From an uncultured Poribacteria bacterium (lineage in GTDB: Bacteria > Poribacteria > WGA-4E > WGA-3G): a stretch of DNA of 64,000 nt. The notes beneath the pieces were generated by a model. That model saw only the letters and a list, made by a program, of their open reading frames with translations, made no database searches and was not told where the DNA came from. Below are positions 1 to 64,000 of the stretch, piece after piece. Position numbers and translations under genes: made by a program. The number at the start of each line of letters is the position of its first letter. The first letter of the stretch is position 1. The stretch spans positions 5,013,200 to 5,077,199 of the forward strand of contig OX639973.1 of NCBI GenBank assembly GCA_951828385.1. The letters are read 5' to 3'.

Positions 1-876
1 ACCTACTCCGATAAGATGAACCGGCACGCCGGCATTCGCGTCGGCGACCTGCTCGAGTTTGACCATTTCCAAAAGAAATTGGATTACAACCTTGAAACCA
101 AAGCCGAAGCACTCCAGATAGGCGGACCCGATCGACACGTCCTGCTCGAAACTTACTACGCCTACGCACAGCGGATCGCGCCTTATGTGACCGATACCGT
201 TGCCCTCATGCACGATGCACTCGCTGCTGAAAAAAAGATTCTCTTTGAAGGCGCACAGGGAACGATGCTGGATATAGATTTTGGGACATATCCCTACGTT
301 ACCTCTTCTAACTGTACCGCAGGTGCTGTCTGCACCGGACTCGGCATCGGGCCCAAAGCAATTGAGGAAGTACTCGGTGTCTCCAAAGCCTACGTAACGC
401 GCGTCGGTGGTGGCCCCTTCCCAACCGAGATGCCACCCGACTTGGACGAAGAGATTCGGCAAATTGGCAAAGAATACGGTGCCACAACGCAACGTCCAAG
501 ACGCTGCGGTTGGCTCGATCTCGTCGCACTCCGATATGCAACGCAGATTAACGGACTCACCGCTATCGCAATGACGAAACTTGATGTATTCGATACGCTT
601 ACCGATTTGCAGGTCTGTGTCGCTTACCGCTATAAAGGAAAAGAGACAACCCGTTTTCCGAGCAGCCTACAAGTGTTAGAAGAATGCGAACCGGTCTATG
701 AAACGCTGCCCGGATGGGAACACCCTTTAACCGAAGCACGCACCGCAGCGGATATTCCGCAACGCACCAAAGACTATGTCGCTTATGTCTCGGATTATCT
801 CAACGTCCCGATTCCGATTATCTCTATTGGACCCGATAGAGATCAGATTGTACACTTAGGACAACCGCTCTGGTAA
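1..876 (+). CDS. purA: Adenylosuccinate synthetase, C-terminal two thirds (5' end outside window)
   Basis: PurA joins IMP and aspartate using GTP, the first committed step from IMP to AMP, in the cytoplasm. The reading frame is open from base 1, so the start lies outside the window; 291 residues remain of a family usually about 430 long. Family motifs are clear: GIRVGDL near the start, FEGAQGTMLDIDFGTYPYVTS, the VTRVGGGPFPTE loop, and GATTQRPRRCGWLDLV followed by TKLDVFD. The C-terminus ends normally with a TAA stop. Two tRNA genes follow on the same strand after their own promoter, so purA is probably the last gene of its unit. No damage is visible in the part present. Confidence 0.97.
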   Translation, partial: TYSDKMNRHAGIRVGDLLEFDHFQKKLDYNLETKAEALQIGGPDRHVLLETYYAYAQRIAPYVTDTVALMHDALAAEKKILFEGAQGTMLDIDFGTYPYVTSSNCTAGAVCTGLGIGPKAIEEVLGVSKAYVTRVGGGPFPTEMPPDLDEEIRQIGKEYGATTQRPRRCGWLDLVALRYATQINGLTAIAMTKLDVFDTLTDLQVCVAYRYKGKETTRFPSSLQVLEECEPVYETLPGWEHPLTEARTAADIPQRTKDYVAYVSDYLNVPIPIISIGPDRDQIVHLGQPLW

Positions 877-932
877 CTAACTGACTACTGACTACTGATA
901 ACTGAAAACTACTAAAATTTTTTCACTTTAAT

Positions 933-961
933 TTGACATCCACCTAAAAGTATGGTATCAT
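933..961 (+). promoter_or_regulatory. Sigma-70 promoter for the tRNA pair
   Basis: TTGACA at 933-938 and TATCAT at 956-961 are separated by 17 bases, and tRNA-Lys begins 20 bases downstream. The spacing and consensus match fit a strong housekeeping promoter driving both tRNAs. Confidence 0.75.
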
Positions 962-980
962 TAAAATTTGTGATTACTTT

Positions 981-1053
981 GAGCCGTTAGCTCAGCTGGT
1001 AGAGCATCTGACTTTTAATCAGGTGGTCACAGGTTCGATCCCTGTACGGCTCA
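981..1053 (+). tRNA. tRNA-Lys (anticodon TTT)
   Basis: The acceptor stem GAGCCGT (981-987) pairs fully with ACGGCTC (1046-1052), with discriminator A at 1053. The D arm has AGCTCAGCTGGTAGAGC, the anticodon loop is CTTTTAA (anticodon TTT), and the T arm carries GGTTCGATCC. The 3' CCA is not encoded. All arms are intact. Confidence 0.96.
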
Positions 1054-1098
1054 TTCACTTTCCTTTGTGGAATTGAAATGTACGGTTCACATTCTTAC

Positions 1099-1173
1099 GC
1101 CCCCGTCGTCTAGCCTGGCCAAGGACACCGCCCTTTCACGGCGGCGACACGAGTTCAAATCTCGTCGGGGGTA
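1099..1173 (+). tRNA. tRNA-Glu (anticodon TTC)
   Basis: The acceptor stem GCCCCCG (1099-1105) pairs with CGGGGGT (1166-1172). The anticodon stem CCGCC/GGCGG closes the loop CTTTCAC, giving anticodon TTC. The T arm contains GAGTTCAAATCTC. It lies 45 bases after tRNA-Lys, before a shared terminator, so the two are probably co-transcribed. CCA is not encoded. Confidence 0.95.
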
Positions 1174-1188
1174 TTTTAACGAAAATAG

Positions 1189-1219
1189 ACAAGCCCCGTC
1201 TCCTCGGGGCTTGTTTTTT
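1189..1219 (+). terminator. Rho-independent terminator after the tRNA pair
   Basis: A perfect 10-bp stem (ACAAGCCCCG at 1189-1198 with its complement at 1205-1214) closes a 6-base loop and runs into a T tract at 1214-1219. It sits 16 bases after tRNA-Glu. Confidence 0.9.
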
Positions 1220-1222
1220 GTT

Positions 1223-1351
1223 TATAGTGAATCCTAAAAATAAATAGACACATTCGTAGCACAAACTTCCAGTTTGTGTTTCCAGTCTGAATGCCCATTA
1301 GAGGCATTCAGACTGTTTGAGAGTGCCCAATTAATTATAGGTTTTACTATA
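1223..1351. repeat. MITE-like element, TATAGT family, copy 1
   Basis: The element starts TATAGTGAATCC and ends GGTTTTACTATA, imperfect terminal inverted repeats bounded by TA as expected for a Tc1/mariner or IS630-type target. Inside are two hairpins: CACAAACT-tcc-AGTTTGTG, and a 13-bp stem CAGTCTGAATGCC paired with GGCATTCAGACTG. Close copies lie at 8623, 30820, 42271 and 49210. No coding capacity. Confidence 0.85.
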
Positions 1352-1366
1352 AAGCATATACACGCA

Positions 1367-3784
1367 TCAGCGCGGTAGGTGAGCCGCAACGAGCTGCTCC
1401 AATCTTTTCCCCCATGCTTCAGTCGAATACACCTTCCCGGATCGCGCCTCAATCACTTTTCCATCGGTATCAATCAGCACGACTGCCGGGAGGTCGACTA
1501 CGGAAGATAGTCTCTCTGACACCAAGCTGAACTGCTGAGCCAGGGGTCCCTCATCGTCATCATAGATATGCTGTCCTGGATACCCCTTCTCGCGGATATA
1601 GTTACGTAGTGCTTCTTCATTGTTCCATCCGCCAGTGTCAATACAGATAATCTCAAACCCTTTGTCGTGATATTTTTGGTATACCGTGTCCAGAGATGTT
1701 AGTTCCGCTTCACAATAATCGCTCGTCCTCCAAAAATAGAGCAGCACAACCTTCCCACGGTGCGCCGAGAGCGAAACAGGCTCCCCATCTACAGTGACTG
1801 CTGAGAAATCTGGAACCGCTTTCCCAACCCGTGTGAGTTCAGTCCACTTTATAAGTTGCCCGAGCTGTTCACCTCTGGTACTAACTGAGAGAATCTTGCC
1901 ATCTCGGTCAATAAGCCACTGTGAAGGCACGCTATTAATGCCGAAATACCGTGCAAGTTCACTCTCCCATCCTTTTCCATCAAAAATCTGGAGCCACGGA
2001 ATATTGTGTTCCTGAATAAATTCGCGGAGTTCCGCTTCGCTTTCGTCTAAACTCACACCGATAACGTCGAAGCCATCCTTGTGATACTGATCGTATGCTT
2101 CTTTGATATGCCGAATCTCTGGCTCGCAGAAACCGCACCATTTTGCACAGAAATTGAGGAGTACCATTTTGCCTCGGTAATCCGAGAACGACACCGGTGT
2201 GCCGTCAAATGCTACCGCTGAAAAATCCGGAAGCTTCCTGCCGGTCCACGCTTTCTGATCCCATACGACCTCTATCTCTGAATGTCCCGTCCACGGATAT
2301 TTTTCTGCGGATTCGGTTTCATCCAATGCTTCATAGATATCGCTAAGTCCACGCAAGGCGTACCAATCGTCGGGTGCTTGTTCGAGCCGTTGTTGAAAAG
2401 CGTGCTGTGCTTCAACAATCAAAGGTTTACACCGCGCAAGCAGTTCGGCGTTTTCCTCGGAATTTCTCATCAAATTCCGGTAGATATAGCAAGGCGTTCT
2501 GCCTACATCTTTGTACAGTTTTGCCAGCCAGTGATACAATTCAAATTCATCTTGCTGCTTCGCTCTTTCAAACAGCCTTTCGAGTGTGGTAAGCGTCAGT
2601 TCAAACAAAGGATCTGAAGATTCTTCGTAGTGGCTAAGCGCAAGAAAACAGGTCTCCACATCATTAGGAGCCAGCGTCATCGCCCGCTCAAGGAACTGAA
2701 GGTCCCTGTCTTTCTCACCGTGAAAGACGTTCTTACCTTTCCAAACAATAATTGCTAACACTTTAGCTGCTGCCCCGTTGCCTGGTTGCTTTTCAAGCCT
2801 CTCTTCAGCGAACTCCCGGAGTTCTAAAAGCATGGCTTCAGGGAACCGTGAAACGTACTCAGGCAGCTGCGGGGGCAGCGTCGTTTTACCGTCAATAACG
2901 CCTGCCTCAATCCTCGCTTTGAAGTAATCCAAAAGTTGTTCCTGAACTTTCGGTGTGAGTTCCCACCAAGGTCTTGAAAGTCCACGGTTCTCCAGTGAAT
3001 CAAGGTAGGTATCCCAAAAATCTATGTTTTCGGGTGCTCCATTGTCGAAGCCACACGCGTTCGCCGATTCTTGAACCAAGCCTTTCTGAAACGCTGCTTG
3101 CGCCTCGGGTAATAAGGCTCTACATCTTTTAATCAAGGTATTACACTTTGCCATCAATGTACCGAGCTGCGCAATTCGCTCCGGCGTTTCATAGTCTGCC
3201 TTGAATGCCTTGAGTTTCTGATAGACTGCATACGGCGTTATTCTATGCCTTCGATAGGCAAACTTCGCATCCCGATAGTACGGCGTATCATCTTGTCGCT
3301 TTGCCCATTCAAAGAGGTTCTCAAGCGCAATAAGCACTTTTTCTTGGTTGCTAATGCCACCAAAACCGCCGCTTGCCCTGTACTGGTCAATCACAAACAA
3401 ATTCACACACGGATCCTTCGGTAACAATTCCACTGCTTCCTCTAAAAGCGATTGATATTCGGGATCCCTACAAGTAAATGCTATCATTGCCAACAATGCA
3501 GTTGCCGCGTCGTTGTCTGGAGCTGTTTCAAGAATGCCCTCTGTTAACATTCTGAGTTTTGAGAGCATCCCTTCAGAAAAACGCCAAAAGTAGTCGTGAA
3601 GACCAGGCGGAAGTGCCGTCTGTCCGTCAGAGACTCCCGCCTCAACCTTCGTTTTGAAGTAAGCAAGGAGTTTCTCCTGTGTCTCCGCGTCTATCTTCTT
3701 CAATTCATCTCTTGCGAGTCCATCGTTGTAAAGTGAGTCGAGGAGTGTATACCAAAAATCCGTAGAATTGTCTTTCGTAGTCAT
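1367..3784 (-). CDS. Repeat-domain protein with two C-terminal thioredoxin-like (TlpA/AhpC-TSA) domains
   Basis: An 805-residue protein with no signal peptide, so probably cytoplasmic. The N-terminal two thirds contain two copies of a roughly 100-residue unit (FWxTLLDSL...LLAYFKTKVEAGV.DG.T.LPP; FWDTYLDSLENRGL...), followed by helical TPR-like segments. Then come two redoxin domains. The first carries the WCGFC motif near residue 548, a real CxxC site. The second, near residue 690, has SDYC, with the first cysteine replaced by serine, so it is likely not a dithiol oxidoreductase. The start chosen (ATG at 3784) has a GGAG site just upstream; an upstream in-frame extension is translated repeat DNA from the element at 3806-3940. 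It is the last gene of the leftward cluster and a paralogue of the protein at 7101. The substrate is unknown. Confidence 0.85.
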   Translation of the reverse strand: MTTKDNSTDFWYTLLDSLYNDGLARDELKKIDAETQEKLLAYFKTKVEAGVSDGQTALPPGLHDYFWRFSEGMLSKLRMLTEGILETAPDNDAATALLAMIAFTCRDPEYQSLLEEAVELLPKDPCVNLFVIDQYRASGGFGGISNQEKVLIALENLFEWAKRQDDTPYYRDAKFAYRRHRITPYAVYQKLKAFKADYETPERIAQLGTLMAKCNTLIKRCRALLPEAQAAFQKGLVQESANACGFDNGAPENIDFWDTYLDSLENRGLSRPWWELTPKVQEQLLDYFKARIEAGVIDGKTTLPPQLPEYVSRFPEAMLLELREFAEERLEKQPGNGAAAKVLAIIVWKGKNVFHGEKDRDLQFLERAMTLAPNDVETCFLALSHYEESSDPLFELTLTTLERLFERAKQQDEFELYHWLAKLYKDVGRTPCYIYRNLMRNSEENAELLARCKPLIVEAQHAFQQRLEQAPDDWYALRGLSDIYEALDETESAEKYPWTGHSEIEVVWDQKAWTGRKLPDFSAVAFDGTPVSFSDYRGKMVLLNFCAKWCGFCEPEIRHIKEAYDQYHKDGFDVIGVSLDESEAELREFIQEHNIPWLQIFDGKGWESELARYFGINSVPSQWLIDRDGKILSVSTRGEQLGQLIKWTELTRVGKAVPDFSAVTVDGEPVSLSAHRGKVVLLYFWRTSDYCEAELTSLDTVYQKYHDKGFEIICIDTGGWNNEEALRNYIREKGYPGQHIYDDDEGPLAQQFSLVSERLSSVVDLPAVVLIDTDGKVIEARSGKVYSTEAWGKRLEQLVAAHLPR

Positions 3785-3805
3785 AATCTTCTCCGTGGTT
3801 ACCTT

Positions 3806-3940
3806 TATAGTAAATCCCATAAATGAATACACACTTTCAACCCCCGGTAGGTGCGGTTTTGCGGCGTACACGCCCAGATGCGATCTGCATCCCTAACCGC
3901 ACCGATGCTGAGTGTCCAAATAATTACAGAATCTACTATA
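3806..3940. repeat. MITE-like element with TATAGT termini but a different core, copy 2
   Basis: It begins TATAGTAAATCCC and ends GAATCTACTATA, like the family at 1223. The core is instead the GGTAGGTGCGGTTTTGCGG...CTAACCGCACC inverted repeat found elsewhere in the window (38821, 41777, 63656). It lies 21 bases upstream of the redoxin start at 3784, where it could influence that gene's expression. Confidence 0.7.
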
Positions 3941-4209
3941 AGAAAATGCAACTTCACATATAGCAGTTTACCCAGAATTAGTGTCGCGTCTCTAACACCT
4001 ATTTGTCAAGCAAATATTAGACGCGAGTTCAACTGTTCGATAATAAAAATGCGCGGGGGACCGTAGGTTGGGTTGAGCGGTAAAACACCAAAATCCGTGA
4101 GTTTATACGGGGAATTCCGTTTTCCCATGATGTATTCGTGAAGATAGGCATAGCGAAACCCAACAATCCAAACACCGTAGGCGTGAGAATGTGCTGGGTT
4201 TCTCAAAAG
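3941..4209. other. Gene-free spacer
   Basis: No convincing gene on either strand. A short inverted pair (GTTGGGTT near 4068 and AACCCAAC near 4158) is the only structure I see. The spacer separates the TGA-containing ferredoxin from the downstream redoxin gene. Confidence 0.5.
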
Positions 4210-4473
4210 TTATTCAAAATACGCTGCGTTGATGTCTGTGTAATCTTCCCACTCTTCTGGAACCTCATCCTCTATAAAGATCGCCTCAACCGGACACGCC
4301 GGTTCACATACAGCTCAATCGATGCATTCTTCGGGATCAATATAGAGCTGATCCACCTCTTCAAATGCATCAGCTGCATTGGTCGGATGCGGGTGAATGC
4401 AATCTACAGGACACACGTCAACGCATGCGCTGTCTTTTACGTCAATACAGGGTTCGCAAATTACATAAGTCAT
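4210..4473 (-). CDS. Ferredoxin copy with in-frame TGA at a cluster cysteine (possible selenoprotein, otherwise pseudogene)
   Basis: This is a second copy of the 87-residue ferredoxin at 4559-4822, with the same start context (GGAG site, then ATG at 4473) and the same final residues (NAAYFE) before TAA at 4210-4212. The only interruption is TGA at 4315-4317, codon 53. That is the second cysteine of the CxxCxxCxxxCP motif, TGT in the sister copy. The frame stays open for 34 codons beyond it and keeps the other three motif cysteines. Starting 16 bases after the TGA is a 5-base loop CGTGT on a perfect 6-bp stem. The features fit bacterial UGA decoding as selenocysteine; a recent nonsense mutation is the plain alternative. 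UGA is an ordinary stop elsewhere in the window. No sel genes are visible here. Confidence 0.6.
4288..4304 (-). promoter_or_regulatory. Candidate bacterial SECIS-like hairpin
   Basis: In the mRNA sense, AACCGG (4304-4299) and CCGGTT (4293-4288) form a perfect 6-bp stem around the loop CGTGT. The loop starts 17 bases after the TGA and has G at its second position; both features are within published bacterial SECIS limits as I know them. The intact sister copy has the same stem but loop AATGT, without an early G. The short stem leaves this uncertain. Confidence 0.4.
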
Positions 4474-4558
4474 CTCATTTATCTCCGTGTTATGTGTTTT
4501 TTGATCGGTTGGCACACCAATGCCAAATACCGGTATTCGCGTGCCAACCCGTTGTTAT

Positions 4559-4822
4559 TTATTCAAAATATGCTGCGTTGATGTCTATGAAATCTTCCCA
4601 TTCTTCAGGGACCTCATCCTCTATAAAGATCGCCTCAACCGGACATTCCGGTTCACATACACCACAATCGATGCACTCTTCGGGATCAATGTAGAGTTGA
4701 TTAAACTCTTCAAATTCGCCCGCTGCGTCAGTCGGATGTGGATGGATACAATCCACGGGGCAGACATCAACACAGGCACTATCTTTTACATCGATGCAGG
4801 GTTCGCAAATTACGTACGTCAT
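4559..4822 (-). CDS. 7Fe/8Fe-type ferredoxin, intact copy
   Basis: An 87-residue low-potential electron carrier, cytoplasmic. The N-terminal half has a variant cluster site with cysteines at 6, 9, 17, 21 and 25 (ACVDVCPVDC). The C-terminal half has the canonical CIDCGVCEPECPVEAIF with cysteines at 50, 53, 56 and 60. The tail EVPEEW..(F/Y)..IN...FE is typical of FdxA-like proteins. The start at 4822 follows an AGGAGA site. It precedes the TGA-containing copy by 85 bases and follows the unknown gene at 4913 by 90 bases, so all are probably one transcript. It may pass electrons to or from the redoxin proteins of the same cluster; that partnership is inferred. Confidence 0.93.
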   Translation of the reverse strand: MTYVICEPCIDVKDSACVDVCPVDCIHPHPTDAAGEFEEFNQLYIDPEECIDCGVCEPECPVEAIFIEDEVPEEWEDFIDINAAYFE

Positions 4823-4912
4823 TTTTTTCTCCTTTTTGTGTATTTTACTAAGGCAAGTTCTCCAATACTGAATCTCAGACGTTGGGATCTTGCCAATTGG
4901 GTTCGTTTTGTT

Positions 4913-5656
4913 TCAAAGTATCGGAAGTGCAGTATTCACACCAGCAGAATGCCAATGGACTTCAGGATTTTGTACATCATTTGAATACGAATAGTTCCCT
5001 TGCACATAGTGGATCCCTACCATAATCTCTAAACGATAGGTGAGTTCCTTCGCCTCAGCGATATCTACCTCATCTTCGGCGTTCTTCTGCAGTTCAAAGC
5101 CTTTATGGAGCAATTTTACCTGCAATCCGTGTCCTTCTAAAGCAGACGCAAGACCATTGGCTAATGCTTCGTACTGTGAAAACGGGATTTCAGCACTGAT
5201 CTCTTCCCGCCACAGACCAAAACCGTTATGAAGCAGCGAAACATCTAATCCCTCTTTTTCTAACATCGCTTCCAGTTCTACCATATCGGCACACCCATAA
5301 GCTACACCTTCATTTGCCAAAACTTTCAATCTAAAACCGTTGTCAACCACGGTCAAAGGCAGGGATTGTTCCGCTACTAAGGATTTCAAAATCTCCTTGA
5401 TTTCCGGAACACGGTATGTCTCTAAGGCAAGAATCGTTATCGCTTTCTCTATGTTGGAAGCCGTTTGTCCAGTATAAATAGAATGGCTCTTACCACATCC
5501 CATCCATTGATCCACTACTTTTTCCACTCTCGATTTTGTCGATGTATCCCATGCTCCGTTATTTACTAATTGTGGACCGCTATTAGAAGCGCGGAGGGGG
5601 AGTTCGAGTTCAGTAATCAAAACGTCTAATAGGTCTTTGACATCATTTGGACGCAT
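4913..5656 (-). CDS. Unknown protein with repeated GF-x-L units, paralogue B
   Basis: I do not recognise a named family. The 247-residue protein has no signal peptide or membrane segment. It has tandem units of roughly 50-60 residues, each ending in a hydrophobic stretch plus xxGFxL: VDNGFRL, LLHNGFGL, LLHKGFEL. The N-terminal VKDLLDVLITELELPL resembles a later segment IKEILKSLVAEQSLPL. The gene at 5703 encodes a paralogue with the same plan. The start at 5656 has a strong AAGGAG site. It lies between the ECF sigma gene and the ferredoxins, all on one strand with gaps under 100 bases, so a role in the same redox or stress response is plausible but unproven. Confidence 0.8.
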   Translation of the reverse strand: MRPNDVKDLLDVLITELELPLRASNSGPQLVNNGAWDTSTKSRVEKVVDQWMGCGKSHSIYTGQTASNIEKAITILALETYRVPEIKEILKSLVAEQSLPLTVVDNGFRLKVLANEGVAYGCADMVELEAMLEKEGLDVSLLHNGFGLWREEISAEIPFSQYEALANGLASALEGHGLQVKLLHKGFELQKNAEDEVDIAEAKELTYRLEIMVGIHYVQGNYSYSNDVQNPEVHWHSAGVNTALPIL

Positions 5657-5702
5657 GAGTTTTCTCCTTTTCTTGAATTAGATATTCTGTCCAATTTTCG
5701 GT

Positions 5703-6410
5703 TCAGCGTCTCGGAAACCGCCACAGAGAGACACAAATACTCGCACTCGTCCAGCTCGTTTCCGAAGCATCATCACGGTTCCCGTATTCATAAGCATTCA
5801 GCACATAGTTGATGCCGAGGGTTATATCTATCTGTTCTGCAATCTCTTTGACCTGTGAGAGCGGCATCTCGGCTTCCGCCTCCTTTTCGAGTTGGAAACC
5901 GCGATGGAACAGTTTTGTTTTCAATCTGTTCACCTTTAACCAAGCCTCAAACTGATGGGCTACTGCCTCAAGTTCCGATAGTTCTACCGCCGTTCCGCCC
6001 CATTTCTCTAATCTAAATCCACCGTGAAGAATTTTAACAGGGTAACCCGTCGTATCGTCCTCTGAGAGTGTAATCAACCGGAAACCGCAATCGGTGAAAC
6101 GGATAGGCAGCCCCTGTTCCCCTATGACGGATTCAAGGAATGCTTCAACTGCTGAGGCTTCCAACAATTCCTTTACCGGTGAATCGGCATCAGTTTTGAC
6201 ATAGAACTCCATAATCTCCGGTCGTCCCGGTGGAAGAGCGTGGATTTTACTGTTCTTATTCCATTGGGTGATAACATCCTTAATCCGCGCCTCTGTCGTG
6301 GAATGCTGTGCCTCTAAATCCTGGGAGGGTGCTATATCAATAACATCAATCGGTAGACATTCCTCCGCAATTAAGGTCTTTAGCAATTCCTTGACCTCTA
6401 TCGGTGTCAT
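5703..6410 (-). CDS. Unknown protein with repeated GF-x-L units, paralogue A
   Basis: A 235-residue soluble protein of unrecognised family, paralogous to the gene 46 bases downstream. Its repeats end in TDCGFRL, LHGGFRL and FHRGFQL, and the start VKELLKTLIAEECLPI matches the N-terminus of the paralogue. The C-terminal segments also align: ITLGINYVLNAYEYGN here and IMVGIHYVQGNYSYSN there. The start at 6410 has an AAGGAGA site 10 bases upstream. It follows the ECF sigma gene by 67 bases. Tandem duplication is the simple explanation for the pair. Function is unknown; binding or sensing through the repeats is only a guess. Confidence 0.8.
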   Translation of the reverse strand: MTPIEVKELLKTLIAEECLPIDVIDIAPSQDLEAQHSTTEARIKDVITQWNKNSKIHALPPGRPEIMEFYVKTDADSPVKELLEASAVEAFLESVIGEQGLPIRFTDCGFRLITLSEDDTTGYPVKILHGGFRLEKWGGTAVELSELEAVAHQFEAWLKVNRLKTKLFHRGFQLEKEAEAEMPLSQVKEIAEQIDITLGINYVLNAYEYGNRDDASETSWTSASICVSLWRFPRR

Positions 6411-6477
6411 GTTGGACTCTCCTTTTGTGAATTAAGAATGCAAATCAGCAAAAAAGGTTACATCGGCTATGCAATTT

Positions 6478-7077
6478 CTAATCTTTGTCCCGAAATATAT
6501 GATCAAACTCGCCAGGATATTCCGATTTCATCCAAGCAACTAACTTCTGTTTTGCCCGATACAACCGCACCTTCGTCGCCGATGAACTAATGTCTAAAGT
6601 TTTGGCAATTTCCTCAAGCGTCATGTTCTCAAGCCGCAATTCAAACGCACGCTGTTCTGATTCTGGCAGCCGCTGTGCTAAAGCACGGACGATTTCTAAT
6701 TGCTCCTCAGCAATTATCGATTCCACAGGCGAGCGATGCTCAGGTGCTATCGTGTAGGTTTCAAAGATTTCATCGACAGGATCCGTCTCAATACTTCTCC
6801 GGTTCTCTCTGATGTGTGTCGCAATCAGTTGCTTGGCGATACTAAACATCCAACTCGAAAACTTTTTGCGATCCCGAAGCGTTCCGAGGTGTTTGTGCAC
6901 TCTGATAAACGTCTCTTGCATCAAGTCTTGCGCGGTTTCCCAGCTCCCAACGCGTCTATAGAAAAAGTTGAGAAGCGACATCTCATAACGATGATAAAGG
7001 ATTTCAAATGCACCCTCATTCTCGTCGTCTAAACTTTGATGCACCAGTTCCTCGTCGCGTGATTCATCCATTGCCAT
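6478..7077 (-). CDS. ECF-type RNA polymerase sigma factor
   Basis: A 199-residue sigma-70 family protein with only regions 2 and 4, as in ECF factors. Region 2 spans about residues 20-90 (AFEILYHRYEMSLLNFFYRRVG, DLMQETFIRVHKHL, FSSWMFSIAKQL). Region 4 spans about 130-185 and includes the helix-turn-helix MTLEEIAKTLDISSSATKVRLYRAKQ. The gene is 23 bases after a TPR-redoxin gene and heads two unknown genes and two ferredoxins. No anti-sigma gene with a membrane segment is adjacent, so regulation may come from a redox-sensing neighbour or from transcription level. It probably directs transcription of this cluster, among other genes; that is inferred from position. Confidence 0.93.
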   Translation of the reverse strand: MAMDESRDEELVHQSLDDENEGAFEILYHRYEMSLLNFFYRRVGSWETAQDLMQETFIRVHKHLGTLRDRKKFSSWMFSIAKQLIATHIRENRRSIETDPVDEIFETYTIAPEHRSPVESIIAEEQLEIVRALAQRLPESEQRAFELRLENMTLEEIAKTLDISSSATKVRLYRAKQKLVAWMKSEYPGEFDHIFRDKD

Positions 7078-7100
7078 TACAACCTTTGTTGATTGATAAC

Positions 7101-8414
7101 CTAACCCGCTTTACCCTCAATTTCTGCTTCAATGAGCTCATCTAAGAGGGAGCCTCTCGCTTTAACCGAGAGCACCTTACCTTCTCGGTCAATCAGAAAT
7201 GGCGCAGGGATACTGTGGACCCCATACTGCTTCGCAAAAGTCCCGCCAAACCCTCCGCCGTCCAAAATTTGCCGCCACGGTATCTCTTTTTCCGCAATGA
7301 ACTCGCGCAGCACTGCTGCATCTTCATCAAAACTCACCCCGATAACGTCAAAACCTTTGTCATGGTATTTCTCGTATGCCGCTTTGATGTTCGGTATCTC
7401 TCCGAGGCAGGGACCGCACCACACCGCCCAAAAATCGAGTAAAACCACTTTGCCACGGTAATCAGCAAGTGAAATCGGATTGCCATCAACATCAACCGCA
7501 GCTGAGAAATCCGGCAACACCTGACCTTCCCACCCCAAACTGGGGTCCACTTTGAGCTTATATGCTCTGGCAAGTTCGGCATTCCCTAACCGTTCATGGA
7601 TGTCCGCTAATCCGCGTAAAGCGTTCCTATCATTTTCATCCTGTTCCAACTGATTTTCAAAAACCGATCGCGCCTTCTTGAGCGTCTTTTCTCTCGCCGC
7701 ACTATTCCCGACAGCTTCGTGAATTTCGGTTAACATACGGACGGTATGCCAATGGTCAGGTGTTTTCTCTAACTGTTCTTCAAAAACAGCCTGAATCTTT
7801 CCCATCACGGCTGTCCACCGTTCCATTAACGGATTATCGCTCTCAAGCCTATTATAAAAATTGGTGGGTCTTGATACAACGTACAAATAGTCATAGCAAC
7901 ACCGGAATAGCCACTGGTACAAAGTCGGTTTTTCACCTTCTCGGTACCGTTCAAATAGCCTTTCAAATGCGACGACACCTTCATCAAGCAGGATATCGAA
8001 ACCAGCATTTTCAAACATCAAGTAGCAAATATCCACCTCGTTTGGCAACAGTGTCGTGGCTTTTTCCCAGAGATGCCAGAATTTATCGGTGGGTACGTCG
8101 TAAGCCGTTCTTGCCTCCACAATGGTCAAAAATTTGACCGCTGCGCCATTATCAGGATCGGATTCCAGCACACGTTCAGCGGAAGCGGTCAACTTGTGGC
8201 GCATCTCCTCTGGAAAACGCCAGATATACTCATTCCATATTAAATCCGATGGAAATGCCGTCTTTCCGTCAACGACACCCATATCAATTTTCGTCTTGAA
8301 GTAGTTGATAAGTTCTTCCTGAACCTCCGAAGCGACCTCCCATTCACCCGATAGACCGCGATTTTCAAGTGTATTGAGAAAGGCATCCCATACATCTACG
8401 CTGTTTTCTTTCAC
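7101..8414 (-). CDS. Repeat-domain protein with C-terminal thioredoxin-like (TlpA) domain
   Basis: A 437-residue protein with no signal peptide. Residues 1-105 carry the same unit as the protein at 1367 (VWDAFLNTLENRGLS...ELINYFKTKIDMGVVDGKT...WRFPEEM). A helical TPR-like middle follows, then a TlpA/AhpC-TSA domain with an intact WCGPC motif near residue 333 and the downstream cis-proline segment IPAPFLIDREGKVL. It should act as a thiol-disulphide oxidoreductase on an unknown partner. The start is GTG at 8414, supported by GGAGG eight bases upstream; no ATG lies nearby. It is the first gene of the leftward cluster and is followed after 23 bases by the ECF sigma gene. Confidence 0.88.
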   Translation of the reverse strand: MKENSVDVWDAFLNTLENRGLSGEWEVASEVQEELINYFKTKIDMGVVDGKTAFPSDLIWNEYIWRFPEEMRHKLTASAERVLESDPDNGAAVKFLTIVEARTAYDVPTDKFWHLWEKATTLLPNEVDICYLMFENAGFDILLDEGVVAFERLFERYREGEKPTLYQWLFRCCYDYLYVVSRPTNFYNRLESDNPLMERWTAVMGKIQAVFEEQLEKTPDHWHTVRMLTEIHEAVGNSAAREKTLKKARSVFENQLEQDENDRNALRGLADIHERLGNAELARAYKLKVDPSLGWEGQVLPDFSAAVDVDGNPISLADYRGKVVLLDFWAVWCGPCLGEIPNIKAAYEKYHDKGFDVIGVSFDEDAAVLREFIAEKEIPWRQILDGGGFGGTFAKQYGVHSIPAPFLIDREGKVLSVKARGSLLDELIEAEIEGKAG

Positions 8415-8622
8415 AGTTTTACCTCCAAATTCTTCTTATTCACAAAACATGTGGTTTCGGTTTGATATTCTTGAATTTGAAACTTCATCGTAAGTTAAGA
8501 ATGCAAATCCGAAAAAAAGGTTACATAAAAAAGTGACCACGCTACAATTAAAACGACGGGCTTCTATACGACGGGAAGTCTCTTTACTGACAACTCTCAC
8601 TGCGAGGCAAACTGATAACTAT

Positions 8623-8748
8623 TATAGTGAAGCCGATAAATAAGTGGACATCTTTGTAGCACAAACTTTTAGTTTGTGCCAGTCTGAATGCCTGTTATAG
8701 GTATTCAGACTGTTTGAGAGTGCCCAATTAATTCTAAACTTTACTATA
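8623..8748. repeat. MITE-like element, TATAGT family, copy 3
   Basis: TATAGTGAAGCC at the left and CTTTACTATA at the right bound the same two hairpins as the copy at 1223. It lies in the 404-base divergent spacer between the redoxin operon (leftward from 8414) and the secreted-protein gene at 8819. The rest of the spacer holds a TGACAACTCTCACTGCGAGG linker seen again at 37130 and a TATAAT-like box near 8781 that may serve the 8819 gene. Confidence 0.85.
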
Positions 8749-8818
8749 AAACTAATAACCATATTTTTCCCATTTCATGCTATAATCATTCATCAAACCG
8801 CTCAAGCGAACATATTGT

Positions 8819-10369
8819 ATGAGTAATACCACCCATTTGATTTTGCTACTGCTCTTTTTTACGACTACCGCTGTTGGTATCTGTCAAACACCAAACGGCG
8901 CATCCCTCCACGGCACGTTCATCGATGCCGAAGACAGGCAACCGATTCCCGATGTCCTGGTCCGTGCCGATGCTGAGAAAATCGCGAGCGTCTACCCTGA
9001 CCGAGATTTCGAGCACGCAACAGCAACAGACGCAAACGGCACTTTTTCACTGACGATTCCAAATAACCCGCAGACCTACTACGCCTTCTCACTCATGGCA
9101 ATCCACCCGAAGTATCAGGCGAAACGCTTGCGGCACGAAATGTCGCCCGAAAAAAGTAAATATGAGTTAGGAAAAATTGCCCTGAAACGCACTTTAATGT
9201 TGAAAGGCAGTGTTTCTGGAGAAAAGAATCTCGCTGGACTTATCGTGAACCTAAAGATGCACGCGAAGTCGGCAGATTTCTTCCGGGCCGCCGCACCCAT
9301 TGAACACGCGGTGAAGGCTAACACCACGGGCAATTTCCACTTTGCCGAACTCTATCCGATTGCCTACACCTTGACAATTTCTCGAAACGATGTTATTATA
9401 GCCTACGTAGAATCTATTAACCCACAAAAGCAAGCTGAGGTGGCTATCCGCTTGCCGAAGTCGGAGACGTTACGCGGAACAGTTGTTGATGCGCAAGCAC
9501 ATCCGATCGCGGGCGCGCAGATTTACGCGACGCGGCACACGGAAACACCGTCTGCACACAACGCAATCCTCGCAGCAGCACAGACAGACGATGCTGGCAA
9601 CTTTCAGATGCAGGTGTTAGCAACCGAGCCACAACTGCTATCACTTCAGGTAAGTAAGAGAGGTTATTTTTCCAGAATCTACGAGAACGTGGATATCGGC
9701 AAAATGCCGCCGATTGTTCGACTTGAAAAAGGCGTTACTGTTAAAGGACGCGTCGTCCTACCACAGGACCTCCCCGCGGATGCACAGTTCACCGTGAAAG
9801 TATTCCCCGCGGATATACAGATAGCACCGAGCCTGAATCCGTTGGCGTTGCATAAACCGCTCTTGGCAAGATATTTTCCTGTAACAGAATCCGCTTTCCG
9901 CGTTGACGGACTTTTTGCAGAAAAATACACCCTCTATATCACCGGAGACGGCATCTCGGCAACACGTATGGATGTGGATGCATCGACAAAGACCGAGGAA
10001 CGTCTTATTATCATAGCGGATCAACCCACTGGAACGCTGCAGGGGCAAGTACTCTGGGCGGATACAGGCGATCCTGTTCACAATGCTGTCGTCTCGCGGT
10101 CATGGTATCCGTGGGAATTACACCCGTCTGACATGGCGATGACACTGGACCGCTTTGAGACTGAAACCGACACACACGGCAAGTTTAAGTTTAGCAATCT
10201 CACTGAAGCGCGCTATCAACTATACATCCGCGCTGTCCACACAGTATTTGAAGATACCACGAAACGTTATCAACGGACGCGCATTCACAAACAGGTCGCA
10301 ATTCCTGCTACTGGCACTGCATACCGCATCTATCTCGGAAAACAAGATGGCACCCCGTTCGCAAAGTAG
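8819..10369 (+). CDS. Secreted protein with repeated carboxypeptidase-regulatory-like (CarboxypepD_reg) domains
   Basis: A 516-residue protein with a clear signal peptide (residues 1-22: hydrophobic LILLLLFFTTTAVGI, then C-Q). The mature part is a chain of beta-sandwich units of the carboxypeptidase regulatory type, each with G.V.D....PI..A.V...T..DG.F; examples are LHGTFIDAEDRQPIPDVLV near 30, LRGTVVDAQAHPIAGAQI near 218 and LQGQVLWADTGDPVHNAVV near 408. Such domains usually serve adhesion or structure on the cell surface rather than catalysis. The cysteine right after the hydrophobic stretch could make it a lipoprotein. The neighbours downstream are also exported, so this looks like an envelope gene set. 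Confidence 0.85.
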   Translation: MSNTTHLILLLLFFTTTAVGICQTPNGASLHGTFIDAEDRQPIPDVLVRADAEKIASVYPDRDFEHATATDANGTFSLTIPNNPQTYYAFSLMAIHPKYQAKRLRHEMSPEKSKYELGKIALKRTLMLKGSVSGEKNLAGLIVNLKMHAKSADFFRAAAPIEHAVKANTTGNFHFAELYPIAYTLTISRNDVIIAYVESINPQKQAEVAIRLPKSETLRGTVVDAQAHPIAGAQIYATRHTETPSAHNAILAAAQTDDAGNFQMQVLATEPQLLSLQVSKRGYFSRIYENVDIGKMPPIVRLEKGVTVKGRVVLPQDLPADAQFTVKVFPADIQIAPSLNPLALHKPLLARYFPVTESAFRVDGLFAEKYTLYITGDGISATRMDVDASTKTEERLIIIADQPTGTLQGQVLWADTGDPVHNAVVSRSWYPWELHPSDMAMTLDRFETETDTHGKFKFSNLTEARYQLYIRAVHTVFEDTTKRYQRTRIHKQVAIPATGTAYRIYLGKQDGTPFAK

Positions 10370-10451
10370 GGGCGAGGTTTCCTCGTCCGATAAGTGTCGA
10401 TTAAAAAAAATAACCGCTATTACCCGATCGTCCCAACTTTCTAAAGACCTT

Positions 10452-11144
10452 ATGAAAAACATCGCACATACGCTGATAGCAATCATAATTGCTTATGCTT
10501 TTCTCATTCCACTACAAAGCGCGGAGGCTGTGCTTTGGGAAGACCATTTTGACCAAGAAGCAGAAGAGGATTGGCAACACAAAGGCAACAATTCCGTCTG
10601 GACAGTTGAGGACGGATTTCTAAAGACAGAAATTCAGGCGCAAGAACAGTGGAGTGCGATATTTGAACGTTATCAATTCATCGCCTACCCCGGTCCCTAT
10701 AACGACTTTACAATTACCCTCGAAACTGTCGGCGCAACACGTGCCAGATTTGGCATCGCACTCGCAAAGCATTTCTATGACCCTGTAACCGAAATAGACG
10801 AACACGGCTACTACCTCTTTTTCACAAACGATATGTATCCATCAAGAGATGGCGACGTGTTTATCGGGCCCGGACAACGCTGGAATACCGACGAACTTCA
10901 ACAGATGGCGCTGCATTTTAAAGACGGCAGATTCCAACTCAATGCCGATGGCGAAGCCCGCATCGACTTTACCGACGCAAACTTCGATCACATTGATACC
11001 ATCGCTTTTGTACTTGCCGGATTTGTCACAGAGGATGTCAATGTCGGCAGCGCATGGGTAGACACCATTACAATCGACGGACTCGCAGTCTCACCCATAC
11101 GAAAATTAGCAACAACATGGTCACATTTAAAAACCGAAAATTAA
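10452..11144 (+). CDS. Secreted concanavalin/LamG-like protein of unknown function, paralogue 1
   Basis: A 230-residue exported protein: signal peptide at residues 1-26 (MKNIAHTLIAIIIAYAFLIP...AEA), then a beta-rich domain starting WEDHFDQEAEEDWQ...W.V.DGFL, typical of DUF1080/LamG-like lectin folds. The chosen ATG at 10452 places the signal peptide at the N-terminus; a longer in-frame extension upstream overlaps the preceding gene and has no signal. The protein at 12645 is a paralogue with the same order of motifs (TRARFGIALAKHF versus TRFGFCVGRHF; DANFDHIDTIAFV versus DANFDKIEILGFV). No catalytic residues can be named. It may bind glycans at the surface. Confidence 0.8.
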   Translation: MKNIAHTLIAIIIAYAFLIPLQSAEAVLWEDHFDQEAEEDWQHKGNNSVWTVEDGFLKTEIQAQEQWSAIFERYQFIAYPGPYNDFTITLETVGATRARFGIALAKHFYDPVTEIDEHGYYLFFTNDMYPSRDGDVFIGPGQRWNTDELQQMALHFKDGRFQLNADGEARIDFTDANFDHIDTIAFVLAGFVTEDVNVGSAWVDTITIDGLAVSPIRKLATTWSHLKTEN

Positions 11145-11184
11145 TAACTATGTGCTCTATTCACCTCGAAATTGCTGGCAGATA

Positions 11185-11286
11185 TGGTTCGTAGTAGTGC
11201 GATTCTGCGGCGTACTCGCCCAAATGCGAAGTGCATTATTGCCCGTTCGGGACCCCCAGACGTGCGATAAAACGCACTACTGCAAC
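11185..11286. repeat. Inverted repeat of the GTTCGTAGTAGTGC family
   Basis: The left arm GGTTCGTAGTAGTGCGAT is answered by GTGCGAT...CGCACTACTGC on the right, with the GCGGCGTACTCGCCCAAATG segment between. Related copies lie at 14632, 28501, 30490 and 60083. Non-coding. Confidence 0.7.
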
Positions 11287-11319
11287 ATACCCTCAATTTG
11301 AAACTCAATGTAACAGTAA

Positions 11320-12063
11320 ATGCTTAAAAAAAATTTAGACCTCATCTTCAACGCATTTTTACTCATAATCGTCCTCGCCATCGGGTTTTGGAACACCTAC
11401 GCCAGAGCACGGTTGAATCCGGGAGAACGCGCACAGCCCCCCAGTTCAGGCTCCTACTATAGAACCCCGGGGGTAAATGGAAAGTGGTTCGGACCTGAGC
11501 TCAACTCTCTCACCCTTTGCGAAGGGGTCCATAATCCTTACAACAATAGAGGGCAGTTTGACATCGTAGAAACCCTTGAAAGTGCAGCGGTCTCCCGCTC
11601 AAGTATCCGAGGCGCGCTCCATTGGTACCGTGGACAGCGATGGTGGTTCGCTACAGACGATACGCCCTGGGGCACAAACTACTCCTACATCACACTCAAC
11701 GACGATTTGGGATGGAGTGAAATTAGTGTCGGTGGCGGCACAACCGGCTACCCGTGGAGCGGTGTTGAACGGCACTGGCGCGACGGCGATATTATCCGCG
11801 CACAAACCTTCGTCATCGGGTGGAAACGGTATGCACGCGGCGCAGAGCGATGGGTCTGTCCGATGTATTACAAAATCGGCGGATGGGAAGGCGAGACCGT
11901 TGAAGTTAACTGTAAAACCCTAAGAACTTGGTTTCCGCCCGATTGGGATGTCTTGAAACAGAACGACGGAGACTTCGGCCCCCCCGTCGAACGCAAACCC
12001 GGTGTCTTGAGCCGAAGAGGAAAGAAAACACAACGCTGGTACGACTGCATCAAAATCAATTAA
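11320..12063 (+). CDS. Unknown membrane-anchored or secreted protein
   Basis: I do not recognise the family. The 247-residue protein has an uncleaved-looking signal anchor (LIFNAFLLIIVLAIGFW, residues 8-24). A basic, Trp- and Tyr-rich exported domain follows, with many aromatic residues (WYRGQRWWFATDDTPW, YPWSGVERHWRDGD). Four cysteines (LCEG, VCPM, NCKT, DCIK) could form disulphides. It starts at ATG 11320 in the spacer after a repeat. It sits between two related secreted proteins, which suggests a surface role, but nothing in the sequence defines a reaction. Confidence 0.7.
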   Translation: MLKKNLDLIFNAFLLIIVLAIGFWNTYARARLNPGERAQPPSSGSYYRTPGVNGKWFGPELNSLTLCEGVHNPYNNRGQFDIVETLESAAVSRSSIRGALHWYRGQRWWFATDDTPWGTNYSYITLNDDLGWSEISVGGGTTGYPWSGVERHWRDGDIIRAQTFVIGWKRYARGAERWVCPMYYKIGGWEGETVEVNCKTLRTWFPPDWDVLKQNDGDFGPPVERKPGVLSRRGKKTQRWYDCIKIN

Positions 12064-12072
12064 TTGTCCGCA

Positions 12073-12152
12073 TTGTAGCATAGGAAACCGTTAGTTTCCT
12101 GTGCCTCCGTGAGAGGCACTTGTAGCATAGGAAACCGTTGGTTTCCTGTGCC
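12073..12152. repeat. Two tandem TGTAGCATA hairpin units
   Basis: Two copies of a unit with the constant flank TGTAGCATA and the tail CTGTGCC. The stem is GGAAAC/GTTTCC in the first and GGAAACC/GGTTTCC in the second. They belong to the same structural family as the array at 13563. Confidence 0.75.
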
Positions 12153-12175
12153 TTCGTTATCAAATTTCGGTGTCA

Positions 12176-12637
12176 AAACCCCCTTGCTTTAGCTGGGGGA
12201 TGTAGACACCGCCTTGGTTAATTAGACTATGGGTCTATGTTGAAAAAAGTCCGAACCTTTTACGGACAAAATCGTCTAATATATTGTATTCGGCATTGGT
12301 TGTGAGTTGATGCACTGGTATATTGCTTGATATTGAGACAACTACGTAAAAGCCCATACACCTCAGAAATATCTAAAATATGCTCGTCATGTGTTTGGGA
12401 AATCCGAGTCATGTCGTATCCCAAGAGAATGTAAAGAGGTTAATCCCTCTCACAACACATCAAAATGTTCATAAGGACACTTGAGTGTCGCAGTCAGGAT
12501 AGTGTCTGTTGCAGGAGGCTATGGAAGTCTTTGGTTTTTGACATTCTCAAAACAAAGCAGTGGTCGTTGATCGCACGAATGCTTTCGCTTAGCAAAACTT
12601 TGCGGAAGCCCCATGCTTTAGCTGGGGGTCTATCACA
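12176..12637. mobile_element. Non-autonomous IS200/IS605-like relic with hairpin ends
   Basis: Both ends carry a CCCC-x-TGCTTTAGC-TGGGGG hairpin (12178-12204 and 12608-12633), and the right end continues TCTATCAC. The autonomous element at 26140-27580 has a comparable right end: a GAAGCCC hairpin followed by GCTATCAC. No tnpA or tnpB remains inside. The right end stops eight bases before the start codon at 12645, so the element supplies that gene's upstream region. Confidence 0.6.
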
Positions 12638-12644
12638 TCCTTCT

Positions 12645-13346
12645 ATGTCACACAAAAACCTACGCATCTTCATACTTTTCTACATACTCCTCAGCTGCAC
12701 CTTCTCCGTATCCGCCGAAATCTGGCACGACGATTTCGATACCGAAAACTCGGAAGCATGGAAGATCGTCGGAAACGATGCTGTCTGGAAAATAAGCGAC
12801 GGATTTCTACGCGCAGAAGTAAACCGCGATTGGAACGTACAATACGATCTCTACCAATTCACCGCAATCCCTGCACCCTACAGAGATTTCGTGATCAAGA
12901 TAACCGATTTCGGCGGCAACAAAACGCGTTTCGGGTTTTGCGTCGGACGGCATTTTGCCGATACACCCGGCGAAGACCCCTTCTTTTACGTCTTTTTCCC
13001 CGATGAAATCAGGGCACGCCGTTTTGACGGCAAAGGCAGCAGCCATCCCTTCCGGTACCGACTCTCCAGAGAGCCACGCATCCGCTGGGAGACCGATGTC
13101 CTCACAGAGATGGAATTGTACTTTCATTCCGGATATTTTGTGCTATTTGCGAATGGCGAATTCCGCACCTCGTTCCAAGACGCAAACTTTGATAAAATTG
13201 AGATTCTTGGTTTTGTCATGGAAGGCCTGAATATCGCAAACCAGTGGATCGGCGAAGCGTGGGCGGATGCCTTCACCATCTCAGGACTCACCGTCACCCC
13301 AGAAGTCAAATTAACCGCAACGTGGAGCCAACTCAAGATTAGATGA
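12645..13346 (+). CDS. Secreted concanavalin/LamG-like protein of unknown function, paralogue 2
   Basis: A 233-residue exported protein with signal peptide MSHKNLRIFILFYILLSCTF...VSA and a mature domain starting IWHDDFDTENSEAW...W.ISDGFL. It is a paralogue of the 10452 protein, matching along the whole length, including the closing LT..WSQLK segment. The start at 12645 is chosen because it opens the signal peptide; upstream in-frame codons come from the IS605-like relic. The signal sequence contains a cysteine, so lipidation is possible but the lipobox is poor. Glycan or surface binding is the best guess from the fold; no active site is visible. Confidence 0.8.
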   Translation: MSHKNLRIFILFYILLSCTFSVSAEIWHDDFDTENSEAWKIVGNDAVWKISDGFLRAEVNRDWNVQYDLYQFTAIPAPYRDFVIKITDFGGNKTRFGFCVGRHFADTPGEDPFFYVFFPDEIRARRFDGKGSSHPFRYRLSREPRIRWETDVLTEMELYFHSGYFVLFANGEFRTSFQDANFDKIEILGFVMEGLNIANQWIGEAWADAFTISGLTVTPEVKLTATWSQLKIR

Positions 13347-13393
13347 TGTGTAAAAAGTATTTAGAGCGTGTCTTGATGCCACGCTGTCGGTGG

Positions 13394-13513
13394 ATCATCT
13401 TGTAGGAGCGAGTTGTGCTCGCGATTGCTATAGGCTTAATTTTGTAGGAGCGAGCTGTGCTCGCGATTGCCATCTGCGTCATCTTGTAGGAGCGAGCTGA
13501 GCTCGCGATCACC
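13394..13513. repeat. Three-copy tandem hairpin repeat, TAGGAGCGAG type
   Basis: Three units of TGTAGGAGCGAG(C/T)TG(T/A)GCTCGCGA separated by about 20 bases. Each folds as GCGAG against CTCGC. They stand at the start of the long gene-free block that runs to 14913. Confidence 0.75.
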
Positions 13514-13562
13514 TTAGACAGGTGCATAAGGTTTTTAACACGCCAGAAATAAAAGTGCGGCC

Positions 13563-13922
13563 CTGTAGCATAGGCTGTTAGCCTGTGTCCTGTAGCATAG
13601 GAAACCGTTAGTCTCCTGTGTCCTGTAGCATAGGAAACCGTTAGCCTGTGGCACGTATCCCTTGTAGCATAGGCTGTTAGCCTGTATCCTGTAGCATAGG
13701 AAACCGTTAGTCTCCTGTGTCCTGTAGCATAGGAAACTGTTAGCCTGTGGCACGTATCCCTTGTAGCATAGGCTGTTAGCCTGTGTCCTGTAGCATAGGA
13801 AACTGTTAGCCTGTGGCACGTATCCCTTGTAGCATAGGCTGTTAGCCTGTGTCCTGTAGCATAGGAAACCGTTAGCCTGTGGCACGTATCCCTTGTAGCA
13901 TAGGCTGTTAGCCTGTGGCACG
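13563..13922. repeat. Array of 11 TGTAGCATA hairpin units
   Basis: Eleven units all begin TGTAGCATAGG. Three types recur in a loose higher-order order: one with stem GGCT-gtt-AGCC, one with GGAAAC/GTCTCC, and one ending in CTGTGGCACGTATCCC. Open frames across the array are low-complexity products of the repeat, not genes. The units are spaced 27-39 bases apart with no unique spacers, so it is not a CRISPR. Confidence 0.85.
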
Positions 13923-14063
13923 TATTTCCCAATCTGCGAAAATCCGTGATTTGCGGCGTACGCGCCTGCCCCTTGATGACGGCGGATAAAGGGGAGTGTT
14001 TTTGCTGGAGTGTTTTTTGCGACCTGCATTCAGGCAACAATTGACAAAATATTTACACACCCC

Positions 14064-14092
14064 TTGCATTCTTTCCACTGATATGATATACT
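14064..14092 (+). promoter_or_regulatory. Promoter-like site before a GC-rich non-coding stretch
   Basis: TTGCAT (14064-14069) and TATACT (14087-14092) are 17 bases apart. The next 110 bases (to about 14210) are clearly GC-richer than the surroundings and contain complementary tracts (GGGTGG with CCCACC), but no gene I can support. It could be an orphan small RNA or a relic. Confidence 0.35.
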
Positions 14093-14325
14093 ATCTGAAC
14101 CAGTTTGGGTGGCACTGCGAAGCGGACCGCACGGCCCGTCTGCCCCCCTCCCACCTTCACAGCGGGATAATAGACTGGCAGCTGTGGCAACATCCAGCTA
14201 GATAGACTAAAGTTTGGACAATGCGTGTTGCGTGAGAGTTGAGGTTTCAACGGATTGCGTATTTTCCATAAATTTCAGATGCTCACACAACTCTGAGAAA
14301 AAATCCCGCACTCCAGCGGAGTGCT

Positions 14326-14822
14326 ATATCTAACCCAAGTTGCTACCTAACATGTTATAGACGTAGGACTTACGCATGCTGCTCTTTTGTAGCACAAACT
14401 TCCCAGTTTGTGCCACCAGAACGCTGTGTTTTCCGAAAATTCTCATCTAACAGAACGGGCTGCAGTCAAAATTGCGTAAGTCCTAAGACGTTTGAATGAG
14501 TTTTCAAAACTTTCTTCACCCTGTAGGGGTGCTATATCTATAGAAAACATTGTCTTCCAGGGACCGCACCCCGTATGAAGATTAAGAATTTAATCGGGTA
14601 ATTCTGAGACGTGTGATAACAAGTAGATCGGTTCGTAGTAGTGCGATTCATCGCACGTCGTGTTGCCACAATTACCCAATTTATTTGTTAAACTTCATAC
14701 GGGGTGCAGCTTCTGACACATCGGATGTTCTATAGACATAACACCCCTACGGGGTGAAGAAAGTGTCGGAAAAACCGTGTTACAATGCTCAAAATCCGTT
14801 AGTAGCAACTTGGGTTAGATAT
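14326..14822. repeat. Nested inverted-repeat block
   Basis: The outer arms at 14326-14346 and 14802-14822 are perfect 21-base inverted complements containing AACCCAAGTTGCTAC. Inside are: an element at 14364-14485; a pair at 14511-14545 and 14728-14763 (CCCTGTAGGGGTG / CACCCCTACGGGG); and within that a perfect 15-base pair at 14566-14580 and 14693-14707 (CACCCCGTATGAAG / CTTCATACGGGGTG). A GTTCGTAGTAGTGC hairpin sits at the centre near 14632. It reads as repeated insertion of palindromic elements into each other. Confidence 0.8.
14364..14485. mobile_element. 122-bp MITE with 13-bp terminal inverted repeats and 5-bp target duplication
   Basis: TAGGACTTACGCA at 14364-14376 is the exact complement of TGCGTAAGTCCTA at 14473-14485. 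AGACG stands directly outside both ends (14359-14363 and 14486-14490), a plausible target-site duplication. The interior contains a TGTAGCACAAACT hairpin unit and no gene. Confidence 0.75.
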
Positions 14823-14889
14823 ATTGCAAGCACTTAAAGCGCGTGACATGCACGAAAAATTAGAACGCGCGCTTTTTGCAGTCGAGTAG
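14806..14889 (+). pseudogene. Possible 3' end of a lost gene
   Basis: A short open frame reads ...LQALKARDMHEKLERALFAVE and stops with TAG at 14887. It is charged and helical like a genuine protein C-terminus, but it is cut off in-frame by a stop inside the right arm of the inverted-repeat block. It lies 24 bases before the helicase start, on the same strand. It may be what remains of an upstream defence gene. Low confidence. Confidence 0.3.
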
Positions 14890-14913
14890 ACGGAAACGAA
14901 AGGACAAACCAAT

Positions 14914-17900
14914 TTGGCACGTTTAGAAGACCTCCAACAAGGCACTATCGTTAAAGGCGTATTACTTGACCAACACGTAACAGTTATTGCTGTAAGTTGG
15001 CGACGCGATATTGCAGTAGATCTCGTTTACAAAGATTCGACGGGTAAGCTCGGTACCGAGACCCTTTTCCGAGGAAGGGAATCCACGCTTGAGATCGTTG
15101 ATGCCGGTACCTCTTGGAAATTTGATGGAGACGGGGAGATGTTTCGGCTTGTTTCTGAGGCATATCGCATTCAATTAGCACATCTATTTGATCCACTACT
15201 TGCATTGCATACATCTGACGTGGAGCCCTACCCGCACCAGATTACTGCAGTCTATGAAGAAATGCTGCCCCGTCAACCGTTACGGTATCTGCTTGCAGAT
15301 GACCCTGGGGCAGGAAAAACGATTATGACAGGGTTGTATCTCAAAGAACTCCTTGTGCGCGGCGACCTGAAACGGTGCATGATTGTCTGCCCCGGCAGCC
15401 TTGTGGAACAGTGGCAAAGCGAACTTTACCGATGCTTTCAGTTACCCTTTGAGATCCTTACCCGTGATAAAATTGACACTGCCTTGACTGGCAACATCTT
15501 TCAGGAAGAAAATCTGCTCATCTGTCGGCTCGACCAACTCAGTCGTAACGAGGCGATCCAAGCGAAATTGAAAGATACCAGTTGGGATATAATCGTCTGT
15601 GATGAAGCACATAAGATGTCTGCTTCCTTCTCCGGAGGCAACATACGGCCTACAAAACGCTATGAACTCGGACAGCTGCTTGGAAAACTTACACGTCACT
15701 TCTTATTACTAACGGCGACACCTCACAACGGCAAAGAAGCAGATTTCCAACTCTTTATGAAATTGCTGGATGAAGATCGCTTTGAAGGACGTTTCCGAGA
15801 CGGAGTTCATGCTGTAGATACTTCTGACTTGATGCGTCGAATGGTTAAAGAAGATTTGTTAAAGTTTGATGGAGAACCACTGTTCCCGAAACGAGATGCC
15901 GAAACTATTAATTATGAGCTCTCGGAGTTAGAAAAGGATCTATACGACGAAGTGACGGAATACGTCTGTAAAGAAATGAATCGTGCCGACCTAATCAGAG
16001 GGCAACGCGGTAACAGAATCGGCTTTGCACTCACTATTTTACAGCGAAGGCTCGCATCCTCGCCAGAAGCGATTTATCGCTCGATTCAACGTCGCCGGGA
16101 GCGATTGGAGGAACGACTATCGGATACCCAATTCGGAAATCAGGAGGAAATGACTGGAATTCCGACAAACACTGAGGAAGCAGACGACTTCTATGATGAG
16201 GCACCCGCTGAAGAAGTCGAGAGAAAAGAGGAAGAAGTCGTTGCGCGTGCTTCAGCTGCCGGAAACGTTACTGAATTATATGCCGAGATTCAGACCCTGA
16301 AACGCTTAGAGACACTGGCACAAAAAGTTCGCCAAAGTGATACCGACCGAAAGTGGGAAGAGTTGTCAGATCTTCTACGTGCTGAAGAACTATTTGACCT
16401 ACAAGGACATCGCCATAAACTCATTATCTTTACAGAACACCGCGACACGCTCCATTATTTGACAGAACGTATCCAAACCCTGATTGGAAACCCCAACGCT
16501 GTTGTTAAAATCCATGGGAGTATGCGATGGGAGGAACGGCGAAAAGTTCAAGAGGATTTCAAGAATGATAGAGAAGTACAAATTCTGGTCGCAACCGATG
16601 CCGCAGGAGAGGGTATTAACCTACAACAAGCACACCTGATGGTGAATTATGATCTCCCTTGGAATCCGAACCGTATTGAACAGCGATTTGGGCGTATTCA
16701 CCGAATCGGGCAGACGGAAGCATGTCATCTCTGGAATCTTGTTGCCGCAGAAACTCGCGAAGGCGAAGTGTTTAACACACTATTTGGTAAACTTGAACAG
16801 CAACGCGATTCCTTGGGTGGAGCGGTTTTTGATGTACTCGGCAAATGTTTCACCGATACCTCACTTCGAGACCTTCTTCTTAAAGCTATCCGTGAAGGCG
16901 ATAGACCTGAAGTCAGAGCACGACTGACAGAAACCATTGATGGTGCACTGGATCTAACGCACTTACGGGCGTTGATTGAAGAAAACGCTTTGACGCACGG
17001 AACAATTGACACAACGCGGATCGGCAATATCCGTGAAGAAATGGAACGCGCCGAAGCACGGCGTTTGCAACCCCACTTTATCGCATCCTTTTTCCAAGCA
17101 GCGTTCAAAAAACTTGATGGAACGCTACGGAAACGCGAAGAGGGACGCTATGAAATTCGCCATGTTCCCGGAGGTATCTATAACCGCAGCAGCTTAGGTG
17201 TCGGTAAACCTATACTGAAACAATACGATCGAATTACATTTGAAAAGGACAAGATGAATGTCCGAGGAAAACCGCTGGCAGAATTCGTTTGCCCCGGACA
17301 CCCACTCCTTGATGCAACACTCAGTGCAATTTTAGAGCGACATCGGAACTTACTCAAACAGGGAACTATTTTGATTGATCCCAACGAGCAGAATGATGAA
17401 GTTCGTGTTCTATTCTACCTTGAACATGCAATTCAGGATGGACGCGTGGGTAATGATGGGAACCGACATGTTGTTTCACGACAGATGCAATTCGTCGAAA
17501 TCAACAGCGACAAGATAGTTAGCACCCCCGGATATGCGCCCTATCTTGATTACCGTCCGATAGACGAGGGTAAACGGTCAGCGATTGAACCCGTGTTAGA
17601 AGAAGATTGGCTAAGCGCGGATTTGGAATCGGAAATTAAAGATTACGCCGTGGAACACCTCGTCCCAGTACATTTCGACGAGGTGAAAGCACACAGAGAA
17701 ACACTCATCCAAAAAACGATGCGTGCAGTCAAGGAGCGGCTTACGAAAGAGATTTATTATTGGGATAATCGAACTTATGAATTGAGACTACAGGCGGAAA
17801 CTGGAAACAGGATGGCAAGCCTCAACGCTGCACAAGCGAGGCAGCGCGCCGACGAATTGGAAACAAGACTTGAAAATCGAATGGAAGAATTGCAACAAGA

Positions 17901-18399
17901 GCTGCATATTTCACCGATGCCACCGGAGGTTATCGGTGGCGCGCTCATCGTTCCCCAGAGTTTATTAGATACCGCATCGGAGCCTGAACTCCCTGCGCCT
18001 ATTGTGCCTTCACAAACTGATAGAGAACGGATTGATAGACTGGCAGTCGAGGCTGTTATGGAGGCGGAACGCAGACTTAGACGCGAACCGACAGAGATGC
18101 CCCATCAAAACCCGGGCTACGACATTGAGTCCAAAGACCCGAACACCAATCAATTACTATTTATTGAGGTGAAGGGGAAGTCAACCGATGCGACAACTGT
18201 CACTGTTTCCAAAACACAGATATTTACCGCATTCAACAAGCCCGACAGCTTCATCCTCGCTATCGTTGAAGTAGACGGCGACACAGCGAAAGAACCGCGC
18301 TACATCCGGAAGCCATTCCAGAAGGAACCAGATTTCGGCGTGACAAGTGTAAACTACAACCTCAACAAACTGCTCGCACATGCGGAGGCACCGCGATAG
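14914..18399 (+). CDS. SNF2-family helicase with C-terminal DUF3883 domain
   Basis: A 1161-residue DNA-translocating ATPase typical of defence islands. The SNF2 core has Walker A DDPGAGKT near residue 130, DEAH near 230, TATPHNG near 267, and the motif V-VI stretch ATDAAGEGINLQ...QRFGRIHRIGQ near 560-600. Long helical regions follow. Residues about 1035-1140 hold the DUF3883 fold (NPGYDIESKD...FIEVKGKS), a nuclease-like domain with conserved D, E and K. The start is TTG at 14914, placed by an AAAGGA site; no ATG fits. Related helicases occur beside methyltransferases and DUF499 ATPases in predicted anti-phage loci, and the same set follows here. All motifs are intact, so it is probably functional. 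Confidence 0.9.
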   Translation: MARLEDLQQGTIVKGVLLDQHVTVIAVSWRRDIAVDLVYKDSTGKLGTETLFRGRESTLEIVDAGTSWKFDGDGEMFRLVSEAYRIQLAHLFDPLLALHTSDVEPYPHQITAVYEEMLPRQPLRYLLADDPGAGKTIMTGLYLKELLVRGDLKRCMIVCPGSLVEQWQSELYRCFQLPFEILTRDKIDTALTGNIFQEENLLICRLDQLSRNEAIQAKLKDTSWDIIVCDEAHKMSASFSGGNIRPTKRYELGQLLGKLTRHFLLLTATPHNGKEADFQLFMKLLDEDRFEGRFRDGVHAVDTSDLMRRMVKEDLLKFDGEPLFPKRDAETINYELSELEKDLYDEVTEYVCKEMNRADLIRGQRGNRIGFALTILQRRLASSPEAIYRSIQRRRERLEERLSDTQFGNQEEMTGIPTNTEEADDFYDEAPAEEVERKEEEVVARASAAGNVTELYAEIQTLKRLETLAQKVRQSDTDRKWEELSDLLRAEELFDLQGHRHKLIIFTEHRDTLHYLTERIQTLIGNPNAVVKIHGSMRWEERRKVQEDFKNDREVQILVATDAAGEGINLQQAHLMVNYDLPWNPNRIEQRFGRIHRIGQTEACHLWNLVAAETREGEVFNTLFGKLEQQRDSLGGAVFDVLGKCFTDTSLRDLLLKAIREGDRPEVRARLTETIDGALDLTHLRALIEENALTHGTIDTTRIGNIREEMERAEARRLQPHFIASFFQAAFKKLDGTLRKREEGRYEIRHVPGGIYNRSSLGVGKPILKQYDRITFEKDKMNVRGKPLAEFVCPGHPLLDATLSAILERHRNLLKQGTILIDPNEQNDEVRVLFYLEHAIQDGRVGNDGNRHVVSRQMQFVEINSDKIVSTPGYAPYLDYRPIDEGKRSAIEPVLEEDWLSADLESEIKDYAVEHLVPVHFDEVKAHRETLIQKTMRAVKERLTKEIYYWDNRTYELRLQAETGNRMASLNAAQARQRADELETRLENRMEELQQELHISPMPPEVIGGALIVPQSLLDTASEPELPAPIVPSQTDRERIDRLAVEAVMEAERRLRREPTEMPHQNPGYDIESKDPNTNQLLFIEVKGKSTDATTVTVSKTQIFTAFNKPDSFILAIVEVDGDTAKEPRYIRKPFQKEPDFGVTSVNYNLNKLLAHAEAPR

Positions 18400-18575
18400 G
18401 AGATTGAAAAGTCACAAACCTATTTTGTTTTTTGCTATGAATTATGCTATAATTAACCCAAGTTGCTACTAACAGGTTTTGGTGTTTTTGCTTGGTGTTT
18501 TTGATAGGGTGTTTCTGCGTATTTCTGTGTATTTCAACTTGCGTTTCCAGAAATTGGGCATAAAAGGAGAAAACG

Positions 18576-18896
18576 ATGGATAACAAATTTATCGCAATTA
18601 TGACAGAGCGCATCGTCCGTGACTTTGATCCGTTGCAGATTATCCTCTTCGGTTCACAAGCACGAGGGGATGCTGATCGGCATAGTGACATAGATTTGCT
18701 TATCGTTTTTGAGAAACTTGCAGATAAGGATAAGCGGAAAACGGCTGTTGACATCCGCGTCGCCTTGGCTGACTTACCCGTAGCGAAGGACATCGTTGTC
18801 ACAACACCGGAAGAACTGGAACACCACCGCACGCGGATCGGATCCGTGCTGCGCTATGCCCAACAAGAAGGAAAAATACTCTATCCAAACAACTGA
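18576..18896 (+). CDS. Minimal nucleotidyltransferase (MNT), MNT-HEPN toxin-antitoxin antitoxin
   Basis: A 106-residue Pol-beta-type nucleotidyltransferase. The signature GSQARGDADRHSDIDLLIV is complete: GS loop near residue 27 and the DxD metal pair DID. The end RYAQQEGKILYPN is typical of MNT proteins. In known MNT-HEPN pairs, MNT neutralises the HEPN ribonuclease by adding AMP. ATG at 18576 follows AAAGGAG. The following gene is a HEPN fragment overlapping its 3' end by 41 bases, the usual order, but the HEPN has lost most of its length, so this MNT may have no partner. Confidence 0.88.
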   Translation: MDNKFIAIMTERIVRDFDPLQIILFGSQARGDADRHSDIDLLIVFEKLADKDKRKTAVDIRVALADLPVAKDIVVTTPEELEHHRTRIGSVLRYAQQEGKILYPNN

Positions 18897-18981
18897 GGTC
18901 TCCGCAGAAACGGCTCGCTGGCTGCGCTATGCCGAAGAAGACTTGATAACTGCTGAAACGCTTTTAGCACAGTTCTTGTAA
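18856..18981 (+). pseudogene. Truncated HEPN-domain gene
   Basis: Only 41 residues remain (MPNKKEKYSIQ...ARWLRYAEEDLITAETLLAQFL, then TAA), against about 120-130 for a full HEPN protein. The preserved WLRYAEEDL..AE.LL is the first HEPN helix. The RNase motif RxxxxH, which would lie downstream, is missing. The gene overlaps the MNT gene and ends 25 bases before the start of the nuclease-methyltransferase gene. It is probably a deletion relic of an MNT-HEPN pair. Confidence 0.65.
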
Positions 18982-19006
18982 TCAGTAGGAGGAAAGTTAA
19001 CACTGA

Positions 19007-22000
19007 ATGGAGAACCTTATGAAAAAACTAAATCTCAAGCCTACACACAAACCGATACGAGACTACTACGAGGCGTTAGAACAATACGCTCAACATAATA
19101 TCACACACGAAGGCGCGGTCAGTAATCCTTTTGCCTTCTTACTTGCTACCTGTGCAAAAAAGGTAGGTGTCATGCTTGAGCCGCAACACGCTATGCGCAG
19201 CCCAAAAGGAAATCGCATCGTCATTGATGGAGCAATAATCGACCAATACAGACTCCCAATCGCCTACTGGGAAGCGAAGGACATGGATGACGACCTCCGA
19301 AAAGCAATTCAAGAGAAACGCGACAAAGGCTACCCGTTCAATAACATCCTATTTCAAAACCCCGAGCGTGTCATCTTATATCAGAACGAAGAGGTAGCAC
19401 TGGACACAGACATCACCGATCCCGAAAACCTTGTTGAAGTGCTCCAACGTCTCTTTTCATATTCAGGCATCACTTTTAGCGATTGGTATGATGCTGTTGA
19501 TAAATTCAATGAACGGATTCCAGCACTCGCAGCCAAGTTGAAAGAACTCGTCGAGCAGGAGCACAAAACGAACACCCAATTCAAGAAGGCATTCACCAGT
19601 TTCTACCAGACCTGTCGTACCTCGATAAATCCGGATCTCTCACAGGCTGCCGTTGAAGAGATGCTCATCCAGCATATACTCACTGAACGTATCTTCCGCA
19701 CAGTTTTTGAAAGGTCAGACTTTACAAGCCGAAACATCATCGCCACTGAAATTGAAAAGGTCAGTAAAGCACTCATGCAACACTCGGTGAGTCGCGACGA
19801 CTTTCTTAAACCCTTAAACCCGTTCTATACCGCTATTGAAAACGCTGCTACTCATTGTAAAGATTTCTCCGAAAAACAACACTTCCTCAACACCGTTTAT
19901 GAAAAATTTTTTCAAGAGTATTCTGAGGATGAGGCAGACACCCACGGTATTGTCTACACCCCCCAACCGATTGTCGATTTTATGGTGAATAGTGTTGAAT
20001 ATCTCCTAAAAACCGAGTTCAACCGATCTCTGTCGGATATCGGAGTGCATATTATAGACCCGTTTGTCGGCACCGGCAATTTCATCGTCCGTATTATGCA
20101 AGACATCCAAAAAATGGCACTGGAGGGTAAATATCGGCACGAACTGCATTGTAACGAAGTACTCTTACTCCCTTACTACATTGCCAATCTGAATATTGAA
20201 CAAGAGTTTTTGAATCATACAAAGAAATATCTGCCCTTTGAGGGAATAGTGTTCGCTGATACCTTTGAGTTGTTTGATCAATCCCAAGAAGAACTCTTTA
20301 CCGAGGAAAACACAAAACGCGTGGAACAGCAAAAAGCAAAGGACATGTTTGTTGTTATCGGCAATCCACCATACAATGCAGGGCAAGAAAGCGAAAACGA
20401 CAATAACAAAAACCGTCCATACCCAGCACTTGACAAACAGATAAAGGATACGTATGTGAAGGATTCCAAAGCGCAGCTCAAATATAACACGTATGACCCA
20501 TTTGTGAGAGCGTTTAGTTGGGCATCAAAGCGAATTGGGAACTCCGGTATTGTTGCGTTCATAACAAACAACAATTTTATTAAGGGACTGGCGTTTGATG
20601 GAATGCGCAAACATCTTGCTGAGGAATTCAACGCACTGTATATGCTTAATTTAGGGGGGAACATCAATAAAAGGCAGCCAGCAGGCTCCAATGTATTTGA
20701 CATTAAAATCGGTGTGAGTATAGCATTGCTCGTAAGGACAGGAGAACCTATTGATTCTTCATGTATATTTTACAACAATAAAACAGAACTATCGAGTAAG
20801 GAACAGACATTCCATTTCCTTAAAACGCATGAAAACGTAGGCAACGTCACATGGCAAGAGATTCAGCCTGATAAAAAGCATACTTGGATCACTGAAGGAC
20901 TCCACGCCGATTTTGATACTCTCATCCCGATAGGAACTAAAGAGGCGAAAGACGGAAAAGGCACTGCAGAAACCACAGAGGGTGTGATTTTCAAAAACTT
21001 CAGCCTCGGTGTGTCAACCAATCGAGATTTCTGGGTTTACAACTTCAATCAAGACGCACTCCGCGATAATGTTCAACGCATGTTGGAAACTTACACTACA
21101 GAAGTGGATCGCTGGAGACGTCAGGTTATCGAATGGAAACATGGAAATGCTCCCGAACCTCAAGTTGATGACTTTGTTTTATCTGATGCCACCAAGATAA
21201 AATGGAGCCGAGACTTAAAAAAGAAAAAGTTGATGCAAGGAAAAATTACTGAGTATGCTAACCACAAGATAAGGACCTCTCTCTACCGTCCGTTCACAAG
21301 GACCAATCTGTTTCTGGACGAAGTTCTAGTCGACAGTCCTGGACAGTTTCATACTATACTGCCGATCCTCGAAACAGAAACGGAAAATCAAGTAATTTGT
21401 CTGACAGATAAGGGATCCGAAAAGCCTTTTATGATCCTTATGAGTAATCAACTCACCGATTTACATGTTGTGGGTTCAGGTTGTGGTGCTCAATGCTTTC
21501 CCTTCTATACCTATAGTAAGGATGGTAAAATTCGTCACGAAAACATCACTGACTGGGCTTTAAAAAAGTTTCAGAACAATTATGGTGACGACAGCATAAG
21601 CAAATGGGACATTTTCTACTATAATTACGGCATCCTACACCATCCGGATTATCGAGAGAAGTATCGGGAAGATCTCAAGCTTAGCATGCCACGTATCCCT
21701 TTCGCCGACGATTTCTGGGCATTTGCGAAAGCTGGAAAGCAGCTAGCGGATCTCCATATCAATTATGAGTCCGCTCCAAAATACACAGGACTGACGCTCA
21801 AGGAAAAACCCAATATGCCCTTGGATTTGCGCGTTGAGCAGATGAAACTGTCTAAAGACAAAACGCGGATTCAATACAACGATTTTCTATCTATTGAGGA
21901 TATTCCCGTTGAGGCATATAACTATAGGTTGGGAACTCGATCAGCGTTAGAGTGGATAATCGACCAGTACAAAATCAAGGTGGATAAAGACACTAAAAAG

Positions 22001-22150
22001 CATAAAGGAAGTTATATTGTCAAAGACCCAAACCGAGTAGCGGAGCCGCGGTACATTGTAGACTTAATAGCACGTGTCATCACAGTAAGCCTTGAGACAA
22101 TGAAGATTATCAAAAATTTACCCGCATTATATCCCGTTGATGAGGACTAA
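19007..22150 (+). CDS. Restriction-modification fusion: Mrr-like nuclease plus N6-adenine methyltransferase (type ISP/IIG-like)
   Basis: A 1047-residue protein. Residues 1-110 look like a PD-(D/E)xK nuclease (VIDGAIIDQYRLPIAYWEAKD near 75-93). Residues about 320-560 are an N6-adenine methyltransferase: motif I DPFVGTGNFIVR near 352 and the catalytic NPPYNAG near 452. The remaining part, with IKWSRDLKKKK, LYRPF and the closing DLIARVITVSLET, resembles the target-recognition region of type ISP enzymes. There is no internal helicase, unlike full type ISP enzymes; the separate SNF2 protein at 14914 could supply one. ATG at 19007 follows GGAGGAAAG. It should cut unmodified invading DNA and methylate the host; specificity cannot be read. 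Confidence 0.85.
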   Translation: MENLMKKLNLKPTHKPIRDYYEALEQYAQHNITHEGAVSNPFAFLLATCAKKVGVMLEPQHAMRSPKGNRIVIDGAIIDQYRLPIAYWEAKDMDDDLRKAIQEKRDKGYPFNNILFQNPERVILYQNEEVALDTDITDPENLVEVLQRLFSYSGITFSDWYDAVDKFNERIPALAAKLKELVEQEHKTNTQFKKAFTSFYQTCRTSINPDLSQAAVEEMLIQHILTERIFRTVFERSDFTSRNIIATEIEKVSKALMQHSVSRDDFLKPLNPFYTAIENAATHCKDFSEKQHFLNTVYEKFFQEYSEDEADTHGIVYTPQPIVDFMVNSVEYLLKTEFNRSLSDIGVHIIDPFVGTGNFIVRIMQDIQKMALEGKYRHELHCNEVLLLPYYIANLNIEQEFLNHTKKYLPFEGIVFADTFELFDQSQEELFTEENTKRVEQQKAKDMFVVIGNPPYNAGQESENDNNKNRPYPALDKQIKDTYVKDSKAQLKYNTYDPFVRAFSWASKRIGNSGIVAFITNNNFIKGLAFDGMRKHLAEEFNALYMLNLGGNINKRQPAGSNVFDIKIGVSIALLVRTGEPIDSSCIFYNNKTELSSKEQTFHFLKTHENVGNVTWQEIQPDKKHTWITEGLHADFDTLIPIGTKEAKDGKGTAETTEGVIFKNFSLGVSTNRDFWVYNFNQDALRDNVQRMLETYTTEVDRWRRQVIEWKHGNAPEPQVDDFVLSDATKIKWSRDLKKKKLMQGKITEYANHKIRTSLYRPFTRTNLFLDEVLVDSPGQFHTILPILETETENQVICLTDKGSEKPFMILMSNQLTDLHVVGSGCGAQCFPFYTYSKDGKIRHENITDWALKKFQNNYGDDSISKWDIFYYNYGILHHPDYREKYREDLKLSMPRIPFADDFWAFAKAGKQLADLHINYESAPKYTGLTLKEKPNMPLDLRVEQMKLSKDKTRIQYNDFLSIEDIPVEAYNYRLGTRSALEWIIDQYKIKVDKDTKKHKGSYIVKDPNRVAEPRYIVDLIARVITVSLETMKIIKNLPALYPVDED

Positions 22151-22269
22151 GCGAAAAAGGCCTGTAATTTCCAAAAAGAGCGACCAGGATTCCTACTTAT
22201 CCCGATTTACAACTCTTACCCAGAAGTGCAGGAAACTCAGCCAGAATTCGATATTGAGGAGTCACAGTC

Positions 22270-22692
22270 ATGAATAAAACAATTTCATTAGACGACCTGC
22301 CACGTCAGGTTGAAAACCTACTACGGGCAACTTGGGAAGCGGATGAGAGTCTTGTGCTTGAACAAAACGGAAAGCCTGTAGCTGCTATCGTTCCAATGGA
22401 TGAGTATCGCAAATTACATCCAGATGAAAATGCCGCCGCTTACGAACTCCCGGTTCATTTACTTCAGGCTTATCACGGTTTACTTGATAAGAAGTTCTCT
22501 ACGGGTCTAACTCCCGAAGAGGAAGTTGAACTGACACAATTAGACGAGCAACTCAACGAAGCAGAAGCAGCGCAGCCGCTTATACAATCCATGCAAAAAC
22601 GCTCCGCCGCGCGGCACGAAAACTGGATGCAGCGGTTTGAGAAAGTCATGGCTAAACTACGCAGCTTGACGAATCTGACTTCTCAACCGTAG
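22270..22692 (+). CDS. Phd/YefM-type antitoxin-like protein
   Basis: A 140-residue protein whose first 60 residues follow the Phd/YefM plan: an N-terminal beta-helix-beta DNA-binding region (ISLDDLPRQVENLL) and the NGKPVAAIVPMDEYRKL signature. The charged helical C-terminus (LTPEEEVELTQLDEQLNEAEAAQ) would bind a toxin in a standard pair. No toxin gene (Doc, RelE/YoeB) lies next to it; the DUF499 ATPase gene starts 22 bases later. It may instead regulate the island or be an orphan. The 119 bases before it hold no supported gene. Confidence 0.7.
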   Translation: MNKTISLDDLPRQVENLLRATWEADESLVLEQNGKPVAAIVPMDEYRKLHPDENAAAYELPVHLLQAYHGLLDKKFSTGLTPEEEVELTQLDEQLNEAEAAQPLIQSMQKRSAARHENWMQRFEKVMAKLRSLTNLTSQP

Positions 22693-22713
22693 CACACTTT
22701 TTGGAGAAAACTG

Positions 22714-24381
22714 ATGCCGCTTACACCCTGGAGAGAAATTGTCACCCCTCACCGCGACATTGCGACAGGGCGTTATCACCAAGCGGAATTCGCTGCCAAC
22801 CTCGGTGAAGTTATCGCAGGCAATGCCGATACGGAATACCAAGACCCGATAGAATTTTTCGATCGAACCTACCTCACAGCGGGTATGCAACGACTTCTCG
22901 CTACCGCTGTTAAGCAGATAACAGGGAAAGACGGGGAACCGGTTGTCCAACTAAAAACCGCATTCGGTGGTGGAAAAACGCACAGCATGTTAGCGTTATA
23001 TCACCTGCTTCGTGGGGAAGCGGATGCCACACAGATGGAAGGCGCGGAACAGATTCTCAATACCGCAGAAGTTAACGAACTCCCAACGGCTCGTTTCGCT
23101 GTAATTGTAGGAACGGCTCTCAATCCAGCCCGCACGCAAAAAGTAAACGGCATTACAACCCGGACGCTTTGGGGAAACATTGCCGCACAACTCGGTGGAC
23201 AAGACGGATATGCAATCATAAAAACCGCTGACAAAAAGAGTGTTGCCCCCGGCGCAGATGACCTCACTACACTCCTCAACGAATTCGGTCCCGCAATCAT
23301 TCTTATAGACGAATTAGTCGCGTATACCCGTAACATATACAATGTCAATGGCTTGCCAGCCGGTTCCTTTGACGCGAACCTAACCTTTGTGCAGGCCTTG
23401 ACAGAAGCAGTCAAAAATGCAGAACAGAGTCAACTGGTCGCTTCAATCCCCGAATCCGACATCGAAATCGGCGGCAAGGCAGGACAAGAAGCATTAGCAC
23501 GCATTCAACACACTATCGGTAGGCTTGAAGGTATTTGGAGACCCGTTGATGCAGATGAAGGATTTGAAATTGTGCGGCGGCGGTTATTCTCGCCCGTCAA
23601 AGATCAAACCGCTCACGATGCAGTCTGCCGAGCGTTCACCCAGTTATACGACGAAAATCCTTCAGACTTTCCAGTTGAATGCCGTGATGCCCCGTATCTC
23701 GATCGGCTCCGTCGAGCGTATCCGATCCACCCTGAACTGTTTGATAGACTCTACGACGACTGGTCACCCCTTGAGAACTTCCAGAAAACTCGGGGTGTAC
23801 TGCGCTTTATGGCAGCCGTTATCCATCACCTCTGGATAAACGAAGATCGCGCCCCACTCATTCTGCCCAGCTCTATACCACTCGATTCACCGCATGTGCG
23901 AGAGGAACTCCTGCGCTACCTGCCGGAAAATTGGAACGCCGTTGTCGATAAAGACGTAGATGGCAACCGTTCTGAGCCACGCGCGATTGACGAAGCCAAC
24001 ACACGCTTTGGTGAGATATCCGCGGCGCGACGTGTGGCACGCACAATCTTCATGGGAAGCGCACCACATGGGAGTGAGCAAGCAGTGCGCGGTCTTGAAG
24101 AAATGCGAATTCGTCTCGGGACCGTCCAACTCGATGAGCACGTTTCTGTGTTCAACGATGCGACCAAACGTTTGACAGATCGACTCACGCACCTTTACAC
24201 CCGCGCCCAACGCTACTGGTACGACACGCACCCGAACCTCCGCAGAACAATGGAAGACCGGGCCGCTAAGTTAGAACCAGAGCTCGTAGAAACAGAGATT
24301 GTCCGCCGATTGAAGTGCCACCCTTTATTTAGACCACAATTTAGCAAATTTAAGAGAAGGTTTGCTGTTGAAATTCTATAG
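22714..24381 (+). pseudogene. DUF499 (COG1483-type) AAA+ ATPase, truncated by an IS3-family remnant
   Basis: The 555-residue frame matches the N-terminal half of DUF499 ATPases, which normally exceed 900 residues. Walker A AFGGGKTHS is near residue 84, Walker B IILIDELVAY near 196, and the RAYPIHPELFDRLYDDWS segment near 338 is characteristic. After about residue 530 the sequence enters DNA that belongs, on the opposite strand, to a transposase C-terminus, and the frame ends there. DUF499 proteins are predicted defence ATPases that accompany adenine methylases and SNF2 helicases, matching the genes upstream. The missing half probably leaves it inactive. Confidence 0.75.
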
Positions 24382-24514
24382 GTGTCAAATACCCTAACGC
24401 CGAATGTGGGCGTTTCTGATTATACACCTGTGTGATAAAATGCCCGATGTGATCTCTCGCCTCGGTGATGTTTTGATAGTCATTGATGTAAACTTCTTCC
24501 TCTTTGAGCGTGCG
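24350..24514 (-). pseudogene. IS3-family transposase (OrfB) C-terminal fragment
   Basis: Read on the minus strand, the frame gives RTLKEEEVYINDYQNI...HIGHFITQVYNQKRPHSALGYLTPIEFQQ and ends with TAA. This is the standard end of an IS3-group integrase-core protein, including the RPHSALGYLTP block. Upstream of R the frame hits a stop within ten codons, so only about 54 residues survive. It marks the break that truncated the DUF499 gene. An inverted repeat GAGAATATC/GATATTCTC follows at 24609-24633. Confidence 0.85.
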
Positions 24515-24692
24515 TGTGTGGCAGATTATACACTAAACTGCCACAAACACCCTCTTACTGATGGCTGGTAGCCGAGGGCTGACCTCCGACCGCTATCCTA
24601 CGCCGGACGAGAATATCTCTGAGCGATATTCTCAAAAAATACCTTTCCAATCGAAATTATTTGGTTAGTCCCATATGCTACTGCGCGATAAT

Positions 24693-25475
24693 TTACGAAG
24701 GTAAAGAGGTGTTATTATCCAGATATCGTCTGATATTTCCGTCGCTTTTTTTAATGTCAATGAAACACGCATCACACACATCTTGGAAACGGGTCAGCAC
24801 TTTGCGACTCGTAGCCTTCTCATCCTTGACAATTCCTACCGAACTGAAAGATAGACCCCACTCTTTGAATTGGTACAGCGAGATTGTAGCATCACGCGTT
24901 TTATTATCATTGGCAAGAGCATACACAAAAAGAGGCTCCGGCATCCCATTAATTAGACAATCTACTTTATAATTCGCTTGCGGATCACGATCGCTATCGT
25001 GCCATCCAAACACCATACGCGTCGTGTTCACCTTTTCATGTAAGAGTTCATGGAAATCTTCCATAAATGTGGATTGGACTCGTTCCCTTGACAAATATGA
25101 CACGTCCGTTATCTTGAGAAGAGCTTGAACAAAGTCGTATAGCGCTTCACCGTAATGCACATCCGATACCTCAAGTATTAATTCTCCACTACGATCTTCA
25201 ACTTCAAACATAGAAAGTGCTTTAGAGATAAGTTTCCAGCGTGTACCACTATAAAGCAGTTTCTCATCAATATCGTAGGCGAGGTGCCTGTAGGTATGCG
25301 ATTCGTCGGAGAGCAGCCACCGTTCACTTTCTTTCTTCAGGACAATAACTAATTCATCACCATCCTCGAATTGGAAGGGCGTTAATACCCGGAAACGGTC
25401 TTTACCATCTGCTGAAAGGCTGATCTGTGTTGAGACCTTATTAATAAAGTCTTGTTGTATGGTATTAGCAGACAT
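24693..25475 (-). CDS. DUF1828/DUF1829-type protein
   Basis: A 260-residue soluble protein. The N-terminal half (VLTPFQFEDGDELVIVLKKESERWLLSDESHTYRHLAYD) fits DUF1828, and the C-terminal half (YKVDCLINGMPEPLFVYALANDNKTRDATISLYQFK) fits DUF1829. These families are common in defence and mobile islands, and DUF1829 resembles nuclease-fold scaffolds, but no activity is established to my knowledge. It starts at 25475 after a GGGGGTG site, 12 bases after the stop of the gene at 25488, so the two form an operon. The family call is by recognition of the pattern only. Confidence 0.65.
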   Translation of the reverse strand: MSANTIQQDFINKVSTQISLSADGKDRFRVLTPFQFEDGDELVIVLKKESERWLLSDESHTYRHLAYDIDEKLLYSGTRWKLISKALSMFEVEDRSGELILEVSDVHYGEALYDFVQALLKITDVSYLSRERVQSTFMEDFHELLHEKVNTTRMVFGWHDSDRDPQANYKVDCLINGMPEPLFVYALANDNKTRDATISLYQFKEWGLSFSSVGIVKDEKATSRKVLTRFQDVCDACFIDIKKSDGNIRRYLDNNTSLPS

Positions 25476-25487
25476 TGCTCACACCCC

Positions 25488-25958
25488 CTAAAAAAGTACC
25501 TGTTGCGGCGGTTCTAAAAAATTTGCATCTTCGATTAAGCAGCGAAGGGCACCCTCGTAATTGTTATAACGCTGGGTTTGTACTGCGTAGGTTTCTTCCT
25601 TTGATCCTCTCCGCTGATACCGCTCTGTCGCGTAATGAATATGAAACCCTTCAATTCTTTCTTTTTCAATTTGGTTTCTGTGCCTACCATGCCGTCCATT
25701 GTAGCGGCGGAGTTTAAAATCTTGGTTTGATCTGGGAGGAATAACTACCAAAATGACTGAAAAGTCTAAAGGCATAGCGTCGTCTGGTCTGACAATAATT
25801 CGGAACTCATTCCCATTATCACCTATGACAGTTAATTCTCCCTTCTCTTTATTCGGTCTAATCAATTTACTATACCAATCATCCGGTAAAACCTTGCGTT
25901 CCTGCATAAACCCTTCTATTTCCTGATCTGAATATCTGATTTTTTGAGCGTTTACCAT
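25488..25958 (-). CDS. Unknown small protein upstream of the DUF1828-type gene
   Basis: A 156-residue protein from the ATG at 25958; a TTG further upstream would add 16 hydrophobic residues of doubtful value. It opens KIRYSDQEIEGFMQERKVLPDDWYSKL, has a central beta-rich part (LTVIGDNGNEFRIIVR, LDFSVILVVIPP), and ends with a basic RRYNGRHGRHRNQ...FHIHYATERYQ segment. I recall small proteins of this kind preceding DUF1828 genes, but cannot name the family safely. The short gap suggests co-expression as a two-gene unit, possibly toxin-antitoxin-like or defensive. Confidence 0.6.
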   Translation of the reverse strand: MVNAQKIRYSDQEIEGFMQERKVLPDDWYSKLIRPNKEKGELTVIGDNGNEFRIIVRPDDAMPLDFSVILVVIPPRSNQDFKLRRYNGRHGRHRNQIEKERIEGFHIHYATERYQRRGSKEETYAVQTQRYNNYEGALRCLIEDANFLEPPQQVLF

Positions 25959-26203
25959 AAAAATTAGTCCAATACATACAATACCATACATAATGTGGAA
26001 TGGCAAATAAAAATTGAGTATAAATCAGGAAAGCAGCGGATATAACCTACTTCCCGTGCATAATACGACCTTTAAGAAAATGCTGTTACAACAACTGCCT
26101 CTCACCAAAGATGTTGAATTTACGGGCATTCGGGCGTAAAGCCCAACGCTTTAGCTTTGGGATATAGGTTTCCCGCTAAAGGTGTAATCCCTGTGAAATA
26201 AAT

Positions 26204-26232
26204 TTGACAATGCAGTCAATTTGTAGTATAAT
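26204..26232 (+). promoter_or_regulatory. Consensus sigma-70 promoter for tnpB
   Basis: TTGACA at 26204-26209 and TATAAT at 26227-26232 are both perfect and separated by exactly 17 bases. tnpB starts about 100 bases downstream, leaving a structured leader (ACACAACCAAGCCCGCTGC... with a TTGGTT complement). Confidence 0.8.
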
Positions 26233-26330
26233 GATACTATCGCGTTGGGGACACAACCAAGCCCGCTGCAAGGCGTGTCTGTCCCTAACCTATCTTGGTT
26301 GAAGGTTAAAGACGCGATACGCGATATACC

Positions 26331-27440
26331 GTGAAAACCTACAAATATAAGATTGGCGATCAATCTAATACAATCCGCATTGGCAACTTGCTTGACGATA
26401 TGTGGCAAGTGCATGCATATTTTCATAAGTGGCAAGACCAAAGATACAAAGACGGCTTGCCGTATGCCAACTACGCTGCAATGTGTCAACATGCAAAAGA
26501 TTTGAAACGAACCACACATCCACATTGGAAGTCGTTGCCAAGCCAAGCGATCCAAGCAGAGTTGGAACGCATTGATAATGCGTATCAAAGGTTCTTTAAT
26601 AAACTTGGGGGTAAACCCCATATCAAACCTCGCCATAAGTTTAAGTCTATCACTCTTAAACAAACTGGGTATAAACTCACTAACAACCGTATTACACTCA
26701 CATTTCGCAAGTGGGATAAAGGTAAATGGCGATTTGATAAAGTGCCATATACGTTTCATAAACACCGCCAGTGGCAGGGAACTATCAGTCGTATCACCAT
26801 CAAACGAGACGCTTGCGGGGACTATTGGCTCTGCCTAACAACAACGTACACAGATTTTAGACCGCTGCCAGCAACAGGTGAAAGCGTTGGGGCAGACTTC
26901 GGTATGAAAGACGCATTTTTGACGTTGAACACGGGTGAGAAAATACAACACCCACAACCCCTGAAATCTAACTTGAACAAACTTCGGTCTCTCAACAAAG
27001 AACTTTCTCGTAAAAAGAAAGGTTCTAACGGTTGGTGGTGGTGTGTCAGGCAACTCGCACGTCTGTATCGGAAAATCAGCAACCAACGCAAAGATTTTCA
27101 CTGGCAACTATCAAGCAAACTCTGTAAGAAGTTTGATACGATTATCCTTGAAACGTTGAACCTTGAGGGTATGAAACGCTTGTGGGGACGTAAAGTCTCT
27201 GACCTTGGCTTCTACCAGTTTGTTGAGATAGTGAAATATAAGTGCCAAAAACATAAGCGTGAGTTGCGTCAAGTCGGACAATGGACGGCTACAACGAAAC
27301 CTTGTAGCGATTGCGGTTTTCATAATGAAAGCCTAACTCTGAATGATAGACAGTGGATATGTCCTGAATGTGGTTCCGACCACGATAGAGACATAAACGC
27401 TGCGATAAACATTTTGCGGGCAGGGATAGCCGTCACTTGA
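26331..27440 (+). CDS. tnpB: TnpB, RNA-guided nuclease of IS605-type transposon
   Basis: A 369-residue TnpB, a compact RuvC nuclease of the family ancestral to Cas12, guided by an RNA from the element's right end. Catalytic motifs appear complete: RuvC-I aspartate in GADFGMKDAF near residue 189, RuvC-II glutamate in IILETLNLEGM near 271, and RuvC-III aspartate in DHDRDINAAINI near 351. The zinc ribbon is present as CSDCG and CPECG. The start is GTG at 26331. Family members cut DNA matching the guide next to a short target motif and help keep the element in place. With a perfect promoter and no visible lesion it is probably active. Confidence 0.93.
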   Translation: MKTYKYKIGDQSNTIRIGNLLDDMWQVHAYFHKWQDQRYKDGLPYANYAAMCQHAKDLKRTTHPHWKSLPSQAIQAELERIDNAYQRFFNKLGGKPHIKPRHKFKSITLKQTGYKLTNNRITLTFRKWDKGKWRFDKVPYTFHKHRQWQGTISRITIKRDACGDYWLCLTTTYTDFRPLPATGESVGADFGMKDAFLTLNTGEKIQHPQPLKSNLNKLRSLNKELSRKKKGSNGWWWCVRQLARLYRKISNQRKDFHWQLSSKLCKKFDTIILETLNLEGMKRLWGRKVSDLGFYQFVEIVKYKCQKHKRELRQVGQWTATTKPCSDCGFHNESLTLNDRQWICPECGSDHDRDINAAINILRAGIAVT

Positions 27441-27580
27441 CGATATGCCTTGTATCCACTTCTTTCAGGATACAGGGGAAATGCCCGTCGGTGGAGCGCA
27501 GATAAGACGGTGGACTCTTTGAGAAAACCGCAGTCGCTATGAAACCGAAGCCCACGCCTTTAGGCGTTGGGTGCTATCAC
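27441..27580 (+). ncRNA. Candidate omegaRNA (right-end RNA) of the TnpB element
   Basis: In this family the guide RNA comes from the 3' end of tnpB through the right end, with the guide immediately beyond the element. The 140 bases here hold GTATCC/GGATAC pairing near 27452-27475 and the terminal GCCCACGCC/GGCGTTGGG hairpin, ending GCTATCAC. The guide would then be the flank from about 27581. Boundaries are inferred. Confidence 0.5.
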
Positions 27581-28008
27581 TAACGCCAGTCTTTTATCAC
27601 TCAGCTACGATGGGTAGTAAGCAGAAGCAAAATAGGCTGATTTGTGACTGTGCTGCCCGAACGGGTTAACGAATATATCACGAAAATAGAAAGATTACAA
27701 ATGCTTCCACGTTATTATGGAGACTAAAAACATTGTGCATTCAGACAAAAAATAAATTTGCATTTCAAAATAAAGTATGTTATCATATATAAACAAGTTA
27801 TCTATAAACAGGTTATCATACATAATGTAGCGAACACCCCCTGAAAACCACGAGCTATAGACAGTCTAAATTAACGAACGTTAACCCATAAATTAGCATT
27901 TTATGAACAACCCAAAATCGAACCGCATTCAAAAAACGCCACCGAGCCAATCAAACACTACACGCGTGGCACTTCAGAAAGACACTGACAAAAATTAAAA
28001 TTACCCAA

Positions 28009-28292
28009 TTGTTCACGAAAATTACGGAAATCCAGAATTCAACAACGCCATCAACCCTTGTCCTAACTAAGTTTATGCCCTTTACAGAGCAGAAAAAAGT
28101 ATCATGAACAATTTCATGAACATTAATGAACACCGTACCAAAGAATTCATCACGCACCGCATCGATGACCGCCGCAAACCCGTGTATCAAGCGGGTTTAG
28201 AATCCATAATATCATGAACACCAAAATTGAATAAATACCCAATGTTCGCGAATGTTCATGAAATTCCGTGCCATGTTCACGAAATGTTCATA
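28009..28292. repeat. Cluster of GTTCATGAAC-like sites (operators or iterons)
   Basis: At least eight sites of the form TGTTC(A/G)(T/C)GAA or its complement: 28009, 28101, 28112, 28123, 28210, 28243, 28253, 28272 and 28284, with one more half-site at 27903. All lie in the gene-free AT-rich region 27580-28643. A CAAACCCG/CGGGTTT hairpin (28175-28199) interrupts the cluster. Regular half-palindromes at such density suggest a DNA-binding regulator or replication-type iterons. Confidence 0.6.
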
Positions 28293-28500
28293 ATTTACGC
28301 CTTGAAAACCCATTGTCCACAAAACAACAAAAAATTAACATATAGTTAACTTATATCATTTCTGTGAATAAATCTCTCTTTTGTAGAATAAACTTTTAGT
28401 TTGTTCCGCATCGCCAGACATTTCATGAAAGCCGGTAATGCAATATCATTATCTACAAATGGTATTATTAGTCTGTCAACATTCAAATGAAAGGTAAACC

Positions 28501-28596
28501 TGGTTCGTAGTAGTGCGATTCTGCGGCGTACTCGCCCAAATGCGATCTGCATTATTGCACGTCCTAAAACACAATGAATTGCGCCACTACAAACCA
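28501..28596. repeat. Inverted repeat of the GTTCGTAGTAGTGC family
   Basis: The left arm TGGTTCGTAGTAGTGC and the right arm GCGCCACTACAAACCA are near-complementary ends around a core containing GCGGCGTACTCGCCCAAATG and GATCTGCATTATTGC. It lies 48 bases before the gene at 28644. Confidence 0.7.
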
Positions 28597-28643
28597 TCTG
28601 TCAGTTTATATGTGACAAAGCATTATAATGTTTGGAGGAAACC

Positions 28644-29435
28644 GTGCTGAAACGAAAAGACCTCAAATTCAGACTCGCAAATCGACACAAAGAATTCGCT
28701 ATCATCCAGTTTGCGCAATTCATGAAACCGACCGATGTCGTCACCGCTGTCATGGAACAATTCAAAACCGAACTCGCCGCCGACATAGAAAAATACGGCG
28801 CAGGCGAAATCCGACGCTACCTCTCACACAACTTCTGGACACTCAACCCCAAAAACGGGAAGATGCCCGAAAAATTCAAGGAACTCTTTGAGACACACAA
28901 ACAGTTATACCTCAGTACCTACACCGATAGCTACCTCCGCCACCCCCGAAACGTCGTCAGAGAACTTGACAACCTCTATGAAAAATGTACGGAACAACTT
29001 CAAAACGCCGAGCCAGACAAAACACGACAACTCGTGCCGACAATGCTCAAAATTATCCAGACTGTCAGAAACACGATCGACGCAATCCCATTCGACCTCG
29101 AAAATGAGGAGGGCGAGCTTGAAAAAGTACAAGCCGCAATGGTACTCAATTCGGAAATGGCAATCCCCGATCCGCTTGAGGAGGAAGATGAACAAAAACT
29201 CAAAGAACTGCTTGACACGGATGCGCCTTTTGAAAAAATCCGCAACTTCATTGAATATCTCAGATGCAAAAATCACGACATTTTTTCTGTCATGCCCGTG
29301 CGCGATGATGAACAGGGAAAGCAAGTATTCCTTAGAGGCAGACGCATCGAACTCATAGGATTTGGGCATCCAGAACCTGAAGAAAGACAACCCAATACCG
29401 CTGTCGTCGGTAGCATAACGGAGCACATCGACTAA
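28644..29435 (+). CDS. Unknown protein, possibly DUF2280-like N-terminus
   Basis: A 263-residue cytoplasmic, highly charged helical protein. The N-terminal stretch (HKEFAIIQFAQFMKPTDVVTAVMEQF) loosely recalls the DUF2280 / phage terminase small-subunit helix-turn-helix; I would not rely on it. Residues 190-215 are very acidic (LEEEDEQKLKELLDTD). The start is GTG at 28644, supported by GGAGG at 28634-28638. The gene follows the cluster of palindromic sites and precedes, by 18 bases, a DUF1573 protein with which it is likely co-transcribed. Confidence 0.65.
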   Translation: MLKRKDLKFRLANRHKEFAIIQFAQFMKPTDVVTAVMEQFKTELAADIEKYGAGEIRRYLSHNFWTLNPKNGKMPEKFKELFETHKQLYLSTYTDSYLRHPRNVVRELDNLYEKCTEQLQNAEPDKTRQLVPTMLKIIQTVRNTIDAIPFDLENEEGELEKVQAAMVLNSEMAIPDPLEEEDEQKLKELLDTDAPFEKIRNFIEYLRCKNHDIFSVMPVRDDEQGKQVFLRGRRIELIGFGHPEPEERQPNTAVVGSITEHID

Positions 29436-29453
29436 CGTAGATAAAACCAAACC

Positions 29454-30455
29454 ATGTCCAAACGCGCAATCCTCACATACATCATTATCCCCACACTGCT
29501 GATTTCGGGGTTAATCATCGTCCTCGTCAACAACCCACGAGAATCCGCTACCGAGTTAATCCTTGCACAGCAACACATTGACTTCGGAACCCTCCCAGAA
29601 TGGGAAGGGCCCGCCACACGAACCGTAACCGCACGAAATGTAGGCAAAAACACACTCCGCATCCAAAGCGTTCACACAGGTTGTAGTTACGCAAAAATTA
29701 CGGGACCCGAACAAATCCATCCCGATGAAGCAGCAGCCTTCCACATAAGCATCAACCCAGAAATCCTACCGGAGGCCCAGACTTCAGCAACCGCCACCAT
29801 TTTCACCGATAGTCCGAAGACCTCAAGCGTCGCTTTAACGATTGTCGCCACCGCCAAACGATTTGCGACACTCAACCCGGATGTCTGCGATTTTGGAAAT
29901 ATCCACCCAGAAACGGTGCATCAAAAAGAACTCAAACTCGCTGTGAACGCGCCGCTCAACACATCGGATATCCAACTCCTGCCCTCAAACCATCCGAAAT
30001 TGACATGGGAGATGACACCTGACCCTGACACAGACAACTTTTTTATCACAATTCAACTCGCTCCGCGCAAAGACAGGGGCCCCTTCTCGTCGCTACTCAC
30101 TGTGGCGTTTCCCAACGAACGGACGTTGACACTCCCCGTCACTGCTGAAGTCATAGCACCCGTCACAGCACACCCGCAAACCCTCTCATATCGCGTAGCA
30201 GTGTCAGGCACACAACCGTCGTTAGAATTCACACTCTCCGCTGAAGTCCCCTTTGAGGTGCTGAAAGTTGAAACCCCTGACGCTTTGGATGTTAGTGTTA
30301 TGAATAACACCGGTAAACAGCACCAGAGAAGACTAAAAGTCGTGTGGCGTGTACCAAACTCGCCGGAACCTTTGCGTGAGGAAATCCGAATCCTAACCAC
30401 AGCAGACCCCCTACCCATCCGCATCCCCGTCTACGGTTTCACCCAAAAAGACTAA
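29454..30455 (+). CDS. DUF1573-domain membrane-anchored protein
   Basis: A 333-residue protein with an N-terminal membrane anchor (LTYIIIPTLLISGLIIVLV, residues 7-25), then an immunoglobulin-like DUF1573 domain: IDFGTLPEWEGPATRTVTARNVGKNTLRIQSVHTGCSYAKI. A second beta-sandwich (LNPDVCDFGNIHPETVHQKELKLAV) repeats the plan. DUF1573 proteins are exported and of unknown function, often found in Bacteroidetes and Planctomycetes-type envelopes. It starts 18 bases after the preceding gene. No catalytic motif is visible. Confidence 0.8.
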   Translation: MSKRAILTYIIIPTLLISGLIIVLVNNPRESATELILAQQHIDFGTLPEWEGPATRTVTARNVGKNTLRIQSVHTGCSYAKITGPEQIHPDEAAAFHISINPEILPEAQTSATATIFTDSPKTSSVALTIVATAKRFATLNPDVCDFGNIHPETVHQKELKLAVNAPLNTSDIQLLPSNHPKLTWEMTPDPDTDNFFITIQLAPRKDRGPFSSLLTVAFPNERTLTLPVTAEVIAPVTAHPQTLSYRVAVSGTQPSLEFTLSAEVPFEVLKVETPDALDVSVMNNTGKQHQRRLKVVWRVPNSPEPLREEIRILTTADPLPIRIPVYGFTQKD

Positions 30456-30489
30456 TTAACCCTCGTGGTCTCACCATTTTCAAGTTATC

Positions 30490-30613
30490 GTCAACTTAAG
30501 GGTGAATGTAGTTTGTCGTAGGGCAATTCATTGCCCGTTGGTGACCTGTTCTCACTGCGAAGCAGTGCGCTGAATCGCACTACTACGAACCGACCCTTAA
30601 ATTCAAAGTTGAC
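30490..30613. repeat. Inverted repeat containing the GTAGGGCAATTCATTGCCC hairpin
   Basis: GTCAACTTAAGGGT on the left is answered by ACCCTTAAATTCAAAGTTGAC on the right. The interior has GGGCAATTCATTGCCC and CGCACTACTACGAACC, linking it to the family at 11185 and 60083. Non-coding. Confidence 0.7.
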
Positions 30614-30704
30614 AAAGCACTCCTGTAAGAGCACTATCGAACCTATAGAGTCACCTCCTGACTGCTGACGGCTAATGGCTGACTGCTGACAGCCAAATAA
30701 ACAC

Positions 30705-30734
30705 TTGACAATATCGTGTAAATTGTAGTATTAT
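30705..30734 (+). promoter_or_regulatory. Promoter-like site upstream of the split GIY-YIG-type gene
   Basis: TTGACA at 30705-30710 and TATTAT at 30729-30734, 18 bases apart, precede a TTAGCAAAACC tract and the MITE copy at 30820. It may have served the gene at 31079, now separated by repeats. Confidence 0.5.
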
Positions 30735-30819
30735 TATATAAATGATTTGTAGTCATTGCTATGTTTTATAATGAATTAGTTTTGCGCTTTTTTAGCAAAA
30801 CCTCCAAACAAGAACAATT

Positions 30820-30945
30820 TATAGTGAATCGTAAGAATAAGTAGACATCTTTGTAGCATAAACTTCCAGTTTGTGCCAGTCTGAATGCCTGTCATAGGCA
30901 TTCAGACTGTTTGGAAGTGCCCAATTAATTATAGGTTTTACTATA
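30820..30945. repeat. MITE-like element, TATAGT family, copy 4
   Basis: TATAGTGAATCG to GGTTTTACTATA with both family hairpins conserved. It lies between the promoter-like site at 30705 and the gene at 31079. Confidence 0.85.
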
Positions 30946-30949
30946 GTTA

Positions 30950-31045
30950 TAACCCAAGTCGCTATCTAACGAGTTTTATATATTCAAGCGAGGGACTGGC
31001 ACTTTCCACACTCCAGCGGAGTGTTATATCTATAGAATTGGGTTA
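30950..31045. repeat. Inverted repeat related to the outer arms of the 14326 block
   Basis: TAACCCAA (30950-30957) and TTGGGTTA (31038-31045) bound a core with CACTCCAGCGGAGTG, the same segment that stands beside the left arm at 14310-14324. Right next to the MITE copy at 30820, so two repeat types have stacked here. Confidence 0.6.
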
Positions 31046-31598
31046 CCTACAGAGATGATACTGTGGAGGAAGATTACAATGGGAAAATTTGTTGGATGTC
31101 TCAAAGAACTTGCGGCATTGCTCGGAGTCCCTTCCCAAACTGTTAGTGATGTTGTTTCCGAGTTCGCGGACAAAGAAATAATAGAAAATTATCCTTCCGA
31201 GGAAACAAAGACAGTTGAGGAAATTTCGTTTTCACCTGATTTAAACGCATCTATATTTCGTAAGGTGCGCAGCTCCTACAATATTGATAGTCGTGAAATG
31301 GAGAGTACGCCTATCGAAATCGTTTATATCATGGAACATCGGGATGAAATTCTTTGGAAGGTTGGGAAAAGTGCTCAGGATGTTTACCAAAGAGCAAAAG
31401 CTGTATCCGGTTACGATAGGGGCAGTTTCACACCAGTTTTTTGGGTATATGAACCCAAAAAGCGATCTTATAGAAATTCGGTAATGTCAAATCTGGAAAC
31501 TGTTATGATACAAGCGTGCGAAAAGTATATCATACCAGGTGAGAAAAAACTACTTGAACGTCCTTCAGACATAAGTACCTCGGATTTTGAAAGTCTAC

Positions 31599-32464
31599 GT
31601 AGTGTTTACATTTTTTTGGCAGTAATGAGTACAGCTGCGAAATAGACGAAACCGAGGTAGCGACGGGCGTATTTATCATAACGTGTAGCCACCCGACGAT
31701 ACTGCTTCAACCGATGAAAAAAACGTTCGATAACATTACGAAGTTTATACAAGTCTTTATCATAAGGGCGATCTTCAAGACGGTTCTTCCGGGGACGGAT
31801 CACCGGAACACTTCCTTGATCAACGATCTCTGCTCTCAAAGCATCCGAGTCATAGGCAGCATCGGCAATGACAGCGTCGCAGGTGTAGCCAGCAATCAAC
31901 GCAGGCGCTTGTGTCACATCGTGACGCGCACCTGCCGTCAAGATAAAGCGTAATGGCAGAAAGGTATCACTTACAGCCGCATGGAGTTTCGTGGTAAAGC
32001 CACCATGACTTCGCCCGAGGGCTTCACCGGCTTGTCCTTCATTTTTTTTTTAGGGGCACCGGCTGCAGAGGAATGCGCCCGAATGACCGTTGAATCCACG
32101 AGGAGCGCAGAGATCTCACCGGCATCATGGAAATGTTCATGGAGTTTTTCAAAGACCCCAGCATCACACCATCTGCCGAAACGTCTATAGATAGTATTCC
32201 AATAACCATAAACTTTCGGCAGCGCACGCCAAGTGGCTCCCTGTTTTGTTATCCAGACGATTGCCGAGAGAAAACGTCTACAGTCTTCGGGTTTACCGAC
32301 ATAAACGTTTCCTAACGTTTTCAGAAACGGGTGGATGCTCTGCCAAGCAGCATCACTAATCATCATAGGAAAATCTTGAGTGTTATCTATCTTTTGAGTT
32401 TTCATAGAAAATAGTCTACCAATCCATGCTCAAAATGTCAATAACTTCTAAATGTAAACACTAC
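31599..32464 (-). mobile_element. IS5-family (IS427-like) insertion sequence
   Basis: The 866-bp element has 15-base perfect terminal inverted repeats: GTAGTGTTTACATTT at 31599-31613 and its complement at 32450-32464. CTAC flanks both ends (31595-31598 and 32465-32468), giving a 4-bp target duplication. It carries one transposase in two frames on the minus strand. Confidence 0.9.
31606..32405 (-). CDS. IS5-family transposase made by -1 frameshifting
   Basis: Two overlapping frames make one DDE transposase. The first, from ATG at 32405, runs to 31971 and covers the N-terminal domain (WQSIHPFLKTLGNVYVGKPEDCRRFLSAIVW) and the first aspartate in LLVDSTVIRAHS. The second joins at a run of ten A bases (positions 32042-32051, T on the plus strand). 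Slipping back one base there gives ...NEGQAGEALGRSHGGFTTKLHA, with the second aspartate in VIADAAYDSDALR and the glutamate in NVIERFFHRLKQYRR. It ends at 31606. The A tract is the usual programmed slip site in this group. All catalytic residues are present, so the element is probably mobile. Confidence 0.88.
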
Positions 32465-32963
32465 CTACTTATTGGGAAGCTTTCCTCTCTAAAGCGAGAA
32501 CGTCTTGCTCAACGTATTAAGATGGCGGATGAGTCTATAGTGAGACATGCTTTACTTTGTATTGGAGAGAAGAAGTTGGAAGTTGAATTGGAACGTCAAG
32601 CCGAACAGGAACGCCAAGCCGAATTGGAACGTCAAGCCGAGTTGGAACGCCAAATTTTAGCAAGTCAAGCTGCCGAGAAAGATTTACCTTTCGCTGACCC
32701 GATTGACGAAGAAGATCCCTCCAATTTTGGGCTTGCCCCCTTTAATTCTGAGGGATGGACACCGGCAACTAAAAGATTTTGGGATATGTGGAACAGTCCG
32801 CTTGGAAAAACTATTATCAGACAGATAGGACTTGTCCCGAGACCTGATGGATACAAAGTGGGAAGTACCGAAGAATGGATAGTTTATCGTTCAGATAAGT
32901 TCAGGTAGGTTTATTAATAATTCGCACGCCATTATGATATACAAACTGTAACAAAAATCCTTC

Positions 32964-34076
32964 ATGGAAAAACGATACTTCGATTTCAGGGATATTTTCC
33001 AAGTCATCCGTTACGGATTCAGTGGACGAAAGATCGCTGTTCATTTCATCGGACTCGTCATCGCGTATCTGATTTATGAACTTTTGGTGTATCTCAGTCT
33101 TTTCGTTGAAGGTGGCACCGCTGCACAGGACTTTTGGAATACGTCCGCACTCCTACCCGTACTGCCCTTCAGTAACGCAGAACTTGCACAGCTAACTGAG
33201 ATCGCAATGTGGATAGGAGTGGCGAGTTTCGCGTGTATCTTCTTCTTGGCAAGCACCGTGGCTTCCAAAATTACCATCGAACAACTCCGCGGGGATTTCT
33301 TCTTTTCGGTCGGCGATGCCGTAACTTTTCTCAAAGGGCATTGGAAATCTGTTTTAGGCGCGTTCATCGGGTTACTTCTCATCCAGATATTTCTCGCCCT
33401 CATACCACTGAGCATTGCCGGACTCGGAAAGTTACCGGTCGTCGGAAAACCGTTTCTCACGGTTGCTTCACTGTTCATGCCGATCGGATTTTTCCTCGGC
33501 GTGCTAATGGCATTAATAGCAATCGTTTTCTGTGTCAGCCTGCTCTTTGTGCCAGCGGTTGTCGCGACGACAGGTGCCGATGCGTTTGAAACAATCTATC
33601 AGCAGTTTGCCATCGTCTGGAACAAATCGTGGCTCACAGTGTGTTATGAAGCGATGTTGTTTCTCATAAAACTTGTCTTTGTACCCATCTGGGCTCTTTT
33701 TTGCCTCGCAGGGTTTTCAATCGTGATGTTCCCTGTGTCTTTTCTACACACCGGACAGATGGAGCACATCACGGCGTGTGCAAACCTATGGCTCGGTGGC
33801 GCTATCGAAAAATTAGCGATGCTGCCCTACGTTAACAGTTTCGGTGTCTTTAACATCGGTATGGCCATGAAAGAGACATCTACGTTCACGACAACAGTGA
33901 CAGCTATTTTTCTCACAATCACGCTGCTAATAGGTATCGGGGTGGTGATCGCATACCTGTTCTCAATCGCTTCTGCCGGGAACACGGTGGTTTATACAAT
34001 TTTACGCAAGAAAATTGATGGACACAATTTATTAGAGCCATTTGACGTGGAACTGGCAGAGACACCAGATAAATAA
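32964..34076 (+). CDS. Multispan inner-membrane protein of unknown function
   Basis: A 370-residue protein with about seven hydrophobic segments (near 26-46, 80-102, 130-150, 168-200, 228-255, 310-335 and so on). The N-terminus MEKRYFDFRDIFQVIRYGFSGRK is cytoplasmic in character. No family motif is evident, though the overall plan recalls DUF-type membrane proteins encoded near sec genes. It has no strong Shine-Dalgarno site. It lies 78 bases upstream of secA on the same strand, so co-transcription is possible; a link to secretion is only suggested by position. Confidence 0.75.
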   Translation: MEKRYFDFRDIFQVIRYGFSGRKIAVHFIGLVIAYLIYELLVYLSLFVEGGTAAQDFWNTSALLPVLPFSNAELAQLTEIAMWIGVASFACIFFLASTVASKITIEQLRGDFFFSVGDAVTFLKGHWKSVLGAFIGLLLIQIFLALIPLSIAGLGKLPVVGKPFLTVASLFMPIGFFLGVLMALIAIVFCVSLLFVPAVVATTGADAFETIYQQFAIVWNKSWLTVCYEAMLFLIKLVFVPIWALFCLAGFSIVMFPVSFLHTGQMEHITACANLWLGGAIEKLAMLPYVNSFGVFNIGMAMKETSTFTTTVTAIFLTITLLIGIGVVIAYLFSIASAGNTVVYTILRKKIDGHNLLEPFDVELAETPDK

Positions 34077-34154
34077 AGGACTTCCACAATCATAGAACTC
34101 ACTTTCTGAAAACTGACAACTGATAACTGAAAACCCCTAAACAGGATAACAGCT

Positions 34155-36989
34155 ATGTTTCAAAAAGTAATAACAAAAGTCTTCGGTAGTAAAGAAGACC
34201 GAGATGTCAAAAAATTTCGTGACATCGTTGAAGCCGTCAACCAGCGCGAAGCGGGTGTCAAAAAACTCACGGATGCCCAACTACAATCCAAAACACCCGA
34301 ATTTCGCCAAAAATTGGACGCAGGCGCATCGCTTGATGAACTCCTACCGGATGCCTTCGCTGTCGTCCGAGAAGCAGCCGTACGGACGTTGAAACAGCGA
34401 CACTACGATGTCCAAATTATGGGCGGGGTCGCACTCCATCAAGGCAGCATCGCCGAGATGCGGACAGGTGAAGGTAAAACGCTCACCTCAACACTTGCCG
34501 TCTATCTCAATGCGCTCACCGGAAAAGGCGTGCATCTCGCCACTGTTAACGACTATCTCGCACGCCGGGACGCAGAATGGATGGGCAAAGTCTATAACTT
34601 CCTCGGACTCTCTGTCGGGCTCACACTCAGTCTAATACCCTATGAACAGAAAAAACTCGGATACAAGGCGGACATCACCTACGGTGTTCACAGCGAGTTT
34701 GGATTCAATTACTTGCACGATAACAGTGCCCTTTCGCTTGACGCGAAGGTGCAACGCGGGCATGCCTATGCGATCCTTGATGAAGTCGATAGTATTCTCG
34801 TTGACGAGGCACGGACACCGCTCATTATCTCAATCGCCGCTGGTAAACCCGCCGAACTCTATAGGCAAGTAAACAGCGTTGTCACACATCTCAAAGAAGG
34901 CGAACATTTCCAGATTGACCAGCAGGGGAAGTCGCGCGGCTCTGTAACGCTCACCGATGAAGGCGTTGAAGAAGTCGAACGCCGCCTCGGTGTCGGCAAT
35001 CTCTACGAACATACCAATATCGCTATGGTCCATCACGTCAATCAGGCACTCACTGCAAACCACCTCTACAAACGCGATGTCGATTATCTCGTCGAAAACG
35101 GCGAAGTCCTCCTCGTCGATGAATTCACAGGACGAAAACAGATTGGGAGACGGTTGAGTGAGGGATTACACCAAGCGATTGAGGCGAAAGAGCGCGTTAA
35201 AATCGTTCAGGAAAACGAAACCAGTGCCAAGATTACTTACCAGAACTACTTCCGCATGTACGATAAACTCGCAGGTATGACGGGTACCGCCGCTACAGAG
35301 GCAAATGAATTCGCGCATATCTACGGGTTAGAGGTCGCCGTTATCCCGACCAATGAACCCATGATCCGAATGGACAATCCTGACCAGATTTATGCGACCG
35401 AGGACGCGAAATATGAGGCTGTCTTGAACGATATCGTCGAACAGCACGAAAAAGGGCGGCCGATACTCGTCGGTACGGCTTCGATTGAAAGCTCTGAGAA
35501 ACTCAGTAAGATGCTCAGAACCAAACATCGAGACATCAAGCACCAGGTGCTGAACGCCAAAGAACACGCACACGAAGCCGATATCATCGCACAAGCAGGT
35601 GTCCCGGGAGCTGTAACCATCGCTACGAATATGGCGGGACGCGGTGTGGACATCCTCCTCGGCGGGAACCCGGAAGGCTTAGCGAAGGAGACGCTCCGCA
35701 AGCAGAAAACTAAAGGACCGGAACCTCATCCAGAGTCCGAAGAATTCCAAGCAGCACTCAAAAAAGCGGAAGCAATTTGTAACGCGAGCAAAAAGAAGGT
35801 GTTAGCCGCAGGGGGGCTCCATATCGTCGGCACAGAACGCCATGAGTCGCGGCGTATTGATAATCAGCTCCGCGGACGTGCCGGTAGACAGGGTGATCCT
35901 GGCTCATCTCGGTTTTATCTCTCACTTGAAGACGAATTGATGCGGAAATTCGGATCCGAACGTTTGCAAGGGTTAATGACGCGCGTCGGTATGGACGAAG
36001 AAGTGCCATTAGAGCACCCGTGGGTTACCAAGTCCATTGAAAAAGCGCAGACCCGTGTTGAGCAGATACACTTTGAAATGCGTAAGAACCTTCTGAAGTT
36101 CGACGATGTCATGGATTCACAGCGCGACACCATCTATACCTTGCGCGACACCGTTTTGGCATCCGCGACCGACATGTCCGTATTGTCTGAGGATGAGGAT
36201 GGACCAGAAACAGACGCACCGGAATCGACAGAAAACGAGCGTGTGCCAGAAGAAATCGGACTTGCAGCACTTGCTGATAAAGAAGGCAAAGCCCCGGCTA
36301 CCCTGAAAACAACAATCTGGCAAATGATTGAGAGAGTCGTCCAAGATGCAGTCGATGACAATCTGCCAGAACGCGGTGGAGACACCCTTGAAAACCCCGA
36401 CAGATATGAGCAGTGGTTAACGAACAAGTTTCCAGTCAAACCGATTTGGAATCCGCCATTAGCACAGGCGAGTCTTGACGAGGTCGAGGAACAGACCTTG
36501 GCAACATTGCGCGAGATTTATGAGCAACGCGAAGCCGAATTCGGACCCGAGATGATGCGTCTTCTTGAACGCCTACTCCTTCTTGATAGAATTGACGATC
36601 ACTGGAAGGATCACCTCCAGAATATTGACTACATCGAGGAAGGTATCCGGTTCGGCGCAGGATACGGCGGTAAAGACCCGATTGTCGTCTTCAAAAATGA
36701 GGCACTCGCGGTCTTTGAGAGTATGTATCAGCAAATTGAAGAAGAGGTGAGCGAATTCATCTTCAAATCTCGCGTCAACACCGAAGCACCGCGCCGGGCT
36801 CCCGGTCGACGCACAGCCAAACCGCGGAGACGACCACCGAGGCGCGCCCAAGCAAACACCTCAACTTCAGCCAGCGATACAGCCGAATTCGCCTCACAAC
36901 AAGCGATGGGGAACATGCCGAAGGTCGGCAGAAACGCGCCTTGTCCTTGCGGTAGTGGTAAGAAGTATAAGAGATGCCACGGCGCATAG
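34155..36989 (+). CDS. secA: Preprotein translocase ATPase SecA
   Basis: A 944-residue motor that pushes unfolded proteins through SecYEG using ATP. Walker A MRTGEGKT is near residue 102, followed by [16 protein letters not shown], the [18 protein letters not shown] Walker B region near 208, the EFTGR segment, [12 protein letters not shown] near 375, [16 protein letters not shown] near 495, and [20 protein letters not shown] near 575. The C-terminus ends in a zinc-binding SEC-C tail ([16 protein letters not shown]), which binds SecB or ribosomes. The segment around 675-720 is acidic and longer than in E. coli. ATG at 34155 follows AGGA. Intact. Confidence 0.98.
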
Positions 36990-37204
36990 TTGTCAGTTTT
37001 CAGAGCGATTTTTTTTCAAAAAATCTTTCAGTTTTCAGAGTAGTGGTTAATGGTTAATGGTAGTTGGTAAAGAGGGAAACCTTTTCTTTTCAACAACCAA
37101 CAACTAACAACCAACAACTAACAACCATTCCTCTGACAACTCTCACTGCGAGGCAAACTGACGACTGATGACTGATAACTGATAACTAATAATGGAGAAC
37201 ACCT

Positions 37205-37405
37205 TTGAATTCCGAAAACGCTTACACACTCTCGAAAACACTACTTGACATCCTCGCGTGTCCGGCATGTAAAGGCGGAATAGTACACGATGAAACGGCA
37301 CAGAAACTGGTATGTATCGGTGAGTGTCAGCGTCGCTACCCGATCCGAGACGGTATCCCTGTGATGCTCATTGATGAAGCGGAATTGCCTGATGAAAAAC
37401 CGTGA
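37205..37405 (+). CDS. Trm112/UPF0434-family small zinc-ribbon-like protein
   Basis: A 66-residue protein of the Trm112/YcaR family. The core LDILACPACKGGIVHDETAQKLVCIGECQRRYPIRDGIPVMLIDEA holds the CPAC pair and further cysteines (VCIGEC). Members act as activators of methyltransferases or as small partners of glycan genes. The start is TTG at 37205, with GGAG nine bases upstream. The glycosyltransferase gene follows at 37561 after 155 bases with no gene. The spacer before it (36990-37204) holds low-complexity GGTTAATGG / CAACAACC inverted tracts. Confidence 0.85.
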   Translation: MNSENAYTLSKTLLDILACPACKGGIVHDETAQKLVCIGECQRRYPIRDGIPVMLIDEAELPDEKP

Positions 37406-37560
37406 TAATGTAAAGGGACCGTAGTCTGGCTCCGGTTAAAATTAATCAGAGGTCACCGCGGGCGGATAGAACATCTTAAGATAACGTACGCAGCATCTAT
37501 CGCGTCAAAATTGATCAGATCCCATCGTGGAACGATGAGCAGAGGCCCATAGTTAAAAAA

Positions 37561-38799
37561 ATGAAAATTTTATTTTTGAGCCTCCGGTGTCCGTATCCAC
37601 CACATCGAGGCGATCGGATCCGGTCGTATAACTTTATCAAGCAACTCTCGAAGCAACATGCCATCACACTCGTTTACTTCGCTGAGTCCGAAACCGATAT
37701 CGAAGCAGCGAAACATTTAGAACCTTTTTGTGAACGCGTAGAGTGGGTGCGGTTCCATCGTTCTTTTGCATACCTGAATACCGCGGTTCACTGTTTATCG
37801 CGGCATCCGCTCCAACTCCACTACTGGTACGCACCGCAGATGCAACGCAAGATCAACCAACTCCTCGCACAAGAACGGTTTGAGTTGATTCATGCGCAAC
37901 TCTTTCGGATGGGACAATATGTGACAGATGTCCAAGGACCCGCCAAAGTACTGGATTTATGTGATTCGTTAGCACTGAACCTCAATCGACGCGCCGAACT
38001 TGAAAGTAATCCTTGGCTCGCAAAAATTAAATTAGATTGCACTCCAAAACGTTTTTTGGTAAAATTAGAGGAAAAGCGGGTACAGCGTTACGAAGTCGAT
38101 ATTATGAAAGCTTTTGATTGCGGCACCGTCGTCGCACGCTTCGACCGCGACTACCTATTGAAACAGGACGATAGCTTGAATCTATCCATTGTGCCGATGG
38201 GTGTGGACCTCGGATATTTTCAGGCGGAACCGGTGGAGGCACCCGCACCAGTCCTGCTCTTTACAGGAACGATGAACTATTTTCCGAACGCTGATGCTGC
38301 AACCTATTTCTGCGATGAAATTTTCCCGCGCATCCGAGAACGGCATCCGAAAGTCTGCTTTTATGTCGTCGGTAATCAGCCATCGGAACCTGTAAAACGA
38401 CTTGAAGCACAAGAAGGTGTCGTTGTGACCGGTTATGTCCCAGATGTCCGCCCTTATTTTCAGAAGGCATCTGTTTTTGTTGCCCCCTTACGCGCCGGCT
38501 CCGGTATACAAACCAAAAATTTGGAGGCGATGGCGATGGGAGTACCGGTTGTTACCACTTCTGTCGGGGCTATGGGGTTAGAAGCAGATATCGGCAAGGA
38601 ACTACTCGTCGCGGATACGCCGGAAGACTTTGCTGAACAGGTCATTTATTTACTTGATAATGAGGACTTACGAAAGACATTTTCGCAATCTGCCAGAACC
38701 CGTGTTGAAACCAATTATAGTTGGAAGGCTATTAGAGACCGTTTAGAGCAGGTCTATGCACAAGCAGTCCATCGCAATTCCCTGGTAGGTTCGGTTTGA
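37561..38799 (+). CDS. Glycosyltransferase family 4 (TIGR03087-like, exopolysaccharide-associated)
   Basis: A 412-residue GT-B transferase. The N-terminus MKILFLSLRCPYPPHRGDRIRSYNFIKQLS is diagnostic of the sugar transferase family found with EpsH/PEP-CTERM systems. The C-terminal Rossmann half carries the nucleotide-sugar site: VLLFTGTMNYFPNADAATYFCDEIFP and LRAGSGIQTKNLEAMAMGVPVVTT, with the E-x7-E-like glutamates. It should move a sugar from a nucleotide donor to a growing glycan at the cytoplasmic face of the membrane. Next downstream are two more polysaccharide genes, so this is a glycan cluster. The acceptor is unknown. Confidence 0.88.
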   Translation: MKILFLSLRCPYPPHRGDRIRSYNFIKQLSKQHAITLVYFAESETDIEAAKHLEPFCERVEWVRFHRSFAYLNTAVHCLSRHPLQLHYWYAPQMQRKINQLLAQERFELIHAQLFRMGQYVTDVQGPAKVLDLCDSLALNLNRRAELESNPWLAKIKLDCTPKRFLVKLEEKRVQRYEVDIMKAFDCGTVVARFDRDYLLKQDDSLNLSIVPMGVDLGYFQAEPVEAPAPVLLFTGTMNYFPNADAATYFCDEIFPRIRERHPKVCFYVVGNQPSEPVKRLEAQEGVVVTGYVPDVRPYFQKASVFVAPLRAGSGIQTKNLEAMAMGVPVVTTSVGAMGLEADIGKELLVADTPEDFAEQVIYLLDNEDLRKTFSQSARTRVETNYSWKAIRDRLEQVYAQAVHRNSLVGSV

Positions 38800-38820
38800 T
38801 GAAGTTTAAGAAAATATTTC

Positions 38821-38965
38821 GGTAATTCCATATTTTCCCCAGGCCCGGTAGGTTCGGTTTTGCGGTGTACACACCCAAATTTTGCCCACACGCGGCAAAA
38901 TTTGTCTTAGCTTTACATTTGCGATCTGCATTCCTAACCGAACCGGGCATCTCTAAGAAATTACC
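38821..38965. repeat. Inverted repeat of the GGTTCGGTT family
   Basis: The outer arms GGTAATT/AATTACC and the inner GGTAGGTTCGGTT / AACCGAACC flank a core with GCGGTGTACACACCCAAATT and GCGATCTGCATTC. Copies are at 41777 and 63656, and it forms the core of the element at 3806. The remaining spacer to 39085 contains no gene. Confidence 0.75.
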
Positions 38966-39085
38966 GAATTAATAAATTAATCTTCATGAACCGCACCGGA
39001 CTTGAAGAAAATATCAAAAATTGAGACAATCCGACAATTTATTTAAAACTAAATGACCCTGTGACCAGAAAACGAAGGAGGTACT

Positions 39086-41101
39086 ATGGATAAACCCAAA
39101 ATAAAGTGGAGTTCTATAATTATTGTTGATGTCCTTCTTGTCAATATAGCGTTTCTATGCGCTTACTTAACCAGTCTGCAATTCGGTTTTGACTTTTTAG
39201 CACAGTCAACGCCGCTCTTCGCCATATTGCAGAGTGTGGACGTAACCCCCACTCAGCATTTTTTCGGTGTCGCCGCTGTCGTCACAATAGTCCGCATCGG
39301 TTTTTTAGTGGGGTTTAATCTCTACAAGCCAATGTGGCAGCACGCCGCTGTACAGGAATTCCGCAAACTGGCGACCGCAATTATATTAGCGACTGTCGGG
39401 CTCATCGGGGTGTCTATGCTACTCGAGATCGCTTGGGTGTTATTCTTGATTGATGGATTCTATAACTTCGCGCTCATCGGATTTACCAAATTCTCTAAGC
39501 AAATCCTTCAAAATGATAGACGCGTGGTCGTCACGAGTTCCCCGAACACCAAAGGTTCAAACACTATAAACGCCGTATCAAGTCTGCCCGCTCGAAAACC
39601 GCCGACGAAAGTCCTTATTGTCGGCGCAGGTGAAACAGGGATCGGTGTACTACGCGAACTCAGGAACCATCCTGAAAAAGGGTATGTACCGATAGGCTTC
39701 ATTGACGACGCGCCACGTAAAGTCGGCAGAACCGTCGCTGGGCTTGAAGTACTTGGCACGACCCGGGACCTAACGTATATTACCCGGAAGCGGGAAGTTG
39801 ACGAAGTCGTCATCGCTATCCCGTCGGCACCCGGCGGAAAAATCCGGGACATTATTCGGCAGTGTGAATATCGCGGCTGCCAGTTCAAGATTGTCCCCAA
39901 CATTCACGCCATCCTTGAAGGCCGCGCGAGTGTCAGTCAGATTCGGGAAGTCCGATTTGAAGACCTGCTCAATCGCTCTATCTCCCAAATGGACATCGCC
40001 GAAGTTTCCAAATATCTCTCCGGTAAACGCGTGATGGTCACCGGTGCAGGGGGGTCTATCGGTTCCGAACTCTGTCGGCAGGTGGCGAAACTCGATCCTG
40101 AACTCCTTATCCTTTTCGGACGCGGTGAAAACAGCATCTATCACACAGATATAGAACTGCGAGAGTTTGAACCGGAACTTAACCGCGCTTTGATCATCGG
40201 CGACATCCGAGATAACGCCAAGGTCTCCCAAATTACGCGCAAATATCGGCCACATATCATCTTCCATGCCGCCGCGCACAAGCATGTCAAGTTCATGGAG
40301 AATCATCCCGACGAAGCCGTGAAAAATAACATTCTCGGTACCCAAAACCTGATTGATGCCGCAATTAAACACAACGTAGAGGCATTTATCCTCGTCTCCT
40401 CTGATAAAGCCGTGAATCCAACGAGCGTTTATGGGGCTTCCAAGCGCGTGACGGAAAAATTGATTCAATGTAAGGCGAGACAAAACGCGACTCGGTTTAT
40501 CGCTGTCCGCTTCGGAAACGTTATCGGCAGCAGAGCAAGCGTCCTCCCTAATTTCAAACGTCAGATCGCTAAAGGCGGCCCCGTCACAGTTACACATCGC
40601 GAGGCAACCCGCTATTTCATGACCATTCCTGAAGCCGTCCAACTGCTCATCCAAGCCGGTGTTATGGGAAATGATGGCGAAATTCTGATGTTGGATATGG
40701 GAGAACCTATCAAAATTCTTGATCTCGCACAAGACCTCATCCGACTCTCTGGGCTTGAGGTGGACAGAGACATCAAAATCGCATTTACAGGTTTAGAACC
40801 CGGTGAAAAGTTATATGAAGAACTGCTTACGCCGCAAGAAGGCGTTACGGCGACGAAGCATCAGCGTATTTTCGTAGCACAGTTGGAAGAGATTGAAGAA
40901 CGCCAACTCCTCTCCCAGATTCAAGAACTCTCGCAGCTCGCGGACGCACTCGATTCAGAAGGGATTGTCACCAAATTCCAAGAGTTGGTGCCGACATATC
41001 AACCGAACCGCGCGTTCATTACTGAAACGGATACGGAGAGCGGGTCTGAGATTATTCAGTTCCCCTCGGAAACGAAAACCGCCAGTGTCAATCGTCGGTA
41101 G
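39086..41101 (+). CDS. Polysaccharide biosynthesis nucleotide-sugar dehydratase (CapD/WbpM/PglF type)
   Basis: A 671-residue membrane-anchored enzyme. The first about 160 residues have membrane segments (IIIVDVLLVNIAFLCAYL; ILATVGLIGVSMLLEI). Then comes a first Rossmann unit with VGAGETGIGVLREL, and a catalytic SDR domain with VTGAGGSIGSELCRQ near 322, FHAAAHKHVKFME and SSDKAVNPTSVYGASKR. It probably converts UDP-GlcNAc to a 4-keto-6-deoxy sugar, the first step to bacillosamine- or fucosamine-type sugars. It starts after a strong GGAGG site and is followed 10 bases later by a sugar-phosphate transferase gene. Confidence 0.92.
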   Translation: MDKPKIKWSSIIIVDVLLVNIAFLCAYLTSLQFGFDFLAQSTPLFAILQSVDVTPTQHFFGVAAVVTIVRIGFLVGFNLYKPMWQHAAVQEFRKLATAIILATVGLIGVSMLLEIAWVLFLIDGFYNFALIGFTKFSKQILQNDRRVVVTSSPNTKGSNTINAVSSLPARKPPTKVLIVGAGETGIGVLRELRNHPEKGYVPIGFIDDAPRKVGRTVAGLEVLGTTRDLTYITRKREVDEVVIAIPSAPGGKIRDIIRQCEYRGCQFKIVPNIHAILEGRASVSQIREVRFEDLLNRSISQMDIAEVSKYLSGKRVMVTGAGGSIGSELCRQVAKLDPELLILFGRGENSIYHTDIELREFEPELNRALIIGDIRDNAKVSQITRKYRPHIIFHAAAHKHVKFMENHPDEAVKNNILGTQNLIDAAIKHNVEAFILVSSDKAVNPTSVYGASKRVTEKLIQCKARQNATRFIAVRFGNVIGSRASVLPNFKRQIAKGGPVTVTHREATRYFMTIPEAVQLLIQAGVMGNDGEILMLDMGEPIKILDLAQDLIRLSGLEVDRDIKIAFTGLEPGEKLYEELLTPQEGVTATKHQRIFVAQLEEIEERQLLSQIQELSQLADALDSEGIVTKFQELVPTYQPNRAFITETDTESGSEIIQFPSETKTASVNRR

Positions 41102-41111
41102 GGGGAATCGC

Positions 41112-41759
41112 ATGCCGCAAATCGTAAACCTCCAAGATGTTATTATCGCACCGAAGCGTGCTTGGGTGAAACGAACGTTTGATCTCGGGTTTGCGATGAT
41201 CGCACTCCTGCTGCTGGCACCTCTTTTTTTCCTGGGTAGCCTGCTCGCAAAGTTGCAATCCAAGGGACCTGTGTTCTATAAAGCAAAGCGGGTGGGTAAA
41301 GACGAAACTCTCTTTGAAATGTATAAATTCAGGACGATGGTCGTCAACGCGGATACACTCGGCGGCAGCTTGACAACCTATCGGGACACACGGATCACAC
41401 CCATCGGTAGGTTTTTGAGGTGGACGAAACTTGATGAACTTCCAAACTTAATCAATGTTATCAAAGGAGAGATGAGTCTCATCGGACCGCGTCCCGAGGC
41501 ACCTAACTACGTTAAACACTATACGGAGATACAGAAGCAGGTGCTGCAGGTGAAGCCAGGGATGACCGGGCCCTCGCAACTCGCTAACCGTGATGAAGAG
41601 CAGAAACTCAAAGGGCAACTGGATGCAGAGCATTACTACATTACAGAGTTAATGCCTAAAAAACTCGCCTTGGATCTTCACTATGTCGCAACACAGAGCA
41701 TCGCCTCCGATATAGGATGGTTGCTAAAAACATTCTGGGTCGTCATCGTTAGACGATAG
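41112..41759 (+). CDS. Undecaprenyl-phosphate sugar-phosphate transferase (PglC/WcaJ type)
   Basis: A 215-residue monotopic phosphoglycosyltransferase that starts a glycan on undecaprenyl phosphate. The N-terminal membrane helix (FDLGFAMIALLLLAPLFFLGSLL) is followed by the catalytic pair and motif LFEMYKFRTM, DELPNLINVIKGEMSLIGPRPE and KPGMTGPSQLANR. The chosen ATG at 41112 follows GGGGGA; upstream in-frame codons belong to the preceding gene's shadow. The 10-base gap from the dehydratase gene suggests coupled translation, so the dehydratase product may be the substrate. Confidence 0.92.
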   Translation: MPQIVNLQDVIIAPKRAWVKRTFDLGFAMIALLLLAPLFFLGSLLAKLQSKGPVFYKAKRVGKDETLFEMYKFRTMVVNADTLGGSLTTYRDTRITPIGRFLRWTKLDELPNLINVIKGEMSLIGPRPEAPNYVKHYTEIQKQVLQVKPGMTGPSQLANRDEEQKLKGQLDAEHYYITELMPKKLALDLHYVATQSIASDIGWLLKTFWVVIVRR

Positions 41760-41776
41760 TCCTGCACCTTTTTCCG

Positions 41777-41864
41777 GTTTCCCCAGGCCAGTAGGTTCGG
41801 TTTTGCGGCGTACTCGCCCAAATGCGACCTGCATTCCAACCGAACCGGACTTTGAGCGGAAACT
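41777..41864. repeat. Inverted repeat of the GGTTCGGTT family
   Basis: The outer arms GTTTCC/GGAAAC and inner GTAGGTTCGGTT / AACCGAACC match the copies at 38821 and 63656. The core GCGGCGTACTCGCCCAAATG is shared with the GTTCGTAGT family. Confidence 0.7.
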
Positions 41865-41982
41865 TTGGATCCTTCAAAAACCTCTTCAGTCCCGTAGGGT
41901 TTATTTGCTTGGGTATTTCTTCAGTATCTATGTAGCACACGTGTGAACTGAAAAATGGAACATCTCTAATAGGGTGCTTATT

Positions 41983-42204
41983 ATGTTTATACCAAAGTTG
42001 AAACGTCAGTATTTCACATATTTCCTTTTTGCTCTTGGCCTTAGGATTTCCAGCATCATTGAAACTTTCCAGGAGCTGGATTTCAGTCGTTTAGTCTTCA
42101 AAGTATTTATGGTGTTCATCTACGCTTTCCTACTTTATTGTGTTGGCTTTTGTGTTGGGACACTCATAAAACGGATTCGCATTAATCAGAAAACGACAAT
42201 CTGA
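41983..42204 (+). CDS. Possible small membrane protein
   Basis: A 73-residue frame from ATG 41983 with two hydrophobic stretches (YFTYFLFALGLRISSI and LVFKVFMVFIYAFLLYCVGFCVGTLI) and a basic C-terminus (KRIRINQKTT). This pattern is typical of a two-helix inner-membrane protein. No Shine-Dalgarno site is convincing and no family is recognised. The stretch to 42486 holds a MITE copy and no other gene. Confidence 0.4.
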   Translation: MFIPKLKRQYFTYFLFALGLRISSIIETFQELDFSRLVFKVFMVFIYAFLLYCVGFCVGTLIKRIRINQKTTI

Positions 42205-42270
42205 CTAAGGGCTTATGTGCGTAGGTATATCTTCAACGTCCGTGTAGAAATTAGCGTGGTGTAAATCTAT

Positions 42271-42396
42271 TATAGTGAAGCCCATAAATAAATGGACATC
42301 TTTGTAGCACAAACTTCCAGTTTGTGCCAGTCTGAATGCCTGTTATAGGTATTCAGACTGGTTGAGAGTGCCCAATTAACTATAGGTTTTACTATA
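42271..42396. repeat. MITE-like element, TATAGT family, copy 5
   Basis: TATAGTGAAGCCC to GGTTTTACTATA with the two conserved hairpins. It lies 90 bases before sppA. Confidence 0.85.
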
Positions 42397-42486
42397 AACC
42401 GGTAATCATTCCGATGTCGCTAAAACGCATCGAAAACCCGATTGGGCTGTAAGACCAATCGGAGCAAAAACCCAATAATTAAAAAT

Positions 42487-43356
42487 ATGAAGAATAGACG
42501 AGTTTTGATTATCTTAGGCACTATCGTTGGCTTGTTTTTCTTGATGCTCATCTTATTACGTTCTATGGGCGGAAGCGCATCAATCGGACAGAAAGTCGCT
42601 GTGATAGATGTTACAGGAATTATCACTAAATCCGATGCGACCATTAAACTTATTCACGCCTACCGTGATGACCCCAGTGTCAAGGCGATTGTTATAAGAA
42701 TCGATTCACCCGGCGGCAGTGTCGCCCCCGTCCAAGAGATCTATACGGAATTGGAAAAAGTTGAAAAACCGATAGTCACTTCAATGGGCGGAAGCGCAGC
42801 ATCGGGCGGCTATTATATTGCCTGCGCCGCTGACACAATTCTCGCAAACCCCGGCACATTAACCGGTAGCATCGGCGTTATTATGCAGTTCACGCGGATG
42901 AAAGGCTTATACGATAAAGTCGGATTAGAACACCAAGTCATTAAGAGCGGTCAATTTAAGGACACCGGTTCACCTTTCCGCACATTGACAGAAGAGGAGC
43001 AGGCAGTACTCCAAGCCACTGTCGATGATGTTTACAATCAATTTGTCGATACGATCGCTGAGGCACGCAGTAACCTTTTAACACGTACCGAAGTCGTCGA
43101 ACTCGCAGATGGACGGATCTTCTCTGGAAGGCAGGCGTTGGATTCAAAACTGATCGACCAACTTGGCAATCTACCGGACGCGATTAAAATCGCTGGAGAA
43201 CTCGGAGGCATTGAGGGCAAACCTAAGGTGCTACGTAAGGAGAAAAAAACATCGCTGTTTGAACAACTCGTCGGTATTAAACAGATGCCCCCTTTCGATG
43301 AGATGTTTAGTCTCCCCGGTGTTACCTTCCGTTACCAAATAAACCTTGGCGACTAA
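42487..43356 (+). CDS. sppA: Signal peptide peptidase SppA
   Basis: A 289-residue membrane-bound serine protease that degrades remnant signal peptides. A single N-terminal membrane helix (VLIILGTIVGLFFLMLILL) is followed by the ClpP-like fold: IDSPGGSVAPVQEIY near 79, the serine in MGGSAASGGYYIACAADTI near 107, and the lysine in KSGQFKDTGSP near 158. The shorter S49C plan, about 290 residues, is as in Bacillus. The start at 42487 is preferred because it places the membrane helix at the N-terminus; upstream sequence is repeat-derived. There is no clear Shine-Dalgarno site. The kinase gene at 43381 follows after 24 bases. Confidence 0.92.
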   Translation: MKNRRVLIILGTIVGLFFLMLILLRSMGGSASIGQKVAVIDVTGIITKSDATIKLIHAYRDDPSVKAIVIRIDSPGGSVAPVQEIYTELEKVEKPIVTSMGGSAASGGYYIACAADTILANPGTLTGSIGVIMQFTRMKGLYDKVGLEHQVIKSGQFKDTGSPFRTLTEEEQAVLQATVDDVYNQFVDTIAEARSNLLTRTEVVELADGRIFSGRQALDSKLIDQLGNLPDAIKIAGELGGIEGKPKVLRKEKKTSLFEQLVGIKQMPPFDEMFSLPGVTFRYQINLGD

Positions 43357-43380
43357 ATTCCACGACTATGAGACACGAAG

Positions 43381-44481
43381 ATGGATGACACCTACCGAGT
43401 GAACCCAGACTGGAGAAAACTTGCGAGTCAAATTGTCAAGCGGCAACAGATTGTACTCGTGATCGGCGCGACCGATGCAGGAAAATCGACGTTTTGCCGT
43501 TTTTTAGCGGATTTCGCACTCGCAAAAGGATTCAAAGTCGCTTGCGTAGACGCAGACATCGGCCAATCCCAAATCGGGCCTCCCACCACAATCGGTGTGA
43601 AGTCTTTCGTACCGAGAATTGAAACCCAATTACCATCATCCCAGGAACCAATTTTGGAAAGCGGACAAAACCGAGGAGAAAAGGACATTGTCCTTGATGG
43701 CACCGCTGACCGCCTCTATTTCGTCGGTGATGTGTCGCCGAATGGGCACTTTCTTGAAACCCTCACTGGCATACGTCTGATGGTAGATAGCGCACGGGAA
43801 GCCGACGCCGATTTCATTATTGTTGATACCACCGGCTATGTTCATGATCCCCCGGCAGTCATTCTCAAACAGCATAAAATTGAACTCATCAGACCCAACC
43901 ACCTTGTATGCATCGGTCGTTCTACCGAATTCGAGCAGATAACGGCGTGCTACAGTCAACAGGCGTGGCTCAATATTCATTATCTCTTGCCACACCGGAG
44001 CGTCCGATTGAAAAGTGGTCATCTGCGAAGTCGGTACCGAAAAGACCGATTTGATATGTACTTCTCTGAGAGTCGCGTGCAACAGCTCCCTTTTGAACAG
44101 ATTCGTGGTGGACGCACTCCCTTTTTCATAGGGCGTCCCGCAAATGAGAAAGAATTAGAAATCCTCTCTGGGCTCGCGGAAACGCAAGTTCACCATGCTG
44201 AATGGGGACATCGCACCTTATGCTGCATTGTGTCGAAACATCTTTCCAAAGCAACGATCAGCCATATTAAAAATTATTTAAGTTTGACGCGCGTTACAGT
44301 TGAGGTCTCCACCTACTTTAAACGCCGCTTGGTTGGATTAATCGACAGTACCGGTAAAACTTCTGCCATCGGTGTCATTGAGGCTGTGAATTTCCAAAAG
44401 CGAGAACTCAGCGTCCGTTGCAAAACTGATGCTGTAAAGCAGGCGTGTGCGATTCAATTTGGCGATTATCAGTTAAGGTAA
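43381..44481 (+). CDS. Clp1/Grc3-type polynucleotide kinase-like P-loop protein
   Basis: A 366-residue protein with the Clp1 P-loop plan: Walker A GATDAGKSTFCRFL near residue 30, the VDADIGQSQIGPPTTIG segment near 57 that is diagnostic of Clp1/Grc3/Nol9, and DTTGYVHDPPAVILKQHKIELI near 155. Eukaryotic and archaeal relatives phosphorylate 5'-OH ends of RNA; bacterial ones are rare and mostly uncharacterised. Cysteine-rich parts of the C-terminal half (ACYSQQAW, LCCIVSKH) do not form an obvious metal site. It lies between sppA and an ABC exporter on the same strand, which does not reveal its substrate. Confidence 0.82.
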   Translation: MDDTYRVNPDWRKLASQIVKRQQIVLVIGATDAGKSTFCRFLADFALAKGFKVACVDADIGQSQIGPPTTIGVKSFVPRIETQLPSSQEPILESGQNRGEKDIVLDGTADRLYFVGDVSPNGHFLETLTGIRLMVDSAREADADFIIVDTTGYVHDPPAVILKQHKIELIRPNHLVCIGRSTEFEQITACYSQQAWLNIHYLLPHRSVRLKSGHLRSRYRKDRFDMYFSESRVQQLPFEQIRGGRTPFFIGRPANEKELEILSGLAETQVHHAEWGHRTLCCIVSKHLSKATISHIKNYLSLTRVTVEVSTYFKRRLVGLIDSTGKTSAIGVIEAVNFQKRELSVRCKTDAVKQACAIQFGDYQLR

Positions 44482-44531
44482 AGCAAATAGACTGGAATGA
44501 ACCGAACAGAACCCAGCGGTCAGGATCAGGC

Positions 44532-46439
44532 ATGGACAAAGAACCCCTCACAAAAAACCCAATCTTTAAACGGTTCGTGCGGTATCACACACCGTATACT
44601 GGATCCATTCTCTTGGCGATGTTTTGTGCCTTGGTGGTTGCCTTATGCGAATTAGTGGCTCTTCAAATTTTATTCAACGATACAATTAACGCGCTTGGAG
44701 TCGTCAGTGGAAGCACATTTGAGCAACCTGTATCTATCCGCTACTTTCAGCGTGAAGAAGGGATGATTGCTTTCGACGGCTTTGAAATATTATTGACGAA
44801 TGCCAACGATGCCCTTAAAGCCTTTCTATGGTTGCTGGGTGGTATGCTCGTCCTCATTTTCATCAAAGGTGTTTTCGCCTATTGCAACGACTATGTAATG
44901 GCGAGGGTTGGACATAAACTCGCTTTTCGCTTGCGAAATGCCCTCTATCAGCGCATCGTTTCTGCTCCTTTAGGTGTTTTACGTGAAGAACGCATTGGCG
45001 ACCTTATGACGCGCATCACTGATGATGTCCGGGTGTGGCAAAGTCTTGTCGCTGCGATGGCGAACATCATACGGGCTGTTGTCCTTGTTACCCTCTTTCT
45101 CTCGGTGATGCTCATCACTAGTTCCAAATTTACCCTCTTTGTTCTACTAATCCTCCCACTGGTCGCTTATCTGATTACATTTATTGGGAGGCGAATTCGT
45201 GCCGCCAGCACAGAAATCCAGCAACAGAGTACTGATATTTATTCCCATCTCAAAGAGACACTTTTCGGGATCAAAATCGTCAAAAGTTTTACATCTGAAC
45301 AGGAGGAAATTCATCGTTTCCGAACGATTAACTGGAGCCAATATTGTTCAGCAGTACGGCGCGCGCGCTTTGCTGCACTTCTCCCTCCGACAATTGAATG
45401 GTTGGGGTTTGTAGGTGTTGCAACAGTTTTCGGGTTGGGCTGTTGGGAAGTTATTACAGGACAACTCGCTACAGCGGCTTTTATCAGTTACATTGCAATG
45501 GTAATTTGGATGTTCAAACCGATTAAAACAATAGGCAACGTTAACAGTGCTTTACAGCAGTGCCTCGCCTCAGCAGAACGGATTTTTTATCTCCTCGATG
45601 TTAGAGCAGAAGCAGGTACAGAAAATGACGCTGGTGAGCGCGACCTACCTACGGAGAAATCGACAGACGGTATCGAACTCCAAAATATCCGTGGCACCGT
45701 CACATTCCAAAACGTCACCTTCTCTTATTCGCAAGACTCAAAAAACCCGCAAGCACCTTCCAAACCTGTTATTGATAACGTAACTTTCGAGGCGAAGCCG
45801 GGCGAAGTCGTCGCACTCGTTGGCCCAAGCGGAAGCGGAAAGACGACGCTCCTTAACCTTTTGCTGCGTTTCTATGAAGTCAATTCTGGGAAGATTTTGA
45901 TTGACGATGTACCTATTTCTGAAGTAAAACTCAAGTCATTGCGACAAAGTATTGCACTCGTTCCACAGGATACTTTCCTCTTTGATGGGACGATTCTGGA
46001 AAATATCGGTTATGGCTGCCCGGGTGCTACCGATGCAGCGATCATTGCAGCGGCACAGAAGGCAAACGCGCACGCGTTTATCACAAAAATTCCGAAGGGA
46101 TACGCGACACCCATAGGGGAAGCAGGCGTGAAACTCTCCGGTGGCGAACAGCAACGCCTCTCTATCGCGCGGGCACTCCTAAAAGATGCACCGATTCTTG
46201 TTTTAGACGAAGCCACATCTTCACTCGATACGCAGTCTGAAGCACTCATTCAAGAATCGTTGACAAACCTCATGCAAGGGAGAACCAGTTTTATTATTGC
46301 ACACCGGCTATCAACCGTTGTCCGAGCTGATAAAATTCTTGTGATTAAAGATGGAGAGATTTTAGAAACTGGAACACACCAAACACTGTTAGCGAAGGGC
46401 GGGTTGTATAAAAAATTCTGTGAGATGCAATTCAGTTAA
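44532..46439 (+). CDS. MsbA-like lipid/peptide ABC exporter (membrane plus ATPase)
   Basis: A 635-residue half-transporter that works as a homodimer. The membrane part has six helices, with an extracytoplasmic insert near 55-90. The ATPase domain has Walker A VGPSGSGKTTLL near 432, the signature LSGGEQQRLSIARALL near 535, Walker B ILVLDEATSSLD near 556 and H-loop IIAHRLSTV near 590. ATG at 44532 is chosen because it gives a normal cytoplasmic N-terminus; upstream codons overlap the kinase gene's end. It probably flips lipid A or a lipid-linked molecule across the inner membrane. The 296-base spacer after it has no gene I can support. Confidence 0.9.
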   Translation: MDKEPLTKNPIFKRFVRYHTPYTGSILLAMFCALVVALCELVALQILFNDTINALGVVSGSTFEQPVSIRYFQREEGMIAFDGFEILLTNANDALKAFLWLLGGMLVLIFIKGVFAYCNDYVMARVGHKLAFRLRNALYQRIVSAPLGVLREERIGDLMTRITDDVRVWQSLVAAMANIIRAVVLVTLFLSVMLITSSKFTLFVLLILPLVAYLITFIGRRIRAASTEIQQQSTDIYSHLKETLFGIKIVKSFTSEQEEIHRFRTINWSQYCSAVRRARFAALLPPTIEWLGFVGVATVFGLGCWEVITGQLATAAFISYIAMVIWMFKPIKTIGNVNSALQQCLASAERIFYLLDVRAEAGTENDAGERDLPTEKSTDGIELQNIRGTVTFQNVTFSYSQDSKNPQAPSKPVIDNVTFEAKPGEVVALVGPSGSGKTTLLNLLLRFYEVNSGKILIDDVPISEVKLKSLRQSIALVPQDTFLFDGTILENIGYGCPGATDAAIIAAAQKANAHAFITKIPKGYATPIGEAGVKLSGGEQQRLSIARALLKDAPILVLDEATSSLDTQSEALIQESLTNLMQGRTSFIIAHRLSTVVRADKILVIKDGEILETGTHQTLLAKGGLYKKFCEMQFS

Positions 46440-46735
46440 CTGGTATTGTAAGCACTTTTGGCAAGTGTACCCGTTTGCTTACGGAGAGATAGAAGGGCTG
46501 TTAACCCCTTATAAAAAATCGTACGCGAATTGTCCCAAGGAAAAAAATGAACTTTAGATAAACCTCTTGTGTTATGTTAACGTCACATATAATAGAAAAA
46601 GGGAGAAGTGCTATTAAGTATTTTAGTCTCAATTTCGGAATCGTAGGAATCATCCGCGGATTGAGACTATCAGTTAGAAGTGCCAGTGAGTGCTATAGCG
46701 AGTTACGGAAACCCGCGAAGAAGTTGATCCGCTGC

Positions 46736-47311
46736 TTAATTGCGTCCTTTTTTGGTGATAGCGCCTTCGAGATCGGATTCGCGATACACGGCTTCAGAGA
46801 GATCGACCTCGTATAGATACGCATCTTTGAAGTTAGCACCAAGCAAAATGGTACCTTTCAGTTTGATTTCGCCAAAAATTGCCTCTTCAAGGTTCGCATT
46901 CTCAAAACTGGTGAGGGATCCAAAAGGGCCCGGCACCTCGCATTTCGGGCAGCCGAGAGTGGCACGGCGCAGGTCAGCACGCTTGAAGTTTGTGCCACAG
47001 AGGAGACTTCCGCTCAGGAAAGCACCGCGTAAGTTCGCTGCCTCAAGGTTCGCGTCCGTTAAATTACAACCAACAAGGTACGTTCGATGTAACGTGGCAC
47101 CAGAAAGGTCGGCACCGGCGAGATTCGCATCGTTGAGATTCGCTTCTGTTAAGTCCGTATTCCGTAGGTCGGTACCACTCAAATCTGCTGTCGACAGATC
47201 AATGCCCGCGAGCGATTGATTCGCTAAATCAAGGTTTGCAAGATTTTCACCAGAACAGGATTCACCGGCTTGGCACCTTTTTACTATTTCGTTTTGTGTG
47301 AGCTGAGCCAT
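46736..47311 (-). CDS. Pentapeptide-repeat protein
   Basis: A 191-residue protein built mainly of A(D/N)LxX pentapeptides (ANLDLANQSLAGIDLSTADLSGTDLRNTDL and onward), which fold as a right-handed quadrilateral helix. Two cysteines in TLGCPKC break the run near residue 120. Such proteins can mimic DNA or scaffold membrane complexes, but the function here is not apparent. The start at 47311 has a GGAGG site. It is convergent with the ABC exporter and divergent from the sigma gene at 47528, so it is a stand-alone gene. The 216-base spacer to 47528 should contain both promoters. Confidence 0.85.
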   Translation of the reverse strand: MAQLTQNEIVKRCQAGESCSGENLANLDLANQSLAGIDLSTADLSGTDLRNTDLTEANLNDANLAGADLSGATLHRTYLVGCNLTDANLEAANLRGAFLSGSLLCGTNFKRADLRRATLGCPKCEVPGPFGSLTSFENANLEEAIFGEIKLKGTILLGANFKDAYLYEVDLSEAVYRESDLEGAITKKGRN

Positions 47312-47527
47312 TAACTACCTCCAATGGTTATACCGAATTCGCTCTTATCTTTTTTTGTGTGCGACTTCCTAAACTTGCAGGCTAATATTAAGATAGGTCA
47401 AATGCTTACGCTTAATAGCATACCATATACCTACTAAAAAGTTAAACCTTTTTTCATAATTTTCGCCGTGTAAGGCAAATTCAAAAACACTTCGGTCTGG
47501 AGATCGATACTATAGTGAGGTGAGGAC

Positions 47528-49162
47528 ATGAGAAACTATTACCCGGCATACCCGGTAGAACCTGAACTTTTTGCAGAGGAAGAGGAGAAGGATGAGGACC
47601 CAGTAGAAGCGCCAAGGGATGAGACCTTCGCATACTTACAAAAGATCGCTAAAACACCTTTGTTAGACCCTAAACAGGAGACCGCACTCTTTGAAAAATA
47701 CCAAGAGGGTCTCCGGATGTTCACCGCTAAATTAAATGCTTTTCCGAAGTGGATGTTAGCCTCACTTAACATTCCTGAAGAAAATGCGCCAAACAACAAA
47801 CACAAATTTGAACCTCCGCAATCAGAACACGGATTAATTATAAGCCAAATTCGCGCCGAAATCCAAGCACTTGGTGTTTTATTGGACAAATTAGAGACTA
47901 AGGCGAAATTACTTGAGCAAGCGCGATGGAAGATTTTTGAAGGGAACGCACATCTCCTGAAAAAATATGTTGACGAAACCTCGTCCGCTGAATTAATGCA
48001 GGCGGGAAGCCTGGGACTCTTGAAAGCTATCGACAATGCCGATACAAAACGCGGGGCGGCATTCCGAACTTATGCCCGACAAACCATCCGGCGCAGCATT
48101 ACTGCATTTAACGAAAAAGTAGCGAAATCGAGGCAACAGCCACGTGAGATCCCACTGACAGAAATACCACCGGTACGCGACTTTGCGCGTGTCCCACTTA
48201 CACCTTTTGACGAGGAGCAGGAATGCCACGCTTTTCAAGAGTACGACGTTATTCGTTCTGAGATTGAAACACTCTTGGAGGAATTACCGCCCGATATGTT
48301 ACCCAACAGGACTGCTACGCGTTCGCTACGCGCATTACGGTTCGTTCTTGAAGACTTACGAAACGAATTCGCACATATCAAGTGGTTAGCCGATCAATTA
48401 GAAGCAGCGGATCAAATTACACACGGCACGAAACTGAAAATCGTTGAAGCGAATCTCCGCCTTGTTGCCAGCATCGCGAAGCAACATCATTTCAGCAAAA
48501 CATCGTTAACATTTCTCGATTTGATGCAGGAAGGCAGCCTCGGATTGATGCGCGCCGTGGATAAGTTCGACCACACCCTCAAATTTCGATTCAGCACTTA
48601 TGCGACATGGTGGATTATGCAGTCCATCAAACGCGCACTCGATCAACAAGGGCAAATGATTCGCGTCCCATGCTATATCGGCGAAGCCCGACGCGCCATT
48701 AAACAGGCACAGTCGGACCTGACAACCGAACTCGGACGCGAACCGACAACAACCGAAATCGCAAGTGCCGTTGAACTTACTGAAAAAAAGGTCTCTGAAA
48801 TTTTCAACGCTACGCGGGATCCTGTACCGCTTGATGCACCCATTAATGAGGATTCCCCGGACGGTTCATTTTCTGAACTCATCCCGGATCAATCTCAAAT
48901 TACACCCGAAAACTATTTGCTCGATTACGCCAAAATTGAGGTTATCACTGAGATCCTCAACCGGACGCTCAATCCACGTGAAACACAGGTCATCATCTTA
49001 CGGTATGGGTTGATTGATGGCACTGAATACACACTCGCAGATATCGGAGATAAACTCCGAATCAGTCGCGAGCGCGTACGGCAAATAGAGTCTGAAGCCA
49101 TTTTCAAACTCAAACGCCACGAATCTAAAGAATTGCTCCAAGAGTTGCTTCAAGGCGCTTAA
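47528..49162 (+). CDS. Primary-type RNA polymerase sigma factor (RpoD-like) with an apparent second region-2-like domain
   Basis: A 544-residue sigma-70 factor. Region 1.2 is at 31-60 ([31 protein letters not shown]). The true region 2 is at 301-378 ([50 protein letters not shown]). Region 3 follows to about 460, and region 4 at 475-530 includes the helix-turn-helix [21 protein letters not shown]. Residues 132-198 look like a degenerate extra region 2: [48 protein letters not shown] align with the true one, but key residues of the -10-binding helix are changed. It should direct most transcription or a large regulon. ATG at 47528 follows GAGGTGAGG. Confidence 0.92.
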
Positions 49163-49176
49163 ATCGTGAACATTGC

Positions 49177-49203
49177 GACGGTCATCTCCTTGAGGTGACC
49201 GTC
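49177..49203 (+). terminator. Likely terminator of the sigma factor gene
   Basis: GACGGTCA (49177-49184) and TGACCGTC (49196-49203) form an 8-bp stem 14 bases after the stop codon, followed by a short AACTCTTAT tract. The T run is weak. Confidence 0.45.
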
Positions 49204-49209
49204 AACTCT

Positions 49210-49335
49210 TATAGTGAATCCTAAAAATGAATAGACACATTCGTAGCACAAACTTCCAGTTTGTGCCAGTCTGAATGCCTGTTATAGGTATTCAGACTGT
49301 TTGAGAGTGCCCAATTAATTCTAAACTTTACTATA
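49210..49335. repeat. MITE-like element, TATAGT family, copy 6
   Basis: TATAGTGAATCC to CTTTACTATA with both hairpins. It lies between the sigma factor gene and larC. Confidence 0.85.
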
Positions 49336-49402
49336 AATCGATCTTGGCAGAGTCGTAGCCGCTACTACGCGACACCAAAGATCCAAAAAAGGTATAACCA
49401 CG

Positions 49403-50698
49403 TTGAAGATTGCGTATTTTGACTGCTTTTCGGGTATCAGTGGCGACATGACACTCGGCGCTTTGGTTGATGCAGGCGTGCCACCGGAAATACTTACAGA
49501 TCGATTGGCGACCCTCAAACTTGATGCTGAGTTCAGTCTTCACTTTGAAAAATCCGTAAAACACGGCATCACCGGCACACGGGCGATTGTAGAGGTGCAT
49601 CCAGCGCACACGCCTTCACACGAGGCAGCCGCGCATGAGCACACCCATGATCACGGGCATTCTCACCAGCATCATGAACACGGACCAAGTCGCCATCTTT
49701 CCGATATTTTCAAGCTGCTTGACAATAGCGATGTGGATGCTGAGGTGCGGGATACCGCCAAACGCGTCTTTGACCGACTCGCTGAGGCGGAAGCAAAAGT
49801 TCACAATACAACGAAAGCCAACGTTCACCTCCACGAAGTCAGCGGGATCGATTCAATCGTAGACATCGTCGGCGCTGTCATCGGTCTGGCACATCTCGAT
49901 GTTGACGCTGTTTACGCATCTCCACTCTCTCTTGGTCGGGGTTTTGTCCGATGCGCACACGGACTTATGCCTGTCCCTGTCCCCGGCACGATGGAACTCC
50001 TACGAGGTGTGCCGATCCATCAAACCGACATCCCGAAGGAATTGGTCACGCCGACTGGCGCGGCACTCATTACGACGCTATCACAGGAATTCGGAGTCAT
50101 GCCGCAGATGCGACTCGACCGCGTCGGATACGGTGCCGGGACCCGTGACCTTGAACAACGTCCAAATCTCCTCCGCCTCTGTCTCGGCGAAAAAACGTCG
50201 GACATCAATTCAAAGACGCACCACCATCACACCGAAACTGACAGTGTTGATATTATTGAGACCAATGTAGATGATATGTCGCCAGAGATTACCGGTTATG
50301 TTACCTCCCAACTCTTTGAACACGGCGCGCTTGATGTCTTTCTCATCCCCATCTTCATGAAAAAGGGTAGACCCGCGACACAAATCACTGTGCTAAGTCC
50401 TACTGCGCATCGTGACAAACTCATCGAACTCCTCCTCACCGAAACCACGACTTTCGGCGTTAGGCTCTCTTCCGCCGATCGGATCAAACTGCGTCGTGAT
50501 TTTGTCCAAGTCAAAACACAGTGGGGCCCGATCCAAGCCAAGCGCGGGTATCTCAACGGCACGCTTATCAAAACCGTCCCTGAATATGAGGACTGCAAAC
50601 GCCTCGCCGAACAAAACAACGTCCCACTTCGACAGGTCTACACAGAAGCACTCAGCAACCTCGGTTCTGTTAACCCAGTAGATCAACCCGAAATCTAA
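49403..50698 (+). CDS. larC: LarC, nickel insertion factor for the LarA pincer cofactor
   Basis: A 431-residue LarC. It inserts nickel into the pyridinium-dithiocarboxylate cofactor used by LarA-type racemases, with CTP. The N-terminus MKIAYFDCFSGISGDMTLGALVD, with HLHEVSGIDSIVDIVGAVIGL and the TNVDDMSPEITGYV segment, identifies the family. A histidine-rich loop near residues 73-100 (HEHTHDHGHSHQHHEH) likely stores or delivers nickel. The start is TTG at 49403, with AAGG 11 bases upstream and no ATG in frame nearby. A LarA-like protein lies 12 kb away at 62257; larB and larE are not in the window. Confidence 0.92.
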   Translation: MKIAYFDCFSGISGDMTLGALVDAGVPPEILTDRLATLKLDAEFSLHFEKSVKHGITGTRAIVEVHPAHTPSHEAAAHEHTHDHGHSHQHHEHGPSRHLSDIFKLLDNSDVDAEVRDTAKRVFDRLAEAEAKVHNTTKANVHLHEVSGIDSIVDIVGAVIGLAHLDVDAVYASPLSLGRGFVRCAHGLMPVPVPGTMELLRGVPIHQTDIPKELVTPTGAALITTLSQEFGVMPQMRLDRVGYGAGTRDLEQRPNLLRLCLGEKTSDINSKTHHHHTETDSVDIIETNVDDMSPEITGYVTSQLFEHGALDVFLIPIFMKKGRPATQITVLSPTAHRDKLIELLLTETTTFGVRLSSADRIKLRRDFVQVKTQWGPIQAKRGYLNGTLIKTVPEYEDCKRLAEQNNVPLRQVYTEALSNLGSVNPVDQPEI

Positions 50699-50816
50699 CC
50701 CTTCATTTGTCTCCTCTCAGTTTACTTTTGATGCTGCGCGTACGCGCGCAAGCGAAGACAGACTTTTTCACCAGCAACATGCCTAAATTCTGCTTCTCAG
50801 GAGGTCTATAACTGAA

Positions 50817-52778
50817 ATGATGGAAATTAATAACCGTGACGTTACAACGTGGGCACTCCCAGAAAACGCCATTGCCCGACTCGGTAGAGGAAAAGTTAGA
50901 GACGTAGCGTTTGCACCAGATGGCAGTCATCTCGCCGTCGCAACGGATATTGGACTGTGGTGGTGCGAACTTGCTACAAGGCAACCCATCGCATTGTGGG
51001 AAACCGAAAGGGGGATGGTTTCTGCTGTCTCATTTTCCGACGATGGACAATGGATTGCCACTGGCAATGCAGATAGTATTGTTAAAGTATCGGATACGCG
51101 AAACCAGCAGTGTGTTTTAGAGATAGGACAGCGAAGGTTGAACCATGGAGTCGCCCAACTCACATTTTCACCGGATGGACAACACCTTGCCGCATCACAC
51201 TACCATTTTCATTCCGTGTCTGTCTGGTCTACGAAAACAGGGGTGTCCGTTGCAAATTCTGAACTTGAGGAACCGAAGGCAAGATATGGTCGTTTTCCGC
51301 TCTGCTTTTCACCGGATGGGACGCTCCTCGCATACCTGTCTTGCGATAACGAAATTTCAGTGAAACAAATAGCAACCGGTGAGTACATTGCGCGCTTCAC
51401 CGTACACACGCCACGAGTAGACGGCAGTCTCGTTTTTTCACCGTGTGGAGAATTCCTCGCTGCTGGTATACGAAAAAAAAACGACGAGAGTCAAACCGTT
51501 GAAGTTCACATCTGGAATATCCCTAAAGAGACTGTGGAAACGGCTATCAAATATAACGGATATCAGATTAGACTCGCTTACTCATCTGAGGGTTCCTTAC
51601 GAGTTGCTGACATTCATGAAGACGAGGTGATAATTTGGGACGCGTCCCATCAAGAGAAACTTGATACCTTTAAACATCGCCATCATACTCGCGCTGCACG
51701 TTTTTCAGACGAAGGGCAGCAATTCGCAATCGCCAGTGCGCGCGATTTTCAGGTGTGGCGTGAAAACGCGCCTCAGGTGGTGTCTCTTCAAGGACATCTC
51801 GGTCATCCTAATTCGGTAACCTTTACACAAAACGGGAAGACGTTGGTGAGTGGACACGCGGCAGACAGCGGTATTGTGTTTTGGAACGTGGCAGAGAAAC
51901 GGGCACAACAGACGCTTCTTATGAACACAGAACTGCCTTTTAATATACTTAGGGGCGGACTTGCTGTGTCACCCGATGAGGAATTCTTGGCTGCGAGTTC
52001 CCAAAAAACCATCGAATTCTGGCGTGTTGCGTCTCGTACCCGAATCATGACATTCACTGAACCTCAGTATGTTGGCCCGCTCGCCTTTTCGCCTACAGGT
52101 GAATGTTTTGTCAGTACAACAACAGACGGTGCACTTTATATGTGGGATGTCAATCGTTGGGAAAAGCGAGAAACCTTATATAGGCACACGGACCATATTC
52201 GGGCATTAGCATTTCGCCCTGATGGTAAGATACTTGTAACGGCTTCACAGGATGGAGCCGCACGGGTGTGGGATGTTGCGCGTGGAAGTGTTGTGACTTC
52301 GCTTCCGTTAGCATGGTCTTTATCCCTAAACGTGTATAGAGGCGATAAAAAGGCAATCGAACGCGCCCTTAAAGTAGCTGCGTCTAACAGTCAAAAGGGG
52401 CCAGCCCACGAAGTTTGGAGCATCACGTTTTCTGCCTGTGGGACTCTCCTTGCCGGTGGTAGACCAAACGAGATTCGGTTATGGGATGCGACCACATACG
52501 AAACGCGGATGGTAATATTTCCTCCGAAGGAAAGCAGTCGACCGTATGCTTTAGCCTTTTCGCCCTGTAGCCGGTATCTTGTTTCTGGCTCTTGGTGGGG
52601 ATTCAAGGATAAAGTCTCCATCCGGTTATGGGATGTTACCACCGGTGAAAACGTCCACACGTTCTGGGGACACTCCTCGGATGTGCAAGACCTTGCCTTT
52701 TCACCGGACGGTGACCTTTTGGCAAGTGCGGGTTATGATGGTGCTATCCTGCTATGGGATATGAAACCTTATATCTAA
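50817..52778 (+). CDS. WD40-repeat beta-propeller protein
   Basis: A 653-residue protein made almost wholly of WD40 blades; about twelve units of the form (V/L)x(F)SP(D/C)GxxLA..S....I..WD can be read (for example VAFAPDGSHLAVATDIGLWWCE, LTFSPDGQHLAASHYHF and LAFSPDGDLLASAGYDGAILLWD). There are enough blades for two propellers. No signal peptide is evident. Such proteins scaffold complexes; no enzyme domain is fused. The SD AGGAGG is near 50799 and two adjacent ATGs (50817, 50820) are possible starts. It is followed by 380 bases without a gene. Confidence 0.88.
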   Translation: MMEINNRDVTTWALPENAIARLGRGKVRDVAFAPDGSHLAVATDIGLWWCELATRQPIALWETERGMVSAVSFSDDGQWIATGNADSIVKVSDTRNQQCVLEIGQRRLNHGVAQLTFSPDGQHLAASHYHFHSVSVWSTKTGVSVANSELEEPKARYGRFPLCFSPDGTLLAYLSCDNEISVKQIATGEYIARFTVHTPRVDGSLVFSPCGEFLAAGIRKKNDESQTVEVHIWNIPKETVETAIKYNGYQIRLAYSSEGSLRVADIHEDEVIIWDASHQEKLDTFKHRHHTRAARFSDEGQQFAIASARDFQVWRENAPQVVSLQGHLGHPNSVTFTQNGKTLVSGHAADSGIVFWNVAEKRAQQTLLMNTELPFNILRGGLAVSPDEEFLAASSQKTIEFWRVASRTRIMTFTEPQYVGPLAFSPTGECFVSTTTDGALYMWDVNRWEKRETLYRHTDHIRALAFRPDGKILVTASQDGAARVWDVARGSVVTSLPLAWSLSLNVYRGDKKAIERALKVAASNSQKGPAHEVWSITFSACGTLLAGGRPNEIRLWDATTYETRMVIFPPKESSRPYALAFSPCSRYLVSGSWWGFKDKVSIRLWDVTTGENVHTFWGHSSDVQDLAFSPDGDLLASAGYDGAILLWDMKPYI

Positions 52779-53158
52779 TCACAAACCGCGCCTACCGAAT
52801 TTGGATGTCGAGACCACCGGTTTTTCTTAAACCTATCGGGCAATAACCTTCCTCTTTATAACAACTGAACTTTAACGCTGCATCCATCAAAAGTGCATCC
52901 ACACGTATGTATAAGTGGAAGTCTCCAAAAACCCACTACTTTCCTAATTAAACTTGATGCTGTCCATACCGAACCTTTTTTGGCTGCTTGTGATCCGATA
53001 CAGACGCTAACGCGGAATCAACCTGAGGATTATGCACCTTTTTCACACCAGAATTGTGTCATTAATAAACAGCGACTTCAGCGGATAAAATATACACAAA
53101 GATTACAATCGCTCAACTCGACTGAGAAACACTACGGAGCATATATTTTATTTATAAA
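52779..53158. other. Gene-free spacer
   Basis: No supported gene, RNA or long repeat on either strand. It is AT-rich just before the permease gene at 53159 and may hold that gene's promoter, but I could not place one with confidence. Confidence 0.4.
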
Positions 53159-54421
53159 ATGAAACTACATGATGCTATTGCTGCAGGTATTGCACACCTC
53201 GCTCAAAATCGGCTTCGCGCTGGGTTGTCCATTCTCGGTATCTTCATCGGGATTGCCAGTGTGCTTTGCATGATGGCAATCGGCGATGGTGCGAAGAAAA
53301 TTATTTCTGATGGGATTGAAACACTCGGCGGGATTGACCAAGTCCAGTTCCGAAACAACTACGGGTATTATAGAAGAGGACGTTGGCACCGAATAACGGA
53401 GCGTCTCAAATTGGAAGATGCCCTTGCAATTGAAGCCGAAGTCCCCAATATTCGATTCATCTTGTCTAAAAATGAAAGCTATCGTATCCTCATTACCAAC
53501 CGAGACGGTAGACAGGCACGATCTATTCTGGAAGGCGTAACAGCAGACTATGCAATCGGGATGCACTGGAACGTCCAAGAAGGTAGATTTATCTCTGAAA
53601 GCGATGTAACACAGGCACTACAAGTCTGCGTCCTCGGTAACAACGTTGCTACTGAATTATTTGGCGCAACATCTCCAATTGGCAAAGAGGTAAAAATTAA
53701 ATATCGCTATTGGTACGCATCTATTAGAGCGCGTGTTGTAGGGGTAATGGCAGTAAAAGGCACAGCTGTTAGCTCTACGTGGACACTTGATAATGTCGTT
53801 TGTGTACCATTGACAACACACCAACAGCGGATTTCGGGGTATGACTATGTAGAACGTATTACAATCTTCACCGAGAAAGACGCTGATAAGTCCGCAATTA
53901 TTGCTGCAGCGCGCGCTGTGATCCGCAGAAAACACCGGAACAGAGATGATTTTGTTCGCCATTGGGTACCCACAGGCAGCATCCAGCGGCTTGAACATAT
54001 CCAAAGAGTAATAAAAATCGCTTTGGGAAGTATTGCAGGGTTCTCGTTGTTCGTGAGCGGCATCGGTATTATGAATATATGTCTCGTCTCTGTGGCGGAG
54101 AAGACACGAGAGATAGGGTTGCGCAAATCGGTGGGTGCAAAACGGATTCACATCTTCTATCAGTTCTTGACGGAAGCCCTCTGCCTCTGTTTCTGTGGCG
54201 GCGTACTCGGGGTCGCAGGCGGTTGGATTGCAGCGCACGGGATGGCACGCCTTGCTGTACGCATCGTGCCGATTGTGCCCGAATGGCCCGTTGTGCTCTC
54301 TTGGCAGTGGATACTCATTGCTATCGTTTTCTCGCTGTTTATGGGTGTTAGTTTCGGTGTCTATCCGGCAATGCGGGCAGCACGGCTTTCACCAATCGAC
54401 GCACTCCGCACCGAAAATTAG
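53159..54421 (+). CDS. MacB/FtsX-type ABC transporter permease
   Basis: A 420-residue permease of the MacB/FtsX type. An N-terminal membrane helix (LSILGIFIGIASVLCMMAIG, 24-43) is followed by a large periplasmic MacB-like core domain to about residue 285, then three helices near 290-310, 340-365 and 385-405. The ending APRLSPIDALR-like block (AARLSPIDALRTEN) and VAEKTREIGLRKSVGAKR are typical. It needs a separate LolD/MacB-type ATPase, which is not adjacent. It probably moves lipoproteins or other envelope substrates. Its last four bases overlap the end of the convergent recQ-type gene. Confidence 0.88.
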   Translation: MKLHDAIAAGIAHLAQNRLRAGLSILGIFIGIASVLCMMAIGDGAKKIISDGIETLGGIDQVQFRNNYGYYRRGRWHRITERLKLEDALAIEAEVPNIRFILSKNESYRILITNRDGRQARSILEGVTADYAIGMHWNVQEGRFISESDVTQALQVCVLGNNVATELFGATSPIGKEVKIKYRYWYASIRARVVGVMAVKGTAVSSTWTLDNVVCVPLTTHQQRISGYDYVERITIFTEKDADKSAIIAAARAVIRRKHRNRDDFVRHWVPTGSIQRLEHIQRVIKIALGSIAGFSLFVSGIGIMNICLVSVAEKTREIGLRKSVGAKRIHIFYQFLTEALCLCFCGGVLGVAGGWIAAHGMARLAVRIVPIVPEWPVVLSWQWILIAIVFSLFMGVSFGVYPAMRAARLSPIDALRTEN

Positions 54422-56235
54422 CTGGCGGCTTGCGTTTGGCATAAATCGCACGTACCGCATCGGTAATCATCATCAATGGATTCTCCGAAATAGTCCCGAA
54501 TCACGCGCATCCGGCAAGTCGTTTCTAACGCATAAACAATCATCTGATCAATCTGGCTCTGTTTTCGACGGACATAGTCGCCAACTTCAATCTGCTCATC
54601 TGTCAACGTGCTGAGCATTTGACTGTCTTCAAGCAGTTCAATGAGTAATAAGTCCTCCTGTCCCCAGTACTGAATATAGCCGTCGCTTTGCAGCTCAGCG
54701 AGGTCCTCCATGATCACCTTCGGATTTTTCCCGATGGCTTCGCAGAGTTCCAGAATCGTTTTTACGCCGCTTCGCAATTGGCGGAGGAGTTCTTGTTGTG
54801 CTGCAGCTGTTGGTTCTGTTTCTTCAGTCCAGAGTCCGCGGAATCTCACAGAGAGTTGAGAGGGAACGTTATACCACCGCTTCAAGAATCCAAGCTTTTC
54901 GAGATAACTCAGACTCACGAGAATCTTGGTCGCATTGCCCCCACTCATCCACTCCAGCTCCTCGTTAGAGATTGTGCGGTACCTCTCGCTGCCCTTGAAA
55001 TTTTCAACGACTTTTAAGAGTCTAAGCAAAAATTGCTTATCCGGTGCGCTTTCTCTGATAAAAAATTCGTGCAACCCGCGATCATCGTGGCAGAAAAACA
55101 GGACACAGTGTGCGTCCTTTCCATCTCTACCCGCCCTGCCGACCTCTTGACAGTATTCTTCGAGCGTCCCGGTGTGCGTCCAATGCACAATATATCGGAT
55201 GTCGGGTTTGTCGATGCCCATACCGAAGGCGTTCGTGGCGGCGACAATATCTAATCCGTTCGCGCTGTTATCGAAAAAGGCTTCTTGCACACGCGTCCGT
55301 TCCTGCGGTTCAAGGCCAGCGTGGTAGAAATCGGCTCGAAACCCACGCCTTTGGAGAAAAGCTGCGATCTCTTCAGTGTCACGCCGCCGCCCAGCATAGA
55401 TAATCCCATTTTTCAGACCGGTTTCTGTGGATTCGGCGTTTGCAGTTGAAAGGTCCCGAACCTGCCCGCTGAGAAACTTTTCGAGTTGTAAATACTTTTC
55501 ATCGTCGTTTTCATTGTGTTGGACGCTCAGCTTCAGATTGGGACGCTCAATCCCCTGCGTAAGCACAAGCGGTGTCGGTATACTGAGCACATTGAGAATG
55601 TCGTCTTGGATCTCTGGCGGAGCTGTGGCTGTGAAAAGCGCGATAACACGCGGCTGAAGCACATCAATCGTATCTTTGAGCGATAGATAAGCCGGGCGGA
55701 AATCACGTCCCCATTGCGAGATACAGTGCGCTTCATCTATAACGAATAGGGAGATAGGGAACGCATTCAAGATGTCTAAAAATCGACGGCTTCGGAGACG
55801 TTCTGGAGAGATATAGAGCAGTTTGATCTCGTTTCGCCGCAGACGTGCCAGTTCATTTTGGTATGCTTCCCACGTCTGTGTGCTATTTATGAGCGAGACC
55901 GCAGCGATGCCTTGTTCGCATAAAGCATCAACTTGGTCCTTCATCAACGAAATAAGCGGAGAGATGACGACTGTTATACCATCGAGCATCAGTGCCGGCA
56001 GTTGGTAACACAACGATTTTCCGTGTCCTGTTGGAAATACAGCGAACACGTTTCTACCCTCTAAAATCCCTGCAACAATCTCACGTTGTCCTTTACGGAA
56101 GAACGTATAACTGAAATGGGTATCGAGTGCTGCCAGAAGCGGATCTCGCGGTTCGCAGTCTTGTACCGGCTCTACTGCATCAGTTGACTCCAGAATAGCA
56201 TCTACCTTTTTAAGCAAATCCTGCAAGTTTGGCAT
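54418..56235 (-). CDS. recQ: ATP-dependent DNA helicase RecQ
   Basis: A 605-residue RecQ-family 3'-5' helicase for repair and replication-fork rescue. Motif 0 (FSYTFFRKGQREIV) is near 41-54. Walker A FPTGHGKSLCYQLP is near 68, DEAHCISQWG near 165, FTATAPPEI near 203, and ATNAFGMGIDKPDIRYIVHWTHTGTLEEYCQEVGRAGRDG near 330-370. The zinc-binding end is CRMRVIRDYFGES...CGTCDLCQ near 573-600. There is no HRDC domain. The start at 56235 has no obvious Shine-Dalgarno site. It ends by overlapping the permease gene by four bases, tail to tail. Confidence 0.95.
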   Translation of the reverse strand: MPNLQDLLKKVDAILESTDAVEPVQDCEPRDPLLAALDTHFSYTFFRKGQREIVAGILEGRNVFAVFPTGHGKSLCYQLPALMLDGITVVISPLISLMKDQVDALCEQGIAAVSLINSTQTWEAYQNELARLRRNEIKLLYISPERLRSRRFLDILNAFPISLFVIDEAHCISQWGRDFRPAYLSLKDTIDVLQPRVIALFTATAPPEIQDDILNVLSIPTPLVLTQGIERPNLKLSVQHNENDDEKYLQLEKFLSGQVRDLSTANAESTETGLKNGIIYAGRRRDTEEIAAFLQRRGFRADFYHAGLEPQERTRVQEAFFDNSANGLDIVAATNAFGMGIDKPDIRYIVHWTHTGTLEEYCQEVGRAGRDGKDAHCVLFFCHDDRGLHEFFIRESAPDKQFLLRLLKVVENFKGSERYRTISNEELEWMSGGNATKILVSLSYLEKLGFLKRWYNVPSQLSVRFRGLWTEETEPTAAAQQELLRQLRSGVKTILELCEAIGKNPKVIMEDLAELQSDGYIQYWGQEDLLLIELLEDSQMLSTLTDEQIEVGDYVRRKQSQIDQMIVYALETTCRMRVIRDYFGESIDDDYRCGTCDLCQTQAAS

Positions 56236-56257
56236 ATTTTTGGGTGTCTATGATTTT

Positions 56258-57016
56258 CTACGAGAAAAATCGGAAGCGGAGAATGTGGAAAATTGCGGCA
56301 ATGCCATCTTTCCAACTAACGGTCTTTCCTTCGTGATAATCTCTGCCGCGATAGGAGATGGGAACCTCAACGATTTTGCACTTCCGCTTGGCAAGTTTCG
56401 CTGTAATTTCCGGTTCAAAACCGAATCTGTCCGAGTAGAGCGAGATCTCCGTTAGAATGGATGTCCGCATGACCTTGTAGCAGGTTTCCATGTCGGTCAG
56501 TTTTGTGCCGTTAACAATATTGGCGAGGGTCGTGAGAAACTGATTCGCGAGATAACTCCGCATCAACCCTGTCTGCTTGCCCTCCATAAACCGAGAACCA
56601 TATACCACATCGGCTTCGTCATCTAATATAGGCCGCAGCAATTGAGGATAGTCCTTTGGGTCATATTCCAGATCGGCATCTTGGATAAGCGTAATATCGC
56701 CAGTGATGTGTTGGAAACCGGTACGGAGTGTTGCCCCTTTACCCTTATTCACATCGTGATAGAAGACTTTTGCCGAGATCTCGTCTCCGTTTTCAGTGGG
56801 CGCGTTTGTTGCGAGGTATCCGCGGATGCCGTCTGGATTTTCTTGTGTATCTTCAATTTCTCTTAGAATATCACGTGTGCCATCTGTTGAGAAATCGTCA
56901 ACAAGAATCAATTCTTTTTTCATACCGATTTCAACATCAGCAACCTGTTGCAAAAGTTCTTTTAGACTTGTTACCTCGTTGTAAATCGGAATCACAATAG
57001 ATAGCGTAGACTCCAT
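56258..57016 (-). CDS. Family 2 glycosyltransferase (dolichol/polyprenyl-phosphate mannosyltransferase-like)
   Basis: A 252-residue GT-A enzyme of the Dpm1 type: LSIVIPIYNEVTSLKELLQQV at the start, LVDDFSTDGTRDIL near 42, GKGATLRTGFQHITGDITLIQDADLEYDP with the DAD metal site near 95, and RFGFEPEITAKL near 205. It should transfer a sugar from a nucleotide donor to polyprenyl phosphate at the membrane. There is no C-terminal membrane segment. The start chosen is ATG 57016; a longer frame adds an implausible N-terminus. It lies 22 bases upstream of recQ on the same strand. Confidence 0.9.
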   Translation of the reverse strand: MESTLSIVIPIYNEVTSLKELLQQVADVEIGMKKELILVDDFSTDGTRDILREIEDTQENPDGIRGYLATNAPTENGDEISAKVFYHDVNKGKGATLRTGFQHITGDITLIQDADLEYDPKDYPQLLRPILDDEADVVYGSRFMEGKQTGLMRSYLANQFLTTLANIVNGTKLTDMETCYKVMRTSILTEISLYSDRFGFEPEITAKLAKRKCKIVEVPISYRGRDYHEGKTVSWKDGIAAIFHILRFRFFS

Positions 57017-57209
57017 CTGGATGTCCCCAATGTTTTCCCACTTCTTTAGCGTAGGATATGATATAGTCGCAGCGAAGTTGAACACAATCAATTTCTTCTA
57101 TCTAAATGATACCCAATCTTTTTGTTAAAAGCAAGTATAAAAACAGAGGACTTTCTTTTCACCTCCCAATACAACCTTCGTAAACCTGCTGGGTCTACGG
57201 CATGAGATC

Positions 57210-57830
57210 TCAATTGATGCTCACCGGAGAGACGCTCGTTGTCGCCTTGAAAACTGAATTCACAGCACCAAAGAGAATTGGCAAATTAGCCAAAGTAAAA
57301 TTTGTTCTGTTTCGCATAAAAGTATCACCGACAAGCCGTCCAAATTCCCACAACGTTCCGTCGGTAACAATACCATATACCGGAAAAGCAGGGTCATTAT
57401 TTATTTTCTGTGCAGCGACCAACTCAGCCAAACATTGTCCCCAGCCTTGCTCAAAATCGTTTTTCTTCGCTTCAACCAAGATTATCAACGGTGTACCAAC
57501 AATGAGTTTGCCCAATTCAGATTTGGTAGAAATGAGGTAATCCGGTGTTCCGCTCAGGGTCTCATCATAGACTATGGATTCCTTGATCCAGAGAGCGTAG
57601 TGATCAGCGTACCCTTTATAGACCTCTCTTAAAACCGGGAAGATAACGGCTTCGCACCGCGCTGCCTCCGATCCGAAAATATTGATGTGTTGCCTTGTAA
57701 ACTCAAATTCTTGTAGAAATTGGTCTGAAGGGTTTAAGGGAGCCTCAACCGAGAAAAAATCGTTTTCCAAGTATTTGATTCCGAATCTTTCTTGAACCTC
57801 AGGGATCGTCTTGAAATCGCTGAATGCCAT
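57210..57830 (-). CDS. PD-(D/E)xK-like nuclease-fold protein, twin B
   Basis: A 206-residue protein with a probable PD-(D/E)xK core: GTPDYLIS near residue 100, then IILVEAKKNDFEQGWGQCLAEL near 122-143, giving the D and the E-x-K pair. It ends PAFPVYGIVTDGTLWEFGRL. Relatives are annotated only as hypothetical or as restriction-endonuclease-fold proteins. No methyltransferase is next to it. A closely similar gene (59413) begins on the other side of the sulfatase gene with the same opening MAFSDFKTI. The start has AGGAGGG. Activity and target are unknown. Confidence 0.75.
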   Translation of the reverse strand: MAFSDFKTIPEVQERFGIKYLENDFFSVEAPLNPSDQFLQEFEFTRQHINIFGSEAARCEAVIFPVLREVYKGYADHYALWIKESIVYDETLSGTPDYLISTKSELGKLIVGTPLIILVEAKKNDFEQGWGQCLAELVAAQKINNDPAFPVYGIVTDGTLWEFGRLVGDTFMRNRTNFTLANLPILFGAVNSVFKATTSVSPVSIN

Positions 57831-57872
57831 AAGTTTTACCCTCCTATAACTTCGATGTGAGTCCAGCAGCTT

Positions 57873-59387
57873 TTATGCATAGGACAACCGCTCAACCCGT
57901 TTCTCCAAAGGCTCCATCGTTTCAAGAATATGGCGCAGCAAAGAGGCTTTATCGTCAGCGTACGTAATATTATCCCACAAATTCTTCCGCTCACCCGGAT
58001 CGTTCTCCAGATCATAGAGTTCACCATAAGCGTATCCACAATACCATGTCAACTTCCGCGTATCGGTTACAATCGTTTTAAGCCGCAAGCCGCGCGGATC
58101 GTCTACACATTCAACTAACACAGAATCGCGGGCAGACCCTGTCTCTCCAGTAAGCATCGGCATCGCGTCTACCCCATCTGTATCTCCCGGAATCGGCAAA
58201 CCGATCGCAGACAGAACTGTCGGCACAATATCAACGTGGCTAAAGAGGGCTTGTGTCCGTTGCCCGGCAGGAATAGCCGCAGGAAACCGCAGCAACGTCG
58301 GGACACGGACAAGTTGTTCGTAATGGAACGGTCCCTTCATCCACAACCCATGGTCGCCGAGCAATTCACCGTGGTCAGTTGTAAAGAGCACTAACGTGTT
58401 TTCTGCCAACCCACACGTATCAAGGCACTCCAGAATCCGTCCCATCTCCTGATCGATAATCTTCACCATATTGTAATAATACGCCCTACCGAGGCGTGCG
58501 TCGTCTTCTGACACTTTACTGAAATCGGCACCGCCACCCTGTCCTGCGATAGCGTACGTTCCACGTATCTCCGACTTTTCAAGCTGCCCGCATCGCGCCT
58601 CCAAAAAATGCGGCGGTTTGTCGGCTAACTCGCCTTCAACAAAATCAGGCAGTAGCACTTCGGCGGGATCAACGCGATCTTCAAATTCGGTTGGAACGCA
58701 GTGTGGATGATGTGGATCTTGGAAGCCGACTGCTAACAAGAACGGCTGAGAAGCATCGCGATTAGCCAGAAAGTCTATCGTCCGATCCGCTGTCCAGACG
58801 CTGTTGTGGTATTTCAGCGGTATGTCCCAATCATAAGCCTGACCGCCGAATCCTCTCTCACCGAGGCGTGTCGCTTTGCTGTAACCGTTGAACGTCTCCT
58901 CAGACACTTGCGAGCGAACCCATTCGCCGTAATGTCCAGCGATCCCATAAGTCGCATGCCCAAGTGCCAATTCGACGGTCTCAAATCCGTAGTAGGGACC
59001 TTGAAAATCCGGGTAGCGCGTTGTATCGCTTCGTGTCTCCATGGATTGATCTGGAGAGGCACCGAAGGGTTGGAAGTGCGCTTTACCTATATAGTGCGTG
59101 CGATACCCAACCGCATCAAGTCGGTGCGATAGCAGGGTTTCGGCTTCGGGGACGTTCATACCGACGTTCCACGCACCATGACGGCTCACATACCGTCCAG
59201 AAAAGATTGAGGCGCGGGCAGGCGTACAGACCGGGTTCGCACAATACGCACGCTCGAAACAGACCCCTTCAGACGCGAACTTATCCAGATGGGGTGTATC
59301 TGTAAACGTTGACCCGTAGCAGCTCAGGCTATCTGTCCGCTGTTGGTCGGTTGTGATGATAATTATATTCGGACGTTGTGTGTTCAT
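57873..59387 (-). CDS. Type I sulfatase (formylglycine-dependent)
   Basis: A 504-residue sulfatase that removes sulphate esters, usually from glycans. The signature CTPAR, with cysteine 54 to become formylglycine, follows NPV. TDQQRTDSLSCYG near residue 13 gives the metal-binding aspartates, and LVLFTTDHGELLGDHGLWMKG near 320 the others. There is no signal peptide, so it acts in the cytoplasm or is exported by another route. ATG at 59387 follows AAGGA. It sits between the two near-identical nuclease-fold genes on the same strand. The substrate cannot be read; sulphated host or algal glycans are common for such enzymes. Confidence 0.93.
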   Translation of the reverse strand: MNTQRPNIIIITTDQQRTDSLSCYGSTFTDTPHLDKFASEGVCFERAYCANPVCTPARASIFSGRYVSRHGAWNVGMNVPEAETLLSHRLDAVGYRTHYIGKAHFQPFGASPDQSMETRSDTTRYPDFQGPYYGFETVELALGHATYGIAGHYGEWVRSQVSEETFNGYSKATRLGERGFGGQAYDWDIPLKYHNSVWTADRTIDFLANRDASQPFLLAVGFQDPHHPHCVPTEFEDRVDPAEVLLPDFVEGELADKPPHFLEARCGQLEKSEIRGTYAIAGQGGGADFSKVSEDDARLGRAYYYNMVKIIDQEMGRILECLDTCGLAENTLVLFTTDHGELLGDHGLWMKGPFHYEQLVRVPTLLRFPAAIPAGQRTQALFSHVDIVPTVLSAIGLPIPGDTDGVDAMPMLTGETGSARDSVLVECVDDPRGLRLKTIVTDTRKLTWYCGYAYGELYDLENDPGERKNLWDNITYADDKASLLRHILETMEPLEKRVERLSYA

Positions 59388-59412
59388 CGGTATTTCCTTG
59401 ATATTGACAAGC

Positions 59413-60012
59413 TTAATTTTTTTGGGCTGCTTTGAAAACAGAATCCACAGCGCCGAATAAAATAGGCAAATTTGCTAAAGTAAAGCTGGTTCTGTTTCGC
59501 GTAAAAATGTCGTTGACAAGTCGTCCAAATTGCCACAATGTTCCATCAGTTACAATACCATACACCGGAAAATCAGGAGTGTCATTCATTTTTTGCGCTG
59601 CAATTAACTCTGCCAGGCATTGTCCCCATCCGTGTTCAAAGTCATTCTTCTTCGCCTCAACCATCATTATCAACGGTGTCCCGACAACAGTAATGCCTAA
59701 TTCAGATTTTGTGGCAACAAGATAATCTGGCGTGCCATTCAGAATCTCATCGTAAGTAATAGATTTCTTTACCCAAAGTCCGTAGTTTTCAGCATAATCT
59801 TTATATATCTCTCTTAAAATTGGAAATATAACCACTTCACATCTTGATCCCTCTGATGAAAAAAAATCAAAATGTTGCTGACTAAATTCAAGTTCTTTCA
59901 CAAATTGTTCTGAAGGGACTTTCGCCTCAACCCCGAAGAAATCATTATACGAGTATTTGATGTTAAATTTTTCTTGAACATCAGAAATTGTTTTGAAATC
60001 ACTAAATGCCAT
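59413..60012 (-). CDS. PD-(D/E)xK-like nuclease-fold protein, twin A
   Basis: A 199-residue protein clearly paralogous to the gene at 57210 over its entire length. It begins MAFSDFKTISDVQEKF and contains GTPDYLVATKSELG and MMVEAKKNDFEHGWGQCLAEL, with the same D and E-x-K arrangement. It is nearer to AT-rich codon choice than its twin. GGAGG is present upstream. The two frame the sulfatase gene, as if a duplication had bracketed it. No defence partner gene is adjacent. The nuclease call rests on motif spacing, not on a known member. Confidence 0.75.
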   Translation of the reverse strand: MAFSDFKTISDVQEKFNIKYSYNDFFGVEAKVPSEQFVKELEFSQQHFDFFSSEGSRCEVVIFPILREIYKDYAENYGLWVKKSITYDEILNGTPDYLVATKSELGITVVGTPLIMMVEAKKNDFEHGWGQCLAELIAAQKMNDTPDFPVYGIVTDGTLWQFGRLVNDIFTRNRTSFTLANLPILFGAVDSVFKAAQKN

Positions 60013-60082
60013 GAGTACTACCTCCTACAATTCAATGTCAATTTAAGCTCGTAGTGCTTCAATGTTGAGTTTATAGGGGATC

Positions 60083-60177
60083 CTGTTCGTAGTAGGGCAA
60101 TTCATTGCCCGTTCTTGATGTGTGATAATGCACTTCGCATTTGGGTGAGTACACCGCAAAATCGCACGACTACGAAC
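60083..60177. repeat. Inverted repeat of the GTTCGTAGT family
   Basis: GTTCGTAGT (60085-60093) and ACTACGAAC (60169-60177) are exact inverted ends. The interior has GGGCAATTCATTGCCC and a CGCATTTGGGTGAGTACACC block shared, in reverse, with the GGTTCGGTT family. Confidence 0.75.
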
Positions 60178-60216
60178 CTGCTCTCATGTTCAAAGTTGAA
60201 AGACTACTCGAACGAA

Positions 60217-61050
60217 TTATAGATTTTGATACGTACAAAACGGTTTTAGATACGTATAACTCTGTTCCGCTGCGTCTTCTGGCTCCATTATCTCACGAAA
60301 CGCCTGATGCACCGTTACGTAGCCGTCGTAACCGATAGCTTCCAGACCTTCAAATACCACCGGAAAGTCGATACCGCCTTCGTCCTGTAAACGGATGGGA
60401 TCGTGTGGAACTACGCCTTGAATCCACGTCAGAAGGTGCGTCTTCCCCTCCGGTCGGCGGATATGGTTCTGAAGATAGACGTTCAAAAGATAGGGCGAAA
60501 ACCGTTTGAGCGTCTCAACACCGTAATCCTGTGCGCAGAGATCAAGGTTGGCAGGTTCATAGATAATCCCGAAATTCTTCCGACCGACGCGTTTCAGCAC
60601 ATCCACCGAGCCATCTACCGTTTCAAAAAGGCTCTGCGTATGTGATTGATGCGCAAGTCGGATGCCGCGTTCTGCGGCTTCGTCAGAGGCACGTTGTGCC
60701 CAAGGAATGTCCGCCTCAACCTTCATCGCAATACGGATAAGGTCTGCCCCAAGCAGTTCCGTTAAATCGAGATACGGGGTGATGTTACGAAGTCCGTCCG
60801 GTCCTTGCGCGTTGTTGAGTGGCACCGGGAAATCACCGGTGATCATGGAGACCTTCAAATTGAGCGATGCTGCTTGTTTACGCGCGGCGGTAATCTGTTC
60901 TAAAGGTGAATGGATGCCGACTTGCGAAGCACGCATACAGACCGCTTCGTAGCCGAGTCCTGCAGCGAGTTCTGTCAGTTGTGCGAAAGTATGTGTAGCG
61001 TCTCTTTTCGATGCTGTTTCTGCGACGCGTACGGAAAGTGAAAGTTTCAT
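60217..61050 (-). CDS. Sugar phosphate isomerase/epimerase (xylose-isomerase-like TIM barrel)
   Basis: A 277-residue AP-endonuclease-2-type TIM barrel. It shows LAAGLGYEAVCMRAS near 33, the strand VSMITGDFPVPLNN near 70, LRIAMKVEADIPWAQRASDEAAERGIRLAHQSHTQSLFE near 105-145, GIIYEPANLDLCAQDYG near 165 and YDGYVTVHQAFRE near 250. Metal-binding glutamates and histidines are in the expected places. The substrate is unknown; the family covers sugar and inositol isomerisations. It starts at ATG 61050 with no strong Shine-Dalgarno site. Neighbours are the nuclease-fold/sulfatase group and a prenyltransferase, so no pathway is evident. Confidence 0.85.
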   Translation of the reverse strand: MKLSLSVRVAETASKRDATHTFAQLTELAAGLGYEAVCMRASQVGIHSPLEQITAARKQAASLNLKVSMITGDFPVPLNNAQGPDGLRNITPYLDLTELLGADLIRIAMKVEADIPWAQRASDEAAERGIRLAHQSHTQSLFETVDGSVDVLKRVGRKNFGIIYEPANLDLCAQDYGVETLKRFSPYLLNVYLQNHIRRPEGKTHLLTWIQGVVPHDPIRLQDEGGIDFPVVFEGLEAIGYDGYVTVHQAFREIMEPEDAAEQSYTYLKPFCTYQNL

Positions 61051-61204
61051 TTTTTAATTTTACCTTGCGGAGAAACAACGGACATTTGAACTTTAACGTG
61101 CGTTTCTCAAATCCGTCCTCCACTTCGTTACGGACTACGGGTTTTGGGATTATCTTAAGAGACATCCCTTGTTAGACGAAAACCTCTTTACCGATAAAGA
61201 CAAT

Positions 61205-61312
61205 TATAGTGGATCCCCTAATTCTTTTTACATCTTCCGAACTCCGAAACCGCTACGGCACAGGCTAACAGCCTATGCTACATGTGTAAACTTATTTTCG
61301 GATTTTACTATA
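61205..61312. repeat. MITE-like element with TATAGT termini and a hairpin core, copy 7
   Basis: TATAGTGGATCCCC to GGATTTTACTATA bounds a single hairpin, CACAGGCT-aac-AGCCTATG. That is the reverse orientation of the TGTAGCATA unit of the 13563 array. The ends match the 1223 family but the core is swapped, as in the copy at 3806. Confidence 0.75.
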
Positions 61313-61335
61313 ATCGACAACCATTCCTCTGAAAA

Positions 61336-62187
61336 CTATAACAGTAAAATATCGGCAATTGAGAGTGCCATCAAGACAAGGCTAATCATACCGTTCAGTG
61401 TAAAGAAGGCGAGGTTGACACGGGATAGGTCCGTCGGTTTGACAATCGCGTGTTCGTAGATAAAAATTAGGACGACAATGCCGACACCGATGTAATAGAA
61501 CAATCCCAATTCGACAAGGTGCGGGATGCTGAGCAGGAGCAGGACCGCAATAACATGCAGCGTAGAGGAAAGCCATAACGCCCACCGGATCCCGATTTTC
61601 GCTGGGACGGAGTGTAGCCCATGCTTCCTATCAAAGTTGACATCTTGACACGCATAGATAATGTCAAACCCCGCTGTCCACAGCAGCACGACAAGACAGA
61701 GAACTATCGGTGGCAACGCGAAGCTGCCCTCAATGGCAATCCACGCACCGACCGGTGAAATGGAGAGCGCAAGTCCAAGCCAGAAGTGAGAAAATGTAGT
61801 GAAACGTTTGGTATAGGAATAGCCCATAACGACAGCAAGGGCGACAGGTGATAACGCGAAGGCGAGCCGGTTCAACCGCCACGCCGCGAAAACCAACAGT
61901 CCCGCAGAGATAACCGTAAAACACCACACCGCGCCCTTTGTGATTAAGCCCGCAGGGATCGCACGCATAGCAGTGCGCGGGTTTTTACGATCAATCTCGG
62001 CATCGGCAAGCCTATTGAACGCCATAGCGCAGCTCCGCGCCCCTACCATCGCTACGAGGATCCACCCAAACTTATCCAGCGAAGGCAACCCATCCGCGGC
62101 GATAAAGGCACTCATCACCGCAAACGGAAGTGCGAAGACGGTATGTTCAAATTTGATCATCTCTAAGATAATTCTGAGTTTCCGCAT
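61336..62187 (-). CDS. UbiA-family prenyltransferase
   Basis: A 283-residue integral membrane protein with about eight or nine helices. The two aspartate-rich motifs are NRLADAEIDRKN near residue 59 and DIIYACQDVNFDRKHGLHSVP near 175, the sites for prenyl diphosphate and magnesium. This matches 4-hydroxybenzoate or menaquinone-type prenyltransferases. It may join a prenyl tail to a quinone precursor. No other quinone gene lies nearby. The start is ATG 62187. A short GGTAGGTGCAG / AACCGCACC relic of the GGTTCGGTT family is in the spacer before the next gene. Confidence 0.92.
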   Translation of the reverse strand: MRKLRIILEMIKFEHTVFALPFAVMSAFIAADGLPSLDKFGWILVAMVGARSCAMAFNRLADAEIDRKNPRTAMRAIPAGLITKGAVWCFTVISAGLLVFAAWRLNRLAFALSPVALAVVMGYSYTKRFTTFSHFWLGLALSISPVGAWIAIEGSFALPPIVLCLVVLLWTAGFDIIYACQDVNFDRKHGLHSVPAKIGIRWALWLSSTLHVIAVLLLLSIPHLVELGLFYYIGVGIVVLIFIYEHAIVKPTDLSRVNLAFFTLNGMISLVLMALSIADILLL

Positions 62188-62256
62188 TCTCCATCCCCAT
62201 TAGCCCAACGCGGTAGGTGCAGTTTCCAACCGCACCGAGTAATCTATAAAAACCTC

Positions 62257-63510
62257 TTAAAACGGCAAAAGATTACCCACAGCGTCAAACGCAAACGGCT
62301 GCGTTTCGCCGATAACCTCTAACCTTGAATGCAGTTTCGCATCTTCAAGCAGCACCTCAGAGATATCGAGCTCCGTCAATCTCAACGTGCTCTCAATACG
62401 GAGGACCCGTGCATCTTCGGGTTCCGTGAGACCGATAGTGTCCAATGCCACTTCGATCGCTTCGCGGTCGGTATCGTAGTAGAACGGGATTTTCGACTTC
62501 TGCGGTCCAAGCGCGGTGATGCCGTTCATGTAGGTCGAGTGCCGGTCAATCTTGTCTACAAGGCGGGTCGTTGTGAAATCAGCAAGTCCGATACCCGTGG
62601 CATTGCCATCGCTCTCTTCAGTGAGATCCCGGACGAATATACGGAGGATCGCCGGTTTCGCAGGTTCAGGTTCAAAGTTCTGCATCATCCTACCGATGAC
62701 GTTCGTATCCATACCGGTACCACTGATATTTTTGCCTGTCCAATCCACGATCAACAGATCGAGTTCATCGAACGGGAGTCGCCCCATCAGCGATTTCGCC
62801 TCAACGAGCAGTTCACGTTCGCCTTGAAGAAGTTGCGCAGCGGGCATCGCTACTGCTTTCGCGGTATTTTCGTGTGCGTTCTCAATTAATCCCAAACCGA
62901 AGGCGATTTTTCCGGTGTCGAGAATAAACCCACCGACTGCCATGATGACGTGTTCAAAGCTGTACTGGAAGAAGGCGCGATGATAGAGGTTTGCACCCTG
63001 CTGTTTGCCGAGTCCGATCACCATCATCTTCATCAAGCCGCTCTCAATAGATCCATTGAAATCTGTGTGTGCCTTGATACGATTGAGCGGAACGACGTGG
63101 TCTGCTTCAGCGGCATATCGATCAAAGAAAACCGGTAAACCGTCCGCCGTTTTGCCGAGTTCCACGACCTCCATTGTCGCTTTCACCGGTGCACCGACGG
63201 TTTCTTCGGTGATACCGTAATGCTCTAATACGCTTCGTTGTCCTTCAGCGGTTGCACCACCGTGGCTTCCCATCGCTGGAACCACAAACGGTTTTGCGCC
63301 GAGTCCTTTGAGATAATCAACCGTTGCCTTGACGGCGATATCAACATTTGCGACACCGCGGCTGCCAGCGGTAATCGCGACAGTCTCGCCCGGTTTGACA
63401 ATAGTCGCGGCGTTAATCCGATCTAATTCTGTGTGGATTGCTGCAGGAAGATCCGTAAGCACAGGTGCCTCAAACTGCTGTTGAATCCGTGTCATTTTTG
63501 GAAGTGCCAT
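62257..63510 (-). CDS. LarA-like (DUF2088-type) protein, possible nickel-pincer racemase
   Basis: A 417-residue homologue of the LarA fold. It shows VAITAGSRGVANVD near 44, FVVPAMGSHGGATAEGQ near 75, and RIKAHTDFNGSIESGLMKMMVIGLGKQQGA near 140. The last segment is the position where LarA has its histidine and cofactor-bound lysine. Enzymes of this family isomerise 2-hydroxy acids with a nickel-pincer cofactor. LarC at 49403 would support cofactor use, though 12 kb apart. A stop-free, normal-length frame ends in VGNLLPF. Substrate unknown. Confidence 0.88.
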   Translation of the reverse strand: MALPKMTRIQQQFEAPVLTDLPAAIHTELDRINAATIVKPGETVAITAGSRGVANVDIAVKATVDYLKGLGAKPFVVPAMGSHGGATAEGQRSVLEHYGITEETVGAPVKATMEVVELGKTADGLPVFFDRYAAEADHVVPLNRIKAHTDFNGSIESGLMKMMVIGLGKQQGANLYHRAFFQYSFEHVIMAVGGFILDTGKIAFGLGLIENAHENTAKAVAMPAAQLLQGERELLVEAKSLMGRLPFDELDLLIVDWTGKNISGTGMDTNVIGRMMQNFEPEPAKPAILRIFVRDLTEESDGNATGIGLADFTTTRLVDKIDRHSTYMNGITALGPQKSKIPFYYDTDREAIEVALDTIGLTEPEDARVLRIESTLRLTELDISEVLLEDAKLHSRLEVIGETQPFAFDAVGNLLPF

Positions 63511-63655
63511 GCGTTTCCGTCCTTTATATTTTACCTATGGGTGGAATTTAAAGGCAATTTTACCAGAAACAGGATAAGAATGCAAGAGAAATATGGGAGG
63601 GTGACAGAGCCATTCAGTTTTCGGTTTTTCGTCCAATTTTAGACCCCCCAGGTCT

Positions 63656-63759
63656 GGTAGGTTCGGTTTTGCGGTGTACACACCCAAATTTGGTTTCCCA
63701 CACGCGGAGACCAAATTTGTCTTAGCTTTACATTTGCGATCTGCATTCCTAACCGAACC
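63656..63759. repeat. Inverted repeat of the GGTTCGGTT family
   Basis: GGTAGGTTCGGTT and AACCGAACC are the arms around GCGGTGTACACACCCAAATT. The middle has an ACCAAATTT-type inner palindrome. It is nearly the same as the copy at 38821. The rest of the window to 64000 contains no supported gene. Confidence 0.75.
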
Positions 63760-64000
63760 GGATCCTACGCGGAAACACTGAAGACTTCAAACCCCTCTTC
63801 AGTCGCGTAGCGACGGCATGTTTATAGCAGCGTGTGCCCAGAAAGATCTAAGCCCTGTAAGGGCGGCATGTATAGAGAGACTGTTACTGTGGAAAAATCC
63901 GAGATTGCTTGATAGCAATACAGATGTGTGCTAAACTTTGAACATCAAAAATACCACTCTTACAGGATTGAGATTTCTTTCGAGACAACCAATCAGCCAA

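Follow-up and report, generated by a model that had tools for sequence, protein, structure and literature searches.

What is the role of a dense cluster of short repeated sites in a stretch of DNA that contains no gene? The question is raised by a 64-kb stretch of a poribacterial chromosome (64,000 nucleotides, hereafter the window), in which an earlier note reported about nine copies of TGTTC(A/G)(T/C)GAA between positions 28009 and 28292, and proposed that they were either operators for a regulator of the 28644 operon, or iterons of a plasmid- or phage-type origin. The GTTCATGAAC-like sites form the heart of a conserved stretch of non-coding DNA, of which this sponge-symbiont genome has six copies and which is located before a bacterial gene related to a phage DNA-packaging protein; many copies adjoin anti-phage defence genes. 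This element is not a replication origin; it probably carries binding sites of the protein encoded at 28644.

A dispersed element with directional sites

The window contains five exact matches to TGTTCRYGAA, at 28010, 28113 (reverse strand), 28243, 28253 and 28274, four sites with one mismatch, at 27900, 28101, 28123 and 28211 (all reverse), and a weaker site at 28284. The cluster is therefore real and the count of about nine was right, as was the description of a GC hairpin between the sites (AACCCG...CGGGTT, around 28175-28199). The whole 6.66-Mb chromosome has 96 exact sites, of which 31 are grouped in six clusters of less than 0.5 kb each, and all six are copies of one element. The other 65 are background (a control with the reversed pattern gives 59): the motif is not equally common elsewhere in the genome. 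LexA-, parS- and OmpR-type sites were considered as candidates; a classical regulon is disfavoured, single sites being at background level.

The extent first given to the feature has to be revised, since the element is larger (27758-28351) and present in several copies. The 1-kb gene-free region is accounted for by two inserted dispersed repeats which, in the window, separate the element from the 28644 gene. The features are the following (coordinates in the window, strand where there is one):

27758-28351: whole element copy, non-coding
27758-27786, forward: predicted promoter into the core (-35 TTGCAT, 17-bp spacer, extended -10 TGTTATCAT), shared by most copies
27870-27885: left terminal palindrome ATTAACGAACGTTAAC, left core boundary, near-invariant in 45 full copies
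27900-27909, reverse: site 1, of the TGTTCAYGAA type, 1.80 bits per column
28010-28019, forward: site 2, within CCAATTGTTCACGAAAATT, 1.79 bits per column
28101-28132, reverse: left block of three sites (28101-28110, 28113-28122, 28123-28132), starts 12 and 10 bp apart
28175-28199: GC hairpin AAACCCG...CGGGTTT, of the same kind as in paralogous leaders (AAACCC...TGGGTT)
28211-28220, reverse: extra site, unconserved in most copies
28243-28293, forward: right block of four sites (28243, 28253, 28274, 28284), starts 10, 21 and 10 bp apart
28333-28351: right terminal palindrome AATTAACATATAGTTAACT, right core boundary
28350-28465: dispersed repeat A, MITE-like, an insertion that parts the core from the gene in the window genome
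28466-28617: dispersed repeat B, MITE-like, beside repeat A
28644-29435, forward: gene of a small-terminase-like family related to DUF2280, GTG start, RBS at 28634-28639; abuts the element in relatives

From left to right, a copy consists of the promoter, a variable stretch (usually 45-130 bp) and a core of about 0.48 kb (about 485 bp) which has TTAAC/GTTAA palindromes at its ends and 8-10 directional sites. In the core, a reverse site is followed about 110 bp further on by a forward site, then by three reverse sites, the GC hairpin and three or four forward sites, so that two opposed blocks flank the hairpin, with the 10/21/10-bp spacing on the forward side. Several copies lack the first site of the right block, the deletion being exactly 10 bp long. 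Information content is 1.71 bits in the site columns against 1.09 elsewhere. The core of subfamily 1 begins with ATTAACRAACGTTAAC and finishes with TTAAC-N5-GTTAA. In both subfamilies, most copies have the same promoter at a distance of 90-240 bp before the core; its consensus, TTGAY-N14-ATGTTATCATA, has 90 matches in the genome and 5 in the control, and it looks like a sigma70-type promoter.

A blastn search with the intergenic region retrieves the other five copies of the genome at 73-77% identity. The element occurs in 21 of the 59 genomes of the family, all from one genus of Candidatus Poribacteria, and a profile search over the fetched loci gave about 50 copies, 45 of them full-length, in two subfamilies. 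A scan with the exact pattern also returned Candidatus Poribacteria, with few other matches (Sulfitobacter, Prochlorococcus and single MAGs). Repeats A and B are present elsewhere in the window genome and absent from the same locus in two related genomes (G005 and G009).

Directly left of the element in the window genome, an IS605-type TnpB gene, whose right end is palindromic, occupies 26331-27600, and tangled direct repeats made of TGTAGCATAGGCTGTTAGCCTGTGTCC- and TGTAGGAGCGAG-type units lie at 13400-13930. A second, commoner element family has the same promoter and TGTTACAC / GTGTAACA sites (L164, L165, L167, L169 and L170 in the window genome, and L188-L217). It has matches in all 38 genomes of the genus, some of them promoter-only and, from reading the sequence, it is often located upstream of nuo genes, a Crp/Fnr-like regulator gene or a ComF-like gene.

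The 28644 gene and its paralogues

The window protein matches DUF2280 (PF10045) weakly (14.4 bits, E 0.042), one paralogue narrowly exceeds the gathering score (24.3 bits vs 24) and others come close; the phrog_546 profile gives the same pattern. Two contigs encode a homologue: L218, an 80-kb phage-like contig of genome G065, and L223, from IMG/VR. On both, it overlaps the start of a large terminase gene (phrog_38), with a major head protein nearby. L218 (G065:C3) and L223 are two related phage contigs with a small/large terminase pair; the G065 contig has two copies of the homologue (at 6.0 and at 72.9 kb), as would result from a redundant circular end. In an Acinetobacter prophage, a DUF2280 protein likewise adjoins the phage terminase large subunit (PMC7760358). 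The position beside a large terminase and the relation to DUF2280 and phrog_546 thus identify the 28644 family, by homology, as small-terminase-like. The hint of a phage in the earlier reading, unsupported as regards an origin, holds in this other sense.

No packaging genes were found beside the window gene, large terminase and capsid genes being absent; the protein is therefore called TerS-like and not a working terminase. Its neighbours are a DUF1573 protein and, from reading the sequence, a predicted membrane protein and a SecA-like protein. The AlphaFold model of the 28644 protein is poor (pLDDT 59), and a fold search of the PDB was uninformative (E >= 0.7). Scans of viral contigs with the family profile and with a chromosomal paralogue returned no relative, and only the phage-type query matched, on one contig. 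In the phage collection, the phage-type query gave weak matches (27%) in Salinibacter phages and the chromosomal paralogue none. No paper on chromosomal arrays associated with DUF2280 was found in the literature searched.

The core lies 9-24 bp upstream of a 28644-family gene in 16 genomes, the distance being larger in the window. Copies of the element also occur in six genomes that lack a close relative of the 28644 gene, and internal stops interrupt the gene in G009 and in one copy of G053. Distant homologues of the protein (24-33% identity) occur across the family, including another genus. The proposal that the sites are operators tied to the 28644 operon fits, since the element abuts the gene in 15 other genomes and the leaders of the paralogues match. 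As for the regulator, the most likely candidate is the 28644 product itself, and the array is also found in copies without the gene.

In the leaders of paralogous genes, a promoter of the same kind is followed by a first operator, by an AAACCC...TGGGTT hairpin and, beside the RBS, by a pair of operators. Their palindromes are specific to each paralogue: TGTTACAC, TGTTATA, GTTACC, GATACC, CCGTACC, GTACGT or TGTCAC. In 12 of 14 paralogue leaders, the inverted repeat beside the RBS or start codon is better than in shuffled sequences (p <= 0.01). In the 28644 lineage, the sites are further upstream, and a TTAAC/GTTAA palindrome occupies the place beside the RBS. The two operators of a leader usually vary in concert, as sites read by a single protein should. 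When the eight site types are mapped on a tree of 29 proteins, they require the minimum of 7 changes, a value that none of 200 shuffles reaches; this match falls short of a proof of binding because leader and gene are inherited together.

In genome G041, a leader with GTACGT sites is present in about a dozen near-identical copies (L252, L256, L259, L261, L262 and L264-L270), followed by the small-terminase-like gene, which is intact or, in most cases, truncated; six of the copies have a common junction near codon 24. Leaders have therefore spread without the whole gene. At L219 (genome G048, 4352-6621), the gene next after a small-terminase-like gene of the TGTTACAC type reads like a DarT-type toxin.

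Copies without the gene and selection on the sites

Gene-less copies are found in 11 of the 15 genomes that have the gene, and in 6 of 23 that do not. At 29 of 33 loci they point in the same direction as the gene to the right. Many of their neighbours are defence genes. The window copy has on its left a defence island (19007-26006) with a type IIG restriction enzyme, an HmaC-like ATPase, which covers only the first 535 of 941 profile positions, and a PDC-M24B candidate. Other copies have restriction enzymes, PtuA-like ATPase and HEC-01A-type proteins as neighbours and, from reading the sequence, TIR and FRG domains and a DUF1156/DUF499 pair. With PADLOC, 53 proteins near the copies matched 275 families and 50 far ones matched 71, which indicates defence enrichment only roughly, given that the far proteins are shorter and that both sets contain orthologues.

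Copies of subfamily 2 appear to lie upstream of nuoA, leucyl-tRNA synthetase and Hen1/Pnkp genes. At four gene-less loci of this subfamily (L096, L110, L111 and L113), the next gene has, by eye, an apparent promoter of its own downstream of the element. The element may thus not be the leader of these four genes, and its control of them is doubtful.

In five sets of orthologous gene-less copies, the site columns diverge by 0.9-3.0% vs 8.4-12.1% for the other columns of the core. The values are 7.8% vs 29.2% in the set at the secA locus, and 9.8% vs 33.9% in subfamily 2. The deficit is significant throughout (permutation p <= 0.003), and the divergence of the sites is 3.5-9 times lower than that of the remaining core, gene-less copies included. 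For some copies in one set (L124, L088, L092), the nearest promoter of this kind is 2.8-3.7 kb away, with genes in between. Thus, the sites themselves are kept at each place, even where no promoter is adjacent. This conservation within loci argues against a purely decaying repeat and against a role as RNA only.

Readings of the array and comparison with known systems

The reading that we prefer, and to which we give about an even chance, is that the cluster is an autoregulatory array, to which a host-encoded small-terminase-like protein would bind with transcriptional control as the result. Transcription would begin at the conserved extended -10 promoter and cross the array into the 28644 gene. 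The protein would bind the TGTTCAYGAA sites cooperatively, as suggested by their spacing (10, 12 and 21 bp) and by the opposed blocks around the hairpin, and would thereby control its own synthesis. At gene-less copies, binding would act on neighbouring units, many of which are defence genes. This reading is favoured by the linkage of core and gene, the matching leaders of the paralogues, the agreement of site types with the protein tree, the selection on the sites, the co-orientation with right-hand genes and the higher frequency of gene-less copies in genomes that have the gene. The genomes with copies and no close relative of the gene, the internal stops, the doubtful control of four genes, the weak DUF2280 match and the poor structure model speak against it. 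While the element, its copies and boundaries, the selection and the linkage are observed, the binding and its transcriptional outcome are what we infer.

Alternatively, the arrays could be pac-like sites where packaging starts: the host small terminase would recruit the large terminase of an infecting phage, and adjacent DNA, defence islands included, would be packaged and transferred. The relationship of the protein fits this idea, as do the arrays that adjoin the gene, the conserved gene-less arrays beside defence genes and the selection on sites where no promoter adjoins the core. There is a precedent in SaPIs, whose chromosomally encoded small terminases direct packaging from their own pac and from linked pseudo-pac sites, the latter being linked to particular genes (PMC6687093). 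However, the conserved promoter, the co-orientation of the right-hand genes and the operator pairs beside the RBS of the paralogues point to transcription; moreover, no leader of this kind precedes the phage small-terminase genes on L218 and L223, and a search for arrays near them found none. We consider pac-like sites unlikely. The larger scheme, in which host small terminases with matched arrays would steer the packaging motor of an infecting phage onto defence islands (transduction or diversion of packaging), with several paralogous specificities per genus, is rather improbable.

It is also unlikely that the element is just a mobile, non-autonomous repeat, functionless at most loci, whose sites look conserved only because the copies are recent. 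The copies are indeed dispersed, the core ends against unrelated sequence (or the end of an ORF, which meets the left palindrome in several copies), positions are lineage-specific, the G041 leaders have multiplied with truncated genes, several at one junction, and decayed remnants exist (L107, L118 and L119). Yet the divergence of the sites after separation is several-fold below that of the rest of the core in each orthologous set. Related palindromes are present at both ends, and inspection of the alignment by eye showed no target-site duplication. A search for empty sites found the orthologous genes elsewhere and no clean empty site, the intergenic DNA being too diverged for the junction to be placed.

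We find it quite improbable that the element is transcribed into a structured non-coding RNA of about 0.56 kb, with the opposed blocks as helix arms. The promoter reads in, fold z-scores range from -1.9 to -2.7 and one short helix has a covarying pair, but compensatory changes affect only 2 of 35 consensus pairs and a search of Rfam gave no credible match. One 10-mer is repeated 8-9 times in the fashion of protein sites, the left sites stay when a right site is lost as 10 bp, and conservation of the core sites extends to loci where no promoter adjoins. The RNA fold fits the inverted repeats, but covariation is almost absent.

Iterons of a replication origin, or a parS-like partition locus, are very improbable: despite the helically phased repeats, the AT-rich surroundings and the even spacing of the six chromosomal copies (coefficient of variation 0.20, p ~0.0009, post hoc), no initiator (as the earlier note had said) or ParA/ParB-like gene was recognised among the ORFs beside the element, which has several copies per chromosome at unrelated loci and is absent from 38 of 59 family genomes. 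The even spacing is treated as chance; the copies in genome G066 are not evenly spaced (p 0.18).

The element brings to light an orphan, host-encoded, small-terminase-like family linked to defined DNA arrays, with about eight protein/site pairs. If the protein is a regulator, a packaging protein would have been put to a new use, and defence genes would belong to its regulon; if the arrays mark packaging starts, they would explain the movement of defence islands in uncultured sponge symbionts.

The system resembles a phage TerS with a recognition site near its own gene, by its relation to DUF2280 and phrog_546 and by the short repeated sites beside the gene, whereas here a host gene has a leader with a promoter, no large terminase or capsid genes lie beside it, and there are extra arrays without a gene. 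The pac site of phage P1 has TGATCA hexamers clustered at either end of a stretch of about 160 bp. The present array has two groups as well, of three TGAACA and four TGTTCA, and sequence and protein family differ; it is a resemblance only. As in SaPIs and other PICIs, a chromosomal TerS-like protein has its own sites (predicted here), and none of the hallmarks of PICIs or phage satellites (integrase, att sites, excision, replication and capsid-redirecting genes) was recognised among the ORFs and family matches around the window copy. Lastly, the succession of promoter, tandem and opposed operators and gene, with operators that diverge between paralogues, is that of a repressor which controls its own gene through an array of operators in the leader, except that here the protein is TerS-like, the array extends over about 0.5 kb and whole leaders are dispersed.
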